A DNA stretch of 64,000 nt from a virus. The notes under the pieces are model-generated. The model saw only the letters and a program-made list of their open reading frames with translations. It searched no databases and had not been told where the DNA came from. Location: IMG/VR virus record IMGVR_UViG_3300009703_000014, positions 1 to 64,000 of that record. The stretch is one strand, 5' to 3'. The position numbers were made by a program, and so were the translations under genes. Each line of letters opens with the position of its first letter. Position 1 is the stretch's first letter. Positions 1-64,000 of the stretch are shown piece by piece.

Positions 1-100
1 ATTTAAACCATATAATATTAACAGATATCGTCATATTAAAGAGGCTTTTAAAGTAAAAACAGTGCCTCTTAGTAATAAAAAAATAACCTTGGTAGATTAA
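1..100 (+). CDS. 3' end of an upstream gene
   Basis: Only the last 32 codons are in the window. The open frame starts at base 2 and ends with TAA at 98-100, one base before the next ATG. The visible tail is basic and Lys-rich, and nothing in it identifies a family. Its close packing with the structural genes that follow suggests a virion or tail-assembly gene, which is inference only. Confidence 0.6.
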   Translation, partial: FKPYNINRYRHIKEAFKVKTVPLSNKKITLVD

Positions 101-101
101 T

Positions 102-1214
102 ATGGGAGTAAACGACTCGGTAAATACTATTAAAGACAATCAAGATAGCAACGCCAATATTATAAGTATTTCGTTAGCGAATGTAAACATAGGAGAGGGT
201 GCTGGAGGGTTTCCAAAATTAACTAAAAAAGAAGCCCCTCACTTATTACAAGAAGAAGTAAAAGGGACAGACGTGGGAGCTGCTTTACATATTTTAGATA
301 TAAATGGGGATGCCATTAGATCTACAAACAAGTTTTTTTTACAAGGATTTTCTTTTAATACCCGTGAAAAAACACAAGTAGTAGAAACCTTCGAAGGGTC
401 TAGTCTATCTTTTTTTGGGGAGGCTGTTAAAATGTACAGCTTTCAAGGAGTAGCCGTGGATCATGGTGCTTCTGGGATCGTGGGAGGAGCTTCAGGAGCT
501 TCCGGGTTTCATTTAAGTGCCCTAGTAAAATTATATAATGATGAGATGCGCGCGACTAAATTAGTAAACAATAATAATATAGCTGTTATGACAATTATGA
601 ATCATACTATTAAGGGGTACCCTGTGAATTTTTCGACAGGTTATAGCTCAGCCCAAGATAAAATCGGAACTTTTTCTATGCAATGGGTTGTAACAGACCA
701 CTCCTTAAGCTTACAGGGGGTTGTTACTGAAGGTAATTTAGAAGAACTTACAAAACCCTTAGCTAATAGTGAGGCGTTACAGTTAGCTATAAAAGAAATG
801 GATGAAGTATTAACATCTATAAATAATGTCATCATGCTTAAAAATTATAAAGGTTTTGAGGATTCGCTGTCTACCTTTGAAGTATTTGACAAAACAATGT
901 TTACTGATGTGTTTAATGACGCAATTGTAACTAACATTAAAGCTAGTATTAAAGAGAACTTAAATGCTTTAAAACCTGTAATGAAACACGGCATTAAAAG
1001 TTCCTACGGTCTTTTAGGGCCGATTATTCAGCTAGGTATAGGGACAGCAGAGAGTGCCGTAGAGGATTATTTTGCTGTTTTAATAAACGATATTGATAGG
1101 TTTGATTTCGATAGTGACGCTGGCATAGCCAGCCTTACTGCATTTAAAGGTAATCTTGGACGCCTACTTACAGTTAGAAGCAAATTAATAAATATGATGG
1201 CGAGGGTACTTTAG
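102..1214 (+). CDS. Putative virion/tail protein, 370 aa
   Basis: I do not recognise a named family. The 370-residue product has no signal peptide or membrane segment. It has a Gly/Ala/Ser-rich loop near residues 120-135 and a soluble alpha/beta-looking N-terminal half, followed by helices rich in Leu and Ile. It stops at TAG and the next ATG follows with no gap, so it is translationally linked to the sigma-like gene. It lies directly upstream of baseplate genes, so a baseplate or tail-completion role is likely by position. It has no in-frame TGA and its single Trp is TGG. Confidence 0.7.
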   Translation: MGVNDSVNTIKDNQDSNANIISISLANVNIGEGAGGFPKLTKKEAPHLLQEEVKGTDVGAALHILDINGDAIRSTNKFFLQGFSFNTREKTQVVETFEGSSLSFFGEAVKMYSFQGVAVDHGASGIVGGASGASGFHLSALVKLYNDEMRATKLVNNNNIAVMTIMNHTIKGYPVNFSTGYSSAQDKIGTFSMQWVVTDHSLSLQGVVTEGNLEELTKPLANSEALQLAIKEMDEVLTSINNVIMLKNYKGFEDSLSTFEVFDKTMFTDVFNDAIVTNIKASIKENLNALKPVMKHGIKSSYGLLGPIIQLGIGTAESAVEDYFAVLINDIDRFDFDSDAGIASLTAFKGNLGRLLTVRSKLINMMARVL

Positions 1215-1937
1215 ATGAAAACACTAAAAGAAAGAGAAATGGACCTCTTTAATCAATACCAAGCGGGAGACTTCCATGCTAAAAAAGAATTGATGGGATC
1301 TTTAAAACCAATTATCTATAGACAAGTGAATAGGTTTAAGGCCTCAGGCCTTCCTGCTATATCTTTAAAATTGGAAGGATTGCGCTTAGCGGAACATGCC
1401 ATAGATACTTATGATCCAAGCAAGTCCCAACTAAATACACACGTGACTAATTATTTAAAAAAAATGAGTAGGTTTGTTACTAACTACCAAAATGTAGGGC
1501 ATATACCAGAACCTAGAGCGCTAATGATAGGTAAGTATCAAACTGCTTTTGATAATTTAGGAGCTGACAAAGGAAGAGAACCTACTATTGATGAGTTGGC
1601 AGATCACTTACAAATTAATCCTATAGAAGTCGAGCGTCTTCAAATCGAACTCAGAAAAGATTTAGCTATTAAAGTAGAGGAAGCTGACGATGAGTCCTTA
1701 GGAGGTTTTTACTTTCATTCAAACTCGTTTGGGGAGGACCCTAAGTTAAAGCAGGCTATAGAGTTTGTTTACTATGATGCTAATTCAGTGGATAAAAAAA
1801 TCTTAGAGTATACCTTCAAACTAAATAATAAACCCACATTAACAGATAAAGCTATAGAATTAAAATTAAGATTGTCCACTTTTGAATTAAAAAAACGTAA
1901 GACGCGTTTAGCTAAGGAAATAAAAGAACTTCTATAA
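1215..1937 (+). CDS. Sigma-70-like RNA polymerase factor
   Basis: This 240-residue protein looks like a compact sigma factor. An N-terminal helical part (about residues 1-100) resembles sigma region 2, including the DTYDPSKSQ-x-NTHVTNYL stretch typical of the A-x-x-T-Y-a-x-x-x-I-r core. A region-3-like segment near residues 125-155 has the family pattern G-x-x-PT-x-x-ELA-x-x-L. The C-terminus is a basic helical segment that could act as region 4. It lies inside the tail module, with its stop overlapping the next start. The phage has its own beta/beta-prime polymerase at 45-51 kb, so this factor may direct it to late promoters, which is inference. Confidence 0.72.
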   Translation: MKTLKEREMDLFNQYQAGDFHAKKELMGSLKPIIYRQVNRFKASGLPAISLKLEGLRLAEHAIDTYDPSKSQLNTHVTNYLKKMSRFVTNYQNVGHIPEPRALMIGKYQTAFDNLGADKGREPTIDELADHLQINPIEVERLQIELRKDLAIKVEEADDESLGGFYFHSNSFGEDPKLKQAIEFVYYDANSVDKKILEYTFKLNNKPTLTDKAIELKLRLSTFELKKRKTRLAKEIKELL

Positions 1938-4093
1938 TGTCCATTAATATAAAAAATGTGATAGACATGATGGGAATGGGGGACTCTCTATCGGCTTTAG
2001 GCATATCCATTGACGATCCTTGTGATGCTTCTGGCCTGGTTCAAGCTATTTTTGATGAGACATCTGCTCTTGTTAAAGAGGTCGAAGAAAGTATTAATGC
2101 CATTTCAGCTAAAGCGGGTGCAGGAAATTTTATAGGCGTAGTTGTAAGTATTTTAGGAGATATGGCAGGCGCTGCTGTTGGCGGCTTAATGGACTACTTT
2201 GTTGCAGACATGCTTTTCGGAAATGTGTTTGGGTCTATAGCTTCTTTAATTACTCTTTTAATGACTGCTTTAAGAGGCGTTGAGCTTATTATATTATATT
2301 ATGCAGCTACACATCTTTCTTTGATGCTGCATTACCGTAAAAAACTTGGGGGCCTCTTAATAAATGAGCTCTCCCTTTTATTAGATTTTATAGACGCTGT
2401 TAATAATGTCCTTGGAAATGATAATGCTTCTTGAACTGAAATAAGTGCGGCTTCTGAATATGTAAGGGCCGCGGAACTTCGAGTTGGTTTTGAGGTAGGG
2501 CGATATAATACCTCTAAAAGTATTAGTTTGAATAACATAAATAGAAGCATTGACTACATTGATTCTGCTAAAAATGCCTTATCTGGTGGGATTATGGAAG
2601 GTATAAAAAATGAGCTAAACAGCCTCCATGTTGAGTCTGGGTTAGGGCCTTTAAATGATTATGTTTATGTAGATACTTGGCAAGGAATGTCTATCCCAAA
2701 CTTCTCTGGATTCCAGTCTTACTTTAAAGACTTAAAGGCTATAATAGCTGAAAAGTATGTGAGCAGTTTGCCGCCAGACGACCCTAATTATGAAGCAGAC
2801 TCCTTAGCTAAAAAGCAGGCGCTGTTTGACTTTATTATGAAATTAATGCCCATGTTACCCAAGATCTTACAAGCACTTTTAATGACTAACATTGTAGAGC
2901 ATGCCAGTGATACACTAATTGAAAAGCTCCCTATATTTATCGCTCTTAATAAAAAACAGCGTAAAAAGCTTAATAAAATGTTATCCCCACCAAACGCCGC
3001 AGAAGAAATAATGGATAGCTTAGAACCGGCACCACAACCTATATTTTTTACTGACCCTAAGACAAAAGACCTAACATATCAAACTGCGTTAACGGGTGTT
3101 AAGATAGCGGAAGCTGCTATCTTAATGTTTCCATCTTACTGGAATTTTTTAAACCAAACAAGCTTTTTAGCTGGGACTTTTTTAAGACCAGCGCTTGATA
3201 AATTGAAGAGCATTAGACAGGATATGGGTGAGTGAGTGAGTGGTGAAAATCCAGGAGCTGACTCTATTTGAAAAGTTCAAGGTAAAAAAATAGCATGGAC
3301 TACTAAGCTTTCTGCCATTAAAGGCCATCTACAAGTATTAGCGGGTAATGACTCTCTTAGCCAGTCCTTGGGAATAAATTCGACACAAGTTGCCGAAGAG
3401 GCTGACGATGCTTTAGAGAAACTTGACATATTAAGAGAAGCCATCACAAGTAGGCACGTACATGCTGATAAGTCCCCCAGAACAATCCCGGGAGATACTG
3501 CTTTTAATATAGCACAAAAATATTTGATAATGCTTAGCAGTGGAAGTGTTTTTTCTTTGTTTGGTAAGAATACACATGTGGTGGGCGGTATTCAAGGAGC
3601 AAGAATAGCCCTAAAAGCTCAAATGCAAGAAGACCAAGACCTTATAAATATATGCACTTCTTTTACAAAAGAAGTGGAAGAAATGACCACTTTTCCAGCA
3701 ATTAAAAAAGCATTTGATGATATGCTAAAATCCCTAGAGGGGTCTGTAGCTGGAGGTTTGCTAAGCGACCTACAAAATGGAGACTTATCTAATTTAGTAT
3801 CTCAACTTCAAAATGTGGCAGCCCTAAGTGAGATGGCTAACTTGCTATTTTGTTTAGGAGAGTACACAACGGGAATTTTTGCAGACCCACAAGCCCTTGC
3901 TTTAGGAACTTTTATGGGCGTGGACCTTCAAGATAAAAAAGAATTAGCGCAATTTAAAAGCTGATGGGCTTCAAAAGAAGCAACAATAGATAACTTAAAG
4001 GACCAGCAAGCCGTCTTAGCAGATACTACTCAAATGGTAGAGTCTGCTATAGAAACTGCCTCTGGTTTAATGTCGTCAATGGAGACTGTATAA
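1937..4093 (+). CDS. Large virion structural protein, read through four UGA
   Basis: A single frame of 718 codons runs from the ATG overlapping the previous stop to TAA at 4091-4093. It is interrupted only by TGA at 2432, 3233, 3269 and 3962. Read as Trp, these give one continuous protein. The sequence has a Gly/Ala-rich hydrophobic stretch near residues 55-130 with transmembrane-like helices, then long helical parts. I recognise no family. A standard-code annotation would split it into three or four pieces with no independent starts. A strong ribosome site (AAGGAGG) follows for the next gene. Confidence 0.75.
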
Positions 4094-4105
4094 GGAGGCT
4101 TTATT

Positions 4106-4543
4106 ATGAGTTTAATAGATATACAATTAGTAGATTTTTTAGAAGATAGCTCTTCTATTAGATTTCATTACCCTTTAGGAGGAAATGTTTCTGAAGGGAC
4201 TAATAACTTGATTCAGATGTTAATAAAGCGTATATTGACTATAAGGGGAAGCAATGAGCTTGAGCCTACCGTAGGAAGTAATTTTTATGGATTGTTTGGT
4301 ACTATCAATTACCAGGAGGCGGAATCTATAAAAGAGAATTTTCCTCTTTTATTATCGAGCTTAGTAGAAAATATAAAACAGGAACAAACAGAGGCAGAAC
4401 AGGAGAACTCCAGATTAGAGCCTTCTGAAAAGCTTAAGGACCTTACAATGCAGTCTGTCGTATATGATGACCTTTTAAGTGGATGAATCATACAATTAAA
4501 AGTAGAGACAGAAGCAAATCAATTTTTTGTAGTAACTATTTAG
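4106..4543 (+). CDS. Baseplate wedge protein, gp25/W-like
   Basis: The 145-residue product matches the gp25-like baseplate family in size and layout. After a short N-terminus it has the family core around residues 25-60: an N-x-L-I-Q-M-L-I-x-R segment, then R-G-S-N-E-L-E-P and G-S-N-F-Y-G-L. In contractile-tailed phages this protein is part of the baseplate wedge. It ends at TAG 4541-4543 after one in-frame TGA at 4484, near the C-terminus. The ATG lies 6 bases after AAGGAGG. The baseplate-J gene follows directly, the usual order for myoviruses. Confidence 0.82.
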
Positions 4544-4553
4544 AGAGTATAAT

Positions 4554-7500
4554 ATGGCCACAAATATAAAAAATTTCATTATAGAACAGTTAAAAAGCGC
4601 AAACCCTGCTATGGACACTCGCCCTGGAAGTGTTCTGCGTGACTTACTTGTTAATCCCCTAGCGCTCGTTTTAGAGGGATACCAGCAAGATCATAAAAGA
4701 ATGTTGGAGAGGCAGACTGTATCAAATATCGGCAGCTTATCTGAGGATGAGCTCGATGCCGTAGCTTCAAATTTCTTAATATCTAGAAATAAAGGGACTA
4801 AATCTACAGGCTATGTTCGCCTTTACTTCTCTTCTCCAAAAGCTTTTACTATACCTAAAGGAGCGCGGTTTAAAACTGCGGACGGTATACTATTTGAAAC
4901 AACTTATGCTTTTACAGTATCCCGATTACAGATGGAGCAGAATACACTAGATTATCCTAACTATGATACAGGCCAAGTGCCTGTGCAATCTGTTCTTGAG
5001 GGTGCAAATACAAACATCCCTGCTAATAGTTCTTTTACCTCAACAGGGAGTTTGCCCTCCTCTCCTATAAAAATAAATAATACCGGTGCTTTCTACGGCG
5101 GGATTGAGAAAGAAACAAACGATAAGTTATATAATAGGTTAGTAGATGCAGTAAATAATAAATCTTTAGCAGCCCCTACTGCCATTAAAAGCGGGATTAA
5201 GGACTTAATTTCAAGTGTGGTTGATGTGGACGTAATAGGAGCCGGGCACCCTTTAATGGTTAGGGATTTAACAAATTTAGCGGAAACTGTGGCTAATTAT
5301 AAATCACACGATTTTACCTATACTTACTCTGGGCTACATAGCGGTGATTATGATAAAAAACATATGGCCCTAACTGGCCACTTTATTGACATAGATCCTA
5401 CTGCCGATGTATCTTACCCAGAGGTTTCAGGGTGAAGTAAGGAGTTTTCTAATGACATGTATCAGGGGTTATATAATAAAACAGACCTGAGTTACGCAGA
5501 AGATTCGTCTAAAATTATTGTGCGGGAGTACTTTGAGGATTTACTGGATAATGAAGCCCCCCAGCAAGACCTGGCGTACTTAGCTACAAGCGGTGGGTGA
5601 CAGTTTCATGACGGAGTTAATGGGAATAACCAGATGTTCTACTTAGATGAGATTTCAGTATCTAATAATAAATTGCGGCTTGGAAAAACCCTGGATCCAA
5701 CGAGTGTGGACGCCACCTTACAAATACCTTTAGCCATGCTGTCAGGTATATATGATTTAGCAGGATCAGCTATCCAAGGAACTACGGAGGAGGCGATTAA
5801 CCAGCTAGAGGATTTAATACAACCCAGCAACTTTAATAATACGAGTCCAATCTTCCACAAACAAATTGACCAACATCTTGGAGTTAAACTTCAATGCGAA
5901 ATATCTACAACTGATGGAACTGAAAACGGGGAAATGTGTTATATAACGTTTTTAAGAAACTCTGAAAAATATTTGCCTCATGATGGGTATGGGTTGGGTT
6001 GGAGAAAGCAGCCGTCTTTCCTAATTAGGATAAATAACAATACACATACTTCAGAGGATATTGCCCAATTTGTTGAGGAGTATGGAGTGACGGAGGAAGT
6101 AGCTTTAGGGTTGGTAGGGCAACTTTCTAATAGCGTAAATAAAAAATATTGGAAGTATAATATATACTTGGTAGATAATGACATTTTACAAGAAGAGGTT
6201 TGAATAGGACACGACATGCTTTGGGATCAAACTAGCGGACGTAACCAGTTTTTGCAAGCAGCTAAAACTTGAATAGAGCCTAACGAAACCTATAATGTTA
6301 AAATGAAATTATTTCCGCAGCTAGCATTCCAATGCTGGATTTGGAATAATGGGGTAACTTTTGATGATACCACACATCAGGTCTTAGACCGAGGCCAAAC
6401 CTACCCTCCATATGTTCCAGTTTCTGGTGATGTTAAAACATACACAAGTGGATTAGAAAGTCTCGATGCAAATAGAAGTCATTTTGGTATAGCCGTAGCG
6501 CAGACTAGAAACTATATATGATCTTTTGATGATTTAGTTATTAATTCCTTTGTTGAAACCTTTCCCATGCATTTATTTAGATTTAAAGTGGACAGTACAT
6601 ATTTTAATCCAGGGAAGGACGCCACTTTTAGCTATCATGGTGTAGGCTATGATCCTTTAGAGTATGCTATCGATAATAACACGGGCAATAGTAAGGTTAA
6701 GGTTGGAGTATATAACGAGGCTATGGGTGCTTGGCAAGACTTAGGATCGCATGAGTCTACGATCGATAGTGATCGCGCTACACAAAAAATTCAAAAGACT
6801 ATTAGTCCTTTAGGTAATTATTTAGATTCTGAGGGGTTTGTTAACTTTGCTGCTACTCCTGCAAATTCTGGGCCAGGCTTTGAAGATAATGTGGAACACT
6901 CTTTACGTACCTACCATTGTGAAATAAATAATACAGCTATGGGAGGCATACATAGGGGCAATGCCGTAGATATCTATGTGCACGACCCTCAAAACACAGC
7001 CGTTGGAAGTGCCGTAATGACAATGGATAGCAGTGTTTTAAATGTATGGACTATGCCAGGCGTGTCAAGTTATATACAAGAAATATTGGAAGTAAGAGAA
7101 TTTACATCCCAACTTTCTTTAGATAAGTCTACTTGGTCTCTGTCTTACTTAAGCGATGGAAATACTTACGGAGCGATGTCTCAGCCACAAATCACTTTTG
7201 ATTTAGATAACATGTCGGGCACTATTATTGAAGTAGTTTATAGACATCTCACTTCTGGAACCTCTATTGCATCTTACTTAAGTAACCCTGATACTCGATA
7301 CCCAGCAGCAGACCAAATGGTTAAAGTAATGCCCCCAGCTCGAATTAAAATTAATGGTTTAAAGTACGCAGGCGGTATAGATGAAGTAAATATGCGACAA
7401 GCTATAGCTACTTATTTTAATACTTTAGAAGATACCTCTTTTGATAAGTCTGATCTAGTAAATCTTTTGTATGCTAATGGGGCTTCTTTTGTAGATTTAG

Positions 7501-7646
7501 ATATGCTTATTTTTATATATCAGTACAATACAGAAGGAGTTCAGCAAATTATACCAATGACTGCACAGACTTACAAGATACCAATAACTACAATAGCAAG
7601 GTTTTTTTGTAGTGAGGGAGACTTACTAGGAGTAGAGCGTGTTTAA
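4554..7646 (+). CDS. Baseplate J-like protein, five UGA codons
   Basis: The frame of 1030 codons ends at TAA 7644-7646 and contains TGA at 5433, 5598, 6201, 6270 and 6519. The N-terminal 270 residues carry the baseplate-J pattern: a D-x-R-P-G-S-V-L-R-D-L-L start, a long helix, S-L-S-x-D-E-L-D-A-V-A, F-x-I-P-x-G-A-x-F and an E-x-x-E-x-N-D-x-L-Y-x-R helix. Such proteins form the baseplate wedge periphery. The C-terminal two thirds is unlike classic gpJ and may be a phage-specific extension. It overlaps the next gene, whose GTG start lies inside the last codons. Confidence 0.85.
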
Positions 7647-9483
7647 TCCTAAAACTACAGCAAACTTTGACGCGCTCTGAGACAAGCTAGGTACGTTTTA
7701 TACTCTTGTAGAGCCAGAAAGTAAAAAAATTATTCAAGATTATTGGGAGGCCTTATTTAACGGTTTGGAGGGCCTGCATTATGATTTAGCACAAGCACAT
7801 TTAGTACCCTACTTAGAGCATTCAAGAGGTTACTTGGAAGATGCTTTTCAAGACCGAACTGTAATATTTGAAGGGTCTGAAAAAAATTGTGAATCAACTT
7901 ACTATATGTCTCCTATAGGATCCGGATATTCAACATCACCTGTTATAAGTGGAGCGTCCTACGAATATAAGGTTTCTTCTGTTTATAACTATGGATCCTC
8001 CATTGCCAGTCCTTCTTTTTTTGTAGGAAGCGCAGATACTATAAGTGGCCTTACTTCAAACCCAATACAGTTGGAGTGGCCTAGTGTTTCGGGAGTAAGT
8101 CACTACAACATTTATGGGCGTTCTCCTGGCTTAAAACCTGCTTTATTACATACTACTTCCGCCACTTCGTGAGTTGATAGTGGTATTGTCAGCCAGCCGC
8201 CCGAAGCTGATTATAAAGAAGAACACCCTATTTGGCCAGTTAAGGAGCATGCGGCAGTTAAAAACTTTATATATACGTTGACAGACACTGAACAATACTT
8301 GACTGTTCCTGTATTAAGTGGAATAAATACAGAACAAACCTTACTGGAAAATGTGGACTACGAAGTGAATGCAACTACTAGATTAAAGTTTTTAAACCCA
8401 ATACATAAAACCTTTTTAAAAGTATGGGAAGGAAGGGAAGACGCATCACATACATCCTACCAAACTGGCTCTTCTACTAAGTTTATTATACAAGGACAGC
8501 AGGCACCTGATTTACAATTAGTTAGGGGTATAAAATATACCTTTGATTGTAGGGAGCTTTCTGAGACATTCACCATATATAGTGGTGTAGCAGATCCAAT
8601 TAACACCGTCCTAGCTGATTCATCAGACAACTTATTCAGCTTTATTCCAGATAATACTACGCCATCTACAATTTACTATGGGAGTACGAGTTTAAGCGGG
8701 ATGGGTGATTCTATCACAGTTGTTGATTCGTTGACAGATACTATACACATCGATGACTCACAAGTTTTGCTCTATAATGGGGCAGATTTTTTAATTCCCA
8801 GAGCTTATAAAATTTTACCTACTATCACAAATATATACTTAAAAGGTTTAGGGGCAAAAGATCCTAAAGAGGTAATAAACTCAGAAATGTATCCTCCTTT
8901 TTTAAGTGGGTGATCCACAGAAGAAATATCTTATGAAGACAGACGTAAACTTTATGGGGACCACTTAAAGAATTGGTGCTATGCAATGTCAGCCATATCA
9001 AACCAGCCCCCTGCTCTGCATAACCTAGAAAACCTATACTCACTAACAAAAGGATTTCCTTTTAGCTATCATCCTTGTATCGTAGAATCCCTAACCGTGA
9101 GTGGCGGCCTCTCGTATTTAAATACCTTGGGAGATGAGGGATTTGCAGATATCTGCTACGCAATAGATAGCCAAATGTCTCTAAATTACGGCGTAGGGGA
9201 CCATATTGACAAATTTTCTATATTAGTGTCTGGAATTAATTTTTATGATAATGAAAAAAGCCCAGAAACTGTTAGTAGTATACTGGGTAGGGAGGGGGAA
9301 ACATACGAGTTTGATGTGTATCCTAAGTGGATTACAGCTACTACTTTAGAGCTGCATCCGTACCCTTCTGACTCTTCACACTTTATACGACCTAACACCC
9401 TGAGCAGCTCACTAGTTGATGAAGCTTTGTCTAACGTGACTACAGAAGCGTCTGTATATATACCACCTGCGGAGGATATATAA
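7639..9483 (+). CDS. Putative baseplate/tail protein with fibronectin-like segment
   Basis: The 614-codon frame starts at GTG 7639, inside the end of the J-like gene, and stops at TAA 9481-9483. TGA codons at 7678, 8170 and 8911 are read through. The N-terminal ~90 residues are helical. Residues 100-180 resemble a fibronectin III or Ig-like beta sandwich, with repeated S-x-Y-x-Y-K-V-S-S and H-Y-N-I-Y-G-R strands. Position directly after gpJ, with large size, suggests a gpI-like or fibre-adaptor role. I cannot assign a family. No ATG gives a longer or better-placed start. Confidence 0.7.
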
Positions 9484-10397
9484 TGGCTGCCCCTATTTTA
9501 CACATGCAGCAAAATAAGGAATATACAATAAACCAGTACCTCACGGATCATTTACTAATAATCGGGTCGGATGGGCTTGGGGGATCTGAAGACTTTACAA
9601 ATGAGTTAGAGACAGGCCTTACTCATTATTATAAAACTACGGAAGGGGTAAAACATTTAGGCCTTACTAATTGATCGGCTGATGACTTATGCTTCTATAC
9701 TGGAGCTTCTAAAACAGCAGAGTCAATTAAAGTATATAGGTATAAAACTACTTTCACGCCGACAGAAGCTCATGGCGCAACTGTTTTTTATAAGTGCATT
9801 TTACACCCCAATGAGGGAGGGCAAATCAATATACTAGAGGGTCCGGGCGATGTAATAAATAGCGAAGAAATCCATTATTTATTAGGCATTCAACAAACAA
9901 ATAGAACTTATGGAATTCCGCATAGCAGTGAAATAGCAGAAAACTTTTTAGCAAATAACATACCTGCCGGACTTTCCCCTAAACTTTTTAATTTTGCACC
10001 TCAAGTATCAGCACAGGTAGGCGATTCTCGGTGGTATTCTCCTGCTACAGGAGATAATGAAATTTTACTTTCTGGCTTGATTGTTGACCCAGAAAACGAT
10101 ATATTAACATATAAGTGGTCACAAATTTTTCCAACAGAGGGAGCTTTAACTGGCTTAGAGTTGATGGGGGAGTTTGCGGATGATACCGCATTAGAAACCA
10201 CTTTTACAATCCAGTCAGGAGAAACTCCTCCGGTAGACACAGCTTACACTTTTAAGCTTACAGTGAGTGATTCGAATAATAGTGTGTCAGACACAATCGA
10301 CGTTCTAGTATCTGGATTAGATACCTTTGACTTATTCTCAGATACCGGGTTTGGTTTCTCAGATATAAACTTAACATTTGACTCTCTAGATAACTAG
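9483..10397 (+). CDS. Tail protein with C-terminal PKD/Ig-like domain
   Basis: The ATG overlaps the previous stop as TAATG. The 304-codon frame contains one TGA at 9672 and ends at TAG 10395-10397. The last ~110 residues look like a PKD or cadherin-type fold: a D-P-E-N-D-x-L-T-Y-K-W strand, then a Y-T-F-K-L-T-V-S-D-S-N-N-S-x-S-D motif. Such domains are common in phage adhesins and decorate tail tips. The N-terminal part is not recognised. Confidence 0.72.
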
Positions 10398-10412
10398 AGT
10401 AGGAGACTATAT

Positions 10413-12437
10413 ATGCCTAGTACATATACAACTTTATCTGGAACAAATACTCCATCTGAAATGGTTACAGCATGGAATAATAACTTCCCTCTTATAGCGC
10501 AAGATATATCAAGTCTTAAAGTTTTAACTTCAGCCGTCAGTGGAACTAGTGTAGGAACTACTAGTAGCCAAACACTTACTCAAAAAACGATGGTATCTGA
10601 CGATATAGGCGCAACAGGAAACTTATTTACTTTATCACGTCTTGACTTAAGCAGCACTCAGGAGTTTATACGGGTACAGACTCGATGAGTAGACCCCACC
10701 AACAGTAGTAGTTCTTTAACAGGCCTTATTTCTGATATTATACCTGGAAGTGATGGTTACAGTACAATAGATGCTGGCGGTAAGGGGATATATAATCTCG
10801 TGATAAGTGGTGGAAATGGAATTAAAGCTACAGTATCAGAGCAAGAGCTGCATTTCAATATGGATGATAACATGGTTTTAAACGCATCGGGACAAAGTTT
10901 TTTATTTGGGGCTTCAGCAATAAAAAGTGGGTTTGATTTTGATGTTTCAGGAAGCGCTTTATATAGAGGAAGTCTAGTAATTTCAGATGACTCCACACCC
11001 GACAATCCTTTAGATAGCGCAACTTTAGATATAGGAGAGCTTGGTAAAGCACAAATTAACTTACGGTCTGGTAAAAATTCAACAGCTGACCATAGTATAA
11101 TTAAATATTACAATAATGCTGCACATAAATGGACTCTAGGCAAGAACAACTCAGATGCCTTCTATTTAAAAAACGCCGATATAACCAATAATATATTTGA
11201 AGTAAATCACACAACAGGTAATATAGGCTTTTTTGGGCAACCTGATACTGCCAGTGCTTTTAAAATTACTGGAGCATCCAAGATCGTCGGGAACTTAGAT
11301 GTAAGTGCGGATATTACTACTGGAACGTTTAAAGGCATTTTACATACTGACACAGTAACTACTGTCTCTATTACAGATGCTAATGTAACTTTAAATAAGT
11401 TGGCCGCCAACTCTGTAAGTAGTGCTAAGATTGTGGATGGCAATGTAACCACTGTAAAAATAGCGGACGACGCAGTAAATGCGTCAAAACTTAACAATGA
11501 CATTGCGGGTGATGGAATTACTATAACAAACGGAGTTCTTACTCCTACTGTGGATAATAGCTCTATTGAAGTATCTAGTGGAAATTTACAAGTTAAGAGC
11601 GGGGGTATATTAGCAGCACACATAAATAGTCAGGCAGTAACTAAGGCAGAAATACATGCAAATATAGCTGGGGCCGGCCTAACAGGGGGTAATAACAGTG
11701 GTTTAAGTGTTGTCACAGATAATAGTAGTTTAGAGGTATCGGGAAATACAGTTGTAATTAAAGATCTTGGAGTACAAACTGGTCACCTTGCAAACGATGC
11801 CGTAACTAATAGCAAGATAGCAAATAATGCGGTCGATACTGAGCACATAACTACTAATGCCGTGGGCACTAGCGAGATTAAAGACGGTGCCGTAACTAAT
11901 AGCAAGATAGCAAATAATGCGATAACAGGCGCTAAGATTGGAGGAAGTGCTGTTGGAGGTAGTGAACTTAGTGGTACTTTGTCCGGACCTCATAATTTTA
12001 CGGGTAGTATTAGTTTTGCTAATGATTTAACTGTGGGCGGTGATACTCTATCTCCTAACGGCCAAGTACCTGTAGGTAGCGTTGTAGCCTGAGTAGGGGG
12101 CTGGCACGGAGTAAGCGGGTCTTTAGGCACAGCAGTGGGAGTACCTACAGGCTCTTGGAAGGAATGCAATGGGGGGACAGTAACTGACTCAGAAAGTTCC
12201 ATGAATGGTAGTACTGTTCCTAATCTAAATGGAACAGGTGACACTAGCAGAATCTTTTTAAGAGGGACTAGCAGTAGTGTGGGCAGCACTGGAGGAAATA
12301 CAACGCATGCGCACAGTTTAAGTGGATCTAGCAAAGGAGATGGAAATGGCAGCCCTCGCTGGGGGAAAACAACTAGTAGCGATGCTGATCATATACCTCC
12401 ATATTTTCAAGTAAAATATATAATTAGGATCAAATAG
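10413..12437 (+). CDS. Tail fibre with C-terminal phage tail-collar domain
   Basis: The 674-codon frame has TGA at 10686 and 12090 and ends at TAG 12435-12437. The middle carries repeats rich in V-T-N-S-K-I-A-N-N-A, typical of fibre shafts. The C-terminus matches the tail-collar family: P-V-G-S-V-V-A-(UGA), a P-T-G-S-W-K-E-C-N-G-G core, and T-H-A-H-S-L with a D-H-I-P-P-Y end. The second UGA (codon 560) occupies the family Trp of the G-S-V-V-A-W motif, good evidence for UGA=Trp. The shaft has near-exact DNA repeats around 11805 and 11890. Confidence 0.88.
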
Positions 12438-12447
12438 GGGATAAACA

Positions 12448-15400
12448 ATGAAAAGAATTAAGGTTCCATCGGGTAGTATACAAAAGTTAGAAACAGTTTT
12501 TGACGAACTTCAAACAAATGTCCAAGAAAATTTAGTAGGACACACAAACCTGTGATTAGAGTCTGGAGGTATTGACTTAAAAGTCATGAACTCTGTGATA
12601 GACAGCGCTTCCTCTGCTTTTAAAGTAGATCTTGCTACCACAGCTGAACACCCTACTAGGTTAACTATCAATAAGGGTACAGCTATTTTTCCCAATGGGG
12701 AGGTATCCACAATAAGCTCTAGCTATGACTTTGAGCCTACTTCTTTACAACCGGATTCTTACTACCTTATAGTGTGTAAACAGATAGAATTAGGAGCGTC
12801 TCCAATTCCTTCACAGACAGCTTTCTTGTTTGATACCTCAGGTAACACGCCCTACTCCACAAAAAATACAAAATTCACTAATAGTTTTGAAATCGCTACT
12901 TACTTAATAACAGATACCACTTATTCAGAACTCCCTATAGATGATAGAAGAATAAATGTGGCTATTGTAAAAACAGGGACTGTTGGACAAAGCTATCAAT
13001 GAGCGACAGGGTGGGCAGGAACTGATGGCGAAGCTTCTGTAGAAGGGGTTATTGATTTAAGAGCCCACAACACTAGAAGAATAAATGAAAATATACTAGA
13101 TGACTCTAAAATACTATTTAAGGATAGAGATTCTATAGGTGCTAATAAAATTCAAGGGGGCATAGAAGCCTCTGGAGCCATTATAGGTGGCACACTACAG
13201 TCCAACGGCAGTCTTTCTGTTTCTGGGGTTTCTACCCTTGAAGGGGCTTTGAATGTAATAGAAGACTCAACTGACCTATCAGTTACTTTTTCTGCACATG
13301 GGACAAATTATTTAAAACTAGCAAATTTAACATCTCCTAGAAGCTGCATTATAGCCACCGATTCTAATCCTTTTGCTGTGGCAATCAGCGGCCAATTATT
13401 GAGCGACGCTTCTTTTAATATAAGTGCAGCTGGTAAGACAGCTTTAGGGCCTGCAGCGGGCGCATCAAACGCTAGCCAAACTTTAGAAATTATAGACCAA
13501 GGACAGGATATAAATAGCGGTGTGAGGCTGTCTGCTTTAAGTTTAACAAATGCAAATGCCAAGAATACAGTTTTCGATATATATGCAGTAAACAACGATT
13601 CCGGAAGCGGGGCAGGTAAGCTAGTTATAGCTCCTATAGAGGAAGACCGCTTTACAGACTTTCAAAGCACGTCTGGGGTGTCCGTACTGCAAATTAATCC
13701 AACAAACAACCAGATAATAGTAGGTACCAATAATAGCAATATAGGAACATCCTCGGCTTTATATGTTAAAGGTAATACATACATAAGTGGGTCAATCGTA
13801 TCTTTAGGCGCAAATTCCGTTTTTAGTAATAGTGAGTTTAATAGAAATGGAGCCGGGGATAACGCAATAACTATTAAAGGAAGCAGCTCTTTCGAACCTT
13901 ATGCGACAGGAGAGGCAACAACTTTAAGTGTGGCTGCTGGGGTTCCAGTAAGCTTAGGCGATTCTTTAAACGTATCTAGTACATTGGATGTTACATCAGA
14001 TAGTACATTTAGTGATATTTATATAAGTGGTGGCGTAAAAACATCACTAAATATTGATGGAGATCTATCTTCTACGGGACACACCACATCATCAGGTAAT
14101 ACTAATGTTTTAGGTGCATTAACCGTAAGTGGTAATACTACTTTAGGGGCTTCCGCTAGTAATTCTATATCCTTAATAGGCACAATAGATACTCTGAGCG
14201 CAAACCAAATTAGTGTAGCAGAGTACCTATATGCCCAAAATTCAGAAACACATTTAGGGGTTATAAAATGGAAAGGAGGCGCTAACGACACTACCAGAGT
14301 AGCAGGCGTATCGGCGGACGGTAGTATGACAATAGGGGATAATCAAAATAACACGATGCCTTCTGATAGTTTACGTGTCCATGATGAGAGCCACTCTATT
14401 CTTAGATTAACTAGCCCTTATGGGTCTTCTTTTATTTTTGGGGATGGTAGTTCTTCAGAAAATTTTAAATTAACCACTGCACCCGACTACTCCTATTTAA
14501 ATATAGGAGCTAATATAAGTGGGACTGGTATACAGATTAATGCAAATAATGCAATTACTATGGAAAATGCTACAGTTGCCTCATTAGCAGTCACAGATTC
14601 GTTAGATATCCAAACATTGCTTACCGTACAAACTTTAAATGCGTCGGCAGCTTCTATAGGATCAGTAAATATAGATGGAAATTCTTTAGAAGTATTGGGG
14701 ACTTTAACTGCTACGGACTCTGCGGCATTTATTGATGATTTACATGTTAGTGGTATTTCAACAGATGATGATGGTTCAAACTTAATTATTAGGGGTACAT
14801 CTTCTGAAGAATTTAGAGTAGGTGTAGGTGGCTCGGTAGCTGCAGGTAAACTGGTTAAGCTAGTTGAAGATGGTTTTACGACACCGTCCTTTTTTAGAAT
14901 ATATGATTTTGGGCCCTCTCCAGATAAGAGCTCTAACATGGCTTACATTTCATTTAAGTGGAACTTTGATAATTTAAATATAGCTACAAATTTTGATGAT
15001 GGAAATGGGCCAGACTTAAAAAAGGTACAAATTAATGGATCCTATGATGCTTTAGAAGACACCCTTATTTTTAGTGGATTATCCCAGGCAGCCGTTGCTG
15101 GAAAAAGTCTAAGGTTTTCTAGCGGAAATCAGTATGCTATTGACACTTATACTTCCGCTACAATCAGCGGCACGCCAGTCCATTATCTTACTTTAAATGA
15201 AGATATAGATACAAGCGCTGACGGTCCAAGCTCTAGTTCACCCCCTCGAATTATTGATACAAATTGTAGGGGCTATAAAATTAAAATAACAAAAACAGAC
15301 AACGATGGTAATGCTACGCCAGAAAGGAATACTTATGACTTAGACAGTGACTATATCTACCACCCTACTTTTATAACCTCTTTACAGACAGGCGGTAAAT

Positions 15401-16125
15401 ACAGGTTTGAGTTAAAACCCTATAATAATGATACAGACGGTAATTGGGCAGCCATGAGTGCCTCTTCTTATGATCCGGATCATGATGGTAATGGAGCTCA
15501 GACTCCTATTGCTTATGGATTTCCTTTTGTAGCAGATTTACCCGCTTTAGGGGACCCAGGTACCTTAACCTTAGAAGGAACGGCCTTTGGCTTTAATATT
15601 AATATTGCTGGGTGGGAATCAGCTACAGACACAGATCAAACTGCTCATGAATGGGAAGTTATCTACGGTACAAGTTCTGGCATTAACTTTGCAGACTTTA
15701 CAAATACCACACATATTACTACAGCTAACAGACTAATACCTATCAATGCTAATGTGCCTTCAAGATTCTATGTAAGCGCTAGACCCTTACAAAATAAAAA
15801 TGTAGTTGGAACACCTATATCTGCTAACGTTATCGCTGGGGGAGGAGGTATCCCTCCTACAGATTCCTTATTAGCGGGACCTACGGATTTTAGCGTTATA
15901 GTGCACAGCGGTGTAATTACACAGTGCTACTCAGGCATGAATGCATATGATATTGAAACACAAGAAGTAGAGACAGGGGGTGCTAGTTTAATATTTAGTA
16001 ATGGAACCCTTACTGGTAAAACAATTAGTTTCCCGTCGCTGGTAGGTGGATCTGACTTTCAAATCCTTAATAATTACTTGACAGAAGATAACGACCCGAT
16101 TGGAACACAAAACCCCGCATCATAG
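12448..16125 (+). CDS. Long tail fibre protein, 1225 aa
   Basis: The ATG at 12448 opens a frame running to TAG 16123-16125 with TGA at 12553 and 13000. The N-terminal ~200 residues resemble fibre attachment proteins. The middle is Ser/Thr/Asn/Gly-rich beta-helix-like sequence with recurring D-S-L-D-V-x-S-x-L and L-x-V-S-G-x-x-T units. Residues around 830-1150 look like fibronectin-type modules. It is probably a trimeric host-recognition fibre. Assignment rests on composition and on its place in the fibre cluster. Confidence 0.78.
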
Positions 16126-16136
16126 GAGAATAGGCA

Positions 16137-16601
16137 ATGCCAACTACTAATACAATTTTATTAGATACAGACTTAGATTCATTTGTGTCCACCTCTGCAG
16201 GGGGTGGCGCTATTTCAGGTGCCGTAGCAGATTTATGGACTATAGGCAGTAGTGAAGAAGCTCGTCTTATACAAAAAATAGAAAACTTACCCATAGACTA
16301 CATAATTACTTCTTTTATAGTAACATGCTCCGCGCTTTCGGGGGGAACTGGTTTCATCAGAATTTATCAAAAAGATAGAGAGTCTGAAGCGGCTTATTTA
16401 GAAATTCCTGCTGCACAAACAAATGGTTATTCAGTTAACCCTAACTTAATTATTTCAGAGGCGCAAGGTGAGCGTACTATAATTATTGATGCATATGATC
16501 CCAGCGATTCCGCCCATAATACTGTGCAAATTACTGGAAAGACTTATATTATAGCAAAACCTTATATAGCCGGAACAGCTAATACAGCTACTAGCTCGTA
16601 A
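16137..16601 (+). CDS. Small tail-associated protein, 154 aa
   Basis: This complete frame has no in-frame TGA, starts at ATG 16137 and ends at TAA. It lies between two fibre genes, and a GGAGAA element just upstream could serve as the ribosome site. The product is soluble, rich in beta-strand and Ser/Thr/Ile, with no signal peptide. It may be a fibre cap, chaperone or small adhesin. I recognise no family. Confidence 0.7.
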   Translation: MPTTNTILLDTDLDSFVSTSAGGGAISGAVADLWTIGSSEEARLIQKIENLPIDYIITSFIVTCSALSGGTGFIRIYQKDRESEAAYLEIPAAQTNGYSVNPNLIISEAQGERTIIIDAYDPSDSAHNTVQITGKTYIIAKPYIAGTANTATSS

Positions 16602-16609
16602 ATTAATGT

Positions 16610-19600
16610 ATGGCAACTTATGAAAGTAGATTAAATGTAAATGTTACAGGTAAGCCTATTTCAGGGGTACTGGGTGTTATTTATGATGCGGGCGAAAATA
16701 GAGTAGATGCGGACACCACTAATAAGTTAGGAGAGTACTCTTTTAAAAATTTAAATACAGGGCCTCATACTATAAAGTGGTTTGGACGAGGCTACACTGA
16801 AGCAGATTATATGACAGTTCATATAATCGATGAGTTAGACGCTAACGAGCTTCAAGACCTTACTTACACTACTACTCCCACATTATCCATAAGCGAAACG
16901 AGTGATGATAATTATACTAATTCAGCTGGAGAGCAAACAAGTGTAGCAGAACTTACTCTTTCTAATCTTATCCCTTCAACAGGTAATCTCCGTCAAATTG
17001 TAGTGGAATGAAAGCGGTCTGATAAAAATAGATTTGATAATTCTACCACTTTAATATATGACACATCACTTCCAAATATAAGCTCAACAGGCGCTGTAGG
17101 CACTTACGATTTATCGGTTATTATGTATAATACCGACAGTTCTAGTTATGATTTTAAAATTAAGTTTTTAAGTGATGTATCTCAACCAGCTAAAATAAAT
17201 GGGAATGTTATAGAGATTACAGGCACGGCCTCTTTTAACGGTGTTCCAGACTTACAAGAAATGATAAGTGTTTCAGGTTTAGCAGCATCTAATGTTTCTG
17301 CTATGCATGGTAATAATAGTATGGGGAGCGAATTAATTAATAATGATGCCCAGGGAATACTAAACACAAACACAACTCCTTGATCAGAATTAAGTGCCCT
17401 AGGATCAGAACTTGTCCCTTCAAACAGTCCTTTTGTTGCATGAGGATCCGATAATTGGGATACTCTTAGCGAATCCAATGGAACCCATACTTTTAAAAGT
17501 AATGGTTCCGGATACTCATTAGCTGGAATAGATTTAAATTTTGGAAGTACTTTATCAGCAGAAAATAAACTTTTTAAGGTCTCTTTTACTATAAATGTTA
17601 TATCTTTGGATACTGGCAATATTAGAGTGTACTTGGGATCAAGTAGCGGCGGATATACGGAAACATCCAGTACTAAATGGTTCGGTATCTCTGACATAGG
17701 AACTCCTGCTACTTACAGTGTATATATGAGTAAGGATTATTATCAGGGATTTGATCACGGCCTTTTAGAAATTTGTACCGCGACAGATACAACTACCGCT
17801 ATTGGGGAATGAACCCTTAGTAATGTTTCTGTTAAGGAGGTGCCTTTAGGGGTCTATGGAAGTGACTTAATAACTAACGGCCATTTTAACACAAATACTG
17901 CGGGGTGGAATAGCTATGATAGTGGAACAGTTTCCCATGAAACCTCAACTACTTTTGTAGGATCAGGAGCTTTGCGTTGTACCAACGACGGCACTAATCG
18001 TTGAATGGGAATGCAGGTAAGTGAAATGTCTCTAGCTGCGGGAAAAATTTATAAACTGTCTGCAAAAGTATGAATACCAAATACTTTTACTCCTAATGTA
18101 CATATACGTTTTATAGATGGAGGGACTTTGGCAAATGCATCGGATTCTTTCCTATATGCTAATTCTAACGTTACAGACGAATGACAAACTACAGAAACAT
18201 ACATTAAAACTGGAAGCGATACAAGCGGTAAATTTTATATATATGCGGCAACAAATCAGCCAGCAAACGGAGACTATATTATAGTAGATAATGTCTCTTT
18301 TAAAGAAGTTATACAAACTAACTTAGGCGCTAACATGATTAGTAACTCGTATTTTAACACTCCAACATTGGGTAGTGAATTAATTACTAATGGAGGCTTT
18401 ACTGCTTGGACTGGTGATGACCCTGATGGTTGGGATGTCTCTACTGAATATACAGCCACAAAAATCACGCAGAATGGAAATGCTTGCAGGCTTTTATCAG
18501 ACCCTAATGACCCAGCTTCGAGTACAGGTTTTATTGATATAGGGCAAGATATTTTAACAGCAGGGAAAACTTATAAAGTTTCAATAAATGTAACTGAAAA
18601 TAATAGTGCTGCTGGGATGGACATAAGAATCCAAGATGATAATGTTACCTCTTCTTTCATTATTGCTGGTATTTCTACTGTAGGTGTGCATACAGCATAT
18701 TTTACATCTGCTAATGGAGGTGATTTTAGGATAATAAGAGATACTTCTTCTCCTGATGGAATCGATATGACATTTACAGATGTTTCAGTTAAAGAAGTAT
18801 TATCAGGTTCTATACTTGGTTGGTCAGGGAAAGAAGCCACATTAAGCTACGAAACCGTCGCCCCAATACAAGCACCGGGGAGCCTTAAATCTACAACACT
18901 TTCCAGCGGAAACTATGCATCTGGTGGCCCTTATCAAGATATAGGAATGACAACTCTTACCGCTTATAAGGTTAGTGGAAAGATGCGTTTGGTGTCCGGT
19001 TCAAGTAATGGAAAAGTTATGGTATTTTCAAGTCTATCTAATGGTACAAGTCAAAGTCTTGTATATAGCGATGAAGTCAACACTTTAACTGTCAATGGGT
19101 CTTCTGTGTATTTTTCCTTTATTTTTTATAACTATAACGGTAATCCTAGTATACAGTTTGCATGCGACGTCGCAGACGGCGTATTTTTGTTAGACGATAT
19201 TTGAGTAGCAGAAGTTTTAGACAATCCTTTAGTATCGATAGGCAGTAACAATTCTTTTAATTTTACAAATAATGGATATTGGAATAGTTTGAGATACTTC
19301 ATAAGTGGCACTGGAAATAAAAATTATAGAATTAGCTTAAAAGTGTCTGATTATAGTTCCGGAACTTTAAAGTTATATCAAGACACAAATCCAGATACTT
19401 TAATACCTTCTGCTAATATAACAGCAGATGGTGACTATAGTTTTTCATATTCGACTGTGGACTCTAATTTTTTAATACAGTTATCTACTGGGGATTTCAT
19501 AGGAACTGTTTCTAACATATCGGTCAGAGAAGATTTAACTACCGATAATCCCTCTTATGTTAATACCAGTAGTCTAAATTTAGTTTGGGATTCTATAAAC

Positions 19601-19903
19601 TCCTTTTCATCCTATCCACAAGATGTGGTAGATGCTACAGGAGTGACTCATACTTTAACCGAAGAGCAGGCTAATAGAGCGGGAACATATAATATTTACA
19701 TGTTTATTGCTTCCGAGCAAGATAATCCTTCAAGTGAGTTTCCTGGAATATCTAGTTCAGAGGGCACATGACATAAAGTAGGAGAAACTTCAGACACTAA
19801 TTATGAAGTTAATTGTCCTATTAATTCTGCTGTAGGTTTTTGGGTAGGATTTATGGATGATAGCAGACAAACATCTGTTACAACTACAGAGGCAGTATAC
19901 TAA
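16610..19903 (+). CDS. Very large tail-fibre/adhesin protein, about nine UGA codons
   Basis: The frame of 1097 codons starts at ATG 16610 and ends at TAA 19901-19903. TGA is read through at 17009, 17381, 17441, 17810, 18002, 18071, 18182, 19202 and 19769. The N-terminus (residues 1-80) resembles a carboxypeptidase-regulatory or Ig-like fold (G-K-P-I-S-G-V-L-G-V-I-Y-D). The rest contains several carbohydrate-binding-like modules sharing G-S-E-L-I-T-N-G-G-F and I-x-V-K-E-x-L patterns at about 17870, 18340 and 18790. These repeats suggest a multi-module receptor-binding protein. In the standard code it would appear as rubble. Confidence 0.75.
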
Positions 19904-20604
19904 TGGGTTATATTGGACTATTTAATATACAGCCAGATCCTGAAGTAGGTTCTTTTGGATCTGGAAATATTTATACATCACTTACTGAAATAAACAGTTT
20001 GTCATATGCCGACAGTATACATAAAATTATTGAACAGGCTCAAAAAGAAGGTAATTTTGTTGCTCCTATTGTGGTAGATAATTTAAACATTGTTGAAGAC
20101 CAAACTTTTCAAGGCGCAGAGGGAGTCTGTATAGAGGCCAAAGTTTGAGGAGACTCTTTAGCACAAAATTCAAGTACGGAAGTAGCTGTTGCTGACATTA
20201 CAGGTACTTTAAAATATAATGTATTTACTAAAGACGTATACCTTACTTCTGTCGGCATGAATTGATTAGATTACCTAGTACCTGGGAAGTCTGCCTTAAC
20301 AATAGGGGGGCTGAGCGGCTCTTTCCCTGTCACAGAAGTTTTAAGTTCTAATGTGGCGATAGTTACCAAAGGGTCTAATTTGGCTCTTAATTTAGGTGTA
20401 TATGAAACAGCCAGTTTTTCTGCAAATATGGTTTTTACTACTAATGAGTTTATAGGAGACTACCTATTAGATTCAGCAGGGACTTTATTTGAAATAACCG
20501 CAAATACTTTGAATACTTTAACTTTAAGTAATAGCTCTGGAGCATCCATAGCTTTAGGACCTTGATTAATTATAGATGATAATAATGTTATACAAGGAGT
20601 TTAA
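19903..20604 (+). CDS. Tail-fibre cluster protein, 233 aa
   Basis: The ATG overlaps the preceding TAA. The 233-codon frame reads through TGA at 20146, 20263 and 20563 and ends at TAA 20602-20604. It is beta-rich with a Leu/Thr/Ser repeat-like C-terminus (N-T-L-N-T-L-T-L-S-N-S). It has no signal peptide. It resembles small fibre-associated proteins only by position. Confidence 0.68.
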
Positions 20605-20606
20605 AG

Positions 20607-21695
20607 GTGTCTGCTATTTTAAATTATAAGGACTCCACTACTGGTGAGTTATATAAACCTTTAAACAATAATTACATTTCTAAAGGAGTTGATAAGTACG
20701 AGGTTAAAAAAAGGACTCTTCCTCATGTCGTAACTAAAAAAAGAATTGAAGGTGATTTAGATGGGTCGGATGGTAGACGTCATAAGATAGTTTGGCAAGA
20801 GTACAAAGGACTTACTAACTGAAGTGGGCAATCTCAAACTGGTAACAAAATAATATATAGTCATAAGGCTCCCGGCACCTATTTAGATTTGGAAATTACT
20901 TCTTTTGTGGATGACCATATAGTCAAGGAATATAAGGCGTATGATAGGTATGGGATGCGGCACATACAGGGCGAAAGCTTTACACTTTTAGGTGACTATA
21001 ACTACCACAGACAAGGAAATTTCTTTTATCATAGGTCACCCGCTTTTCAAGGAAATGCTTACAGCTTTTATATAGAAAATCCTATATTAAAAATTAAGGA
21101 CGCTGCTGGCGTAGTAACAACTCATTTGATAGACTATACTTTAGAAGGGACAGGAAATAAAACATTATTAACTTTGGATTTTAGATCAGTAGGAAGTTAT
21201 GTTAAAACTGCCTTTGATAATAATTGTCAATGGGTGTCTGTGATGCATATTATCCGATCAGCCATTTCTTTAAATGAGCATGATTACACTACTGGGGATG
21301 TTTTAGATGATCAAAGGTCTACAGGGACCGATGATCGTTTAAATGAGCTGCCCTCCACAAACTATTATTATGCGACTAAAGGCAGGTTCTTACCTTTACT
21401 TGTATACCAGTTTATTTGAGAGTTTACTCCCTCAAAGTATGGGGCAGACTTAAGTACAGTACAAGGGAGACATAAAATAAATGGAATTTGGACAGCCTGA
21501 TACGATCTAAGTGATTTTTATACAAATAAAGACTTGATAAATGCTGTGAAAGATAGTTATATTAAATCTACAGTATATAAAATGATGCCTATAATTCCTG
21601 GTATATTTAACGGGACAGAGGTTCAAATTAGGTACGATGATGATAAAGGTACAAGGCATACATCAAATATAAGTACTAATATAGGACAGCTTTAA
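20607..21695 (+). CDS. Tail-fibre cluster protein, 362 aa, GTG start
   Basis: GTG at 20607 lies 2 bases after the previous stop and no in-frame ATG is better placed. The 362-codon frame passes TGA at 20820, 21417 and 21498 and ends at TAA 21693-21695, overlapping the next ATG. The protein is rich in Tyr, His and Asp, with Y-x-K-A-Y-D-R-Y-G-M-R and Y-N-Y-H-R-Q-G stretches that could form a surface-binding domain. No family is recognised. Confidence 0.68.
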
Positions 21696-22372
21696 TGTCA
21701 ATAATACTGCAGTACTTTAAAAAACGTAAATCTCCAAGCGGGGGATGAGTAGACTTAACAGCGGTTCAAAATAGTTTAGGCCCCTATGATTTTAAGTTTA
21801 GGGTGAGCAGTGGAAGTGGTGCATACGTTAACCCTTCTTTCAGCACAGTTTGGGCTACTTTATCGAGCGTTGGGGGGGAGCCTGTTTACTATGGAAGTTT
21901 TTATACAAACGCAGAGTGTACGCAATCTCTTTCAGGAGGTACATATAACCCTGTATGGGCAAAAGTAGTGGTTCCTATAAACTTTAGTGAGGGTTTTGAG
22001 GTAAATACTATATCGTTTCATTATACTTTTTTTAGTACAAATGAATCAAGTAGTCAAGTTTTTAGCTGTGATATAACGCCCCCAATACATACAACAGGCG
22101 TTTTAACAGTGTCTTCTGTTAGCGGTGGGTCAATTCCCGATGGGACTTGAACTGTTAAAAACGATCCTATAATATCTGCTATGCTGCAAGATGCTACTAC
22201 CTCCCCTAAGGGAGTGTCTATGATTGTATGTAGAGGAGAAAATGATATATTACCTGACGAAGACGAGGTGACTAATGACGGAGGAGCTTTTATTGAAGCT
22301 TATTACCTATTTGGGGAAAATTATGGGTGTACATGAAATTATGATGACGACGGATCTTTACCGTCTGGATAA
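21695..22372 (+). CDS. Tail-fibre cluster protein, 225 aa
   Basis: A TAATG overlap links it to the upstream gene. The 225-codon frame has TGA at 21746, 22148 and 22334 and ends at TAA 22370-22372. An early S-G-G-(UGA)-V-D-L motif is followed by beta-strand sequence suggesting an Ig-like domain with alternating Ser/Tyr/Val. It is probably an accessory adhesin domain. Function is not recognised. Confidence 0.66.
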
Positions 22373-22390
22373 AACAATGGAGAATAAATA

Positions 22391-24241
22391 ATGGCAACAT
22401 TACCAGAAGGAACAAATATAATTAAAGTAAAGGCAGTAGACGCCGTAGGTAACTGAACTACAGTAGATGGTGTAAAATCACATACAATAAAAGTAGACAC
22501 CGTAGCACCTGCAGCTACTAATGCTGCAGGAACTACATTTAATGCTTGAAGTAATGCCGACCCGGGAGATTCAACAGCAGTAATAGGCTATAACGCTCCA
22601 CAATGTGAAATAGGTGGAAAAGTCGTTGCTCCTGGAAGTGGAAGCTGGCTTAGCAGCGCAAACGATGGTGACCTGTCTTTTAGCATATGAACAGTAGACT
22701 CTAATTTAAGTGGGACAGCTCCTAAAACCGACTCCTCTGGGTTAAAAGCTGTTGCTTCTTCTGCGGCGAGTCCTGCTACTGTAACTTTACATAATAGTTC
22801 AGGGGCCGAAATCAAAGTAACTAGATTAACAACTCCTGCGAAAAACGGCGGCGAATGAGGACAATTATCTAGTACGAATATAGGTGATCTGGAAAGCGAC
22901 GTACCAGAATGCTCTGCAGCTTCTCCAAATTATATAGTAGTAAAGGGTGTGAAAGATAAGGCAGGTAATGTGTCCGGCGATTCTCCGCAGTTTCCAGTTT
23001 TACGAGATACCTCCGCCCAAGTATACGGAACTCCAAACTATCAAGTTAGCAACGACAGCACTAACTGATCAGCACCCTCAGGTTTATGAATTAATACTAA
23101 TGATTTTGAAATTGCATGGAATGTTCAAGACCAGTACTCTGGACCTGAAAAAATTGATATAAGTTTTTGGTTCAATGCTACTAAAGAAGGGGAAGCAACG
23201 AACGCGAACGTTGTTGGGCTTAATGTGGGAGGCACCGCAGTCCAAACTATTACAGCAAGCACAAATACCAATGGTTTGGCCAATACTACAGCCATTCCTG
23301 ATTCTCTAGACATTAGTAATGCTGGCATATCGCAGCTTTCTTTTAAGTATGCTTTAGAGGATGTTGCGGGTAACAGATCAACGTATTCTCAAAACATAGT
23401 TTTAAAGAAAGACACTGCAGCGCCAACCGTAACAAGTTTGTCTAATAATTTTTTATGAGTGCATTACTATACTGATATAAATGCTGATCCAGGCTCTTGA
23501 TGGTCTAATGATGACACTCCTACAGTCAGTTTTATTCTAGAAGACCCGTCTTCTGGAGTAGTTCCAGAAGACATTAAATACGCATACTGTCCCGATGTGG
23601 GCAACTCTCCAGCATTTTTGGGAAATAATGGGGTCGAAATATCGCCTACTAAAAATGGATTTAATGGGAAGGTAGTACTATACAGCCTCTCAGGAATAAG
23701 TGGGGGCTCAGATATAGATACTTCAGGGGCTGTGCCTTCAGTGTATAAAGAGGGTACTCCTGACTCTGGTAACTATGATACTCTTGTATCTGGCAGTACT
23801 CCTGTTCAAAGGGTAAAGGTTGAATTTACAACTCCCGCGTATACAACCGCGTCTGGCCATAGTGCCTCTGATAACTTATGAGCTAATTTATGAATAGGAT
23901 GGAGGGACGCTGCCGGTAATGCAGATTATCGTTGGGGGTGGATTGATATTGATTCTGCTGCAGATGTGCCTAGTATTGCAGCTTTTACGGACTCAGGGCA
24001 GGGCACAAGCATTAATGATGGCGATTGAACACAGGATACTACTCCTTACTTTGTACTAGGGGCTGAAAGCACTCCTGCTACAGCAATTTCAGGATTTTCG
24101 ATTTACACAGAAGACCCCAACTCTACAGCAGGTTTAGTTCCAGATGAGGACATTGAAATTTATGCTACTAATAATTCAGGAAGCTGGGATGTGGCGACTG
24201 CTTCAGGCATCTACAACGACGAAAATAATGATGCTGTGTAA
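22391..24241 (+). CDS. Multi-Ig-domain tail adhesin with eleven UGA codons
   Basis: The 616-codon frame runs from ATG 22391 to TAA 24239-24241. I count eleven in-frame TGA against about eight or nine TGG, so UGA is the commoner Trp codon here. It contains bacterial Ig-like repeats: V-D-A-V-G-N-(UGA), V-D-T-V-A-P, K-D-K-A-G-N-V-S, D-V-A-G-N-R-S and K-D-T-A-A-P-T-V-T. These repeats are typical of surface adhesins and phage fibre decoration. A standard-code gene caller would miss most of the first 800 bases. Confidence 0.78.
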
Positions 24242-24675
24242 TGGCTCAATTTCAAAATGGAATAAATACGCTAAAAGTTCGCATAGTAGATATATTTGGT
24301 AATGTGTCTAGGATGTATGGGAGCCTTGATCTTTTTGTAGACTCAGGCAATCCCGCAATTATGGGTTTTAATGCCACTTTTTTAAAAGAGAACTCTGCCC
24401 AAGTTAAGGTAGGGTTTTCTGCTATAAGTGATGCTTTTTCTGGACCATCTACTATTTGAAAAATTGAATTAAAAACTTTAGAGGATACTTTATTGTCTAC
24501 TACAAGCATATTAACAGAGATAAAAGAAACTGTCTTAAATGTGAATGCAGCATATCCTCTTATTAAAGTAGTTGGAAGCTTCTTTGATGTTGCAGGCAAC
24601 ACCACAAGTATTGAGCGTATAATATCTAAATCTTCTTCTGTCCATTCAGGGCAGCAAGGTATCTCAGGCTTATAA
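24241..24675 (+). CDS. Ig-like tail adhesin module, 144 aa
   Basis: TAATG couples this frame to the preceding Ig protein. It ends at TAA 24673-24675 and has TGA at 24457. Its start (N-G-I-N-T-L-K-V-R-I-V-D-I-F-G-N-V-S) is the same Ig-like half-repeat as in the previous gene. It therefore looks like a module split off the same adhesin, either a separate subunit or the product of an old frameshift. No catalytic features are visible. Confidence 0.7.
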
Positions 24676-26519
24676 TGTCAATCTCCACAAACAGAATAAT
24701 TTTTGATCACACTGTAGCAGGTAAAAAGTATGTGGTGAAAATCAAGCCCATTAGATCAGATGGGAGGAATACCTCATATACTGATTATGTCAAAGTAGTA
24801 AGCGGCGATATATCTCCTTTAAGTACTTTGACTTCCTTATCGTCCTCTTTTACAGGAGCAGAAACCGAGAATGCAGTCTCTGCCTCAATCAATAACTTTA
24901 ATTACCCTTTAGAATATCTCAACACTCACTGACGTTTACAAAAAACCTCTGATAAAGTACAAATTAATTCCTTTTTAACGACTGCTGATATAGGTGTCGG
25001 AGACGCTGCTATACCTTATACGTCTTTAAGCGGAGTAAGCCAAGCAAGCTCCCAAGTACGAGCAATGGATTATATTTGAATGGATGACGAGTTGATTCAA
25101 ATAACTTCTGTAGATGCATCACAGTGAGAAGTCACTAGAGGAGCTTTAAATACTGCAGCTTCTACCCATTTGGCTGATTCAGCTATTTATAAAGAGGTTC
25201 CACCCCATGCCTACAGTGTGCCGACTACAGTCAGCGATACCCTGACCGAAAGCTTTCAAACTACACCACAAGACACTTCTTTTATATATGCAAGATGGCA
25301 AAATAAATTTGGGTATTTATCGGAGTGGGAGTTAATACATAAAGGGACCGCCCCCAAATCAAACGCACAAAATTTAGCAGAGTCCTCATTAAACGAGTTT
25401 TCGACTCAAGTAGGAAATAACCTATTACAAAATTGGTCCTTTGAAAACGTAAAAGGAACAGGGGTTGACGCAAAGTCTTGGGATATAACACCTCCTACAT
25501 ATTCTAATGTATCTACCTTAAAGTCTTTTACATACTCTGGTTTAGGGCTGTCGTATGATTACTACTTGGGAGACCGTTTAGGGGCTTTTTCTGCCGGGAT
25601 TACGGTTGGAGCTTCTGGAGAGTGGGGCGCCTTTACTCCGCATGAAAGTACCTTATCTACTTCTGTAGTGTTGCATCCTAATGTTACAAAATACAGCTTG
25701 CATTTTAGATCTGCTTATGGAATACTTCCTACAGATTTAAGCGCAGCCTATATAGGTAACCTGCCGCCTTTAAATAAAGCCCCTATTATAAAAGCATTGC
25801 TTTATGAATATACGGACATAGATGGCACTACACCGAACGGCACTATAGTACAGTCCTCGGATGCTTTTAAGCTAGCTAATATAAAAGGTAAGAGTTTCTC
25901 TGCCTCTTTTAGTAACTTTGATTCTTCTACTAAATCTTTTAGAATAGGATTCAGGCTGAGCGTATACAATAAAATCCCTATAACATTTACAGGTTCTATT
26001 CAGAATGGAGGGACTATAGGGGCCTCTGTAGGGAATATATGGGCATATTTAGATGCAGCAAGTTTGTGTACAGGCGAACTACGAGCAGGGTTAGGACCTT
26101 TTATATTAACAGAAGATCACCAAAGTGCCGCGGATATAGCTGAAAAATATATATGTAGAGGAAATGCAGAAGAGGGAGATATAGTTTGCTTTGATGAGCC
26201 TATTAATGGAAATCCCTCTGTTAGAGTAGCAAACAAGGAGGCCGCTGATGGCAGGCCTTTGATGTGTGTGTCAGAAAACTACTTTTTTAGTCTACAGGAT
26301 GAAATGAGCAAGGCCCCTGAAAACTTTAACACTATAAATATAGGTTTAACAGGCAGGGTGCTCTGTAAAGTGCAAGGCCCCATACAGGTGAATGACCCCA
26401 TAACTTTATTAGACAAGGGCATAGGAACTAAAGCTAATAAGGGCGACTACGTTTTAGGATACGCTATAACAAACCATTTAGAAGAGACAGCTGGAGCAGT
26501 ATACCTACTAGTAAAATAA
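24675..26519 (+). CDS. Tail-fibre protein, 614 aa, three UGA codons
   Basis: The ATG overlaps the upstream stop. The frame passes TGA at 24930, 25077 and 25125 and ends at TAA 26517-26519. The N-terminus resembles a fibronectin-like domain (K-Y-V-V-K-I-K-P-I-R-S-D-G). The C-terminal ~140 residues are compact, with R-G-N-A-E-E-G-D-I-V-C-F and I-G-L-T-G-R-V-L-C-K-V-Q-G-P-I. These resemble the short capping domain seen at the end of some fibres (DUF2190-like in style, low certainty). Confidence 0.72.
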
Positions 26520-26520
26520 T

Positions 26521-27570
26521 ATGCCTACAAAAAATGTAAAACAAACTATATCTATAGTCCCTATAATTAAAGCGGATAAATTATCTGAACTTTCATGGGA
26601 AGGGTCAGATGAGTCTCTTTTATGGAGAATGCTTGACCCACTTATAACGAGTGTAAACTTGCTCGAATCGGATGTAAGTAACTTTCAAGGAGCTATAGAT
26701 AAGCTAGAAGACTATACCTACATTAGTGGTTTAGACGCTGACTACCTATCAAAAACCAATACTATACTTTATACCCCTACATTAGATTATCACCCTGCAA
26801 CAAAAAAATATGTTGACGATTCTTCTGGGGGCAGTGGGTCCTATACACTTCCTACAGCCAGTTCTTCTGTATTAGGGGGCATTAAGATAGGTGCAAATTT
26901 AAGCATAGACGGTTCAAGTGTTTTATCTTCCACAGATACTAATACAACATACTCAATACAAGACGGGGAGCTTTCTCAGAATAATTTAACTACTGCGTTA
27001 AAAGGTAATTATGATACTGCTTATACACACTCCCAAGCCTCTCATGCTCCATCTACCGCAGAAGCAAATGTACAATCAGATTGGAACTCTGCTAGTGGCG
27101 ATTCACTAATACTTAATAAGCCGACGTTGCAAAAAGGATGGCACGGACATACGGATAGAGTTAAATTGCTGGTTACGGATTTTTTACCGTCTGATGCGTC
27201 TTCTACTTACAATTTAGGTGTGTACGACTACAGCTTAGCCCTCAATGCCTTAAAAGGAATGTCGACTTCCTTAGACTTCTATGGTTATAAGGAGATTCCA
27301 AGCGGGTATAAAGCTACAAGTCTTACTTTGTATGTCTATCATAAGTTTGCTTCAGACTCCACAGCAATTACTGTGTATGAGGGGTTCATAGACTCTAGTA
27401 CTGCAGTATCAAAGGGAACCGCTAACGCTACTGGAAGTCTCGCTAATTTTACATTTACATTAGATTTTGTAGATTTTAATTCGACTGATACTAATCAAAT
27501 AATGATACATATAGATCCTGCCTCAACATTTAGGTTATATGGTGGCTACATATCAATATCAGAGATTTAA
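26521..27570 (+). CDS. Tail-fibre protein, 349 aa
   Basis: This complete frame has no TGA and begins at ATG 26521, two bases after the previous stop. It has an N-terminal helical attachment region, then the T-L-D-Y-H-P-A-T-K-K-Y-V-D-D motif common in phage fibres. A Gly/Ser-rich linker and a H-S-Q-A-S-H-A-P-S repeat-like neck follow. The C-terminal ~130 residues are beta-rich and may be the receptor-binding head. Family motifs make a fibre role likely, but the receptor cannot be told. Confidence 0.78.
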   Translation: MPTKNVKQTISIVPIIKADKLSELSWEGSDESLLWRMLDPLITSVNLLESDVSNFQGAIDKLEDYTYISGLDADYLSKTNTILYTPTLDYHPATKKYVDDSSGGSGSYTLPTASSSVLGGIKIGANLSIDGSSVLSSTDTNTTYSIQDGELSQNNLTTALKGNYDTAYTHSQASHAPSTAEANVQSDWNSASGDSLILNKPTLQKGWHGHTDRVKLLVTDFLPSDASSTYNLGVYDYSLALNALKGMSTSLDFYGYKEIPSGYKATSLTLYVYHKFASDSTAITVYEGFIDSSTAVSKGTANATGSLANFTFTLDFVDFNSTDTNQIMIHIDPASTFRLYGGYISISEI

Positions 27571-27968
27571 TGTTTAGGCTGGCAATATTATTGTTATTAT
27601 TTTTAAGTTGTGAAAATACCATAACAAATACTGTCTACGAACCTATACATTTAGAAGAAATATTTGAAACTAATGAAACTATACAATGAAATATTGATAT
27701 GCAATATGGGTATTTTATTAAATCTTACTCAGAGATAACACAGAGGGTAGACGGAGTATATGATTCTATTTGGTACCATACAAAATACTTTTTAGAAGAC
27801 TCTTTACTATCAGAAGACTCTGTATTATATAGACATGGGTGGGGTAAGTTTTGGGAAGTAACAGAGTTTCAAGAAGTCGGATCTAAAGGATTCGCAATAG
27901 GGGAATCAGATTTTTATCCAATGGTTTTCTCTTTAGATGTATACTCATGGATATCAATAGGAGAATAA
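27570..27968 (+). CDS. Predicted lipoprotein, 132 aa
   Basis: The ATG overlaps the previous stop (TAATG). The N-terminus M-F-R-L-A-I-L-L-L-L-F-L-S-C is a lipoprotein signal with Cys at residue 14. The mature part is acidic and rich in Tyr, Trp and Asp. One TGA at 27687 is read through. A phage lipoprotein at the end of the fibre cluster could block superinfection or protect the receptor, as T5 Llp does, but this is inference from location and signal only. Confidence 0.75.
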
Positions 27969-27969
27969 T

Positions 27970-28395
27970 ATGGCAACTTTAAATACGGGTCTCGGCACAT
28001 CTGAGATAACAGAAACCAGTCTAAGAAACTTAATGGATCACTTGTATGTTAGCGAAGGGGATAGCCTACACGCAGATGGGTATGAACTTAATGAGAACGG
28101 AGAGCCGACGGACATTCAATCTGTAAATATTATGAAAGTTGCGGAGAATATGCGCAGTCAGATAGAAGCTCTTCGAACTGAGGTTGAATTACTACATGCT
28201 TTTATTGTAGATGCCTTTGGAGTAGACAGCACTAGTGCCACCTCTCAAGGAGCTACAGGAGCTACAGGTCCGACGGGAGCTACAGGAGCAGCAGGAAACT
28301 CCCATTTAAGCAGCTGGTCTCTTACGGATGCGGGACGGGGATCCCTCACTATAAGCGACGGGACAACTAGTTGAACTATTACTGGCGGGCGTTAA
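27970..28395 (+). CDS. Small fibre-like protein with collagen-like repeat
   Basis: The 141-codon frame begins at ATG 27970 and ends at TAA 28393-28395. It reads one TGA at 28372 inside a T-T-S-(UGA)-T-I-T-G-G ending. The middle is helical (about residues 45-80). A short G-A-T-G-A-T-G-P-T-G-A-T-G repeat at about residues 94-108 is collagen-like Gly-X-Y, common in phage fibre tips. It closes the tail-fibre run, just before the lysis promoter. Confidence 0.75.
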
Positions 28396-28430
28396 AATAA
28401 GTTTGATTTTTAGTTTGAAAATACTTATAT

Positions 28431-28441
28431 TTAAGTATAAA
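28431..28441 (+). promoter_or_regulatory. Candidate late promoter (TTAAGTATAAA)
   Basis: A TATAAA box preceded by TTAAG lies 31 bases before the ATG of the first lysis gene. Similar TATAAR boxes lie 34-35 bases before the ATGs at 45183 and 62004. This is the only intergenic gap of note between the fibre and lysis genes. No conserved -35 element is evident. Confidence 0.45.
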
Positions 28442-28471
28442 GGCTTTTAACATATAACCGATAAAATAATA

Positions 28472-28678
28472 ATGGCAAAAAAAGAAAATACTTTAGAGAC
28501 TAAATTAGAGAAGCTTACCTTAGAAAATAAGGGGCGTGTTGCTCAAGTAGAGCAGTGGAACACTAATATAGTACAATTAAAAGAGGAAATAAATAAAGCA
28601 AAAGAGGCACATGATTATACTAGGGGGCAGATAGAGCTCCTAACTCAGATGATTAGTGAGGCTGGTGACAATCAATAA
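28472..28678 (+). CDS. Small coiled-coil protein, 68 aa
   Basis: First gene after a candidate promoter. The 68 residues are almost entirely charged helix (K-L-E-K-L-T-L-E-N-K, Q-L-K-E-E-I-N-K-A-K), a probable coiled coil, with one TGG Trp. It overlaps the start of the next gene. Position at the head of the lysis cassette suggests a lysis or late regulatory role, not proven. Confidence 0.65.
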   Translation: MAKKENTLETKLEKLTLENKGRVAQVEQWNTNIVQLKEEINKAKEAHDYTRGQIELLTQMISEAGDNQ

Positions 28679-28946
28679 TTTAAAGTATATTTTTAAAAAG
28701 TTACTATACTTTTTAAATTATGCTTTAGTAGTGTATATATTTTCTAAATTTACAAACGCTGATTCAGCTGAAATAAAAAAAATAAGAGCAAAAATTAAAC
28801 AGCTTAGTGTAGAAAAAAAGCGTTTAGAAAGTAATCTACACACCTTAAAAAGTAAAAAGGAGTTAAAGAGCATTGAAAAAGAAATTGAAAGAATGGTTCC
28901 TAAAGAAAAGATTGCTCTTTTCTCTGATTTGCTTAGTAAGCTTTAA
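28656..28946 (+). CDS. Inner-membrane coiled-coil protein, possible i-spanin
   Basis: GTG at 28656 (or GTG at 28665) opens a 96-residue frame. A single hydrophobic segment at about residues 11-31 is followed by a long basic/acidic coiled coil. One N-terminal membrane anchor plus a periplasmic coiled coil is the layout of i-spanins (Rz-type). The following gene overlaps its 3' end in another frame and carries a signal peptide, as o-spanins often do. The amidase lies downstream. Spanin is the best guess; a holin is the alternative. Confidence 0.55.
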   Translation: MRLVTINNLKYIFKKLLYFLNYALVVYIFSKFTNADSAEIKKIRAKIKQLSVEKKRLESNLHTLKSKKELKSIEKEIERMVPKEKIALFSDLLSKL

Positions 28947-29232
28947 TGTGGCGCAGGAATGGGCAGATGACTCTACTATTGTATTTACAAAGGTAGAGTT
29001 TGATGCTCTTTTAGTAAAAATGCAGGACTGTGTGTCTACAAAATACTATTGGGAATCCCTGTCTCTACAGCAAGACTCTTTAATAAATTTGCAAGACTCC
29101 CTTATAGCTCAGTATGAATATAAGGATAACTTAGTGGCACCTTTTTATAAACAAAAGTGGTTCCATAATTTAATGTTTACTTTAACAGGAATGGTAATAA
29201 AAGACAAAATAGAGGAAGCAATTAATGACTAG
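28873..29232 (+). CDS. Secreted protein overlapping the spanin-like gene, possible o-spanin partner
   Basis: The frame overlaps the preceding gene by about 74 bases and must start at TTG (28873 or 28888). The N-terminus has Lys residues and then a hydrophobic core (L-L-F-S-L-I-C-L-V-S-F), ending in N-V-A-Q, a plausible signal peptide. The mature part is acidic and helical. The nested arrangement resembles spanin pairs, but the lipobox is poor. The start codon is uncertain. Confidence 0.5.
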   Translation: MKKKLKEWFLKKRLLFSLICLVSFNVAQEWADDSTIVFTKVEFDALLVKMQDCVSTKYYWESLSLQQDSLINLQDSLIAQYEYKDNLVAPFYKQKWFHNLMFTLTGMVIKDKIEEAIND

Positions 29233-29491
29233 ATTTTCTGTAAATATTGACCCAATATCCAATACTACAAATCTTTCTGTGCAGGTAAATGATCATAAAT
29301 TAAAAAAAACACATATACTGGATAAGGCGGCTAGTTCTTTAACTTCTGCAAAAGCATATGCAGACCAGTTTATAATAGGGGTGAGGCGTCAGATGGGTGA
29401 CGAGCAGTCTTCAAAACTGTCCCCCTCCGTTTCCAAACCGGAGTGCGTGGGTTCGATTCCTACCACCCCTGCAAACAAGGTAAATATATAA
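29225..29491 (+). CDS. Small ORF overlapping the UCA tRNA gene
   Basis: ATG 29225 overlaps the previous stop, and the frame ends in TAA that overlaps the amidase ATG, as at most junctions here. The 88 codons would give M-T-R-F-S-V-N-I-D-P and about 50 plausible residues. The rest is simply the translated tRNA at 29377-29471. Either the ORF is genuinely shared with the tRNA or its true coding part is truncated. I keep it at low confidence. Confidence 0.4.
   Translation: MTRFSVNIDPISNTTNLSVQVNDHKLKKTHILDKAASSLTSAKAYADQFIIGVRRQMGDEQSSKLSPSVSKPECVGSIPTTPANKVNI
29377..29471 (+). tRNA. UGA-reading tRNA (anticodon UCA), tRNA-Trp acceptor on a long-variable-arm body
   Basis: The sequence folds as a tRNA. 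The 7-bp acceptor is A-G-G-G-G-T-G with C-A-C-C-C-C-T, and the discriminator is G471. The D-stem is CGTC/GACG. The anticodon stem GCAGT/ACTGT closes loop C-T-T-C-A-A-A, so the anticodon is UCA. The T-arm is GTGGG-TTCGATT-CCTAC. Between anticodon and T arms lies a 26-base variable region with hairpin CTCCG/CGGAG, which is unlike tRNA-Trp. A1-U72, G5-C68 and G73 are TrpRS identity features, and the E. coli tRNA-Trp acceptor differs at only one pair. Three bases separate acceptor and D-stem, and base 8 is A. CCA is not encoded (GCAA follows). It decodes the in-frame UGA codons of the late genes. Confidence 0.85.
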
Positions 29492-30093
29492 TGATAAAAA
29501 TATTAAAAATTATAATGGATTTAATACGGGTTTTTTTTAAAGGGAAGCCTCTTGTATCTCATACCCCCCTTAAGATACAAGATATTTCTAAAGAGCTTTC
29601 TTGACACCCAACACGTACTTGAAGTAAGCGCGCCTTATCAAGTATTAAAAAGATTGTAGTACATCAAAGCCTTACTTCGTATAAAAACTCTTCGCTTTCA
29701 GCTATAAATAGCTACCACATTAAGCCCGGAAAGCAAAACCATATAAGCCCTAATGGGGCTCCTCATATTTGCTATCACTTTGGAATAGACGGTGACGGCA
29801 ACACATTTCAATTAAATAATTTAAGTAGTACAGTGTGGCATTGTAAGGGACAAAATACAGCCGGCATAGGTATCTTAATATTGGGGGACTTTGACGGCCC
29901 CTCTTACACTGGGAAAGACGTAGAGCCTACAGAAGCCCAACTTAAAAGCCTTGGAGCCCTTATTAATAATTTGCTTTCAAGGGAAAATTTAGCTATATCT
30001 AAACAAGACACTTACGGGCATGCTGATTTTGGTAAGGACAATTGTCCAGGTACTGTCGTAAGCAACTTTATAGACAAATTTAAAAACACTTAG
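29491..30093 (+). CDS. N-acetylmuramoyl-L-alanine amidase (endolysin)
   Basis: This is an amidase_2/T7-lysozyme-type enzyme that cuts the amide bond between MurNAc and the peptide stem. The 200-residue frame reads TGA at codons 38 and 44. The second lies in P-T-R-T-(UGA)-S-K-R-A-L-S-S-I, just before the first zinc ligand in I-V-V-H-Q-S. The other ligands fit Y-G-H-A-D-F-G-K-D-N-C-P-G, a His and a Cys eight residues apart as in T7 lysozyme. There is no cleavable signal, although the N-terminal 15 residues are hydrophobic. It follows the spanin-like genes, so it is the phage lysin. Confidence 0.9.
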
Positions 30094-30104
30094 AGGATAA
30101 TAAA

Positions 30105-31163
30105 ATGAATAAAATAGCATCTATGAATCTTGATGTAGTAGACTTTATCTTAAATGATGTAGAAAAACTGGCATCCGTAGTAAATGGTTTAACAGACAGC
30201 ACAAAAACAGCACATATTCCCAGCTTTGAAGAGCAGCAGGATATGCCAGACAGAAATTTTGCTTTAATCTTATTAAGCAATCAGGCAGCCGACTTACATA
30301 AATTTGCTATGAACTCGGCTGATTTAGTAGAACTTAACTTAGCTTTCTTGTCTAATAATGTAGAGTCTCTTCCAGACGAAGTTATTAAGATTGCTGGGGC
30401 TAATTTAACTAAAGCCGCAAACGATTATAATGTGAGTATACCAGCAAACTTAGAAGAATTTTCTTCTAATGTATATGTCGATAACAGGCTTTTAACTACA
30501 GACATTAACGAGCTAAATTATGTAGTTAAGTGTGCGCAAGAGGGTGACGTAAATTTTGCTTGGGAAGGTGAGAAAAAGTATCCTTTAACCGATGCATCCA
30601 CTGTTAAAACTGCGTCCGCTTACTTTGCGAAACACCATCAAGCGATGGATATGGATAAAAAATTAGAATTTGTATTAAATACAGAACGTGCTGCTAAAAA
30701 CTTTGGGGTAGATATAGACAATACTGCTATAGATAAATATGCTAGCTTGGATAGAAGCAGGTTTAACCCCATACTTCATGACCATATTAAAGTAAGGCAG
30801 TCTTATATTAAAGATGACGAAGATATAGCTATCTACGACGACCTATATAATAAAATCGACGCCGCATCGCCTACTAAGGTAGCACAAGCTTTGAATATCA
30901 TAGATAAGGAATTTGATTTGGAGCGTATGTACGGAAAGGGGATAGAGGATCCTTTAATGGCCTGTTTAGGATCTGTTAAAAGAGCTGGATTAAATATTGA
31001 AGGATCTATGATAACGCAAGATGATTTAAATGGCCTCGATAGCGGAGACTTAACAGTTATAGTTGGAAATGACGCGGTTAAAGCGCTTAAAGGGGATGAA
31101 GGGGTGCATGTATTAAATTCATTACCAACTCCTGTTAAACGTGAGGTTTTAGAACTTTTATAA
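30105..31163 (+). CDS. Uncharacterised 352-aa protein, probably virion-associated
   Basis: ATG 30105 follows the lysin by 11 bases and the stop overlaps the next ATG. The protein is soluble, helical and acidic, with a D-F-I-L-N-D-V-E-K-L N-terminus, S-F-E-E-Q-Q-D-M-P-D-R near residue 47 and no known catalytic motif. There is no in-frame TGA. It begins the block leading to the portal, so an internal virion or head-assembly role is plausible. I cannot assign a family. Confidence 0.68.
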   Translation: MNKIASMNLDVVDFILNDVEKLASVVNGLTDSTKTAHIPSFEEQQDMPDRNFALILLSNQAADLHKFAMNSADLVELNLAFLSNNVESLPDEVIKIAGANLTKAANDYNVSIPANLEEFSSNVYVDNRLLTTDINELNYVVKCAQEGDVNFAWEGEKKYPLTDASTVKTASAYFAKHHQAMDMDKKLEFVLNTERAAKNFGVDIDNTAIDKYASLDRSRFNPILHDHIKVRQSYIKDDEDIAIYDDLYNKIDAASPTKVAQALNIIDKEFDLERMYGKGIEDPLMACLGSVKRAGLNIEGSMITQDDLNGLDSGDLTVIVGNDAVKALKGDEGVHVLNSLPTPVKREVLELL

Positions 31164-31705
31164 TGCGTTTCTTTTTAGCAAGTTTTTTATGCTCTATGCT
31201 TTTAGGGCAAACTTTAAATATAGAAACATATAACCACACAGTAAAGGAAGGAGAGTCATTATCCAGTATTAGTGAGGGGTATGGAGTTAGTTGGGCATCT
31301 ATTTATCACCTAAATGCCCACTTAATAGGAGTGGATGCTGACCAAATAAAAGAGGGCCATACTTTAAATATTCCTTTAAATAGCTATTATACGGCGGAAG
31401 GGTACCATTTTGAGTTAAGAGCTTTTTTATGTTTATTTGCGCTATTTATATTTCTTTGGAATATAAAACCTGTGTATAAACACGGAAGCGTTCATACCAA
31501 AACTATTATAGATAGACAAAGTAACAGCGCGCCTGCTAAGTCACGTGAAAACGAAAGTACACATGAGGTGGCCATTGAAGCGGGTTTAGGTAATACGTCT
31601 TGAAAAGCTATTGAAGCTAAGGACATTCAGTTACCTTCAGAGTCTGTGAAGTCTGGTTTAGACCAAGCAGCTTTAAAAGAAAAATTAAAAAAAATCAGGA
31701 AATAA
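31163..31705 (+). CDS. LysM-domain membrane protein
   Basis: The 180-codon frame reads TGA at 31601 and ends at TAA 31703-31705. The N-terminus is signal-like (F-F-L-A-S-F-L-C-S-M-L-L-G). A LysM domain follows at about residues 22-75: Y-N-H-T-V-K-E-G-E-S-L-S-S-I-S, then I-K-E-G-H-T-L-N-I-P. A hydrophobic helix lies near residues 90-108 and the tail is charged. LysM binds peptidoglycan, so the protein may anchor a phage component to the cell wall or act in tail or DNA injection. It lies between an unknown virion gene and an actin-like gene. Confidence 0.8.
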
Positions 31706-31708
31706 CTT

Positions 31709-32695
31709 ATGAAAGGTTTAGATTGTGGTACAGGTAATTTTGTATGTGCGTCAGAGAAGGGAATTAATCTACAAAGGAACTCTTTTTTGACAATTGATAA
31801 AAGCACAACAACCACAAAGCAATTAAAATTATTGAGGGTTCCTTATGTAGAATTAGGGGATCAATTACACATAGTAGGTAAAAAGGCATTTGAGTATGCT
31901 CAAGTGTTTGGCAATGCAGAGCTTAAAAGACCTATGTCTAAAGGGCTTTTAAATCCCACAGAGCAACACGCATTTCCTGTACTTAAAGTAATTATGCAAG
32001 AGTTGTTAGGCACTCCTAGTCAAGAAAATGAAGGGGTTGTTTATTGTGTCCCTGGGAAGCCTATAGACCAAGAAAGGGAAGTAGAATACCACCAAGACAT
32101 CCTAAAAGATATTATTGAAAGTCTAGGTTTTAAAGCTAGAGCAATTAATGAAGCAGTCTCATTAGGTTTAGCGGGGTTAGCCGATGACGGGTTAACAGGG
32201 ATTACGATTTCTATGGGAGCCGGCATGTGTAATATTGCTATTATGTATGCGGGTATGTCTGCCTTACAGTTTAGTGTTGCCAAAGGCGGGGACTGGATTG
32301 ATGAGAATGTAAGTAGGGATTGTGGTATATCTACCGCAAAAGCACAATACATCAAAGAAAGTGGAGATTATACCATAGACCCGGCATCACCTGTAGGTAG
32401 GTCTAGAGAACAGCAGGCTGTAAAAACTTATTATGAAGTACTGATTAGATACTTAATGGCTAATATAGCTAAACAGTTTGAATCAGAAGATATGCCTAAT
32501 TTTCCAAACGAAGTGCCTATTGTTATAGGGGGCGGAACTTCTATGGTAAACGGGTTTATTGAGGTATTTAAAGAGCAATTTCAACAAAAACAATTTCCTC
32601 TAGAAATAAGTGATATACGACACGTAGAGGAGCCCTTAACGGCGGTATCTCGAGGATGTTTAGTGGATGCCCAACTTGAGGAGGAGGAGGGCTAA
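31709..32695 (+). CDS. Actin-like ATPase (ParM/MreB superfamily)
   Basis: The 328-residue protein carries the actin/HSP70 ATPase motifs in order: phosphate-1 D-C-G-T-G-N-F near residue 5, phosphate-2 I-S-M-G-A-G-M-C-N-I near residues 165-180, and the adenosine motif I-V-I-G-G-G-T-S-M-V-N-G-F near 265. These families form ATP-driven filaments that segregate plasmids, shape cells or, in some phages, move phage DNA. No centromere-like repeats or ParR-type partner are obvious nearby. It lies between LysM and portal genes, so it may be expressed late. Confidence 0.85.
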   Translation: MKGLDCGTGNFVCASEKGINLQRNSFLTIDKSTTTTKQLKLLRVPYVELGDQLHIVGKKAFEYAQVFGNAELKRPMSKGLLNPTEQHAFPVLKVIMQELLGTPSQENEGVVYCVPGKPIDQEREVEYHQDILKDIIESLGFKARAINEAVSLGLAGLADDGLTGITISMGAGMCNIAIMYAGMSALQFSVAKGGDWIDENVSRDCGISTAKAQYIKESGDYTIDPASPVGRSREQQAVKTYYEVLIRYLMANIAKQFESEDMPNFPNEVPIVIGGGTSMVNGFIEVFKEQFQQKQFPLEISDIRHVEEPLTAVSRGCLVDAQLEEEEG

Positions 32696-33055
32696 ATGAG
32701 CGCTAAAGCAACTTTTGTATTTGAAAAACTAGCAGGCAGTAAAAAAAAGAACTTTATGAGTGAAGGTAAGAAGGATATTATTTCAGGGCTGGCTGCAGGA
32801 GCTGTCACTACTGGAGCTACTTTTCCTTTAGATACTATGACTACCGCAGCTCAGTCAGGATATGCCGCTGATCTAAAAAAGAGTTTAGGCAAAACCTTAA
32901 CTTTTAAAACCGTACTTAAAAACCCTAAGTTAATCCCTCACCTTTATAAAGGTATTCAGTATAAATGGTCAAAAACTATTCCAGGCACTGCTATATCTTT
33001 AGCAACCTATGCCGGTACTAGGCGATTCTTAGATAAGAAATTTCCTAAGCAGTAA
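32696..33055 (+). CDS. Small protein resembling one mitochondrial-carrier repeat
   Basis: ATG 32696 follows the previous TAA directly and the stop overlaps the next ATG. Residues about 28-50 read I-S-G-L-A-A-G-A-V-T-T-G-A-T-F-P-L-D-T-M-T. This is the hallmark of a mitochondrial-carrier repeat (G-x-x-A-G-x-x-x-x-x-x-x-x-P-x-D). Residues about 80-115 read L-Y-K-G-I-Q-Y-K-W, then P-G-T-A-I-S-L-A-T-Y, as in the second helix of such a repeat. Real carriers have three repeats; this has one (119 aa). The match is by eye and could be convergent. It precedes the portal. Confidence 0.55.
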   Translation: MSAKATFVFEKLAGSKKKNFMSEGKKDIISGLAAGAVTTGATFPLDTMTTAAQSGYAADLKKSLGKTLTFKTVLKNPKLIPHLYKGIQYKWSKTIPGTAISLATYAGTRRFLDKKFPKQ

Positions 33056-33540
33056 TGGATATTACAGACTTATTACAGAATGAAGATGTGGTGGAGCCGG
33101 AAACGCTTCACATGCTTTTTCCAAATTTAACTCAAATGGAAAAGCAAAAGGTACTTGCTATTAAAGTAATACATAATAATAGATGTGCCTTTGAAGACAT
33201 GGATGTATTTGAAAATATAGTCTTTGTTTTAAATGGAATAGACCCCAATGTTACTATCATGGAGGGTTCTACCCCTGAATTTATTTGGAAAGCTTTAGAT
33301 ACCATCAGACAAATCCACCCCAAAATTGAGTTTGCTGAAGAAGTCAAAGAATATATAAAAAGTATATTTTTGGACCAAGGGTACAAAGTGTTTCCACCTA
33401 AATCAGGCATAGATAGCCCCCTTTTAGAGCAAGTGGAGGATCGTGCATTACACGGTCCTTTTCCTTTAGAAGAAGATGATATAGGAATACAAGCCTTAAG
33501 ATATTTAAAAACAATGGAATATATTAAAACAGGGGAATAA
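33055..33540 (+). CDS. Uncharacterised 161-aa protein before the portal
   Basis: TAATG overlap with the upstream gene. The product is acidic, mainly helical and without Cys-rich or membrane segments. It ends two bases before the portal ATG. Small proteins just upstream of portals are often assembly factors, but nothing in the sequence assigns a family. No in-frame TGA. Confidence 0.68.
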   Translation: MDITDLLQNEDVVEPETLHMLFPNLTQMEKQKVLAIKVIHNNRCAFEDMDVFENIVFVLNGIDPNVTIMEGSTPEFIWKALDTIRQIHPKIEFAEEVKEYIKSIFLDQGYKVFPPKSGIDSPLLEQVEDRALHGPFPLEEDDIGIQALRYLKTMEYIKTGE

Positions 33541-33542
33541 AA

Positions 33543-35417
33543 ATGCCAGTAAAGCATATTACAGAAGCAGAGTCCACTAGGGCACGTAGCACAAACTACC
33601 CGAACCCTTTTTTCGATTTAGCTAATAATTACATACCTAAAAATATAAAAACTTTATTTAAATTTTGTAGAAGTTTCTTTTACACTAACGGATTTTTACG
33701 GAATGTAATTACGAAACTTACTGAGTATCCTATTACGGACTTACTCTATTCAACAACTATAGACGAAGCTACACGAGATTTATACGATCAGGCCTTACAC
33801 CGTAAACTAAAAATCAAGAGCCTTTTAATTGAAATCGGGCTGGACTATTATACTTACGGTAACGCTTTTGTATCTACCCATATAAAAAGTAAACGATTCA
33901 TTAAGTATCCTGATGGTCAAATGATCCCTATCGACCAGGCCACTATTAAAGTAAAAAACTTTGAATTTTATGCATCTAAACAAGGTGTAAGTGATGTAAA
34001 AGTTGAGGTTGTAGACGAGCCTATTAAGTCCATTGATAATTTTAAATTACTGAGATGGGCTCCAGAAAATATAGATATAGACTATAGCCCCATAACAGGC
34101 GACTCAATATATTACTATACTATTCCTTCTAAGATAAAGGCGGGGATAGCTGCCGGAAATATAGCCATTTTGCGAGATATACCTCTAGTTTTCTTAGACT
34201 CTCTACGACAAAAAAAGCGTATTATACTCGATGAAAACAACTTGTTTCATTTTAAGCGTCCTACGCTTGCTGAAGACGACATGGGATGGGGAAAACCTTT
34301 AATTCTTCCAGCTTTAAAAGATATTTATTATTTACAAACACTAAAGCGTGGAAATGAGGCCATTTCAAATGAGCACATAATTCCTAAAAAAGCGATCTAC
34401 CCTGCTAATACCACAACGCTAGACCCATATACCCAAATGAATCTCGGTAAGTGAAAAGGTCAGATGGAACAGCAAATTAAAAAATGGAGACAAGACCCTA
34501 ACCACATAGGAGTTTTTCCAATCCCTATTGGATATCAAGAGTTAGGTGGAAACGGCAGAGCTTTGCTATTAACGCCAGAAATGAAATTTATTGAGGAGTC
34601 TATTATTAACAGTATGGGTGTTCCTTTAGAATTTATTAAGGGAGGGGCTTCTTGGACGGGTTCTAGCATTTCTTTGAGAATTGTAGAAAATCATTTTTTA
34701 ACATATAGGGAGTTTTTAACAGAATTTTTAAATCATTTTGTAGTACATAAATTAGTACATTTATTAAACTACCCTAAAGTAGACGTACGTTTTAGTAAAT
34801 TTAAAATGTCGGACGATGCCCAAGCTAAACAGCTAGCTATTAATTTAAACGCATCTGGCAAGATTTCAGACTCAAAATTACTAGACGAGTTTGGGTATAA
34901 TTATGAGGAGGAGGCCACTGCTATCAAGCGTACGCGTTTAGACATGATGAATGATGCTATTTTGCAGTCTGAGAAAGACGCCGAAGCGCAAGGCAAGTCT
35001 CAAATAATTTTAAGTAAATACCAAACAAGAGCTCAAAAAGCGGGAGAAGATGAAGCTTTTAGATTAAAAGCAGAGATCTTTGAAAAAGAGCTTATGCAAG
35101 AAAATCAAGGAATACCTGAAGACCCCATTAAGCTTATAGAAAAATATGCTTATGAGATACATGGGCTGGATCCTGTTAATCAGCAGAAAAAAATGGCTCA
35201 ATTAATTAAAAAAGCTCCAATTACATACGGCCTTGTTTTGGAGAGATTGCAGCTTATACAAATGGAAGCAAACCAGGTTATGGCAGCTTCAGCAAGCATG
35301 GAAGAGCCTTCTTTAGACACAGCTCCTAACGAGAAAGGAGTAGGAAATAGAGAGGGAGATAAAGTTAAGTTGCGTGAAAAAGAAAAAACAAAAGGCCAAA
35401 CAAGAGGTAGTGTTTAA
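33543..35417 (+). CDS. Portal protein, 624 aa
   Basis: The frame from ATG 33543 to TAA 35415-35417 has one TGA at 34452. The protein has the phage portal layout: an N-terminal helical clip/wing part (F-Y-T-N-G-F-L-R-N-V-I), a central G-L-D-Y-Y-T-Y-G-N-A-F and H-F-K-R-P segment, then P-E-M-K-F-I-E-E-S-I-I-N-S-M-G-V-P. The end is a charged helical tail (residues ~480-624). Portals form the dodecameric DNA gate at the capsid vertex. The TGA lies between L-G-K and K-G-Q, splitting a standard-code call in two. Confidence 0.88.
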
Positions 35418-35587
35418 TGGAAAAATATGGGACTTATAAAATTTATAAGAATATCGATAGTGGGGAAATCTTAAGACTTTTAGTGGACTCTGCTGAATTT
35501 ACTAAAGTAGCTTCAGACGAGAGTGCTTGGATTGAGTTGGAGGAAGAAGAGGCTTCTGACTCTGAAGACCTTTTATCCGCTAAGTAA
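35417..35587 (+). CDS. Tiny acidic protein, 56 aa
   Basis: ATG overlaps the portal stop and TAA 35585-35587 overlaps the next ATG. The 56 residues are mostly acidic (E-E-E-E-A-S-D-S-E-D near the end) with a short beta-like N-terminus. Translational coupling with the portal on one side and the next small gene on the other argues it is real. Function unknown. Confidence 0.65.
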   Translation: MEKYGTYKIYKNIDSGEILRLLVDSAEFTKVASDESAWIELEEEEASDSEDLLSAK

Positions 35588-35772
35588 TGGATTACTTAGA
35601 CGAGGGAGTAGTTAAGGTAAAAAAGTTTCACCTAGATGACGACAGCTCTAAAGCAGGTTATGAGGCAGTATTAAATGATATTAACTGTACAGTTATTCGG
35701 GATGAATTTACTTATGATAAAGCAGGTAGAGCGATTATAACTATTTGATATAGAGATGAAAATGAAATGTAA
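35587..35772 (+). CDS. Tiny protein, 61 aa, last gene of the plus-strand block
   Basis: ATG overlaps the preceding stop. The frame contains one TGA at 35746 (I-I-T-I-(UGA)-Y-R) and ends at TAA 35770-35772, right before the terminator. The product looks like a small beta-rich domain. Function is not recognised. Its UGA shows that the recoding extends to the last gene of this transcript. Confidence 0.65.
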
Positions 35773-35801
35773 AAAAGGGAGCTAAATTTAGCTCCCTTTT
35801 T
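35771..35801 (+). terminator. Bidirectional terminator
   Basis: A perfect 20-base palindrome (35777-35796) is flanked by A6 on the left and T5 on the right. It therefore ends transcripts from both strands, separating the plus-strand portal block from the converging minus-strand glycosyltransferase. Confidence 0.85.
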
Positions 35802-35805
35802 AGTT

Positions 35806-37110
35806 TTATGATAAGGCTTCCTTAAAAATTTTCTTTAATAGCGTTTTCTTGTCATCCCACCTAAAAAGCTTGTCTATCCGCGCAATACACTTCGTATCTA
35901 TGGTTATTTTTTTGTTATTTTTTTTCCATTTTTTATATTCAATTTCTAAGGCGTCCGTCATTGCGCCCATATCTGCTACGGGCCTTAAGTGCCCATTATC
36001 CATCGCTTGGTTAATCACTGTTGTGTTAGGAATTAAGTGTCCTGTATCACCCAGCATCTCTGGAATTGCGCTATTAAAAGGTGCAATGCTAGGGGTACCT
36101 GTGGAAGCTGCCTCTAAAAGACTTAGCCCACATCCCTCACCTAATGCACTAGATATGTTTACATTAGCTGCATTATATAGCTGGTTAATAACAGAATCAG
36201 GCACCTCTCCAGCATAAATATTTCGAGCATTTATACCTAAAATAGTGTTTACATCAGAGTCAGCAAACCCGGCATTTAATAAGTGGTTTTGTAGTAGGTT
36301 AGCTTTAGAAGGGCCCATTGACATCTCTTTAGGCATACAATGTAAGTAGAGAAACACGTCATCTTTAACTGTCCCTTTTGCTTTTAAATCTCTGGATCTA
36401 GTTAAATCGCACCACTCTCTATCTGCTGGCATTTTAAATCCCTGTTCATTTTCTTTATAGCCTTTAGCAAACATACTAAAAGCTCTAGCTGTGCCAGGAA
36501 TAAACTTTCTAGGTTGGAATCTATTTATGTTACAAACTACAAACTTATCTTCCCAACCAAACTGTTTACGAAGACTTTTTATTTCCTCTTTAGGTAGCGG
36601 ATAAAAAGTCTTTTTGTCTACACCATGATAAAGCTTCCACAGTTTTTTATCTGGAAGTTTAAAATTCTTAATTTGTTTTGTAACTTCAATAGCCCAGTCA
36701 CTGTACTCTATTATAGCATCAGAATAAGTAAAAACGTCTCCCCAAGCAAAAGAAACAGGAGCCCCATCAATAGGAAAATACGATACAATTTTAGCGTTAG
36801 GAGCCCAGTCTGTTTTTATTTTTTTAATAACTTCTGAAACATGGAAAATGTCTTGGAAAAGAAATATAAGTTCAGGCTTTTCTTTTTTTATAATCCGCTC
36901 CATTTTTTTATATCCCAGCATATCATCCTTAGATATGGGGTATACAAAATATTTTGAAGTATCATACCGGGTCTCCCCATGGTAGTTAATGCCTAAGACA
37001 CTAACATCATAATCCTCATGCATATCCTCCAGTAAATTTTTTGCAACATTTCCAAAGCCAGTAGGGACTAAAAAATCACACCAGCAAAACAGTTTTTTCT
37101 TATTACTCAT
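35806..37110 (-). CDS. Glycosyltransferase family 4-like (GT-B)
   Basis: The 434-residue protein has the GT-B plan: an N-terminal acceptor-binding Rossmann half (C-D-F-L-V-P-T-G-F-G-N-V-A) and a C-terminal donor-binding half. The donor half carries N-R-F-Q-P-R-K near residue 197 and the GT4 E-x7-E region G-E-G-C-G-L-S-L-L-E-A-A-S-T-G-T-P around residues 325-342. It probably transfers a sugar to phage DNA, virion protein or host surface. Its start overlaps the end of the HNH gene. All Trp codons are TGG and it ends in TAA. Confidence 0.85.
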   Translation of the reverse strand: MSNKKKLFCWCDFLVPTGFGNVAKNLLEDMHEDYDVSVLGINYHGETRYDTSKYFVYPISKDDMLGYKKMERIIKKEKPELIFLFQDIFHVSEVIKKIKTDWAPNAKIVSYFPIDGAPVSFAWGDVFTYSDAIIEYSDWAIEVTKQIKNFKLPDKKLWKLYHGVDKKTFYPLPKEEIKSLRKQFGWEDKFVVCNINRFQPRKFIPGTARAFSMFAKGYKENEQGFKMPADREWCDLTRSRDLKAKGTVKDDVFLYLHCMPKEMSMGPSKANLLQNHLLNAGFADSDVNTILGINARNIYAGEVPDSVINQLYNAANVNISSALGEGCGLSLLEAASTGTPSIAPFNSAIPEMLGDTGHLIPNTTVINQAMDNGHLRPVADMGAMTDALEIEYKKWKKNNKKITIDTKCIARIDKLFRWDDKKTLLKKIFKEALS

Positions 37111-37774
37111 TTATTTTTTTTATGGTTTTTTTTATATGTTTTTGTAAATTAAAATTTTTAGGCACTGAGGCACTTTTAATAAGGTTAGGCGCTGCCCATA
37201 AAGGCTGTAAGTTTGTATAATGAAAAGCAACCTTTTGGTGCTCTTCTTTATCTAAGGAGAATGCACTACAAGGGATAATGTGATCTACGTGCCAATCCCC
37301 ATAATTTTTCCAGGACATGCCTGCTTCAAATTGCTTTTCTAGATATTCTTTTAGATAGGAAACTGAGCAACCTAACAAATAAACAGTTTTAGCCTCCTTT
37401 GTTTTCCCGTCAGCCTTTAAAGCTGTAGTAAGGCGGGAGCGCATTGTATTTTTTAATTTAAAAATGGGGTCTGAGGCCATTCTTTTATTATACCAAGTAT
37501 TTCGCTTAGCTCTATATAAATCGCCTTTAATAGGGTCTCTTCTAATATCTTTATAACGCTTTCTATCCTTAGCCCTTATAACTTCTCGGTTAACCTCTCT
37601 ATACTCCGCAGCTTTTAGAAGGGCCCTAGCTTTATTTTCTTCATAATACTTAGCTAAGTACGACTTTAGACAAGGGGCACATGCGGATTTGTGTCCATCT
37701 AATGCGTTTTTATTTTTTGAAAAGTCTGCTAAGCGAAGTATTTTATGGCACCTGGTACATTGTTTTGTGTTCAT
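37103..37774 (-). CDS. HNH homing-type endonuclease
   Basis: The 223-residue protein has an N-terminal Cys-rich part (C-T-R-C near residue 6 and C-A-P-C near 33) like a treble-clef zinc finger, then a basic linker. The HNH core is W-H-V-D-H-I-I-P-C-S-A-F followed by H-Y-T-N-L-Q-P-L-W-A and N-L-I-K-S. Such free-standing nucleases are typical phage mobile genes. It lies between the glycosyltransferase (overlapping) and the structured RNA block, so it may have been inserted there. A -10-like GGTTATATTAAAG lies just upstream. Confidence 0.88.
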   Translation of the reverse strand: MNTKQCTRCHKILRLADFSKNKNALDGHKSACAPCLKSYLAKYYEENKARALLKAAEYREVNREVIRAKDRKRYKDIRRDPIKGDLYRAKRNTWYNKRMASDPIFKLKNTMRSRLTTALKADGKTKEAKTVYLLGCSVSYLKEYLEKQFEAGMSWKNYGDWHVDHIIPCSAFSLDKEEHQKVAFHYTNLQPLWAAPNLIKSASVPKNFNLQKHIKKTIKKINE

Positions 37775-37846
37775 ACTTTAATATAACCATAATTTGGCGG
37801 CATTTCAAGGGTCTAAAAAATTCTTAATGTAAAAAAATAAGGACTT

Positions 37847-37870
37847 TAAAGCGCCCAAATGGGCGCTTTA
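37847..37870 (-). terminator. Hairpin, probable minus-strand terminator
   Basis: A 10-bp perfect stem TAAAGCGCCC/GGGCGCTTTA with loop AAAT. On the minus strand it is followed 11 bases later by a T7 run, with the same AATGTAAAAAA flank as other terminators here. On the plus strand only TTGTTT follows. It marks the left edge of the structured RNA block. Confidence 0.5.
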
Positions 37871-37875
37871 TTGTT

Positions 37876-37883
37876 TATAAATA
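37876..37883 (+). promoter_or_regulatory. Candidate promoter for the structured RNA (TATAAATA)
   Basis: TATAAATA lies about 30 bases before the first long-range helix of the RNA block, at a distance that would place transcription start near 37888-37890. It resembles the TATAAR boxes before plus-strand operons. Support is from position only. Confidence 0.35.
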
Positions 37884-37887
37884 TGTG

Positions 37888-38834
37888 GCTAATTCGCACA
37901 ATTAAGAGTATTTTGTGTTGCACTTCGAGGGAAGGGAGGGGTCTCGTCGTGGCCTGGATTCAGAACCTTCTCGTTGTCGCTGTTGCAGCGGGCGTCCTGA
38001 GGCCTAGGAGAACCGGGTGATCGCGTCATCCTTTTGGAGGGGCGTCCTGTCTGGCATGCATCCAGAGCTGAGCTGTAGCTGGGGTGTCACCTGAGTCTCA
38101 TCGGTTGTTGTCCGTTGGATCTTAGGGGCGGGCCATGCCCAGTATGTTGGCGGCGCTCTGATCATGAGCTTGTATTTCGTGACCGTTCGGGGACCCTTGG
38201 GCTCCACCTGGGGTGAATCGCGTCAACATGTTCCCGTGTGGTTCATGTGTCATGGCTGGCGTAACCTTAGGCCCTGGAACCGGAGGACGCCTCCGTTGTT
38301 GCTCGCGAGATTCCTGACGATAAAAGTGGCTCCGTTCATATCACGGTGTTTCGGCATGACGTTTTCCGAGCCCGATCCGGGCTCTTGTGCTGATAGTGAT
38401 ATGTGGTGACCTTTAGTCAGGAAGACTGTGAGTGACTCTAGTGGCGTCCTTTGTGGTCAGGACCGGTTGCGGTCGTTATGACACTACTCTTTGGTATTAA
38501 TTCTTTAGAAACGGTACGTCTCTGGGTTTGCAAAATCTGCGAACCGTTTAGCCATCTACCAACGTATATTGTTATCTATACAATAAATTCCCTACTCTAG
38601 CCTATGAGGCTCTTGGGGATTTATGTCCACTTACTAGGGGAATGAATAAAAGTCCTGCAGAATCAGTAAATTTCGGCTCGGGGGGCACCTTCATTCGGAA
38701 GGTGCTCAAAATGAGAGCATAGAACTTTACTGTAGTGCGTGGAGGTTTATTCATTCTCGAAGAAGTTTGTTGTCTTGTTCTTTGGTAACACACTTACAAA
38801 GTCGTATCGACTTTGAATCCTTATTTTATAAGGA
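37888..38834 (+). ncRNA. Giant structured non-coding RNA (~0.95 kb), class unknown
   Basis: No credible gene lies here, yet the block is strikingly GC-rich for this genome and full of helices. The closing helix 37914-37921 pairs with 38785-38792. Others are CGCTG/CAGCG at 37978-37990, CGGAGG/CCTCCG at 38281-38295, and CATATCAC/GTGATATG at 38337-38344/38396-38403. The last encloses a GAGCCC/GGGCTC hairpin at 38368-38384. More are GACCG/CGGTC at 38461-38474, AAACGGT/ACCGTTT at 38509/38543, a 13-bp helix 38638-38650/38746-38758 with nested CAGTAAA/TTTACTG, and an 8-bp hairpin at 38685-38705. Two perfect hairpins at 38797-38834 may end it. Several helices contain G-U pairs only in plus orientation. 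GOLLD or ROOL giant phage RNAs are possible, or a new class. Strand is uncertain. Confidence 0.65.
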
Positions 38835-38853
38835 AAGGGTCTATAGATATTAT

Positions 38854-39093
38854 TTAGAAAGTTTTCTCTTCTTGTAGTGAAAATTTTCTAAATAACGAGA
38901 TTGCTTTTTTTAATTCTCTAAGACTTCGTCTTGTACGCTTCGCAGCCGTTTTAGTCCCAATAATCGTAAACCGTAAGTTTTGATTTTTTGCTTCTAAGAA
39001 CAGCTCCTCCATGTACGTGAAAACTTCTTGCCCTGAGCTAAATTGCTTTTCTCGATTTGTTTTGGTAGTATCCTTCTTTATATTATGTTCCAT
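38854..39093 (-). CDS. Small basic coiled-coil protein, 79 aa
   Basis: The start overlaps the end of the radical-SAM-like gene and it stops at TAA just right of the structured RNA. It is rich in Lys and Arg (A-A-K-R-T-R-R-S-L-R-E-L-K-K), suggesting nucleic-acid binding. It has no recognisable domain. It is the last gene of the minus-strand retron/MoxR operon. Confidence 0.62.
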   Translation of the reverse strand: MEHNIKKDTTKTNREKQFSSGQEVFTYMEELFLEAKNQNLRFTIIGTKTAAKRTRRSLRELKKAISLFRKFSLQEEKTF

Positions 39094-39803
39094 TGTTTAC
39101 CTTTAGTAACTGTACTTCTCCAACACTTGTTGCATGTCGAGCAGGATTTTTCGTGAGGTATCAGGCCGCTATCACAGGGACAGCTTTCTTTATATACTCT
39201 CGATTTTTCCATTTCTTTGTGTTTTTTTGATATGTTGAAGAAAATTGTGAAGTCTAAGCCTTTCTTTTTCCAGGATCCAAAGCTATCTGCTGTCCCTGTG
39301 TAGGCAAGGCCTATTTTGTCTAAGCCTTTTTGATTTTTAATATTTTTATAGTTGGCCATATTTTGGTCATCAAAGCTCAGTATTATTTTTGTTAGGTTTC
39401 TTAGGTTTTTTAAACGGTTAATATAAGGGAGCATGTGGGTCTGCGTTATATTTTTTGATATAATATAAAATTTAAAGTCAAGTAATTTTAGAAACTCTAG
39501 ATGATGCTCTTTAAAATCACCGCTCCCATAAATTCTTACTGGGAGTTTGTCTAAGCGATGGTATGCTTTAGCTTTACTTCTTCTATATTTGCGATACTCT
39601 TTATTCAGAGCACTAGCAAACATTTTTGGGTTGTCAGTTGCCATAGTTTCATTACGTTCTATCTTAGGCTTATATGCCTTATATAATTTTTCCAAGTTGC
39701 CTACATAACAGTAGGCGCATATTTGGTCGCAGGTTGTAAACCTGTCAAAGTCTAAGGATAAAATCGTTTTTGAATTAGTGGTAAATATAGGAGGCGCTGA
39801 CAT
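39078..39803 (-). CDS. Radical-SAM-like, Cys-rich phage protein (Gp88-like)
   Basis: The 241-residue protein has a C-D-Q-I-C-A-Y-C-Y cluster near residues 24-32, spaced C-x3-C-x2-C as in radical-SAM [4Fe-4S] enzymes. A second Cys set lies near the C-terminus (C-P-C-D-S-G, then C-S-T-C-N-K-C). The middle has alternating strands (V-R-I-Y-G-S-G-D-F, F-Y-I-I-S-K-N) that fit a partial TIM barrel. Phage Gp88-type proteins share this early Cys cluster. Substrate unknown. It starts 9 bases after the next gene's stop, within the retron operon. Confidence 0.62.
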   Translation of the reverse strand: MSAPPIFTTNSKTILSLDFDRFTTCDQICAYCYVGNLEKLYKAYKPKIERNETMATDNPKMFASALNKEYRKYRRSKAKAYHRLDKLPVRIYGSGDFKEHHLEFLKLLDFKFYIISKNITQTHMLPYINRLKNLRNLTKIILSFDDQNMANYKNIKNQKGLDKIGLAYTGTADSFGSWKKKGLDFTIFFNISKKHKEMEKSRVYKESCPCDSGLIPHEKSCSTCNKCWRSTVTKGKQWNII

Positions 39804-39812
39804 AATAACACT

Positions 39813-40022
39813 CTACGTCCTTTTAGCAGGCCTAGCATCATACTTCTTATCCACCCCTTCCATATAATGCTCAAAGGTGATAGGCGATATGCTTGCAAGG
39901 CTTGAATTGCGTATTTTCTTGCTTATTGTGAGTGCGTCCATAATGTCTTCCGCTCGTACATACATCGTACGTCCACTACTTCTTTTTTTTCCAGTTTCCA
40001 GCACTATTTTGAAATGCTGCAT
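39813..40022 (-). CDS. Small basic protein, 69 aa
   Basis: Complete frame from ATG to TAG, between the radical-SAM-like gene and a small membrane gene. It has an N-terminal strand (F-K-I-V-L-E-T-G), a helix with D-I-M-D-A-L-T-I-S-K-K and a basic tail. It may be a small nucleic-acid-binding protein. No family is recognised. Confidence 0.6.
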   Translation of the reverse strand: MQHFKIVLETGKKRSSGRTMYVRAEDIMDALTISKKIRNSSLASISPITFEHYMEGVDKKYDARPAKRT

Positions 40023-40034
40023 AAAAGTCTCCGG

Positions 40035-40157
40035 TTATTTAGTTTTGCTAGGTTTTGGTGTAGTCATTGATTCAAGTTCTTCAGTTGCCATGATTTGGGC
40101 TATCTGTGATATAGCTATTATGGCGATTAAGCCTATGAGTTTTCCTAGCTGTTCCAT
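40035..40157 (-). CDS. Small single-span membrane protein, 40 aa
   Basis: This short frame starts at ATG 40157 and ends at TAA 40035. The first ~24 residues are hydrophobic (L-G-K-L-I-G-L-I-A-I-I-A-I) and the tail is hydrophilic with Thr, Pro and Lys. It exactly fills the gap between its neighbours. Small membrane proteins occur beside some retrons, so a toxin or effector role is possible but speculative. Confidence 0.5.
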   Translation of the reverse strand: MEQLGKLIGLIAIIAISQIAQIMATEELESMTTPKPSKTK

Positions 40158-40162
40158 GAAGT

Positions 40163-40660
40163 CTATGGTTGGTTTAATTTAATTTCTGTGTTGCAGTACA
40201 TAAACAAAAATCGTTTACATTCGTTTAACAGAACTTTAATTTGTTTTTTTAGTCCACCAGGCGAGGTGGTTCCTAATTTTCGTGTTATTGTAACTTCTTT
40301 TTTTGTCCATGAGTATTCAAAATTTATCTTTTTTGATATCATTTGCTTCTCAAAAGAGGCGGGGAAAGTTTGTTTTAGTTGTAGGTTTGGCCTGCCGTTA
40401 GACATGTCAAGCAACAACTGCATAAACCCCGTTTTTAATGTATCTTTTTTATTTAGTAAGAGAGTCAGATTATTTACGTCACTAAATTCAGTGAATATAA
40501 ATAGAGCTCCTTCTGTCTCAACCCAGCCGAAAGGCAGGTAGCAAGACGTTTCTTTTAGCCTATCAAACTTTTTACTTAGCAGAACTAAGTTTTTAGCGTC
40601 ATTTTGCCAAGCTGTGTCAAAAACTGGTTTCCTCTTACTGGGTGTAAGCTTTTTATCCAT
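40163..40660 (-). CDS. Retron-adjacent protein of unknown function, 165 aa
   Basis: It overlaps the 3' end of the reverse transcriptase gene by 76 bases, so the two are translated together. The product has a basic N-terminus, a D-N-V-N-N-L-T-L-L-L-type helix and a basic C-terminus ending in N-E-C-K-R-F-L-F. I recognise no known retron effector domain (no nuclease, ATPase, TIR or transmembrane motif). Its tight coupling makes it the best candidate partner of the retron. Confidence 0.62.
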   Translation of the reverse strand: MDKKLTPSKRKPVFDTAWQNDAKNLVLLSKKFDRLKETSCYLPFGWVETEGALFIFTEFSDVNNLTLLLNKKDTLKTGFMQLLLDMSNGRPNLQLKQTFPASFEKQMISKKINFEYSWTKKEVTITRKLGTTSPGGLKKQIKVLLNECKRFLFMYCNTEIKLNQP

Positions 40661-41487
40661 TCGCAGTATCCTCTCATTTGCTGATATTCTTCTAGAGAAA
40701 TTGTTTTTTGATCTCTATTGATGTTGTGTAATTTTGCTCTGAAGTTACGCCACTTCCATTTTGGAACGCTTAACTTCTTATTTACAACCACCCCTGTAAT
40801 GCTCATGCGTTGGTTGGGTTTTCGTATCCGCGTCTTCTTAGGATTTACTTTCAGGTCTGCCATTTCTATAAATTCTGTGATAGGTTTTATATGTGTCCCC
40901 ATTTTTTCACTTTTATCCGAGTGGCTAAAGGTGAGGTCATCAGCATATCTCGTGTAGAGAAGCCCATGGATTTCGCTGTATGTGCTTAAATTGTGATCTA
41001 GAGCTATACAGTATAAGTTTGCCAATGCCGGTGATGTGGGGGATCCTTGTGGAAGCTGTCCCTTATAAGTAACCAATTTTACAAAAACTTTCAAATCCTC
41101 TCTTGTAAAAGTAAAAGAGGGCTCTATTTTCTTATACCTATTAAATAGGGAAAACCCCAATTTATAAACGTTTGCCGTTTTAATAGAATTGAAGAAGTTC
41201 GATAGGTCCATGCAGAGTAAAGCGTCTCGCCCTAAGTGCCTTAATGCTCCGTCTGCAACGCCAATGCCCGACACAAAACCTACAGCTGCGTCATGAGCAC
41301 TGAAGTTATATAAAAAGGAATATAAAATTCTACTTTGTATCTCCTTTAATTCGTCTAGGGGGGCGTCTAGCCAACGCTTCTTTCCACTTTTTTTGCTGAT
41401 GGGGTACGATAAGTAGTTTTTCCCTTGGTCGGAAATTATGCCCATAGCCTCTTGTTTGCTTGTCTGTATGCATTCATAAAAATCCAT
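40585..41487 (-). CDS. Retron-type reverse transcriptase
   Basis: The 300-residue protein carries the RT fingers/palm motifs in order. L-P-Q-G-S-P-T-S-P-A-L-A-N-L lies near residue 152, the catalytic Y-A-D-D in Y-T-R-Y-A-D-D-L-T-F-S near 190, and a D-L-S-N-F-F first-Asp motif near 94. N-P-K-K-T-R is followed by the retron-typical I-T-G-V-V-V-N near 230. Size and these motifs fit retron RTs, which make msDNA from an upstream RNA, rather than group II introns (no maturase or nuclease domain) or DGRs. An msr-msd-like RNA lies just upstream. Confidence 0.88.
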   Translation of the reverse strand: MDFYECIQTSKQEAMGIISDQGKNYLSYPISKKSGKKRWLDAPLDELKEIQSRILYSFLYNFSAHDAAVGFVSGIGVADGALRHLGRDALLCMDLSNFFNSIKTANVYKLGFSLFNRYKKIEPSFTFTREDLKVFVKLVTYKGQLPQGSPTSPALANLYCIALDHNLSTYSEIHGLLYTRYADDLTFSHSDKSEKMGTHIKPITEFIEMADLKVNPKKTRIRKPNQRMSITGVVVNKKLSVPKWKWRNFRAKLHNINRDQKTISLEEYQQMRGYCEWIKSLHPVRGNQFLTQLGKMTLKT

Positions 41488-41509
41488 AAAAACTCCTTTT
41501 TTTTAATTA

Positions 41510-41702
41510 CAATCATACTACTAGGCCAGCTTCTCGGAAGGCGTCCGCTTCCGAGAGTTGCCGTGTTGTTGTTTCGTGTTGTCCCACACGAAGTATTTAG
41601 TATTATCTTAAGAAAAGCGAAGCGCCTTTCGTAGACTTTGTTTTTATAACGTAGTCGTATTAGTCTATAACTGTACTAAACAGTAATCTTTTAATATGAT
41701 TG
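41510..41702 (-). ncRNA. Retron msr-msd RNA (a1/a2 stem present)
   Basis: Transcribed in the RT direction and ending 23 bases before its ATG. The flanking repeats a1 (CAATCATATTA, 41692-41702) and a2 (TAGTATGATTG, 41510-41520) pair over 11 bp with one G-U, as retron ncRNAs require. Inside, in transcript order, are hairpins ACTGT/ACAGT, GAAAGGCG/CGCTTTTC (8 bp), TTCGTGT/ACACGAA and a strong CTCGGAAG/CTTCCGAG stem with 7-base loop. The last is the likely msd hairpin. Total ~193 nt is a normal retron size. The branching G is not assigned. Confidence 0.75.
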
Positions 41703-41717
41703 ATTACGGTTATTTTA

Positions 41718-41749
41718 GGTACTATGCCAGACGAATCGTTCTGGGTACC
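41718..41749 (-). other. Extra hairpin upstream of the retron RNA
   Basis: Helix GGTAC/GTACC closes an inner CCAGA/TCTGG stem. It lies between the VWA gene and repeat a1 and may belong to a longer msr or to the 3' end of the VWA mRNA. No T run follows, so it is not a typical terminator. Confidence 0.45.
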
Positions 41750-41789
41750 GTATTATATAATACAGTGCGTACTACAGTTAGTTTTTTTG

Positions 41790-43325
41790 TTACACTACTG
41801 AAAAAATAATTTCAGCTACTTTGTCAGCGGAAGACTGTCTTATATCGTCTAACTTGCTAATCTTGTCCGAAAACTCGTTAATGGCGCAATCAGTATTATA
41901 ATCCACATCAACCAGAACAGAGTGTACTATTACATTTTTTTGCTTCTTCCAGGAAATGAAATCATATAACCAACTTTTCCTGACTGCGGAGTTTCCATCC
42001 GTAATAAACACAATGTCCGCTTTTTTAAATTCTTTGTGGTCGTTTATTGTGTCTTTGGCGAGATCTAGCGGTGGCTCGAATTGGGTACCGCCGCTTGCGA
42101 AAAACTCCGCCATGTCTAAAACCTCTGATACATTATAGGCATCAGATTTTAGAAAGTTGTTGGTGTGAAGCATGTGCTTGGGTGAGGCATCGAAGTGAAT
42201 AACGTGCAAGCTTCTGTTTTCAGCTCTAGCTATTTCTAGCAAACCCATGGCTACTCCTTTAGCCCATATTTCAGGCTCTCCGTGCATACTTCCACTACTA
42301 TCAATACACACTACAATGGGACCTTTTGCCTTTTTTTCCTTACCAGCATACTTATATTGTAATAAGTTACTTTCCACATAATTCTTTTTGAACGATGTTT
42401 TTAGCAGAGGGTGCGACAGCTTTGACATCTCAGTCGGAATCAGCTTTCCTATGTCCTTCCCAAGTTCTATATCATAAATGCTATTTACACCTTTTGATAT
42501 TTTGTTCTTGAAAGTACTAAGGGCTAAAGACTTATAGCGGCCCATTAAAGCAGCTATTTCCTTTAACTTTTTGGAAGTATTCAGGGTTTCCAATAATTTT
42601 AGTTTTTCTTGATACCCGCTTTTTTGATAGTTAGGGTCCTGCTCTAGCCCCCAGTTAGCTATCATCTCTGAAGTTTCCTGGGTTTTGGAAATTGCCTTAT
42701 CTAGCATCCTGTTTATCTGTCGTTTTTCTTTCTTCTCTACGACATTTAAAGTGTTTAGAGTATCCTCGAGGTGTTTTTGAGCGTCCTCTAAACTTATCTG
42801 TTCTTGGGATTTTCCTTCCCCAGTCCCGTTGTTCTCCTTTTCTGCATCACCTCCTGCAGCTTGTTCCTTGTCGGCAGCATTCTCTGCGGCACTCTCTAGG
42901 TTTTTAAGCGCTTCATCGAACTTGTCCTTAAGGTCTTTAACCAAATCCTTAACCTGTTCCCCAACTACTTCGGTACCCACGGCAGCATTTAGCTTGTCAA
43001 GCCTAGTCATTCCTCTTAGTTCCTTATATTGAGGGCTGTCCATAACGGCATCCATCACCTGGCTATTTAAACTATATTCGTAAGCTATATCTTTGTCGTC
43101 GAATTTTTCGGGACTATACTTATATAAGCTATCGAAAACGTCTTGGTGGAGATGCTCGAACTGTGGGTACATATCTGTGCCGGACATGTAAGTGGCGGCT
43201 ATTTTTGGATTTTTTAGTAGAAGCTCTTTGAAAGCGTGTATGTCGAAATTGTCATACTTCACGCTATACTTCTCGGATTTTATTCGTTTTAGAATACTTT
43301 TTGCTTTTTCTGACAATGTTTTCAT
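41790..43325 (-). CDS. VWA-domain protein, ViaA/CoxE-like partner of MoxR ATPase
   Basis: The 511-residue protein has a long helical N-terminal region with an acidic stretch near residues 150-180. The C-terminal von Willebrand A domain starts near residue 330. Its MIDAS motif is clear: V-V-C-I-D-S-S-G-S-M (D-x-S-x-S), a downstream G-G-T-Q-F Thr site, and F-I-T-D-G-N-S. VWA proteins of this type work with MoxR/RavA AAA+ ATPases as chaperone or metal-insertion pairs. The ATPase is encoded next to it, as in ravA-viaA. All Trp codons are TGG. Confidence 0.85.
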   Translation of the reverse strand: MKTLSEKAKSILKRIKSEKYSVKYDNFDIHAFKELLLKNPKIAATYMSGTDMYPQFEHLHQDVFDSLYKYSPEKFDDKDIAYEYSLNSQVMDAVMDSPQYKELRGMTRLDKLNAAVGTEVVGEQVKDLVKDLKDKFDEALKNLESAAENAADKEQAAGGDAEKENNGTGEGKSQEQISLEDAQKHLEDTLNTLNVVEKKEKRQINRMLDKAISKTQETSEMIANWGLEQDPNYQKSGYQEKLKLLETLNTSKKLKEIAALMGRYKSLALSTFKNKISKGVNSIYDIELGKDIGKLIPTEMSKLSHPLLKTSFKKNYVESNLLQYKYAGKEKKAKGPIVVCIDSSGSMHGEPEIWAKGVAMGLLEIARAENRSLHVIHFDASPKHMLHTNNFLKSDAYNVSEVLDMAEFFASGGTQFEPPLDLAKDTINDHKEFKKADIVFITDGNSAVRKSWLYDFISWKKQKNVIVHSVLVDVDYNTDCAINEFSDKISKLDDIRQSSADKVAEIIFSVV

Positions 43326-43334
43326 ATTACTCCT

Positions 43335-44468
43335 TTAAGTAAAGCTCACGCCGCAAGCTTCGTTATATACTTCTGTAAGATACTGGTCTATTTTTGATTC
43401 TAAAGCTCTTACTTCTTTAGTATCTCGACCCTTTTCTTTTATGCTCAAATAATAAGAATTCATCTTTTTCTTCGCATCTTTTAATTTTACAGCTACCTCT
43501 ACACCTTTTTTAAGGCGGTTAGCATCGTTATTTTCTATACTCATTACAGAGTCATATAAATCTTGAGCGTCGTCGAATAATTCCATAATTTTATTCTTTT
43601 CAGGATTTATCAGATCTAGTATAGCTGAGTAAACATACTTAGCTTCGTCAGGATCTGACCACATTACGTGCTGTAAAATGTCTAAGTCACCTTCTAAGAC
43701 GGTATCTCTTTTTTGGTAGTAAGCTTCTGCTTTCAATAAGTTGATACAGCCCTTATAAGATCTATCTGAAACTTTGATACCTTTGTCATTTAGACTAGTC
43801 TTTAGGTTAGCAATTATTTCTATTATGTCTTTAGAAACTGTCACTTTTTTCACAGCTTTTCTTATAGAGAGGATGTCCTCTAAGCTGATCAATGGAGCAT
43901 TTTTTATGGGCTCACTTTGCATCATTTTAACGAAGTTAGAAGACTCTTTGATTGGTTTAACCATGTACTTTAAGGTAAATCTGTCTAACATCGCTTCCAA
44001 GCCATCCCCTTCTTCGGGTAACTCATTAGAAGCCCCCACGAGGGTTAATAAGGGTATATTCACTGGTTTGCCGTCGTTAAAGAAAATCCGTTCATTCAGA
44101 ATGGTTAGCAGGAAGTTTAAGACCCCTGAATTGCCTTTCCAAGTTTCGTCAATAAAGGCTATATCGGCCTCCGGTAACTTACCTGTGGTATTTCTTAAAA
44201 ACTTGTCTGACTCTAAACCCTTTAGAGAGTATGGGCCTGCCAATTCCTCTGGCGTTGAGTATGCCGTTAAAAGCCAGCTGAAGTAGTTGCTTTTATCTAT
44301 CAATTTTGCCCAGCTATTCACTAAGAGGGACTTTCCTACCCCTGGAGGGCCTAAGTATAATATATTGTTACCTGAAATAACTCCGAGAGTTAATCCATGT
44401 ATCTCATCTGCCCTCTCTACGAAGTAGCTATTGAGTGTTTTTTCTATTTTTTGAAGTTTATCATGCAT
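43335..44468 (-). CDS. MoxR/RavA-family AAA+ ATPase
   Basis: The 377-residue protein carries Walker A L-G-P-P-G-V-G-K-S near residue 38, Walker B A-F-I-D-E-T near 104, and a sensor-1-like L-V-G-A-S-N-E-L-P near 147. The helical lid and D-R-F-T-L-K-Y are typical of MoxR ATPases. These assemble as hexamers and act with VWA partners to remodel or activate targets. It lies nine bases from the VWA gene, and its stop side is immediately before it in the operon. Function in the phage cycle is unknown. Confidence 0.88.
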   Translation of the reverse strand: MHDKLQKIEKTLNSYFVERADEIHGLTLGVISGNNILYLGPPGVGKSLLVNSWAKLIDKSNYFSWLLTAYSTPEELAGPYSLKGLESDKFLRNTTGKLPEADIAFIDETWKGNSGVLNFLLTILNERIFFNDGKPVNIPLLTLVGASNELPEEGDGLEAMLDRFTLKYMVKPIKESSNFVKMMQSEPIKNAPLISLEDILSIRKAVKKVTVSKDIIEIIANLKTSLNDKGIKVSDRSYKGCINLLKAEAYYQKRDTVLEGDLDILQHVMWSDPDEAKYVYSAILDLINPEKNKIMELFDDAQDLYDSVMSIENNDANRLKKGVEVAVKLKDAKKKMNSYYLSIKEKGRDTKEVRALESKIDQYLTEVYNEACGVSFT

Positions 44469-44830
44469 TATGCTGTTTCCTGTTTAAATAAATTTAGTTG
44501 TCGTTTTTTTTGTTCAATCTCTTCTCGCTCTACAATAAAGGCTTTTGCCCCTTCTCGCTCCGTCACATTTAAAAGTTTTTGGATATCTTTTATGCTGTCG
44601 AAACTTCTTGGTTTTATGATAGCTTCATAAGAAGAGAGCTCAAGATCCGCTGGTATTACTTCGCAGTGTATATGAATGAGCAAACCTAGCCCATTTAAGC
44701 AAAGGCTTAACTTAACTGCTTCTAACGCAGATGAGTTTATAAAACAGTAAAAGTTAGTCTTTTGTGTCTTCAGTAGAGCTTTGTACCTTCTCTGTAGTAG
44801 GCTTTGCATCTGTTGTGCGAACGTCTCCAT
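44468..44830 (-). CDS. Uncharacterised 120-aa early protein
   Basis: The stop abuts the MoxR start. It contains an N-terminal basic helix (L-Q-R-R-Y-K-A-L-L-K-T-Q-K) and a central hydrophobic part, then a charged helix (E-R-E-E-I-E-Q-K-K-R). It overlaps the next gene upstream. No domain recognised. Confidence 0.6.
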   Translation of the reverse strand: METFAQQMQSLLQRRYKALLKTQKTNFYCFINSSALEAVKLSLCLNGLGLLIHIHCEVIPADLELSSYEAIIKPRSFDSIKDIQKLLNVTEREGAKAFIVEREEIEQKKRQLNLFKQETA

Positions 44831-44945
44831 CCTTGTCCTCGCTTTCTTCTCCGGGAACTAGCGCGTCCAGAGCTAAATCTGTTATGTTGTCTATTAAACG
44901 TTTAATGTGTATTTTTAAATCTTTGTTATTCATACATTTCTCCAC
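44754..44945 (-). CDS. Small acidic protein, 63 aa
   Basis: Starts near the divergent promoter region and overlaps the next gene by 77 bases. N-terminal helix (D-L-K-I-H-I-K-R-L-I-D), then a strongly acidic/Thr-rich tail (G-E-E-S-E-D-K-D-G-D). Function unknown. Moderate confidence because of the overlap. Confidence 0.5.
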   Translation of the reverse strand: MEKCMNNKDLKIHIKRLIDNITDLALDALVPGEESEDKDGDVRTTDAKPTTEKVQSSTEDTKD

Positions 44946-44995
44946 TATTTTAAGTTAAGAAAAAGAGACTAAGCCCTTTTTCTATAGTATACTAA

Positions 44996-45073
44996 CTATG
45001 ATTTAGGTAAATCATATATTTCCGTATTTGATATCTCTACATCTTCTGTAGAGGTTATGTCTTCCATATTCAT
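44996..45073 (-). CDS. Possible 25-aa acidic leader protein
   Basis: ATG 45073 to TAG 44996 encodes 25 mostly acidic residues (M-E-D-I-T-S-T-E-D-V-E-I). A GGGAAG sequence lies 8 bases upstream, and it is the first frame after the minus-strand promoter at 45158-45167. It could be a small gene or a leader peptide. It is too short for family assignment. Confidence 0.35.
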   Translation of the reverse strand: MNMEDITSTEDVEISNTEIYDLPKS

Positions 45074-45138
45074 AATTGTTTTGACTTCCCTTATATTTAG
45101 GGTTATATTTAAATATTCTAAAATATTTTAATTTGAGG

Positions 45139-45149
45139 TAAATTATAAG
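45139..45149 (+). promoter_or_regulatory. Candidate promoter for the RNA polymerase gene
   Basis: TAAATTATAAG lies 34 bases before the ATG at 45183, the same spacing as the TATAAR boxes before 28472 and 62004. It sits in a GAGG...CCTC inverted repeat (45135-45153) that could be an operator. Confidence 0.4.
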
Positions 45150-45157
45150 CCTCATTG

Positions 45158-45167
45158 TTCTTATACC
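45158..45167 (-). promoter_or_regulatory. Early-type promoter GGTATAAGAA
   Basis: One of five intergenic copies of GGTATAAGAA, all pointing along the minus strand. This copy drives the 45.1-38.85 kb operon with the MoxR/VWA pair and retron. The first possible ATG is 85 bases downstream. Confidence 0.55.
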
Positions 45168-45182
45168 AAAAAAACACCAATT

Positions 45183-48100
45183 ATGGAAAATCTATTAAAC
45201 CACGAATTACAAAATAAGCGTATTCAAAAATCTATTATAAAGTCTATAAACAGTTATTTTCCTGTAGAGGCCGGCAACAAGCGCTTAGACATCAGTGACT
45301 TATCAATAAAAGATTCTTTAGACAGTAATGACTTTCCAGCACAAAAAGAAAGTAAATTAAGCAGACAAAGCTGGCAAGTTCCGATTTACGCTTCCCTTAC
45401 TTTAACAGATCTTTTAACACAAAAAGTTATTAGTAAAAAAACGAATATAAAGATAGGGGACGTCCCTAAGCTAACAAACAGATTTACTACCATTGTTGAT
45501 GGAAATGAATATCAAACAGTAAATCAGCTTAGACGTAAACCTGGGGTTTATTCAAGAATTAAAAAGAATGGGGAACTTGAAAGCGAGTTTAATCTCGCTA
45601 AGGGTGTGAACTTTAAAATGCAGCTTGATCCAGTTAAAGAAGTTTTTTATATTGTGCTGGCCAACAGACGTTATAGACTGTGAACTTTATTACAAACACT
45701 AGGAATGTCTGATGCGGATATGGAGCGTTTTTGGGGAAGCGAACTTTTGCTTAAAAATAAAAAAGGCGCCCTAAACACAGAAGAATCAGAGATGACTGCT
45801 ATTTATAGTAAGCTTTATAGAAAGCCTGCTAAAGATTATGATTCTGTGGTGAAGGGGCTACGTAATTACTTTACAGAAGAAGGTACTAAATTAGATGAAG
45901 GCACCACTAAACTTACCCTGGGAAAGTCCTTTAAAGCTGTTACAGGGGAAACCTTAATTGCAGCCTCAAATAAGTTACTAAATATTCATAAAGGCAAGGA
46001 GGCTGCAGACGATCGGGATAGTTTAGTATATAAGAATATGCATACGGTGGATGATCTTGTGATTGACCATTTTCATAGAAATGCCGAAGTCATAGTAGAA
46101 AAAATTAAAAGATCTATGGGGCTTAGAGACACAGTTCGCGCTGTAATTCCTGCAAGCACCTTTACTAAGCCTGTAAAAGATTTCTTTACTTCAGGTGACC
46201 TGTCAGCAACACCTGCCCAAACGAATCCAGCAGTTATTGTGTCTGACTGGAGAAAAACGTCTCCTATGGGAACAGGGGGAATACAAAGCAGGCACGCCAT
46301 TACTATGGAAACTCGAGACGTGCAGCCTACGCATCTAAGCTTTTTAGACCCACTAGCTACTCCTGAATCAGGCAGAGTAGGCGTAACGGTAGGGTTATCT
46401 TCTGAGGTACAAAAACAAAATGGGGAAATGAAAACTCCTGTTGTTAATCCAAAAACTAACAAGATGGTATTTGTTACTCCTTTAGAGTTTTTTGAAGCAA
46501 GGGTAGGATTCCCTGACCAGTATTCTTATAAAAATTCTAAGGTGGTACCTAGATATAAAATAGTGAATGCCCAATATAAAGGGAAGCTGGTTAGGATAAA
46601 AGCCTCCCAAGTCGATTACTATATAAGATCACCCAAGTCTATGTTTTCTTTTGCATCAAATATGGTGCCTTTTATGCAGACAGTTCAGGGAAACAGGGCA
46701 TCTACGGCCGGTCGAATGATAGGACAAGCCTTGGGCTTGGATAATAAGGAAGCCCCCCTCGTGCAAACTTTAAGAGACTCCGGCGCCGGTACAGGAAAAG
46801 AAACTTATGAAAAACTAATAGGTAATTTTTTAAACCCAATACTCGGGAAAGATTCTAAGGGAAAGACGCAAAAAGGGATAGTTGAAAAGATTACAAAAGA
46901 CTATATTTATATTAAAACGTCTGACGGGCGGCAAGTAAAGCGGGGCCTATATAACAATTTTCCCCTAAATCAGGATGGCTTTTTACACTCCAACCCTTTA
47001 GTTAAAGTAGGTGACTCTATAAAGTCAGACACAATATTAGCAGACAATAATTATGCAGACAAGGACACCTTAGCTCTGGGTAAAAACCTTTCAGTGGCCT
47101 ACATGGCTTACAAAGGTTTTAATTTTGAGGACGGTGCCGTTATAACAGAAAGTGCTGCTAAAAAGCTATCGCATACAATGTTACACAGACTGAATGTTTT
47201 TTATAGCCCAAAAACATCTTTATTTGACGTAAGTAAATTTCAAGCATGGTTTCCGGATGACATAACAAATAGTAGTATTTTGGATGCCACCGGCGTTGTT
47301 AAAAAAGGGGCCACCGTCAATCCGGGCGACACTGTCGTTGCTTTTTTAATAGAAAAAGAAATGGATGACCGAGAAAAAGCTTTAAAAAAATTAGATAAGT
47401 TTACATTTACCCCTTACACAAAAAAAACGTTGGTATGGGAAGAAGACGAGCCAGGAATTGTTAGCGAGGTTAGGAGGGTTGGCAGAAATATTGACGTATA
47501 CATCAAAAGTACCCATCCTTTTACAGAAGGTGATAAGCTATCAGGGCGGTATGGCAATAAATACATCGTAACTAAAATTATTGACGATGCGGATTCGCCT
47601 CATAGAGAAAACGGGGAGCCTGTTGAAATACTATTAAATCCTCATGGTGTTCCCGCACGAATGAATGTGGGACAAATTTTAGAAACAGCTGCGGCTAAAA
47701 TAGCTAAAAAAACAGGGAAACCTTACATTGTTAATAACTTTGAAAACCCTGACGCAGACATGGTCACTAATATGAGCAAGGAGTTAAAGAAGCATGGGTT
47801 AAAAACTACTGAGATACTGACCGACGGAAAAACGGGTCAATCTTTTGAAACCCCTATATATACAGGTGGGCAGTACTTTATGAAACTGCGCCATATTGTT
47901 AAGAAAAAGGAAGGAAAACACGCGTTCGGTACTTATGATATTGATGAGCAGCCTACAGGAAAGGGGTCCCAAAGAATTGGAGTATTAGACACATACTCTT
48001 ACCTAGCACACGGTGCAAAAGCAAACTTAAGAGAAATGACTTCTATAAAAAGTAGGCAGAATGAGGAGTATTGACGTAATTTACAGTTAGGGTTACCTCC

Positions 48101-51100
48101 TGTAAAACCTCAACGAAACTTTATATTTAATAAAATTACTTCTTATCTTAATGCTGCGGGGATTAATACTGTAAAGAAGGGAAATGAGTTAAGAGTGATG
48201 CCTCTAACAGATAAGGACGTAAGGAATATGTCTAATGGGGACTTAAAAGATCCGGGAGCCATGCTTATTGGAAAAAACCTAGGTTCTAGAAAAGGCGGTC
48301 TTTTTGATCCAGAAATTACTGGAGGCATTAAAGGGACCCAATGATCGCATATCAAGCTCACTGCACGTATACCTAATCCTATGTATGAAGACGCAATTAT
48401 GAAAGCTTTAGAGCTTACACAAAATAAGTTTGAAGCTATTATGAAAGGTAAAGAAACTCTTGGTAATAAAACAGGCCCAGCCGCAATTGTAAACGCTTTA
48501 AGCAATTTAAATGTTAAGGAAGAAATTAAAAAGGCTAAAAAAGCATTAAAGAGTGCTCCAGAAACAACCGTTAATAAGTTAAATAAGCGATTACGTAATT
48601 TGGTGGCATTAAAAGATTTAAAAATAGGTGCTAAGGAGGCATACACAATGCAGAATGTTCCTGTACTCCCTCCTTCTTTTAGACCTGTGTACCCCCTTCC
48701 TAGCGGAGATCTCATGGTCAGTGATCTAAACAAACATTATAGGGATATTGGGTTAATTAATTCCTCTTTAAAAAAGGTGTGGTCTTCATTAGAGGATGAA
48801 GACAGGCTATCCTCTACGAACGACTTATACACTTCCGTTAAAGCAATGCAAGGCTTTATAGATCCAGTAACCTATGGTAAGGAAAAATATCAGGGGATAT
48901 TAAAAGAGCTGGGCAAAACTAAAACTGGCCTACTTTTTGAAAAGGGGTGGTCTAAACGACAAGACTTAAGCGCCAGAAGCACTATTACGGTTGCACCTAG
49001 TTTAGGGCTGGATGAGGTAGGACTCCCTAAAAAAATGGCTTTCACAGTTTATAAGCCTTTTATTGTCAGGAGTTTAAAGGAAAGCGGCTTTAAAGCTAGA
49101 GAGGCTTTAAAACATGTAGAGGACCAAACAGACATTGCTTTGAATGCTCTACAAGGTGTATTGAAAAAAAGACCTTTGCTATTAAATAGAGCTCCGTCTT
49201 TGCATAAGCACTCTGTGCAAGCTTTTGACCCTACTCTTAGTTCTGGAAAATCAATACAGCTTAATCCCCTAATTGTGGGTGGATTTAATGCAGACTTTGA
49301 TGGTGATACAATGTCAATTAATGTGCCAGTAGGTAAAGAGGCTGTAGAAGAGGCGAAAGGAATGCTGCCTAGTAAAATACTTTTTAAAGCTGGCGATAGC
49401 TCTCTAATACCACAGATAGCTCATGAATATTTATTTGGTCTTTTTATGCTATCTGAAATTAATGGAAAGAGTGACTTGAGTTTTAACTCAATAAGCTCTG
49501 CTAAGAAAGCAGGCATTCCATGGACTACAGAATTTAAATTAAAAGGAGATACAGTAACTTTAGGGCAATATTATATTAACGCTGAACTACCTGCGGCTTT
49601 AAAAGACTATACCCGAAAATTAGATAAGAAGGCTGTAAAGAAGCTTTTAACAGTTTTAGCTAAAGACCACCCTTCTTATTTTACAGAGGTTATTAATAGC
49701 TGAAAAACTTTAGGAGCACACTATGCCTATTTAAGAGGCAACACTATCTCATTAGATGACTTTGCTATAGATAGGTCTTATAAAAATAGAATTTTAAATA
49801 AAGTGATGCCTATTATTGATAAGATGAAGGGAAGGTCAAAAATCGAAGCTTTAAATAAAATGACAGTCTCTGTACAAAAAGCACAGGATAAAGCCATGAA
49901 GGGTAGAAATAATAATATATATGATATGCTTAGATCGGGGTCTTTTACAAAACCTGATTCTGTGAGGCAAATTTTGTCCTTTCCAGGCGTAGTCTCGGAC
50001 GTAAAAGGGCAGCCTATTGAGCACCCCATACTTAAATCATATGGGGAAGGACTAGACACTGCTTCATACTTTAATTCAATGTACGGTGTGCGTAAAGGCC
50101 AGGTAGATAGGTCTGTTAATACTCAAGAGTCTGGTGCCTTAAATAAAGCCCTTCTAAATGTTACACGACGTTTGTTGGTTACAGAGGAAGACTGTGGTAC
50201 TTTAAAAGGCTTAATATTCGGGGTTACTAATAAGAATATATATGACCGTTTTTTATTAAAAACGGTGGCTGGTGTAGGGAGACGAAATGAAATTGTTGGG
50301 GGAGAGCTTATTATAAGGGCTAAAAAGAAGAAAATCAAAGAATTGGAAGTAAGAAGCCCTTTGACCTGTGAAGCAGATCAAGGTGTATGTCAAAGCTGTT
50401 ATGGGCTGCTGCCTAACGGAAGTCCAGCACCAGTCGGAACAAATGTAGGGGTTTTAGAATCCCAAGCCATTACTGAAAGAGCTACGCAACTTACAATGCA
50501 AACTTTCCACTCAGGCGGAACTGCCTTAGGAGGTGGTGGTATTGTTGCAGGGTTTCCTCGGTTAGAGCAGATTTTAAAAGTGCCTGAAAAGCTCGGAGGA
50601 AAAGCTACTTTATCGGATGTAAAGGGTAAAGTTAAGAAAATCAAGAAGAATTTGACAGGAGGATATGAGGTATTTATAGAGGGGTATGGTGCTAAGAATG
50701 ATAAGAGTTTTGTAGTTCCCGCTGGACGCCAAATTATACTTAAAGTAGGTGATTCGGTAGATAGGGGAGATCCTATATCAAGCGGCGTTATTAAACCGCA
50801 AGAGCTCGGAGCACTAAAAACACATTTAGATGCTCAAAAGTATATGGTGCGTGAAGCTTCCTCTGTATACTCCGGAGACTTTTATGATAAAACGTTTGAA
50901 ACTGTTATAAGAGGCATTAGTGATAATGCCGAGGTTACAGACGCTCCCGAGGGCTCAAATGTACTACGGGGAGATAAAATGCCTGCTAGCTCTTTGAGAA
51001 AATTAAATAAAGAAAGGCGAAAGCTAAAATTACCTAAAATTAAATTTAAAGAGTATTTTAAATCTATAGATACTTTAAATACAGATGCTAGAGATTGGCT

Positions 51101-51257
51101 GACTAGAATTACAAGTAACAGGGTGAAGGCCGGGCTCATTACAGCAGCCTCTCAAGGACAATACTCTAACTTTAAGGGAAAAGACCCTATTCCCGCATAC
51201 TTATATGGGGACGACTTTGGTAAAAAATCCGACCCGTCTAAGGGACACTTTTATTAA
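45183..51257 (+). CDS. Fused beta-beta' DNA-dependent RNA polymerase, 2024 aa
   Basis: One open frame covers both large subunits, interrupted only by TGA at codons 167, 964, 1054 and 1507. The beta part has a rifampicin-region-like N-R-A-S-T-A-G-R-M, R-Y-G-N-K-Y-I-V with N-P-H-G-V-P-A-R-M-N-V-G-Q-I-L-E, and a G-S-Q-R-I-G-V-L-D C-terminal match. Beta' follows without a stop: the catalytic N-A-D-F-D-G-D lies at residues 1369-1375, a C-x6-C-x2-C zinc site in L-T-C-E-A-D-Q-G-V-C-Q-S-C-Y-G, and the bridge/trigger region F-H-S-G-G near 1775. No alpha or omega homologue is in the window. It probably transcribes late genes, perhaps with the 1215-1937 sigma. UGA at (UGA)-S-H-I matches a conserved Trp. 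Confidence 0.9.
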
Positions 51258-51269
51258 CCACCTCTTAAT

Positions 51270-51947
51270 ATGTTTAATGACATAGATGTTGATGCTTATA
51301 GCGAGCAATTTAGCAAAGAAGGTTTTGTTTCAATACCAGACATTTTAAATAAAGATACTAGTATTAGGCTTTTAAGAAGTTTTTCAGAGATACCGTGAAA
51401 TAGTAAATTTATTAGTTTGTTTGGCGAAGACCATGTGCCCTCTACCATGGTAGAACGCATACCTGAAGGGTGTATTATAGAAAAAGCTGAAAAAGATTTT
51501 TCTTTCTACTTTGATTTTTTTGAGCCTGAAAAAGGATTAGGGCTATACGAGGTTACGGATATTTTAAATAACTTTAAACAGAGCGATTTTATGTTAAAAA
51601 CTGTACAGCAAATTACAGGAGATACCCACCTTAAAAACTGCTATGCTGCTTTAACACGCTACACACCCAACAGCTTCTTAAAAATACACGACGATAACTT
51701 TAGTGGGGATTATGGAGAACGTAAACTGGCCTTCGTTTTACACCTTACACCAGAATGACGGGCCGACTGGGGCGGATTTACTTTATTTGTAGATAAAGAC
51801 GATTACTGTAAAATTAATAGGACCGTGGTACCTTCTTTTAATACTTTGCACTTATTCAAAGTGGATCAAAATAGCACTCACTGTGTTACTCCCGTAGCCC
51901 CCTTTGCTAAAAATAGATATAGCCTATCAGGCTTTTTACATGTTTAA
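51270..51947 (+). CDS. 2-oxoglutarate/Fe(II)-dependent oxygenase
   Basis: The 225-codon frame reads TGA at codons 43 (S-E-I-P-(UGA)-N) and 163 (L-T-P-E-(UGA)-R-A-D-W-G-G) and ends at TAA. Residues include the H-x-D iron motif in K-I-H-D-D-N, a distal His in S-T-H-C-V-T-P, and the G-G-x-F-x-L-F core of prolyl-4-hydroxylase-like enzymes. The family has Trp at both UGA positions (L-x-x-x-W-x-x-x-W-G-G), strong evidence for UGA=Trp. It hydroxylates an unknown target, perhaps a virion or host protein, and follows the RNA polymerase. Confidence 0.85.
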
Positions 51948-51950
51948 CAT

Positions 51951-52484
51951 ATGCCTTACTTTGTAAGAACAGAACAACTAGCCATTTGCTGGCGTCAACA
52001 CGAGTTTAATGTTGAAGCCTTAGATGGACGCATAGAGAAAGTGGGAGATGACTTGCCTTGTTATGTAGTCGCCCACCATCCTAACAAAAACTGATCTTAT
52101 AATGTAGGCATAATAAAAAGAACCACCCCTATATTAGGATATAATGAAGTAGAGAAGCTAGGCAGAAAAAAAGAAGGACATCCTTCTTTATATTATGAAC
52201 TAGTTCCTGCTGAGCATTATGAAGCTTATATAGAGAAGGGTGGTTTTTCTAATGAGCTTAACGTAGAGCAGGCGACTGTTCCTAAAGCGACAGTCATTAA
52301 AAGCAGCCCAAAACCTGTTAAAATGGAATTACCTAAGCTCCCGGAGCCGGCATCACCAACAGAGGGTGCTGAGCTTCCTACTAAAACAACCCCCTTACTT
52401 CCTGAAGAGTGGACTGACTCTCCTAAGCTCGTAGACGGGTCACAAAAACCTATATATACGTACAGAGCCCCTTCCAGAAAGTAA
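51951..52484 (+). CDS. Uncharacterised 177-aa protein with Pro-rich tail
   Basis: The frame from ATG 51951 to TAA 52482-52484 has one TGA at 52092. The N-terminal ~90 residues look like a compact beta/alpha domain (A-I-C-W-R-Q-H-E-F, V-V-A-H-H-P-N-K-N). The C-terminal half is Pro/Lys/Glu-rich and likely disordered. No family match. It lies between the oxygenase and PhoH genes. Confidence 0.68.
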
Positions 52485-52503
52485 GAAGTACCGGAGGAAT
52501 ATA

Positions 52504-53247
52504 ATGCCCAAAAGCGTGGAATATCTAAATGATTGCTCACAGCCCTGTAATAATGTAAGACAAGTGATATCACAGATGCGTCGTTGTAAGTGAGACATTA
52601 CCTTTAAAACTCCTAACCAAGAAAAGTTTTACGATGCTATGCAAGATCACGATGTATCTTTTTGTGTAGGACCAGCAGGTACAGGAAAATCCTATATATC
52701 AGTACATTTCGCATTAAAACAGCTTGTTAATAAAAAAAATGGTATAGACGGCATAATACTGTGTAGGCCTATGACTTATCTGGATAATGAATCTATAGGG
52801 TTTTTACCTGGAAATGTTGAAGAAAAAATAGATCCTTTTATGTGGTCCTACTGAGGGATTATTGAAAAAATCCTAGGAAAAGCTAGAATGGAGGCTTTAG
52901 TCAATACTGACTTAATTAAAGTAGTCCCTGTAGCTTTTTTAAGGGGTCTAACTTTAGACAACAAAATTATTTTATATGATGAGGCCCAAAACTCAACCGC
53001 TACTGCTATGAAGTCTTTGCTTACTAGACTAGGAGAAAGTTCCAAGATGGTCATCATGGGGGACTTGGATCAAACAGACAGAAAAAGTGCCAATGGTCTA
53101 GAAGATGCCATTAAAAGGCTATGGGATTTAAAAGAGGTAGGATATGCAGGATTCACTAAACAGGATATTGTACGAAATGGCCTTATTAAAAAGATCTTGA
53201 AAGAATATGAAAGGGAGCCCTGCTTACAGGGTATTCCTAAATTTTAA
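52504..53247 (+). CDS. phoH: PhoH-like P-loop ATPase
   Basis: The 247-codon frame reads TGA at codons 30 and 117 and ends at TAA. It has Walker A G-P-A-G-T-G-K-S near residue 57, then L-C-R-P-M-T-Y. The PhoH signature G-F-L-P-G-x-V-E-E-K-I-D-P-F follows near 99-112, and Walker B I-I-L-Y-D-E-A-Q-N near 155-163. Q-x-D-R-K follows. PhoH is a common phage gene, ATP-binding and of unclear role (possibly RNA-related). A minus-strand terminator lies just downstream. Confidence 0.9.
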
Positions 53248-53250
53248 CGT

Positions 53251-53281
53251 AAAAAAAGGGAGGGGGTATAGCCCCCTCCTA
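53251..53281 (-). terminator. Terminator of the minus-strand early operon
   Basis: GGAGGGGG/CCCCCTCC hairpin (53259-53279) with loop TATAG. On the minus strand it is followed by T7. It ends the 58.5-53.3 kb operon and faces PhoH. Confidence 0.8.
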
Positions 53282-53283
53282 AT

Positions 53284-54117
53284 TTATTTAATAGCTAACA
53301 CATAGTCGGCTAATGTCTCTGCTTCGATTTGAGGCGGAGATTCCTGTGGTGCTTTATCACTGCCCCAACAAGACATAAAGCCCGAGGGGTGATGGAACCA
53401 CTCAGGAAGTAACTCTTTTAAGTGCTTACCCAGGTCTACCTTCGACCCAGGACGTGTCCTTACTCCTAAAGTATTGATTGATGTCCTTTCGAAAATCAAA
53501 AATTTTGCTCCTCTATGGTAGAGGACACCGCTAGTGAACGGCTCTTTTGCATTCTTTATGTAAGCAATATGGGGGGCAAACCAGTGCGCTCTATCCGCGT
53601 CTTTTATTGCCCTTTCTCTTGATAATTCCTTTTCTAATAGACCTTCTATAATTATAGCCCAATGCTCAAGTATTTTAAAGTCGTCTTTTTTAAATTTAAA
53701 CTTTAAGGCGCTAAATGCTTGAAGTATAGTAGGAAAGTCAGAAGGAATTTTATATCCAGCATCCTTATAAAAAGAGCTCCAGTTCCCTACAGCTTCTAAA
53801 GAGTCTAAAAAGTCTGCTAAAGGCTGAAAAGCTTTATAATATACTCCCTTATCAATCATATTCTCTAAGATGAGTGTGAAAGCTGATCCTAGCTTATTCT
53901 CATTATTTATGAGCAAATCTTTACCTTTTATTCCATGACCTCCTGCAAAAATATCGATTGCCAGGTCTCCGGGCTTTAGCCCGTCTGGTCCAGGCTCCCA
54001 TGAGGAGGGGACTAACTTTATGTTCTCTAAACTTATTTCTTTATTATGCAGCATCATTAGCGCTATGGATGATGCATTATCGAGATCCACATTTACATGT
54101 GTATAAACTGTTTTCAT
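53284..54117 (-). CDS. DHH-like phosphoesterase candidate, 277 aa
   Basis: The N-terminal Y-T-H-V-N-V-D-L-D-N-A-S-S-I-A-L resembles motif I of DHH/MYG1-type phosphoesterases (H-x-x-x-D-x-D). A D-I-F-A-G-G-H-G-I-K-G segment follows near residue 55. The C-terminal H-H-P-S-G-F-M-S-C-W-G may be the DHHA1-like Gly-rich end. No classic DHH triplet is seen, so the call is tentative. It ends at TAA next to the terminator and is last in its operon. Trp residues are all TGG. Confidence 0.4.
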   Translation of the reverse strand: MKTVYTHVNVDLDNASSIALMMLHNKEISLENIKLVPSSWEPGPDGLKPGDLAIDIFAGGHGIKGKDLLINNENKLGSAFTLILENMIDKGVYYKAFQPLADFLDSLEAVGNWSSFYKDAGYKIPSDFPTILQAFSALKFKFKKDDFKILEHWAIIIEGLLEKELSRERAIKDADRAHWFAPHIAYIKNAKEPFTSGVLYHRGAKFLIFERTSINTLGVRTRPGSKVDLGKHLKELLPEWFHHPSGFMSCWGSDKAPQESPPQIEAETLADYVLAIK

Positions 54118-54384
54118 TTATTTCTTCCTTCTAAGTATGCTTGAGGCTATGGGGGTCATACGCATCACGTGCCTATCAAACTTTAGTATAAACTTCGAGA
54201 CTACATCATCCCTTTGTTTGTCTGTGAGTGGTGTATCTTTTAAACTTGCATAAAGGATGTTTTTTATTTTTGATTCAAAAGCTCCTATCTCTGCATCAAA
54301 AAAGCTGTCATCAGGTATTAACTTTACTTTAGCATCTTCTAACAACTTTTTTGCCACTTTTAGCTGTTCGTCTAAGGTACCCAT
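54118..54384 (-). CDS. Small early protein, 88 aa
   Basis: ATG to TAA frame filling the space between two neighbours, with one base or none between them. Helical and charged (L-K-V-A-K-K-L-L-E-D-A-K-V-K-L), with D-I-like phage early-protein composition. No domain recognised. Confidence 0.62.
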   Translation of the reverse strand: MGTLDEQLKVAKKLLEDAKVKLIPDDSFFDAEIGAFESKIKNILYASLKDTPLTDKQRDDVVSKFILKFDRHVMRMTPIASSILRRKK

Positions 54385-54975
54385 TTATACTACAGACCTA
54401 TGAAAGAAGAGGGAGTCTTTTCTATCTTTCCAGCTGCTTTTAACAGCTTTCCAAGACATTGCATGAGCAAATTTCCATCCTTCCTTTCCTAACTTTTCTA
54501 GAATGCCAAACTCAAAAGATTTGTCTAGTACAACCTCTTTCCATTCCCATTTACACTTCTGAAGTTCCTCTTTTAAAAAGTCTTTTACCTCTTTAGAGGA
54601 CCCTTTAGTTCCATTCAAAATGCGCACTTCCTTGATGGTGGGCACTTCCACAGGCACCTCAATAATCTTATCTGAATATACTGTTCTGGTAGGCATCTTA
54701 GCTTGTCCTGCTTGAGTAGCATCAATAATTACAGCTCTAGTCTCTGTACGAGCATACTTTTTACTGTTAGCTTTTTTGCGGGTTTTTCTAAGAAGTTTTT
54801 TTTGATTCTTTTTTTGTTCTTCGTCTTTTTCCATAAGTTTTAGATATCCGGCTGCTTTGGAAATACGAGTTTTAGTAGGCGTTTTTGCCAAGATGTCCTC
54901 TAAACTCATACCCTTCTTTTTCTGATCAACAGTCATTCCGGCGTCTATCTCCTCTCTTGATCTACGTACTCTCAT
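54385..54975 (-). CDS. Basic protein with DUF4177-like C-terminus, 196 aa
   Basis: The N-terminal part is very basic and coiled (E-E-Q-K-K-N-Q-K-K-L-L-R-K-T). The C-terminal ~65 residues match the DUF4177-type pattern W-E-W-K-E-V, L-x-x-L-G-K-E-G-W-K-F, ending in F-F-H-R. The role of that domain is unknown. All Trp codons are TGG. Confidence 0.55.
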   Translation of the reverse strand: MRVRRSREEIDAGMTVDQKKKGMSLEDILAKTPTKTRISKAAGYLKLMEKDEEQKKNQKKLLRKTRKKANSKKYARTETRAVIIDATQAGQAKMPTRTVYSDKIIEVPVEVPTIKEVRILNGTKGSSKEVKDFLKEELQKCKWEWKEVVLDKSFEFGILEKLGKEGWKFAHAMSWKAVKSSWKDRKDSLFFHRSVV

Positions 54976-54984
54976 AGTACCTCC

Positions 54985-55170
54985 TTACTTACTTCCTTGT
55001 ATTTTTAAAATATGTGAAAATATATCGCTAATCGGCAAATCCGGGGCCATTGTTTGTTTTAAATCATCGCTTGCGTCTAGAAGATTTTTCATCGCTTTGT
55101 CCGTTTCTTTAATTGCTTCTTCTACTTCCTTAAGCATCTTCTTCAGATTTTTGTCCTCTAATAAGTGCAT
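54985..55170 (-). CDS. Small early protein, 61 aa
   Basis: Helical, charged (K-N-L-K-K-M-L-K-E-V-E-E-A-I-K-E-T-D) with an amphipathic pattern. It overlaps the end of the next gene. No family recognised. Confidence 0.55.
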   Translation of the reverse strand: MHLLEDKNLKKMLKEVEEAIKETDKAMKNLLDASDDLKQTMAPDLPISDIFSHILKIQGSK

Positions 55171-55423
55171 GTATTTCCTCCAGTTCTTTTGCTAAGTGTG
55201 CGTCTGCATGCGCTAGCCTATCTATTTCTAACAGGCTTTTTTCAGCGTTCTTGCATGTTGTTATTATTTCATGTAAAAGACCAAAAACATCTCTAACATC
55301 GGCGGTCGGGTTCTTGCTCATATAAGATGTCATTGCCGTGCCATAGTCTTTGATAAAGGCGTAGTATGGATGGTTTTCCACACTATCTCCTAAAAATCCT
55401 TTTGAAAAATCGTCTATATTCAT
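55130..55423 (-). CDS. Small early protein, 97 aa
   Basis: Soluble, mostly helical, overlapping the preceding small gene by 41 bases and ending two bases before the ClpP stop side. No motif stands out. Confidence 0.58.
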   Translation of the reverse strand: MNIDDFSKGFLGDSVENHPYYAFIKDYGTAMTSYMSKNPTADVRDVFGLLHEIITTCKNAEKSLLEIDRLAHADAHLAKELEEIHALIRGQKSEEDA

Positions 55424-55425
55424 TG

Positions 55426-56034
55426 TTACTCCAAAATGCTATCTACAATGCCGTGCTCTACTGCTTGCTCGGCTTCTAGATATAAGTTTACTCTTGCATT
55501 ACTTTCCCAGTATTCAGCTGTTTTTGTGCAGCACTTCTCTAATAAGTCATACATTTTAATTTGTAATTTTTTAATGTGAGCCGCTTCCGTTACAATATCC
55601 CTACTTGTCCCCGATAATAGGGTAGAAAGCTCATGTACCATTATTATGGAGTTTCGGGTGATTGCTCTTGTGCCTGTTCCTGCAGCTAATATAAAGGCAG
55701 CTGCTGACATTATAGGGCCCCTGCCTAGGGTATTGATTTTTACGGGTGCTGCTTGAAGTACGTCTATCGCCGCAAACATTCCGTAAACGTCACCGCCGTA
55801 AGAAGTGACCTCTAAAGTAATAGGATCGTCTTCCCTCTTAGGGTCTAGTGTCCTAATAACGTTGATACGGGATTTTATAAATCCCGCCGTATATATGTCA
55901 ATTTCGTCTTCTAGATAAATGATCCTATTATCTAGATCGACCGCGTAATCTATCTGTGCCAGTGCGTTTGTAGGGGATGCTTTGTTAGAACCAAGTAAGC
56001 TTCCCAAATCTCGTGTATTTTGTGTATCGGGCAT
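55426..56034 (-). CDS. clpP: ClpP-like serine protease
   Basis: The 202-residue protein has the ClpP fold signs: L-E-V-T-S-Y-G-G-D-V oxyanion strand, nucleophile Ser in G-P-I-M-S-A-A-A-F, and His in I-M-V-H-E-L-S, then E-A-V-E-H-G-I-V-D. Phage ClpP-like proteins serve as capsid-maturation proteases or act with Clp chaperones. It lies in the minus-strand early operon, not next to a capsid gene, so a regulatory role is as likely. TGG Trp only. Confidence 0.85.
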   Translation of the reverse strand: MPDTQNTRDLGSLLGSNKASPTNALAQIDYAVDLDNRIIYLEDEIDIYTAGFIKSRINVIRTLDPKREDDPITLEVTSYGGDVYGMFAAIDVLQAAPVKINTLGRGPIMSAAAFILAAGTGTRAITRNSIIMVHELSTLLSGTSRDIVTEAAHIKKLQIKMYDLLEKCCTKTAEYWESNARVNLYLEAEQAVEHGIVDSILE

Positions 56035-56048
56035 ATCCTGCTCCTTTT

Positions 56049-56429
56049 CTAAGTTATTTTATTTAAGATTGTTTCTGTGTTCTTTAATATTTTCTGTAAA
56101 GCTTTTAAATTATGCGCCATCACTTCATAAGTAATCATACTTAAGGGGTCTTCGTCTACAGTAAATAAGTCTACTAGAGAGTATCGGTTCCCTTTAGAGT
56201 CATCTATTACCATGAGAGCGCCTTCACCGTCTTTTAAAGGTTTAATTCCCCGAGATTCAATAAACTTATGTAATTTATGTAAATCTTTATCCGTACTGGG
56301 CGTAGAATAAGAATATAAGGTTTGTGAGGATGCCGGCGTTGACGGATCCCAGGCTAGTGTCGCAGTGCTTGTTGTTACATTGTATTCTAAGCTTGAGGTG
56401 TCTGTGTGTACTTTATCTGAGTTTTTCAT
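56049..56429 (-). CDS. Uncharacterised 126-aa early protein
   Basis: ATG 56429 lies in the shared 24-base repeat. The N-terminus is Ser/Thr-rich and the rest is a small alpha/beta domain (A-L-M-V-I-D-D-S-K-G-N-R). It overlaps the 3' end of the next gene by 17 bases. No family recognised. Confidence 0.58.
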   Translation of the reverse strand: MKNSDKVHTDTSSLEYNVTTSTATLAWDPSTPASSQTLYSYSTPSTDKDLHKLHKFIESRGIKPLKDGEGALMVIDDSKGNRYSLVDLFTVDEDPLSMITYEVMAHNLKALQKILKNTETILNKIT

Positions 56430-56718
56430 TTAAAAAAAGTGGTTTTGGTTTTTTATGCTTCTTTTCTAAAGATAGTATATAAAGGTCCCAGTCTTTAACT
56501 GGATCAGCGGGGTTAGTTTGAACATGCTGATGGGCCTTTCGTCTAGGTTTAATTAATTTTGTATTATAAAAAAAGTGCCTAGAAAGCCGTTTATTGCTCA
56601 CAATCTTAGTAACATTGCTGGCTTTTTTAATTGCTTTTTCTTTACTTACTTTATATGCATTTTCTTCGTTTCTTGTCAAAAGTACAGAAAACGCTATAAC
56701 TATTAAGAGTGGTTTCAT
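56413..56718 (-). CDS. Small basic protein with a signal-like N-terminus, 101 aa
   Basis: N-terminal hydrophobic stretch (L-L-I-V-I-A-F-S-V-L-L) followed by a strongly basic, His-containing region. Could be a small secreted or membrane-anchored protein. Function unknown. Confidence 0.55.
   Translation of the reverse strand: MKPLLIVIAFSVLLTRNEENAYKVSKEKAIKKASNVTKIVSNKRLSRHFFYNTKLIKPRRKAHQHVQTNPADPVKDWDLYILSLEKKHKKPKPLFLNEKLR
56422..56445. repeat. 24-bp direct repeat, copy 1
   Basis: An exact 24-base match to 61299-61322. It covers the minus-strand start of the 126-aa gene and may be a duplicated translation-initiation region. Confidence 0.75.
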
Positions 56719-56747
56719 GCTACCCTTTCCTTTAATATAAGTTTAAA

Positions 56748-56948
56748 TTACTCTGAGGGCAAGTCTTCAAACTCGCCCTCTTCTATAAGCTCTAGAACTA
56801 CTACAGAATTTTTGCCCCTCACTATGAGAGGTTCAGGCCTATTGGAGGCAGTCCACACTTTTTTTAAGTGTGCTGTATCTAAAGTAGGCGTATCTGGATA
56901 TTCTTTCAGGACTTTATATGCCTTATCTTGGAATTTGAAAATACGCAT
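56748..56948 (-). CDS. Small early protein, 66 aa
   Basis: Soluble, with V-V-L-E-L-I-E-E-G-E-F-E-D near the C-terminus. Its start overlaps the next gene by 26 bases. No known domain. Confidence 0.55.
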   Translation of the reverse strand: MRIFKFQDKAYKVLKEYPDTPTLDTAHLKKVWTASNRPEPLIVRGKNSVVVLELIEEGEFEDLPSE

Positions 56949-57393
56949 TTTTCCACCTCCCTGCCATATATAACATAAGCTCTGTAGAAGGCTTTTTACT
57001 TGATCTTTTACTTAACACTCTTAAATACTTTAAAGTCCAAATCCTGTCTAAAAAAGTTTTCTTACTGAATCTGGTATTGAAGTATTTTAAGTCGCTTTCC
57101 ATGCAGTCTACCACCTCCACTTTATACCCGCAATCTCCTGCCTTTTGTATAGAGTCTTCGTATAACAAAGGGTCTTCGTTTGGGGCGTCTACAATAATTA
57201 AGGGGGTGCTTCTGTCTATCTCTTTACTTACTCTTTTATAAAACGTTGAATATGCGCTAAGCAGTCTTGTTTTATTCTTTGGGTAAGTGAAAGTCATAAT
57301 TTTCGCACTGGTAGACCCCTGTTCAACCAGCCCTTCTGCTACTGTTGTTTTTCCGGTTCCCGGAAGCCCTTTTAAAATTATAAATTTAGCCAT
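56923..57393 (-). CDS. P-loop kinase-like protein, 156 aa
   Basis: Walker A G-L-P-G-T-G-K-T-T at residues 9-17 in the first strand-loop-helix, with no other clear domain. Size fits a small nucleotide/nucleoside or polynucleotide kinase-type fold, but no substrate motif is evident. First gene after the promoter at 57438-57447. Confidence 0.72.
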   Translation of the reverse strand: MAKFIILKGLPGTGKTTVAEGLVEQGSTSAKIMTFTYPKNKTRLLSAYSTFYKRVSKEIDRSTPLIIVDAPNEDPLLYEDSIQKAGDCGYKVEVVDCMESDLKYFNTRFSKKTFLDRIWTLKYLRVLSKRSSKKPSTELMLYMAGRWKNAYFQIPR

Positions 57394-57437
57394 GTTAACT
57401 CCTATTTTATGTTAAGTATTTAGTTTCTATTACTTCT

Positions 57438-57447
57438 TTCTTATACC
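57438..57447 (-). promoter_or_regulatory. Early-type promoter GGTATAAGAA
   Basis: Same motif as the others, 45 bases upstream of the kinase-like ATG. A terminator sits immediately upstream, so this starts a new transcript. Confidence 0.6.
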
Positions 57448-57460
57448 TATTTTGAAGGTA

Positions 57461-57487
57461 AAAAAAAGGGAGCAAGGCTCCCTTTTT
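57461..57487 (-). terminator. Terminator of the 138-aa gene transcript
   Basis: GGGAGC-AAG-GCTCCC hairpin at 57468-57482 with A run on one side and T5 on the other. Minus-strand T8 follows, so it terminates the upstream minus genes. Confidence 0.8.
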
Positions 57488-57502
57488 AAATTACTACCAA
57501 AA

Positions 57503-57919
57503 TTAAAAGACGCGGAGATTGCCGCCTCTGAAACCTCTGTTGTTGCCGGGGGTCCATCCTGATCGCGGCCCCGTTGCGAAGTATCCCTTAGTGGAATAAT
57601 ATTTCCAAGGATGTGACTTAACCGTCCCTGTTTTCCCGACTGTCGATACTACTAACTTTTTCGACGTGAGTATATTCATCACTCGTTTTTGGTTTACTTT
57701 GGTTAACTTTCCCAAGCCTGTTTGTGAAAGTAGTACACATACCCACTTTCCTCTAACGATAACTTCGATCGCGCGCAGAGCTTTGTAATTGTTAAAATGT
57801 TCTTTGATTTGTCCTGCCAATAAGGCAAGACTAGCGGCTGTTTCAGCACTGCCCTTTGTGCCATTTGTAATAGCATTTGGGCGTATGAAAGTCGCTTTTC
57901 CTATAGTCAACGTTTTCAT
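57503..57919 (-). CDS. Uncharacterised 138-aa protein with Gly/Arg-rich tail
   Basis: ATG overlaps the TGA-stop candidate of the next gene. The first ~90 residues form a small basic domain. The tail is rich in Gly, Asn, Arg and Phe (N-N-R-G-F-R-G-G-N). Possible nucleic-acid binding. No family identified. Confidence 0.6.
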   Translation of the reverse strand: MKTLTIGKATFIRPNAITNGTKGSAETAASLALLAGQIKEHFNNYKALRAIEVIVRGKWVCVLLSQTGLGKLTKVNQKRVMNILTSKKLVVSTVGKTGTVKSHPWKYYSTKGYFATGPRSGWTPGNNRGFRGGNLRVF

Positions 57920-58131
57920 TGTTTTTGTTTTCCTATTTTATACTGTTTTCCCGATAATAAGCTTACAAGTAGGCCTATGCCAGCGGCTTGAAAAAATGAC
58001 ACCCGAGTAAAGCTGCTAACATCAGGTATTACAAAATTCCAAAGCCACATAATTAGGAGTGACCTAATTAAGAAGGCGCCTAAAAAGATGCCTATCGGTA
58101 GTAGAGTTTTTACTGCTTTTATTGTTTTCAT
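57916..58131 (-). CDS. Small membrane protein, 71 aa
   Basis: Two hydrophobic segments (residues 9-30 and 44-60) suggest a membrane protein. The frame ends at TGA inside an ATGA overlap with the next gene. If UGA were read as Trp here it would extend five residues (W-K-R-W-L) to TAG, so this gene does not settle which code early genes use. Confidence 0.55.
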   Translation of the reverse strand: MKTIKAVKTLLPIGIFLGAFLIRSLLIMWLWNFVIPDVSSFTRVSFFQAAGIGLLVSLLSGKQYKIGKQKQ

Positions 58132-58376
58132 ATTTTCTTTTTCTTTGTTAATCTCAATCCCAAGTCATCTAAATAACCTGCTTTCTCCATTATCTCTGGA
58201 AGAAGTTTTTTTAAAAATTCCCAGCGCTCAGTGTGCTCGTTTAACTCTTGAACTATCTGATTAATACGGGGAATTATAATGTCCGCCTTCTTCTCGCTTG
58301 ATCTTATTTTCTTTATCATTTTTTCTCTTTTCTTCCCTCCGTAAATAGTCACCGACACCTGTGGCAGTCGGGGCAT
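58128..58376 (-). CDS. Small early protein, up to 82 aa
   Basis: The frame can start at 58376 or, more likely, the internal ATG at 58319, because the upstream part overlaps another gene by 116 bases. It ends at TGA in an ATGA overlap and would extend three residues to TAA if UGA were read as Trp. Helical, Lys-rich end. Function unknown. Confidence 0.45.
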   Translation of the reverse strand: MPRLPQVSVTIYGGKKREKMIKKIRSSEKKADIIIPRINQIVQELNEHTERWEFLKKLLPEIMEKAGYLDDLGLRLTKKKKI

Positions 58377-58542
58377 TAGAGGTTTCTACTACCTTGGGGT
58401 AGTATTTAAGTTTCTCGTTTTTCTTCACACAGCGAGAGATAAACAATGCCTCCTCTTTTGAAGGGTAAATCCCTTTCAAAACACAACATGTGCCGTATTG
58501 GCTTTGTTCGTAATTGATTACTGCGTAGTTTATTTTACTCAT
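58261..58542 (-). CDS. Small early protein, 93 aa
   Basis: First gene after a GGTATAAGAA promoter (40 bases upstream). A basic, charged protein with I-N-Y-A-V-I-N-Y-E-Q strand-like N-terminus and Lys/Glu-rich end. Overlap with the next gene lowers confidence in one of the two starts. Confidence 0.55.
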   Translation of the reverse strand: MSKINYAVINYEQSQYGTCCVLKGIYPSKEEALFISRCVKKNEKLKYYPKVVETSNAPTATGVGDYLRREEKRKNDKENKIKREEGGHYNSPY

Positions 58543-58581
58543 AAGAGTCCTTTATTTATTTTAAAAAAATATCCATCAGTA

Positions 58582-58591
58582 TTCTTATACC
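58582..58591 (-). promoter_or_regulatory. Early-type promoter GGTATAAGAA
   Basis: Copy of the minus-strand motif, just beyond the SufE stop and 40 bases before the ATG at 58542. It overlaps the last codons of the SufE-like gene. Confidence 0.55.
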
Positions 58592-58995
58592 ATAAAAATA
58601 TATTTTTTGGCTTTCTGTACGGCAAAGCTAAACCCTATGGTACGCTGCATGGTTATATGTTGGGTGAGTCCTATGTTTTCTAATATAGTCGAGGTGGGTA
58701 AATCTTTTAATTCTAAGGGAGTTAATGTCTTTAAATAGAGGTGGAGTACATATAGCATTCCTTTTACAAACTGAGATTCCGAATCTATGTGTGTGTGTAC
58801 TTTGTTGTTTTGTATGAAGGTGTGTAGGTAAGACACAGAGGCACACCCTTGGATTAGGGTGTGCTCGTCTCTGTGTTCGGGGGGATATACTGGGGCCGCC
58901 TTGGACAGCTCCAATAAGTATAAAAGTTTATGTTTGCCTTGTAAACTGGCTAACATTTTAATGTGTTCATTTAGTGTGTCTTTGTTTTTCATCAT
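58585..58995 (-). CDS. sufE: SufE-like sulfur acceptor
   Basis: SufE accepts persulfide sulfur from a cysteine desulfurase for Fe-S cluster assembly. The 136-residue protein shows the family layout: R-x-E-x-x-x-E-like start (K-L-L-Y-L-L-E-L-S-K), then the active-site region T-L-I-Q-G-C-A-S-V near 48-56, where G-C matches the conserved R-V-x-G-C-x-S. A C-terminal L-G-L-x-x-H-x-x-x-x-R segment (G-L-T-Q-H-I-T-M-Q-R-T) follows. It starts 3-6 bases after the mature 3' end of the tRNA(GUU), with no ribosome site, so it may be made from a processed or leaderless mRNA. Confidence 0.78.
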   Translation of the reverse strand: MMKNKDTLNEHIKMLASLQGKHKLLYLLELSKAAPVYPPEHRDEHTLIQGCASVSYLHTFIQNNKVHTHIDSESQFVKGMLYVLHLYLKTLTPLELKDLPTSTILENIGLTQHITMQRTIGFSFAVQKAKKYIFMV

Positions 58996-58999
58996 ATTG

Positions 59000-59087
59000 C
59001 TGGAGCAGAAGGAATCGAACCCCCATGGACTTGTTAAATCCGCTACCTAAACAGGGTAGTGCGTCTGCCAAATTCCGCCATACTCCA
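59000..59087 (-). tRNA. tRNA with GUU (Asn) anticodon on a class II, Leu-like body
   Basis: Cloverleaf on the minus strand: acceptor TGGAGTA/TGCTCCA, T8, Leu-like D-arm (GGCGGAATTTGGCAGACGC), anticodon stem CTACC/GGTAG with loop CTGTTTA (anticodon GUU). An 18-base variable arm with stem GGATT/AGTCC follows, then T-arm GGGGG-TTCGATT-CCTTC and discriminator G. T1-A72, G73 and GUU are tRNA-Asn features, but normal tRNA-Asn has a short variable loop. CCA is not encoded. It lies near an AsnRS-like gene. Confidence 0.82.
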
Positions 59088-59100
59088 ATTTAATCCTATT

Positions 59101-60132
59101 CTAATGTGTTTCTAACCATTCTTTTTCTTCTTTCATACCTTGAACTGACCAACCATCCCAATATCTTTCGTGAGATAACTCTGTATTTAAATATTCAAGT
59201 CTTTTTTCGGCTTGTTTTCTTGACGCTGGTTTTTCTTTATTCATTCTATTTCCTATCCATTTTTCTAAATCCATAGTAGGCTTCCAATCAAAACATTCCA
59301 TCATCTGGCTACTATCGAGTAATGTTTCTTTGGGTTCTACTCTTGGTGGGATATTTGTTGTTTCACCGCCTATCCATTCTGCTATCTGATTAACAGAATA
59401 ATTTTTACCATACCCTACATTTAATGTTGCACCTATAAGTGGGCTCTCATAAAAAGCAACTTGTATATTAGCCTCAACTATATCACCAACATAAATAAAA
59501 TCTCTTCGTTGTTCTCCATTCCCAACAATAGTTAACTTTTCACCTTTAGCTTTTTGCTGTTCAAATATTCCCATCACATTACAATAAGCACCTTCTGTCG
59601 GTTGACCCTCACCATACGCATTTGAATATCTTAAACATACAGTTGACAAATCATATAAATCTGAATACATTTTACAATATTGTTCATTCATCAATTTATT
59701 TAATGCATATGGACTCATTGGGTCAGTCTTCATACTCTCGTGAGTTGGTATTTTAGCTTCTCCATATACCGCTGATGAAGATGTCAAAACAACTCTCTTA
59801 ACCTTATGTTCTCTACAAAACTCTAACAAATGAATTGTTGTATTTACATTCATATTATGTGAATGTAATGGTTGCTCTATTGATGGTTCAACTCTTGGAA
59901 ATGCGGCTAAATGAAAAACTATTTCTGGTATCTTATTCATTTTTTCTAAGCGTCTTCCCCAAAATTCCATATCTTGTACATCTGCACTTATATAAGTACA
60001 CCCATCTTGCTCATTACCTCTTCTACCGCTACTATAGTTATCAATAGAAACTACCTTGTGACCATCTTTCAATAATCGTGTAACTATATGTGTTCCTATA
60101 AAACCTGCACCACCAGTAACTAAACATCGCAT
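59101..60132 (-). CDS. NAD-dependent sugar epimerase/dehydratase (GalE-like)
   Basis: The 343-residue protein has the Rossmann G-G-A-G-F-I-G-T-H-I start. The short-chain dehydrogenase active site Y-x3-K is Y-A-L-N-K in S-P-Y-A-L-N-K (near residue 145), with T-S-S-S-A-V-Y-G upstream. This matches UDP-glucose/GlcNAc 4-epimerases of the extended SDR family. It probably makes a modified sugar used by the phage glycosyltransferase or host surface. Its start is one base from the AsnRS-like stop. TGG Trp only. Confidence 0.88.
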   Translation of the reverse strand: MRCLVTGGAGFIGTHIVTRLLKDGHKVVSIDNYSSGRRGNEQDGCTYISADVQDMEFWGRRLEKMNKIPEIVFHLAAFPRVEPSIEQPLHSHNMNVNTTIHLLEFCREHKVKRVVLTSSSAVYGEAKIPTHESMKTDPMSPYALNKLMNEQYCKMYSDLYDLSTVCLRYSNAYGEGQPTEGAYCNVMGIFEQQKAKGEKLTIVGNGEQRRDFIYVGDIVEANIQVAFYESPLIGATLNVGYGKNYSVNQIAEWIGGETTNIPPRVEPKETLLDSSQMMECFDWKPTMDLEKWIGNRMNKEKPASRKQAEKRLEYLNTELSHERYWDGWSVQGMKEEKEWLETH

Positions 60133-60133
60133 T

Positions 60134-61036
60134 TTAAGGTAATAATCCTTGTAATTTCATAGCTCTTACCATTCTAGTTACGCCAATACCTCCACCAAAT
60201 CTATCAAACATATTTAAGGATAGATACTCTTCCAATTCATCTTCAACTCTTTTTCTACCAAAGTGATTGAACAATAAATTGGCATATTCACCATCTGAAA
60301 TTGTGTGGAACTGATGCCGCATTTCTGAAACATTTGAACTTCTTTCAGCACTTCCAATTGTTTCCATTCCGTGCATTATAACGTCTACCTTATGAAACAG
60401 GTCAGGGTCAACGCTGCTTTGTTTCATATTCCAGAACGGATGTGTTCTTTGTGGAAAATGCGTTAAGAAGGTACAGTCTGTATAGTCACTACAAAGTTTT
60501 TCTTCCTCATCTACATCTAGTTCAGAAACAGCATACTTAGTAGCCGCATCGTTGTATTTAATATTTGAAAAATCGAGACTTTCCCCGAAACCTAGGTGGG
60601 TTAGTAACTCCTCTTCAAGCTTGATCATATCAGTCATATCTCCATGAGATTCAAACTCAAACATGGGGAAGATCTTGTCATGTCTACCCGGGATTGGGTT
60701 AGGCTCATTTCTATATGAGGTTGTTATGCAAAACACTCCTTCTACTTCTGGGTTTTCTAAAAGCTCTCGTTCTAGCCACATTTGCCCTGTCTGTGGCAGT
60801 GGCCAATTCGTTCCGCCAAAAATATATTGTGAAATTGTTGCTGGGTCCTCGCAAGCTGCTAGTATTGACTGTCGTGATTGGGCTGGAACTTCGACAAATC
60901 CTTTTGCTTCTTGAAAAAAGAAGCGCATCTTTTTTACTACTTCATTATATTCATACATATTTTTCAAAGTATTTATTTTCTCCTTGTGTACCCATAAGGG
61001 GTAGTCATTGTTATAGTGCTGCCCTCGTAAGGACAA
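60134..61036 (-). CDS. AsnRS/AspRS-like class II enzyme without anticodon domain
   Basis: The 300-residue protein has class II motif 2 (T-S-Y-R-N-E-P-N-P-I-P-G-R-H with downstream F-E-F-E) and motif 3 (F-G-G-G-I-G-V-T-R-M) as in the Asp/Asn synthetase family. It lacks the N-terminal anticodon-binding domain. It could be an asparagine synthetase of the archaeal AsnRS-paralogue type, or a synthetase for the nearby odd tRNA(GUU). The sequence alone cannot choose. Encoded just before the epimerase. Confidence 0.72.
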   Translation of the reverse strand: MSLRGQHYNNDYPLWVHKEKINTLKNMYEYNEVVKKMRFFFQEAKGFVEVPAQSRQSILAACEDPATISQYIFGGTNWPLPQTGQMWLERELLENPEVEGVFCITTSYRNEPNPIPGRHDKIFPMFEFESHGDMTDMIKLEEELLTHLGFGESLDFSNIKYNDAATKYAVSELDVDEEEKLCSDYTDCTFLTHFPQRTHPFWNMKQSSVDPDLFHKVDVIMHGMETIGSAERSSNVSEMRHQFHTISDGEYANLLFNHFGRKRVEDELEEYLSLNMFDRFGGGIGVTRMVRAMKLQGLLP

Positions 61037-61356
61037 GCTATAGTCGGTATTGTATCAGTTGCAACTTTTGTTTTACTTCTTAGTTGCTGTGGCTTTTTAC
61101 CGTCAAGCCGTATATATATTCTAATTTTACTGTCATCTTCTATATCCGGTTATTGTTTCTAGTACCCATGTTAATGCCCTTAAAAGGGATATGCCTGCGT
61201 ACAAGCATCAGAGGTATAAAGTTGATATTAAGCGGGCCAATAAGCGTTTAATCAATGCTATTGGTGTGTTCTTCTTCTGCATATATTTTACTAAAAAATT
61301 TTTCATTTAAAAAAAGTGGTTTATTGTTTGTAAGTTTTCTGTTAAATACAGACCAG
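61037..61356. other. Gene-poor spacer before the tRNA/tmRNA cluster
   Basis: No long ORF. A plus-strand 39-codon frame (61191-61310) and a minus-strand 32-codon frame (ATG 61306, stop TGA 61208) both look membrane-like and compete. The minus one begins inside the 24-bp repeat shared with a real gene start. Neither has a good ribosome site, so I call neither. Confidence 0.5.
61299..61322. repeat. 24-bp direct repeat, copy 2
   Basis: Exact copy of 56422-56445, at the start of the minus-strand small frame described above. Confidence 0.75.
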
Positions 61357-61429
61357 TGACCCGAGAGCGGCTCGAACGCTCGACCCACTGCTTAAAAGGC
61401 CGTTGCTCTACCTGCTGAGCTATCGGGTC
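61357..61429 (-). tRNA. tRNA-Lys (UUU)
   Basis: Complete cloverleaf: acceptor GACCCGA/TCGGGTC, T8, D-stem GCTC/GAGC, anticodon loop CTTTTAA (UUU), T-arm GAGCG-TTCGAGC-CGCTC, discriminator A. The anticodon stem has one G-A mismatch. CCA is not encoded. First of a minus-strand tRNA/tmRNA group. Confidence 0.88.
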
Positions 61430-61433
61430 AATA

Positions 61434-61507
61434 TGGTAGCGGGGCCGGGAATTGCACCCGGGACTCAGGCTTATGAGGCCTACGTTTTACTACTTCACTA
61501 CCCCGCA
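61434..61507 (-). tRNA. tRNA with CAU anticodon, initiator-like
   Basis: Anticodon loop CTCATAA (CAU). Acceptor G2-C71 to G7-C66 pairs, but T1 and T72 do not pair; an unpaired 1-72 position is the hallmark of bacterial initiator tRNA. Discriminator A and CCA are encoded. The D-stem is weak and T-loop position 55 is G, so it may be diverged. It sits between tRNA-Lys and tmRNA. Confidence 0.75.
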
Positions 61508-61514
61508 TTTATTG

Positions 61515-61845
61515 TGGAGACGGCGAGAGTCGAACTCGCGTCTTGAAAAACTCTATATAAAAGTCATTCACAAGCTTATCCAGTTGCTCTTCTTCTGGCA
61601 AGTCAGCTTAACTGTTCTTATTTAATGTGTCGTAGTTATAGCAACCAACATCTGATTTACTGTTTTCTCAGGGTCTTTCCGATATGATGTCGCTACCTCT
61701 TATCGGAGTAGGAGGGCGACAGGCTGCATATTACTACGCTGCCATTGCGTAACTGTTGCCAATTGAAATTGACGTTTGTTTTAACGTGTATACTCACGGC
61801 TTGCACTTCTATACGATATTTCCCAATCGAAACCAAAACGTCCCC
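61515..61845 (-). ncRNA. ssrA: Transfer-messenger RNA (tmRNA)
   Basis: The 3' end GACGCGAGTTCGACTCTCGC forms the T-arm and, with 5' GGGGACG, the acceptor pair CGTCTCC. The pair set includes the G3-U70 alanine identity element. The 5' part starts GGGGACGTTTTGG, a classic tmRNA start. A resume codon GGC opens a tag reading G-N-S-Y-A-M-A-A followed by TAG TAA, analogous to the usual hydrophobic A-L-A-A ending. tmRNA rescues stalled ribosomes; CCA is not encoded. Confidence 0.9.
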
Positions 61846-61873
61846 ATTTAAAAATATAGTTTGCTGCGCTTTT

Positions 61874-61883
61874 TTCTTATACC
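61874..61883 (-). promoter_or_regulatory. Promoter GGTATAAGAA for tmRNA/tRNAs
   Basis: The motif is 29 bases upstream of the mature tmRNA 5' end, as expected for a -10 box. The upstream flank contains an inverted repeat TTGTGA...TCACAA where a -35 region would lie, possibly an operator. Confidence 0.6.
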
Positions 61884-61958
61884 TTTTTTGTGAGGGTTTT
61901 CACAAAGTATGCCTAGTAAATAAAAAAATTTTGCGTTAACAATAAAAAAAGTATATAC

Positions 61959-61969
61959 TTAAATATAAG
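61959..61969 (+). promoter_or_regulatory. Candidate late-type promoter TTAAATATAAG
   Basis: 35 bases before the ATG at 62004. Closely matches the box before 28472 in sequence and spacing. Confidence 0.42.
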
Positions 61970-62003
61970 CATTTTAAACTTAAAAAGCCAGGGAGGTATC
62001 ACA

Positions 62004-62369
62004 ATGTTTAAAAAAATATTTATTAGTTTATTGTTAGTTTGTTTTGGCGGGGCCGAAGCGGGGGAATGCGCCGAGCAGCCTATTAATGTTTGATTTAAAG
62101 TATCTAATGATATAAACGCAGCAAACTATGGCGAGGCAGTAGCCCTGGACATGCGGGAGGGCGCAAGTTTTTTAAACGGTGACTGGTTTTGTATAGCAGT
62201 TAAAGACCTAAATACCGGGGAAGATGTTATAGTGTCTTTTCCTATAGCAGGGTATTGGGCTGCCCCCTCACCTAAAAGCCTTACAGACTTGGAGAAGGAA
62301 ATGATGACTTTAGAAGAATATCTACGAAGAACTTACAACAAGTCTACTGAATTAAAGCGAGCTAAGTAA
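62004..62369 (+). CDS. Small secreted protein, 121 aa
   Basis: ATG 62004 follows a strong GGGAGG site. The first ~18 residues are a signal peptide (F-I-S-L-L-L-V-C-F-G-G-A-E-A). One TGA at 62091 is read through (I-N-V-(UGA)-F-K) and the frame ends at TAA. The mature part is small and acidic, with no known domain. A periplasmic or exported effector is possible. Confidence 0.7.
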
Positions 62370-62400
62370 TGTGAAGTTTTTATAGGCAAAGGGAGGCCAT

Positions 62401-62565
62401 ATGTATTTCGATAAAGAAAAAGAACTAGCCATACAATACGTACTAAAATTAAACTTATGTTTGGGTGTATATAATGTGGCTATACTTTTTCTATTTTTTG
62501 AAGACATATTTGCTTTTATTATAGGAATGCTAAATATAGGTGTTTGGCTATTTTTTAGAAAGTAA
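62401..62565 (+). CDS. Small membrane protein, 54 aa
   Basis: ATG 62401, with GGGAGG about 7 bases upstream, to TAA 62563-62565. Two hydrophobic stretches (V-A-I-L-F-L-F-F near 26-33 and F-I-I-G-M-L-N-I-G near 40-48) suggest a two-span membrane protein. Function unknown. Confidence 0.62.
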   Translation: MYFDKEKELAIQYVLKLNLCLGVYNVAILFLFFEDIFAFIIGMLNIGVWLFFRK

Positions 62566-62576
62566 ATTTTTAATGT

Positions 62577-62619
62577 AAAAAAAGGGGCGAACCAGAAAGT
62601 AGTCTTGGACCCCGCCCCT
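62577..62619 (-). terminator. Terminator of the minus-strand membrane-protein operon
   Basis: AGGGGCG/CGCCCCT stem (62583-62619). On the minus strand it is followed by T7. Ends the 63643-62642 transcript. Confidence 0.75.
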
Positions 62620-62641
62620 CTAAGAAATTAGATTGCTCTAA

Positions 62642-62875
62642 TTACTTTGAGTTCCTGCTATATAATCCCACTAAAATTAATAGTGAAATTACGCCAGCGA
62701 ACCCAGATGTTCCAAACCCAGTAACAATCGATGTTAAATTAGTAACAACGCTTGTACCGAATACTGGAGATCCGAAAAGAATCTCTGCTAAAACACCTAG
62801 AGCCATAAGGCCAGCAAATAGCTGTGTTAGTCCAAGAACCCATTCGTTAATGGTGCCAAAAATATTTTTTGTCAT
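62642..62875 (-). CDS. Small membrane protein, 77 aa
   Basis: Two hydrophobic segments (residues 15-35 and ~53-72) with a short charged tail. It follows the beta-barrel gene and precedes the terminator, so it is in the same transcript. No family recognised; a holin-like or exclusion protein is possible. Confidence 0.62.
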   Translation of the reverse strand: MTKNIFGTINEWVLGLTQLFAGLMALGVLAEILFGSPVFGTSVVTNLTSIVTGFGTSGFAGVISLLILVGLYSRNSK

Positions 62876-62890
62876 CTTAACTCCTGTTTT

Positions 62891-63643
62891 TTATTTAAAT
62901 GAGTAGCTTACTCTAATGCGAATGTCGTCTCCCGATAACTCGCTCGTAATGAAAGCAATTTTTGATATCGAATATCCAACCCCGTACAGAATATCTTCCT
63001 CGGAGGTGTATCCAATAGTAGCAAAAGCTCCCTTTGCAGCTCCAGGATTAATAACTGAGCGAACCCAGTACTCTCCTGAAGTCTCTTCGCTTAAGTCATA
63101 CTCAAGAGAAGTCGTAAACCCTTTTCCTTTAATAGTTGCATCTATTAGTTTTGAGGACTCACTACTTGTAGAAAAGCCCGCAAGAATATCCATTCCAAAA
63201 CGGTTTGTTGTATTAGAAGCTCTAACAGCCCAGTAGTCTTCACTACCGACTGTAGCTTTTATATCAACAATATAAGCACTAGCTGAAATGCCTACACCGT
63301 TTATAGTGCCATGCTCTCGTGGAGCATTTAAAAACACATTAGATCCTGGCCTATGCAAAGTCCAAGCATTGCCATATGCTTCTGGCTGGATACCAAGGGT
63401 GAACGTTATATTGAGTGGCGCATTATAAGTGTACCACGCTTCCTCTATGTTTATATTACCACTGTCTAAATTTGTGGTAATATTCCAGTTTTTCTCATCA
63501 GTTGATAAGGTAACTCGAGTATACATAGAAGAAAATGTATCATCACCGCCACTAGTGCTAATATCTGTGGATGTCTCCCCTGATACCGACACTTGCGTGA
63601 ATGAGAAAGATACAATTGTAAATAAATATAATAATTGTTTCAT
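62891..63643 (-). CDS. Predicted outer-membrane beta-barrel protein, 250 aa
   Basis: A signal peptide (L-L-Y-L-F-T-I-V-S-F-S-F-T-Q) is followed by alternating hydrophobic/polar residues and Tyr/Trp-rich strands (T-R-V-T-L-S-T, E-Y-W-V-R-S-V). The end is R-V-S-Y-S-F-K, which resembles an aromatic beta-barrel C-terminus. It could alter the host surface or block re-infection. All Trp codons are TGG and no TGA occurs. Confidence 0.72.
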   Translation of the reverse strand: MKQLLYLFTIVSFSFTQVSVSGETSTDISTSGGDDTFSSMYTRVTLSTDEKNWNITTNLDSGNINIEEAWYTYNAPLNITFTLGIQPEAYGNAWTLHRPGSNVFLNAPREHGTINGVGISASAYIVDIKATVGSEDYWAVRASNTTNRFGMDILAGFSTSSESSKLIDATIKGKGFTTSLEYDLSEETSGEYWVRSVINPGAAKGAFATIGYTSEEDILYGVGYSISKIAFITSELSGDDIRIRVSYSFK

Positions 63644-63694
63644 ATATTATAATTCCTCGGTTTATTTGTTATGCTAAACCATAGCTTAGCTTTT

Positions 63695-63704
63695 TTCTTA
63701 TACC
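63695..63704 (-). promoter_or_regulatory. Early-type promoter GGTATAAGAA
   Basis: 52 bases upstream of the beta-barrel gene. The upstream flank holds an 8-bp inverted repeat GTAAATAT...ATATTTAC (63705-63733), a candidate operator. Confidence 0.6.
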
Positions 63705-63753
63705 GTAAATATTGTATAAATGGGGATATTTACCTATTTTTAAGATAAAAAAA

Positions 63754-63822
63754 GGGCGCGCTCATGAAGAAAAAACCCAGCGTTAGCGAGTTTAAGAAAG
63801 GAGAACCATGAGAACGCGCCTA
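63754..63822 (-). ncRNA. Structured RNA/terminator element 1
   Basis: A 12-bp helix with an AA bulge pairs 63755-63766 with 63807-63820. On the minus strand it ends in T7, like a terminator. The 40-base interior has no ORF. It could end a transcript or be a small RNA. Confidence 0.55.
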
Positions 63823-63833
63823 TAGAGCACCTT

Positions 63834-63928
63834 AAGGCGTGCTCAGACCAAATCGTTGTAAAAAAATGTATGAGGTTTCCCCTGTCGGGCTGCTACTCAT
63901 ACAAGGAGCGGTTTCCCGCCTTTTTTTT
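63834..63928 (+). ncRNA. Candidate small structured RNA ending in U8
   Basis: AAGGCG (63834) pairs with CGCCTT (63917), immediately followed by T8, and encloses TGTATGAG/CTCATACA (63867-63874/63896-63903). On the minus strand the inner helix is followed by T7. No coding potential. May be two overlapping terminators or one small RNA; strand uncertain. Confidence 0.45.
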
Positions 63929-64000
63929 CTAATGAGTTGTTTGCTGTAAGCAGTAAGTTTTGATTCGCCGTGCCATGCCACCCCATGCGCTGGAGATATC

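Follow-up and report, generated by a model that had tools for sequence, protein, structure and literature searches.

GOLLD and ROOL are phage-borne RNAs that are often located near tRNA islands (PMC12286853). Palindromes of six bases, the commonest target length of type II restriction systems, are generally avoided (PMC10359461). Here, a window of 64,000 nucleotides from a 73-kb contig of an uncultivated phage was analysed, in which an interval of about 1 kb without a convincing ORF lies between glycosyltransferase/HNH genes and o79/GP88-like genes. The initial annotation had read this element as a giant functional RNA that may be a member of GOLLD or ROOL or a new class. Our best explanation, which is still tentative, is that in this element the window has its own copy of a non-coding locus that evolves fast, keeps a fixed position and belongs to a reverse transcriptase (RT) cassette, and that this locus may supply restriction decoys.

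The non-coding element occupies positions 37846..38853, with no strand assigned, and is self-complementary on both strands. Its longest ORFs are 81 aa (code 11) and 163 aa (code 4). None of its ORFs under either code matched a PHROG, and the code-4 candidates had codon log-odds of -0.5 to -0.8 in all frames, as against approximately +0.05 for the real neighbouring genes. The PHROG silence and the negative log-odds ruled out a protein-coding gene here, whether read in code 11 or in code 4, and the earlier claim that the element contains no ORF was borne out in so far as neither usable code gives a convincing one. The element had also been described as GC-rich, which holds for the interval as a whole (0.49 against 0.379 for the window), but the elevation is concentrated at about 37900-38500.

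Relative to 60 dinucleotide-preserving shuffles, the element folded strongly on the plus strand (z -7.7) as well as on the minus strand (z -5.9); z-scores obtained earlier from 16-20 shuffles were rougher than these values. On the plus strand, a 7-bp helix TGGCTAA/TTAGCCA closes the span 37886..38554 with a mean pair probability of 0.92, a long irregular rod of successive helices extends over 38247..38484 (helix probabilities 0.96-1.0), and a second rod of 13 + 7 + 10 bp is found at 38638..38758 (0.98-1.0). Strong helices, as initially proposed, are thus present. The closing helix of 870 bases that had been drawn between TGTGTTGC at 37914 and GTAACACA at 38785 received a pairing probability of 0.001 and is not upheld. 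Nor does the TATAAATA box mark the element, since it occurs 14 times in the window with 10.7 occurrences expected; at this chance-level frequency, with no enrichment, TATAAATA was rejected as a late promoter. G-U pairs had further been taken to favour the plus orientation, and a strand call from G-U content did appear strong in the runs with 16-20 shuffles. Because the plus strand is rich in G and T, correction for base composition reduced the strand energy difference to z -1.4, and this call was abandoned; in the other elements of the family described below the corresponding values ranged from -2.7 to +1.3. Beyond composition, both strands of the element fold about equally. The element is therefore only putatively an RNA, and its RNA nature is a candidate reading.

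A search of the element with cmscan against Rfam 15 gave no hit at the gathering threshold, and relaxing the cut-off to E <= 10 brought up none of relevance; the GOLLD, ROOL, OLE, HEARO and intron models all failed to match. No tRNA island adjoins the element, the nearest predicted tRNA being more than 8 kb away, and membership in GOLLD, ROOL or OLE is accordingly without support. A large structured RNA resembling these two, perhaps self-assembling and of a new class that diverges too fast to align, is a doubtful alternative, though one to be weighed seriously. The strong global fold, the rods of high pair probability, the size near 1 kb and the absence of an ORF would all suit it, as would the phage-borne location that GOLLD and ROOL share (PMC12286853), and the mismatches within helices lean towards the plus strand, with G.T exceeding A.C by 62 to 38 in the relatives and by 10 to 1 in the window. 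It is weakened by the silence of Rfam, by a strand preference that is unclear under composition control, by the lack of helices or words shared among the elements beyond their edge, and by a selection for palindromic hexamers in the relatives, which is not a property of a fold. What stands of the functional-RNA claim is a functional non-coding element, possibly of a new class, whose position is conserved and in which inverted repeats abound; the RNA nature and the strand are putative.

Relatives of the locus were fetched by means of the proteins neighbouring the element. Approximately 23 distinct uncultivated phage contigs, part of them assembly fragments, were found to carry a portal gene, a glycosyltransferase gene, an element, genes for a GP88-like protein, o69 and o165, a retron-type RT gene and a VWA gene, although GP88, o69 and o165 are missing from some branches. 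In the window the following genes lie on the minus strand around the element. The glycosyltransferase (35806..37110; PHROG 2170, 1.4e-31; Pfam Glyco_trans_1_4) is the left neighbour in all relatives, and the HNH/endonuclease VII-like gene between it and the element (37103..37774; PHROG 1035, 5.3e-23) was at this locus found in this phage only. At the right edge is the gene of a small basic protein, o79 (38854..39093), matching Pfam Hc1 at the cut-off (4.9e-5), followed by the GP88-like protein (39078..39803; Pfam GP88, 1.1e-10; alignment A1) with a CxxxCxxC motif and a cysteine-rich C terminus. The o165 gene (40163..40660) overlaps the 3' end of the RT gene and its product has no known fold; a structure model of moderate confidence gave no fold relatives. 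A ViaA-like VWA-domain protein (41790..43325; Pfam VWA_2, 3.2e-9) bounds the cassette. Several relatives displayed protein matches split into two separated pieces, namely the glycosyltransferase in L006, L010 and L058, the RT in L010 and the VWA protein in L002 and L056, which suggests, from the pattern of the matches, insertions inside these genes.

The position of the element is the same across the relatives, its length varies and the sequence within it cannot be aligned. By blastn, neither cultured phages nor any of the fetched loci showed similarity inside the element, and outside the edge the elements had no helices or words in common. The collections searched contained no close relative of the window copy, the search for cultured relatives by protein yielded distant ones only, and no bacterial genome matched the glycosyltransferase profile. 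The window copy belongs to a locus that is syntenic and hypervariable.

The left edge of the window copy consists of TTCTTAATGTAAAAAAA and a hairpin (37847..37870, no strand assigned) that are letter for letter the same in L004, and in many relatives the hairpin with its T-run forms an intrinsic terminator of the minus strand. Just inside the hairpin is a YTYGCAC box (37893..37899, plus strand) shared with relatives; 7 of 14 elements contain it, each in a single copy and always near the left edge. Terminators were scanned for, and boxes counted, with simple scripts run on a limited set of loci. Edge and box together place the window copy within the locus family. They also bear on the possibility that the element is a functionless, drifting GC-rich insertion in a permissive intergenic spot. 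Such an insertion would be expected to show the missing sequence conservation, the variable length and the lack of an array in the window copy, but a fixed position, a conserved edge with its box, strong non-random folding and hexamer-specific enrichment in fifteen relatives make this reading very improbable.

The RT gene (40585..41487, minus strand) encodes a YADD motif and was assigned by PADLOC to RT_XIII (3.2e-72). Its profile matched the RT of retron Ec86 (2.8e-54), and on the PADLOC and Ec86 evidence the RT is of retron type; the match to NCBIfam retron_St85_RT (2e-63) was below the cut-off of that model. Upstream of the RT gene is a structured gap (41488..41789, minus strand), which matches no Rfam model and has a mean fold z of about -3.5 on the RT strand. 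This gap is probably the ncRNA of a phage retron. Arm-like motifs within it, AACTGTAGTAC and GTACAGTTATAG, recur across several relatives. The element could serve the phage retron as a further template or as a structural RNA, being copied into msDNA-like hairpins for a purpose unrelated to restriction. A retron-type RT is co-located with it in all relatives that have enough flank, inverted repeats are abundant on both strands, and in L073 and L101 the array described next occupies the usual msr-msd place before the RT. We consider this quite unlikely nonetheless, as the window already contains a separate retron-like ncRNA candidate in the upstream gap and as exact palindromes of six bases would be left without a reason.

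Arrays of palindromic hexamers were detected in 15 of the approximately 23 relatives (L006 being borderline), located in the element or in the gap before the RT. The 15 array cores (11.5 kb) contained 475 palindromic hexamers, whereas shuffled sequences contained 192.5 +- 12 (z 23). Palindromes of 4 bp outside the hexamers were not in excess (534 against 560 expected), and octamers occurred at the rate given by chance (octamer-to-hexamer ratio 0.274 against 0.257); selection is therefore on exactly six bases. All 64 palindromic hexamers were present in the pooled arrays. Within single arrays the sites were largely non-redundant in comparison with random draws, most clearly in four cases: 37 of 40 sites were distinct in L016 (P 0.0006), 36 of 39 in L073 (0 of 5000 simulations as extreme), and L012 and L049 gave P of about 0.02. 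Such diversity argues against binding sites of a single protein, which would repeat.

In the array carriers, a sliding count over loci of 7-21 kb showed the locus to be the only peak (z 4 to 13), and in scans along the whole length of three contigs the array scored z 8.4, 6.7 and 10.4 with next-highest values of 3.4, 4.9 and 4.2, respectively. In L014, L016, L073 and L101 the array is instead located between the VWA and RT genes, so that, depending on the phage, arrays occur on one or the other side of the RT operon. Between L014 and L016 the flanks of the array region align and the arrays do not. The densest arrays, L073 3740-3980, L016 17440-18010, L012 12690-13400 and L010 10520-11240, are polylinker-like, with overlapping and mostly different sites, and the one in L073 resembles the multiple cloning site of a plasmid. 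Vector contamination was ruled out by reasoning, the arrays differing from phage to phage and sitting between phage genes. The hexamers as a by-product of folding were likewise ruled out: palindromic bases were paired in the predicted folds about as often as other bases, with no preference for stem or loop, 4- and 8-base palindromes had no independent excess, and array-free structured gaps of the same phages were not enriched in hexamers. No hexamer peak was seen in 18 loci with more distant RTs.

The window copy contains no such excess, with 16 hexamers where 13.8 were expected (z 0.6), and no array was found elsewhere in the phage contig; L007 and L067 are likewise without an array. Position, edge motif and structure are retained in the window copy, but as a member of the locus it is array-less, and the statements on arrays concern the relatives. 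Palindromes with one G.T mismatch (z 2.2) and gapped 3-2-3 palindromes (z 3.6) gave weak hints of a decayed array, which we do not claim.

Outside the arrays the same hexamers were slightly depleted, with an observed/expected ratio of 0.97, and 0.93 for the GC-rich ones. This figure bears on the reading of the locus as a cis-acting cluster of sites at the DNA level, for example one at which the phage tolerates being cut or bound by enzymes that recognise palindromes, or exploits this for recombination or DNA uptake. Hexamer specificity points to recognition of double-stranded DNA, the arrays are intergenic and in two different gaps, and structure is about equal on both strands, all of which would agree with a DNA element. 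A cluster in cis would not spare the rest of a genome in which hexamers are barely depleted, and the window copy has no array, and we regard this reading as unlikely.

The timing of the cassette may be approached through the genetic code. The split appearance of the portal gene (33543-35417) is due solely to a single in-frame TGA, at a position where nearly all relatives have TGG and L049 has TGA. The late plus-strand genes (1916-26519 and 45132-51257) read TGA as Trp, with 47 TGA and 75 TGG codons, and the minus-strand genes on the RT side have 0 TGA and 31 TGG. Phages that switch their code by means of suppressor tRNAs have been described, and recoding marks late genes. Given this pattern, the lack of TGA in the RT-side genes suggests, as far as codons can tell, that the RT cassette is expressed before the switch. 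A tRNA with a UCA anticodon predicted at 29377-29472 (plus strand), called tRNA-SeC by ARAGORN, is a candidate for the UGA suppressor that would explain the recoding. A tmRNA is encoded at 61356-61845 (minus strand; Rfam 2.8e-41), with two tRNAs next to it.

Under the preferred explanation, that of a restriction-decoy locus, the locus would supply nucleic acid, probably as a template copied by the RT, and this nucleic acid would act as a decoy for host proteins that read palindromes of six bases, chiefly the restriction enzymes and methylases of type II systems. In the window copy, a divergent version under this explanation, position, edge and folded arms would have been kept and the array lost or never gained, and the copy may do the same job. 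A single, diverse and fast-changing cluster beside a retron-type RT is consistent with a decoy or template that is met by many enzymes recognising six bases. In its most specific form, this explanation has the RT copying a template diversified and rich in palindromes, so that decoys of DNA or RNA-DNA arise; as a panel of restriction sites with little redundancy, they would titrate any type II restriction-modification system of the host, and the window phage would carry a divergent copy of the template. In this detail we hold it to be rather unlikely.

Several points weigh against decoys. The RT could make the decoy nucleic acid, but the link between RT and array is one of co-location, and the glycosyltransferase and VWA genes are about equally near. 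An array carried in the genome might itself just be cleaved, and restriction acts at entry, before the RT is made, unless the RT product is packaged. Palindromes present in single copy cannot pair perfectly within one molecule, and for a decoy either another strand or a hybrid of RNA and DNA is therefore required. Finally, the window copy, L007 and L067 show no excess of hexamers.

Genomes under restriction normally thin out six-base palindromes. In these phages dozens of different ones are packed into a few hundred bases; the array is built anew in every phage and invariably has a retron-type RT as its neighbour, and no described counterpart of the palindrome-array locus was found in the literature searched. 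Should the decoy explanation be true, the locus would be a counter-defence of a new kind and would provide a role for the retron RTs of phages; should it be false, some other factor recognises palindromes of six bases very specifically. The novelty concerns the locus family, and it is lower for the array-less window copy taken alone.

Compared with the described systems, the element resembles GOLLD in being phage-borne, non-coding, about 0.8-1 kb long and strongly structured by prediction. It differs from GOLLD in having no covariance-model match and no tRNA neighbours and in folding about equally on both strands; no alignable relative of the element was found in which a GOLLD-like conserved 3' region with covarying pairs could be recognised. 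With ROOL it shares a phage-borne location, large size, structure and the lack of an ORF, whereas a covariance-model match and tRNA neighbours are again missing and the relatives share no fold. The likeness to retrons lies in the neighbouring retron-type RT and the structured gap upstream of it, but the element is about 1 kb long and is located 1.7 kb downstream of the RT gene, apart from the usual msr-msd place. Retrons are characterised by msDNA production, and GOLLD and ROOL by multimeric cages built of RNA only. The avoidance of type II restriction sites in phages and plasmids concerns the same class of words, the 6-bp palindromes, and here the relation is reversed: the relatives of the window copy concentrate these palindromes instead of avoiding them.
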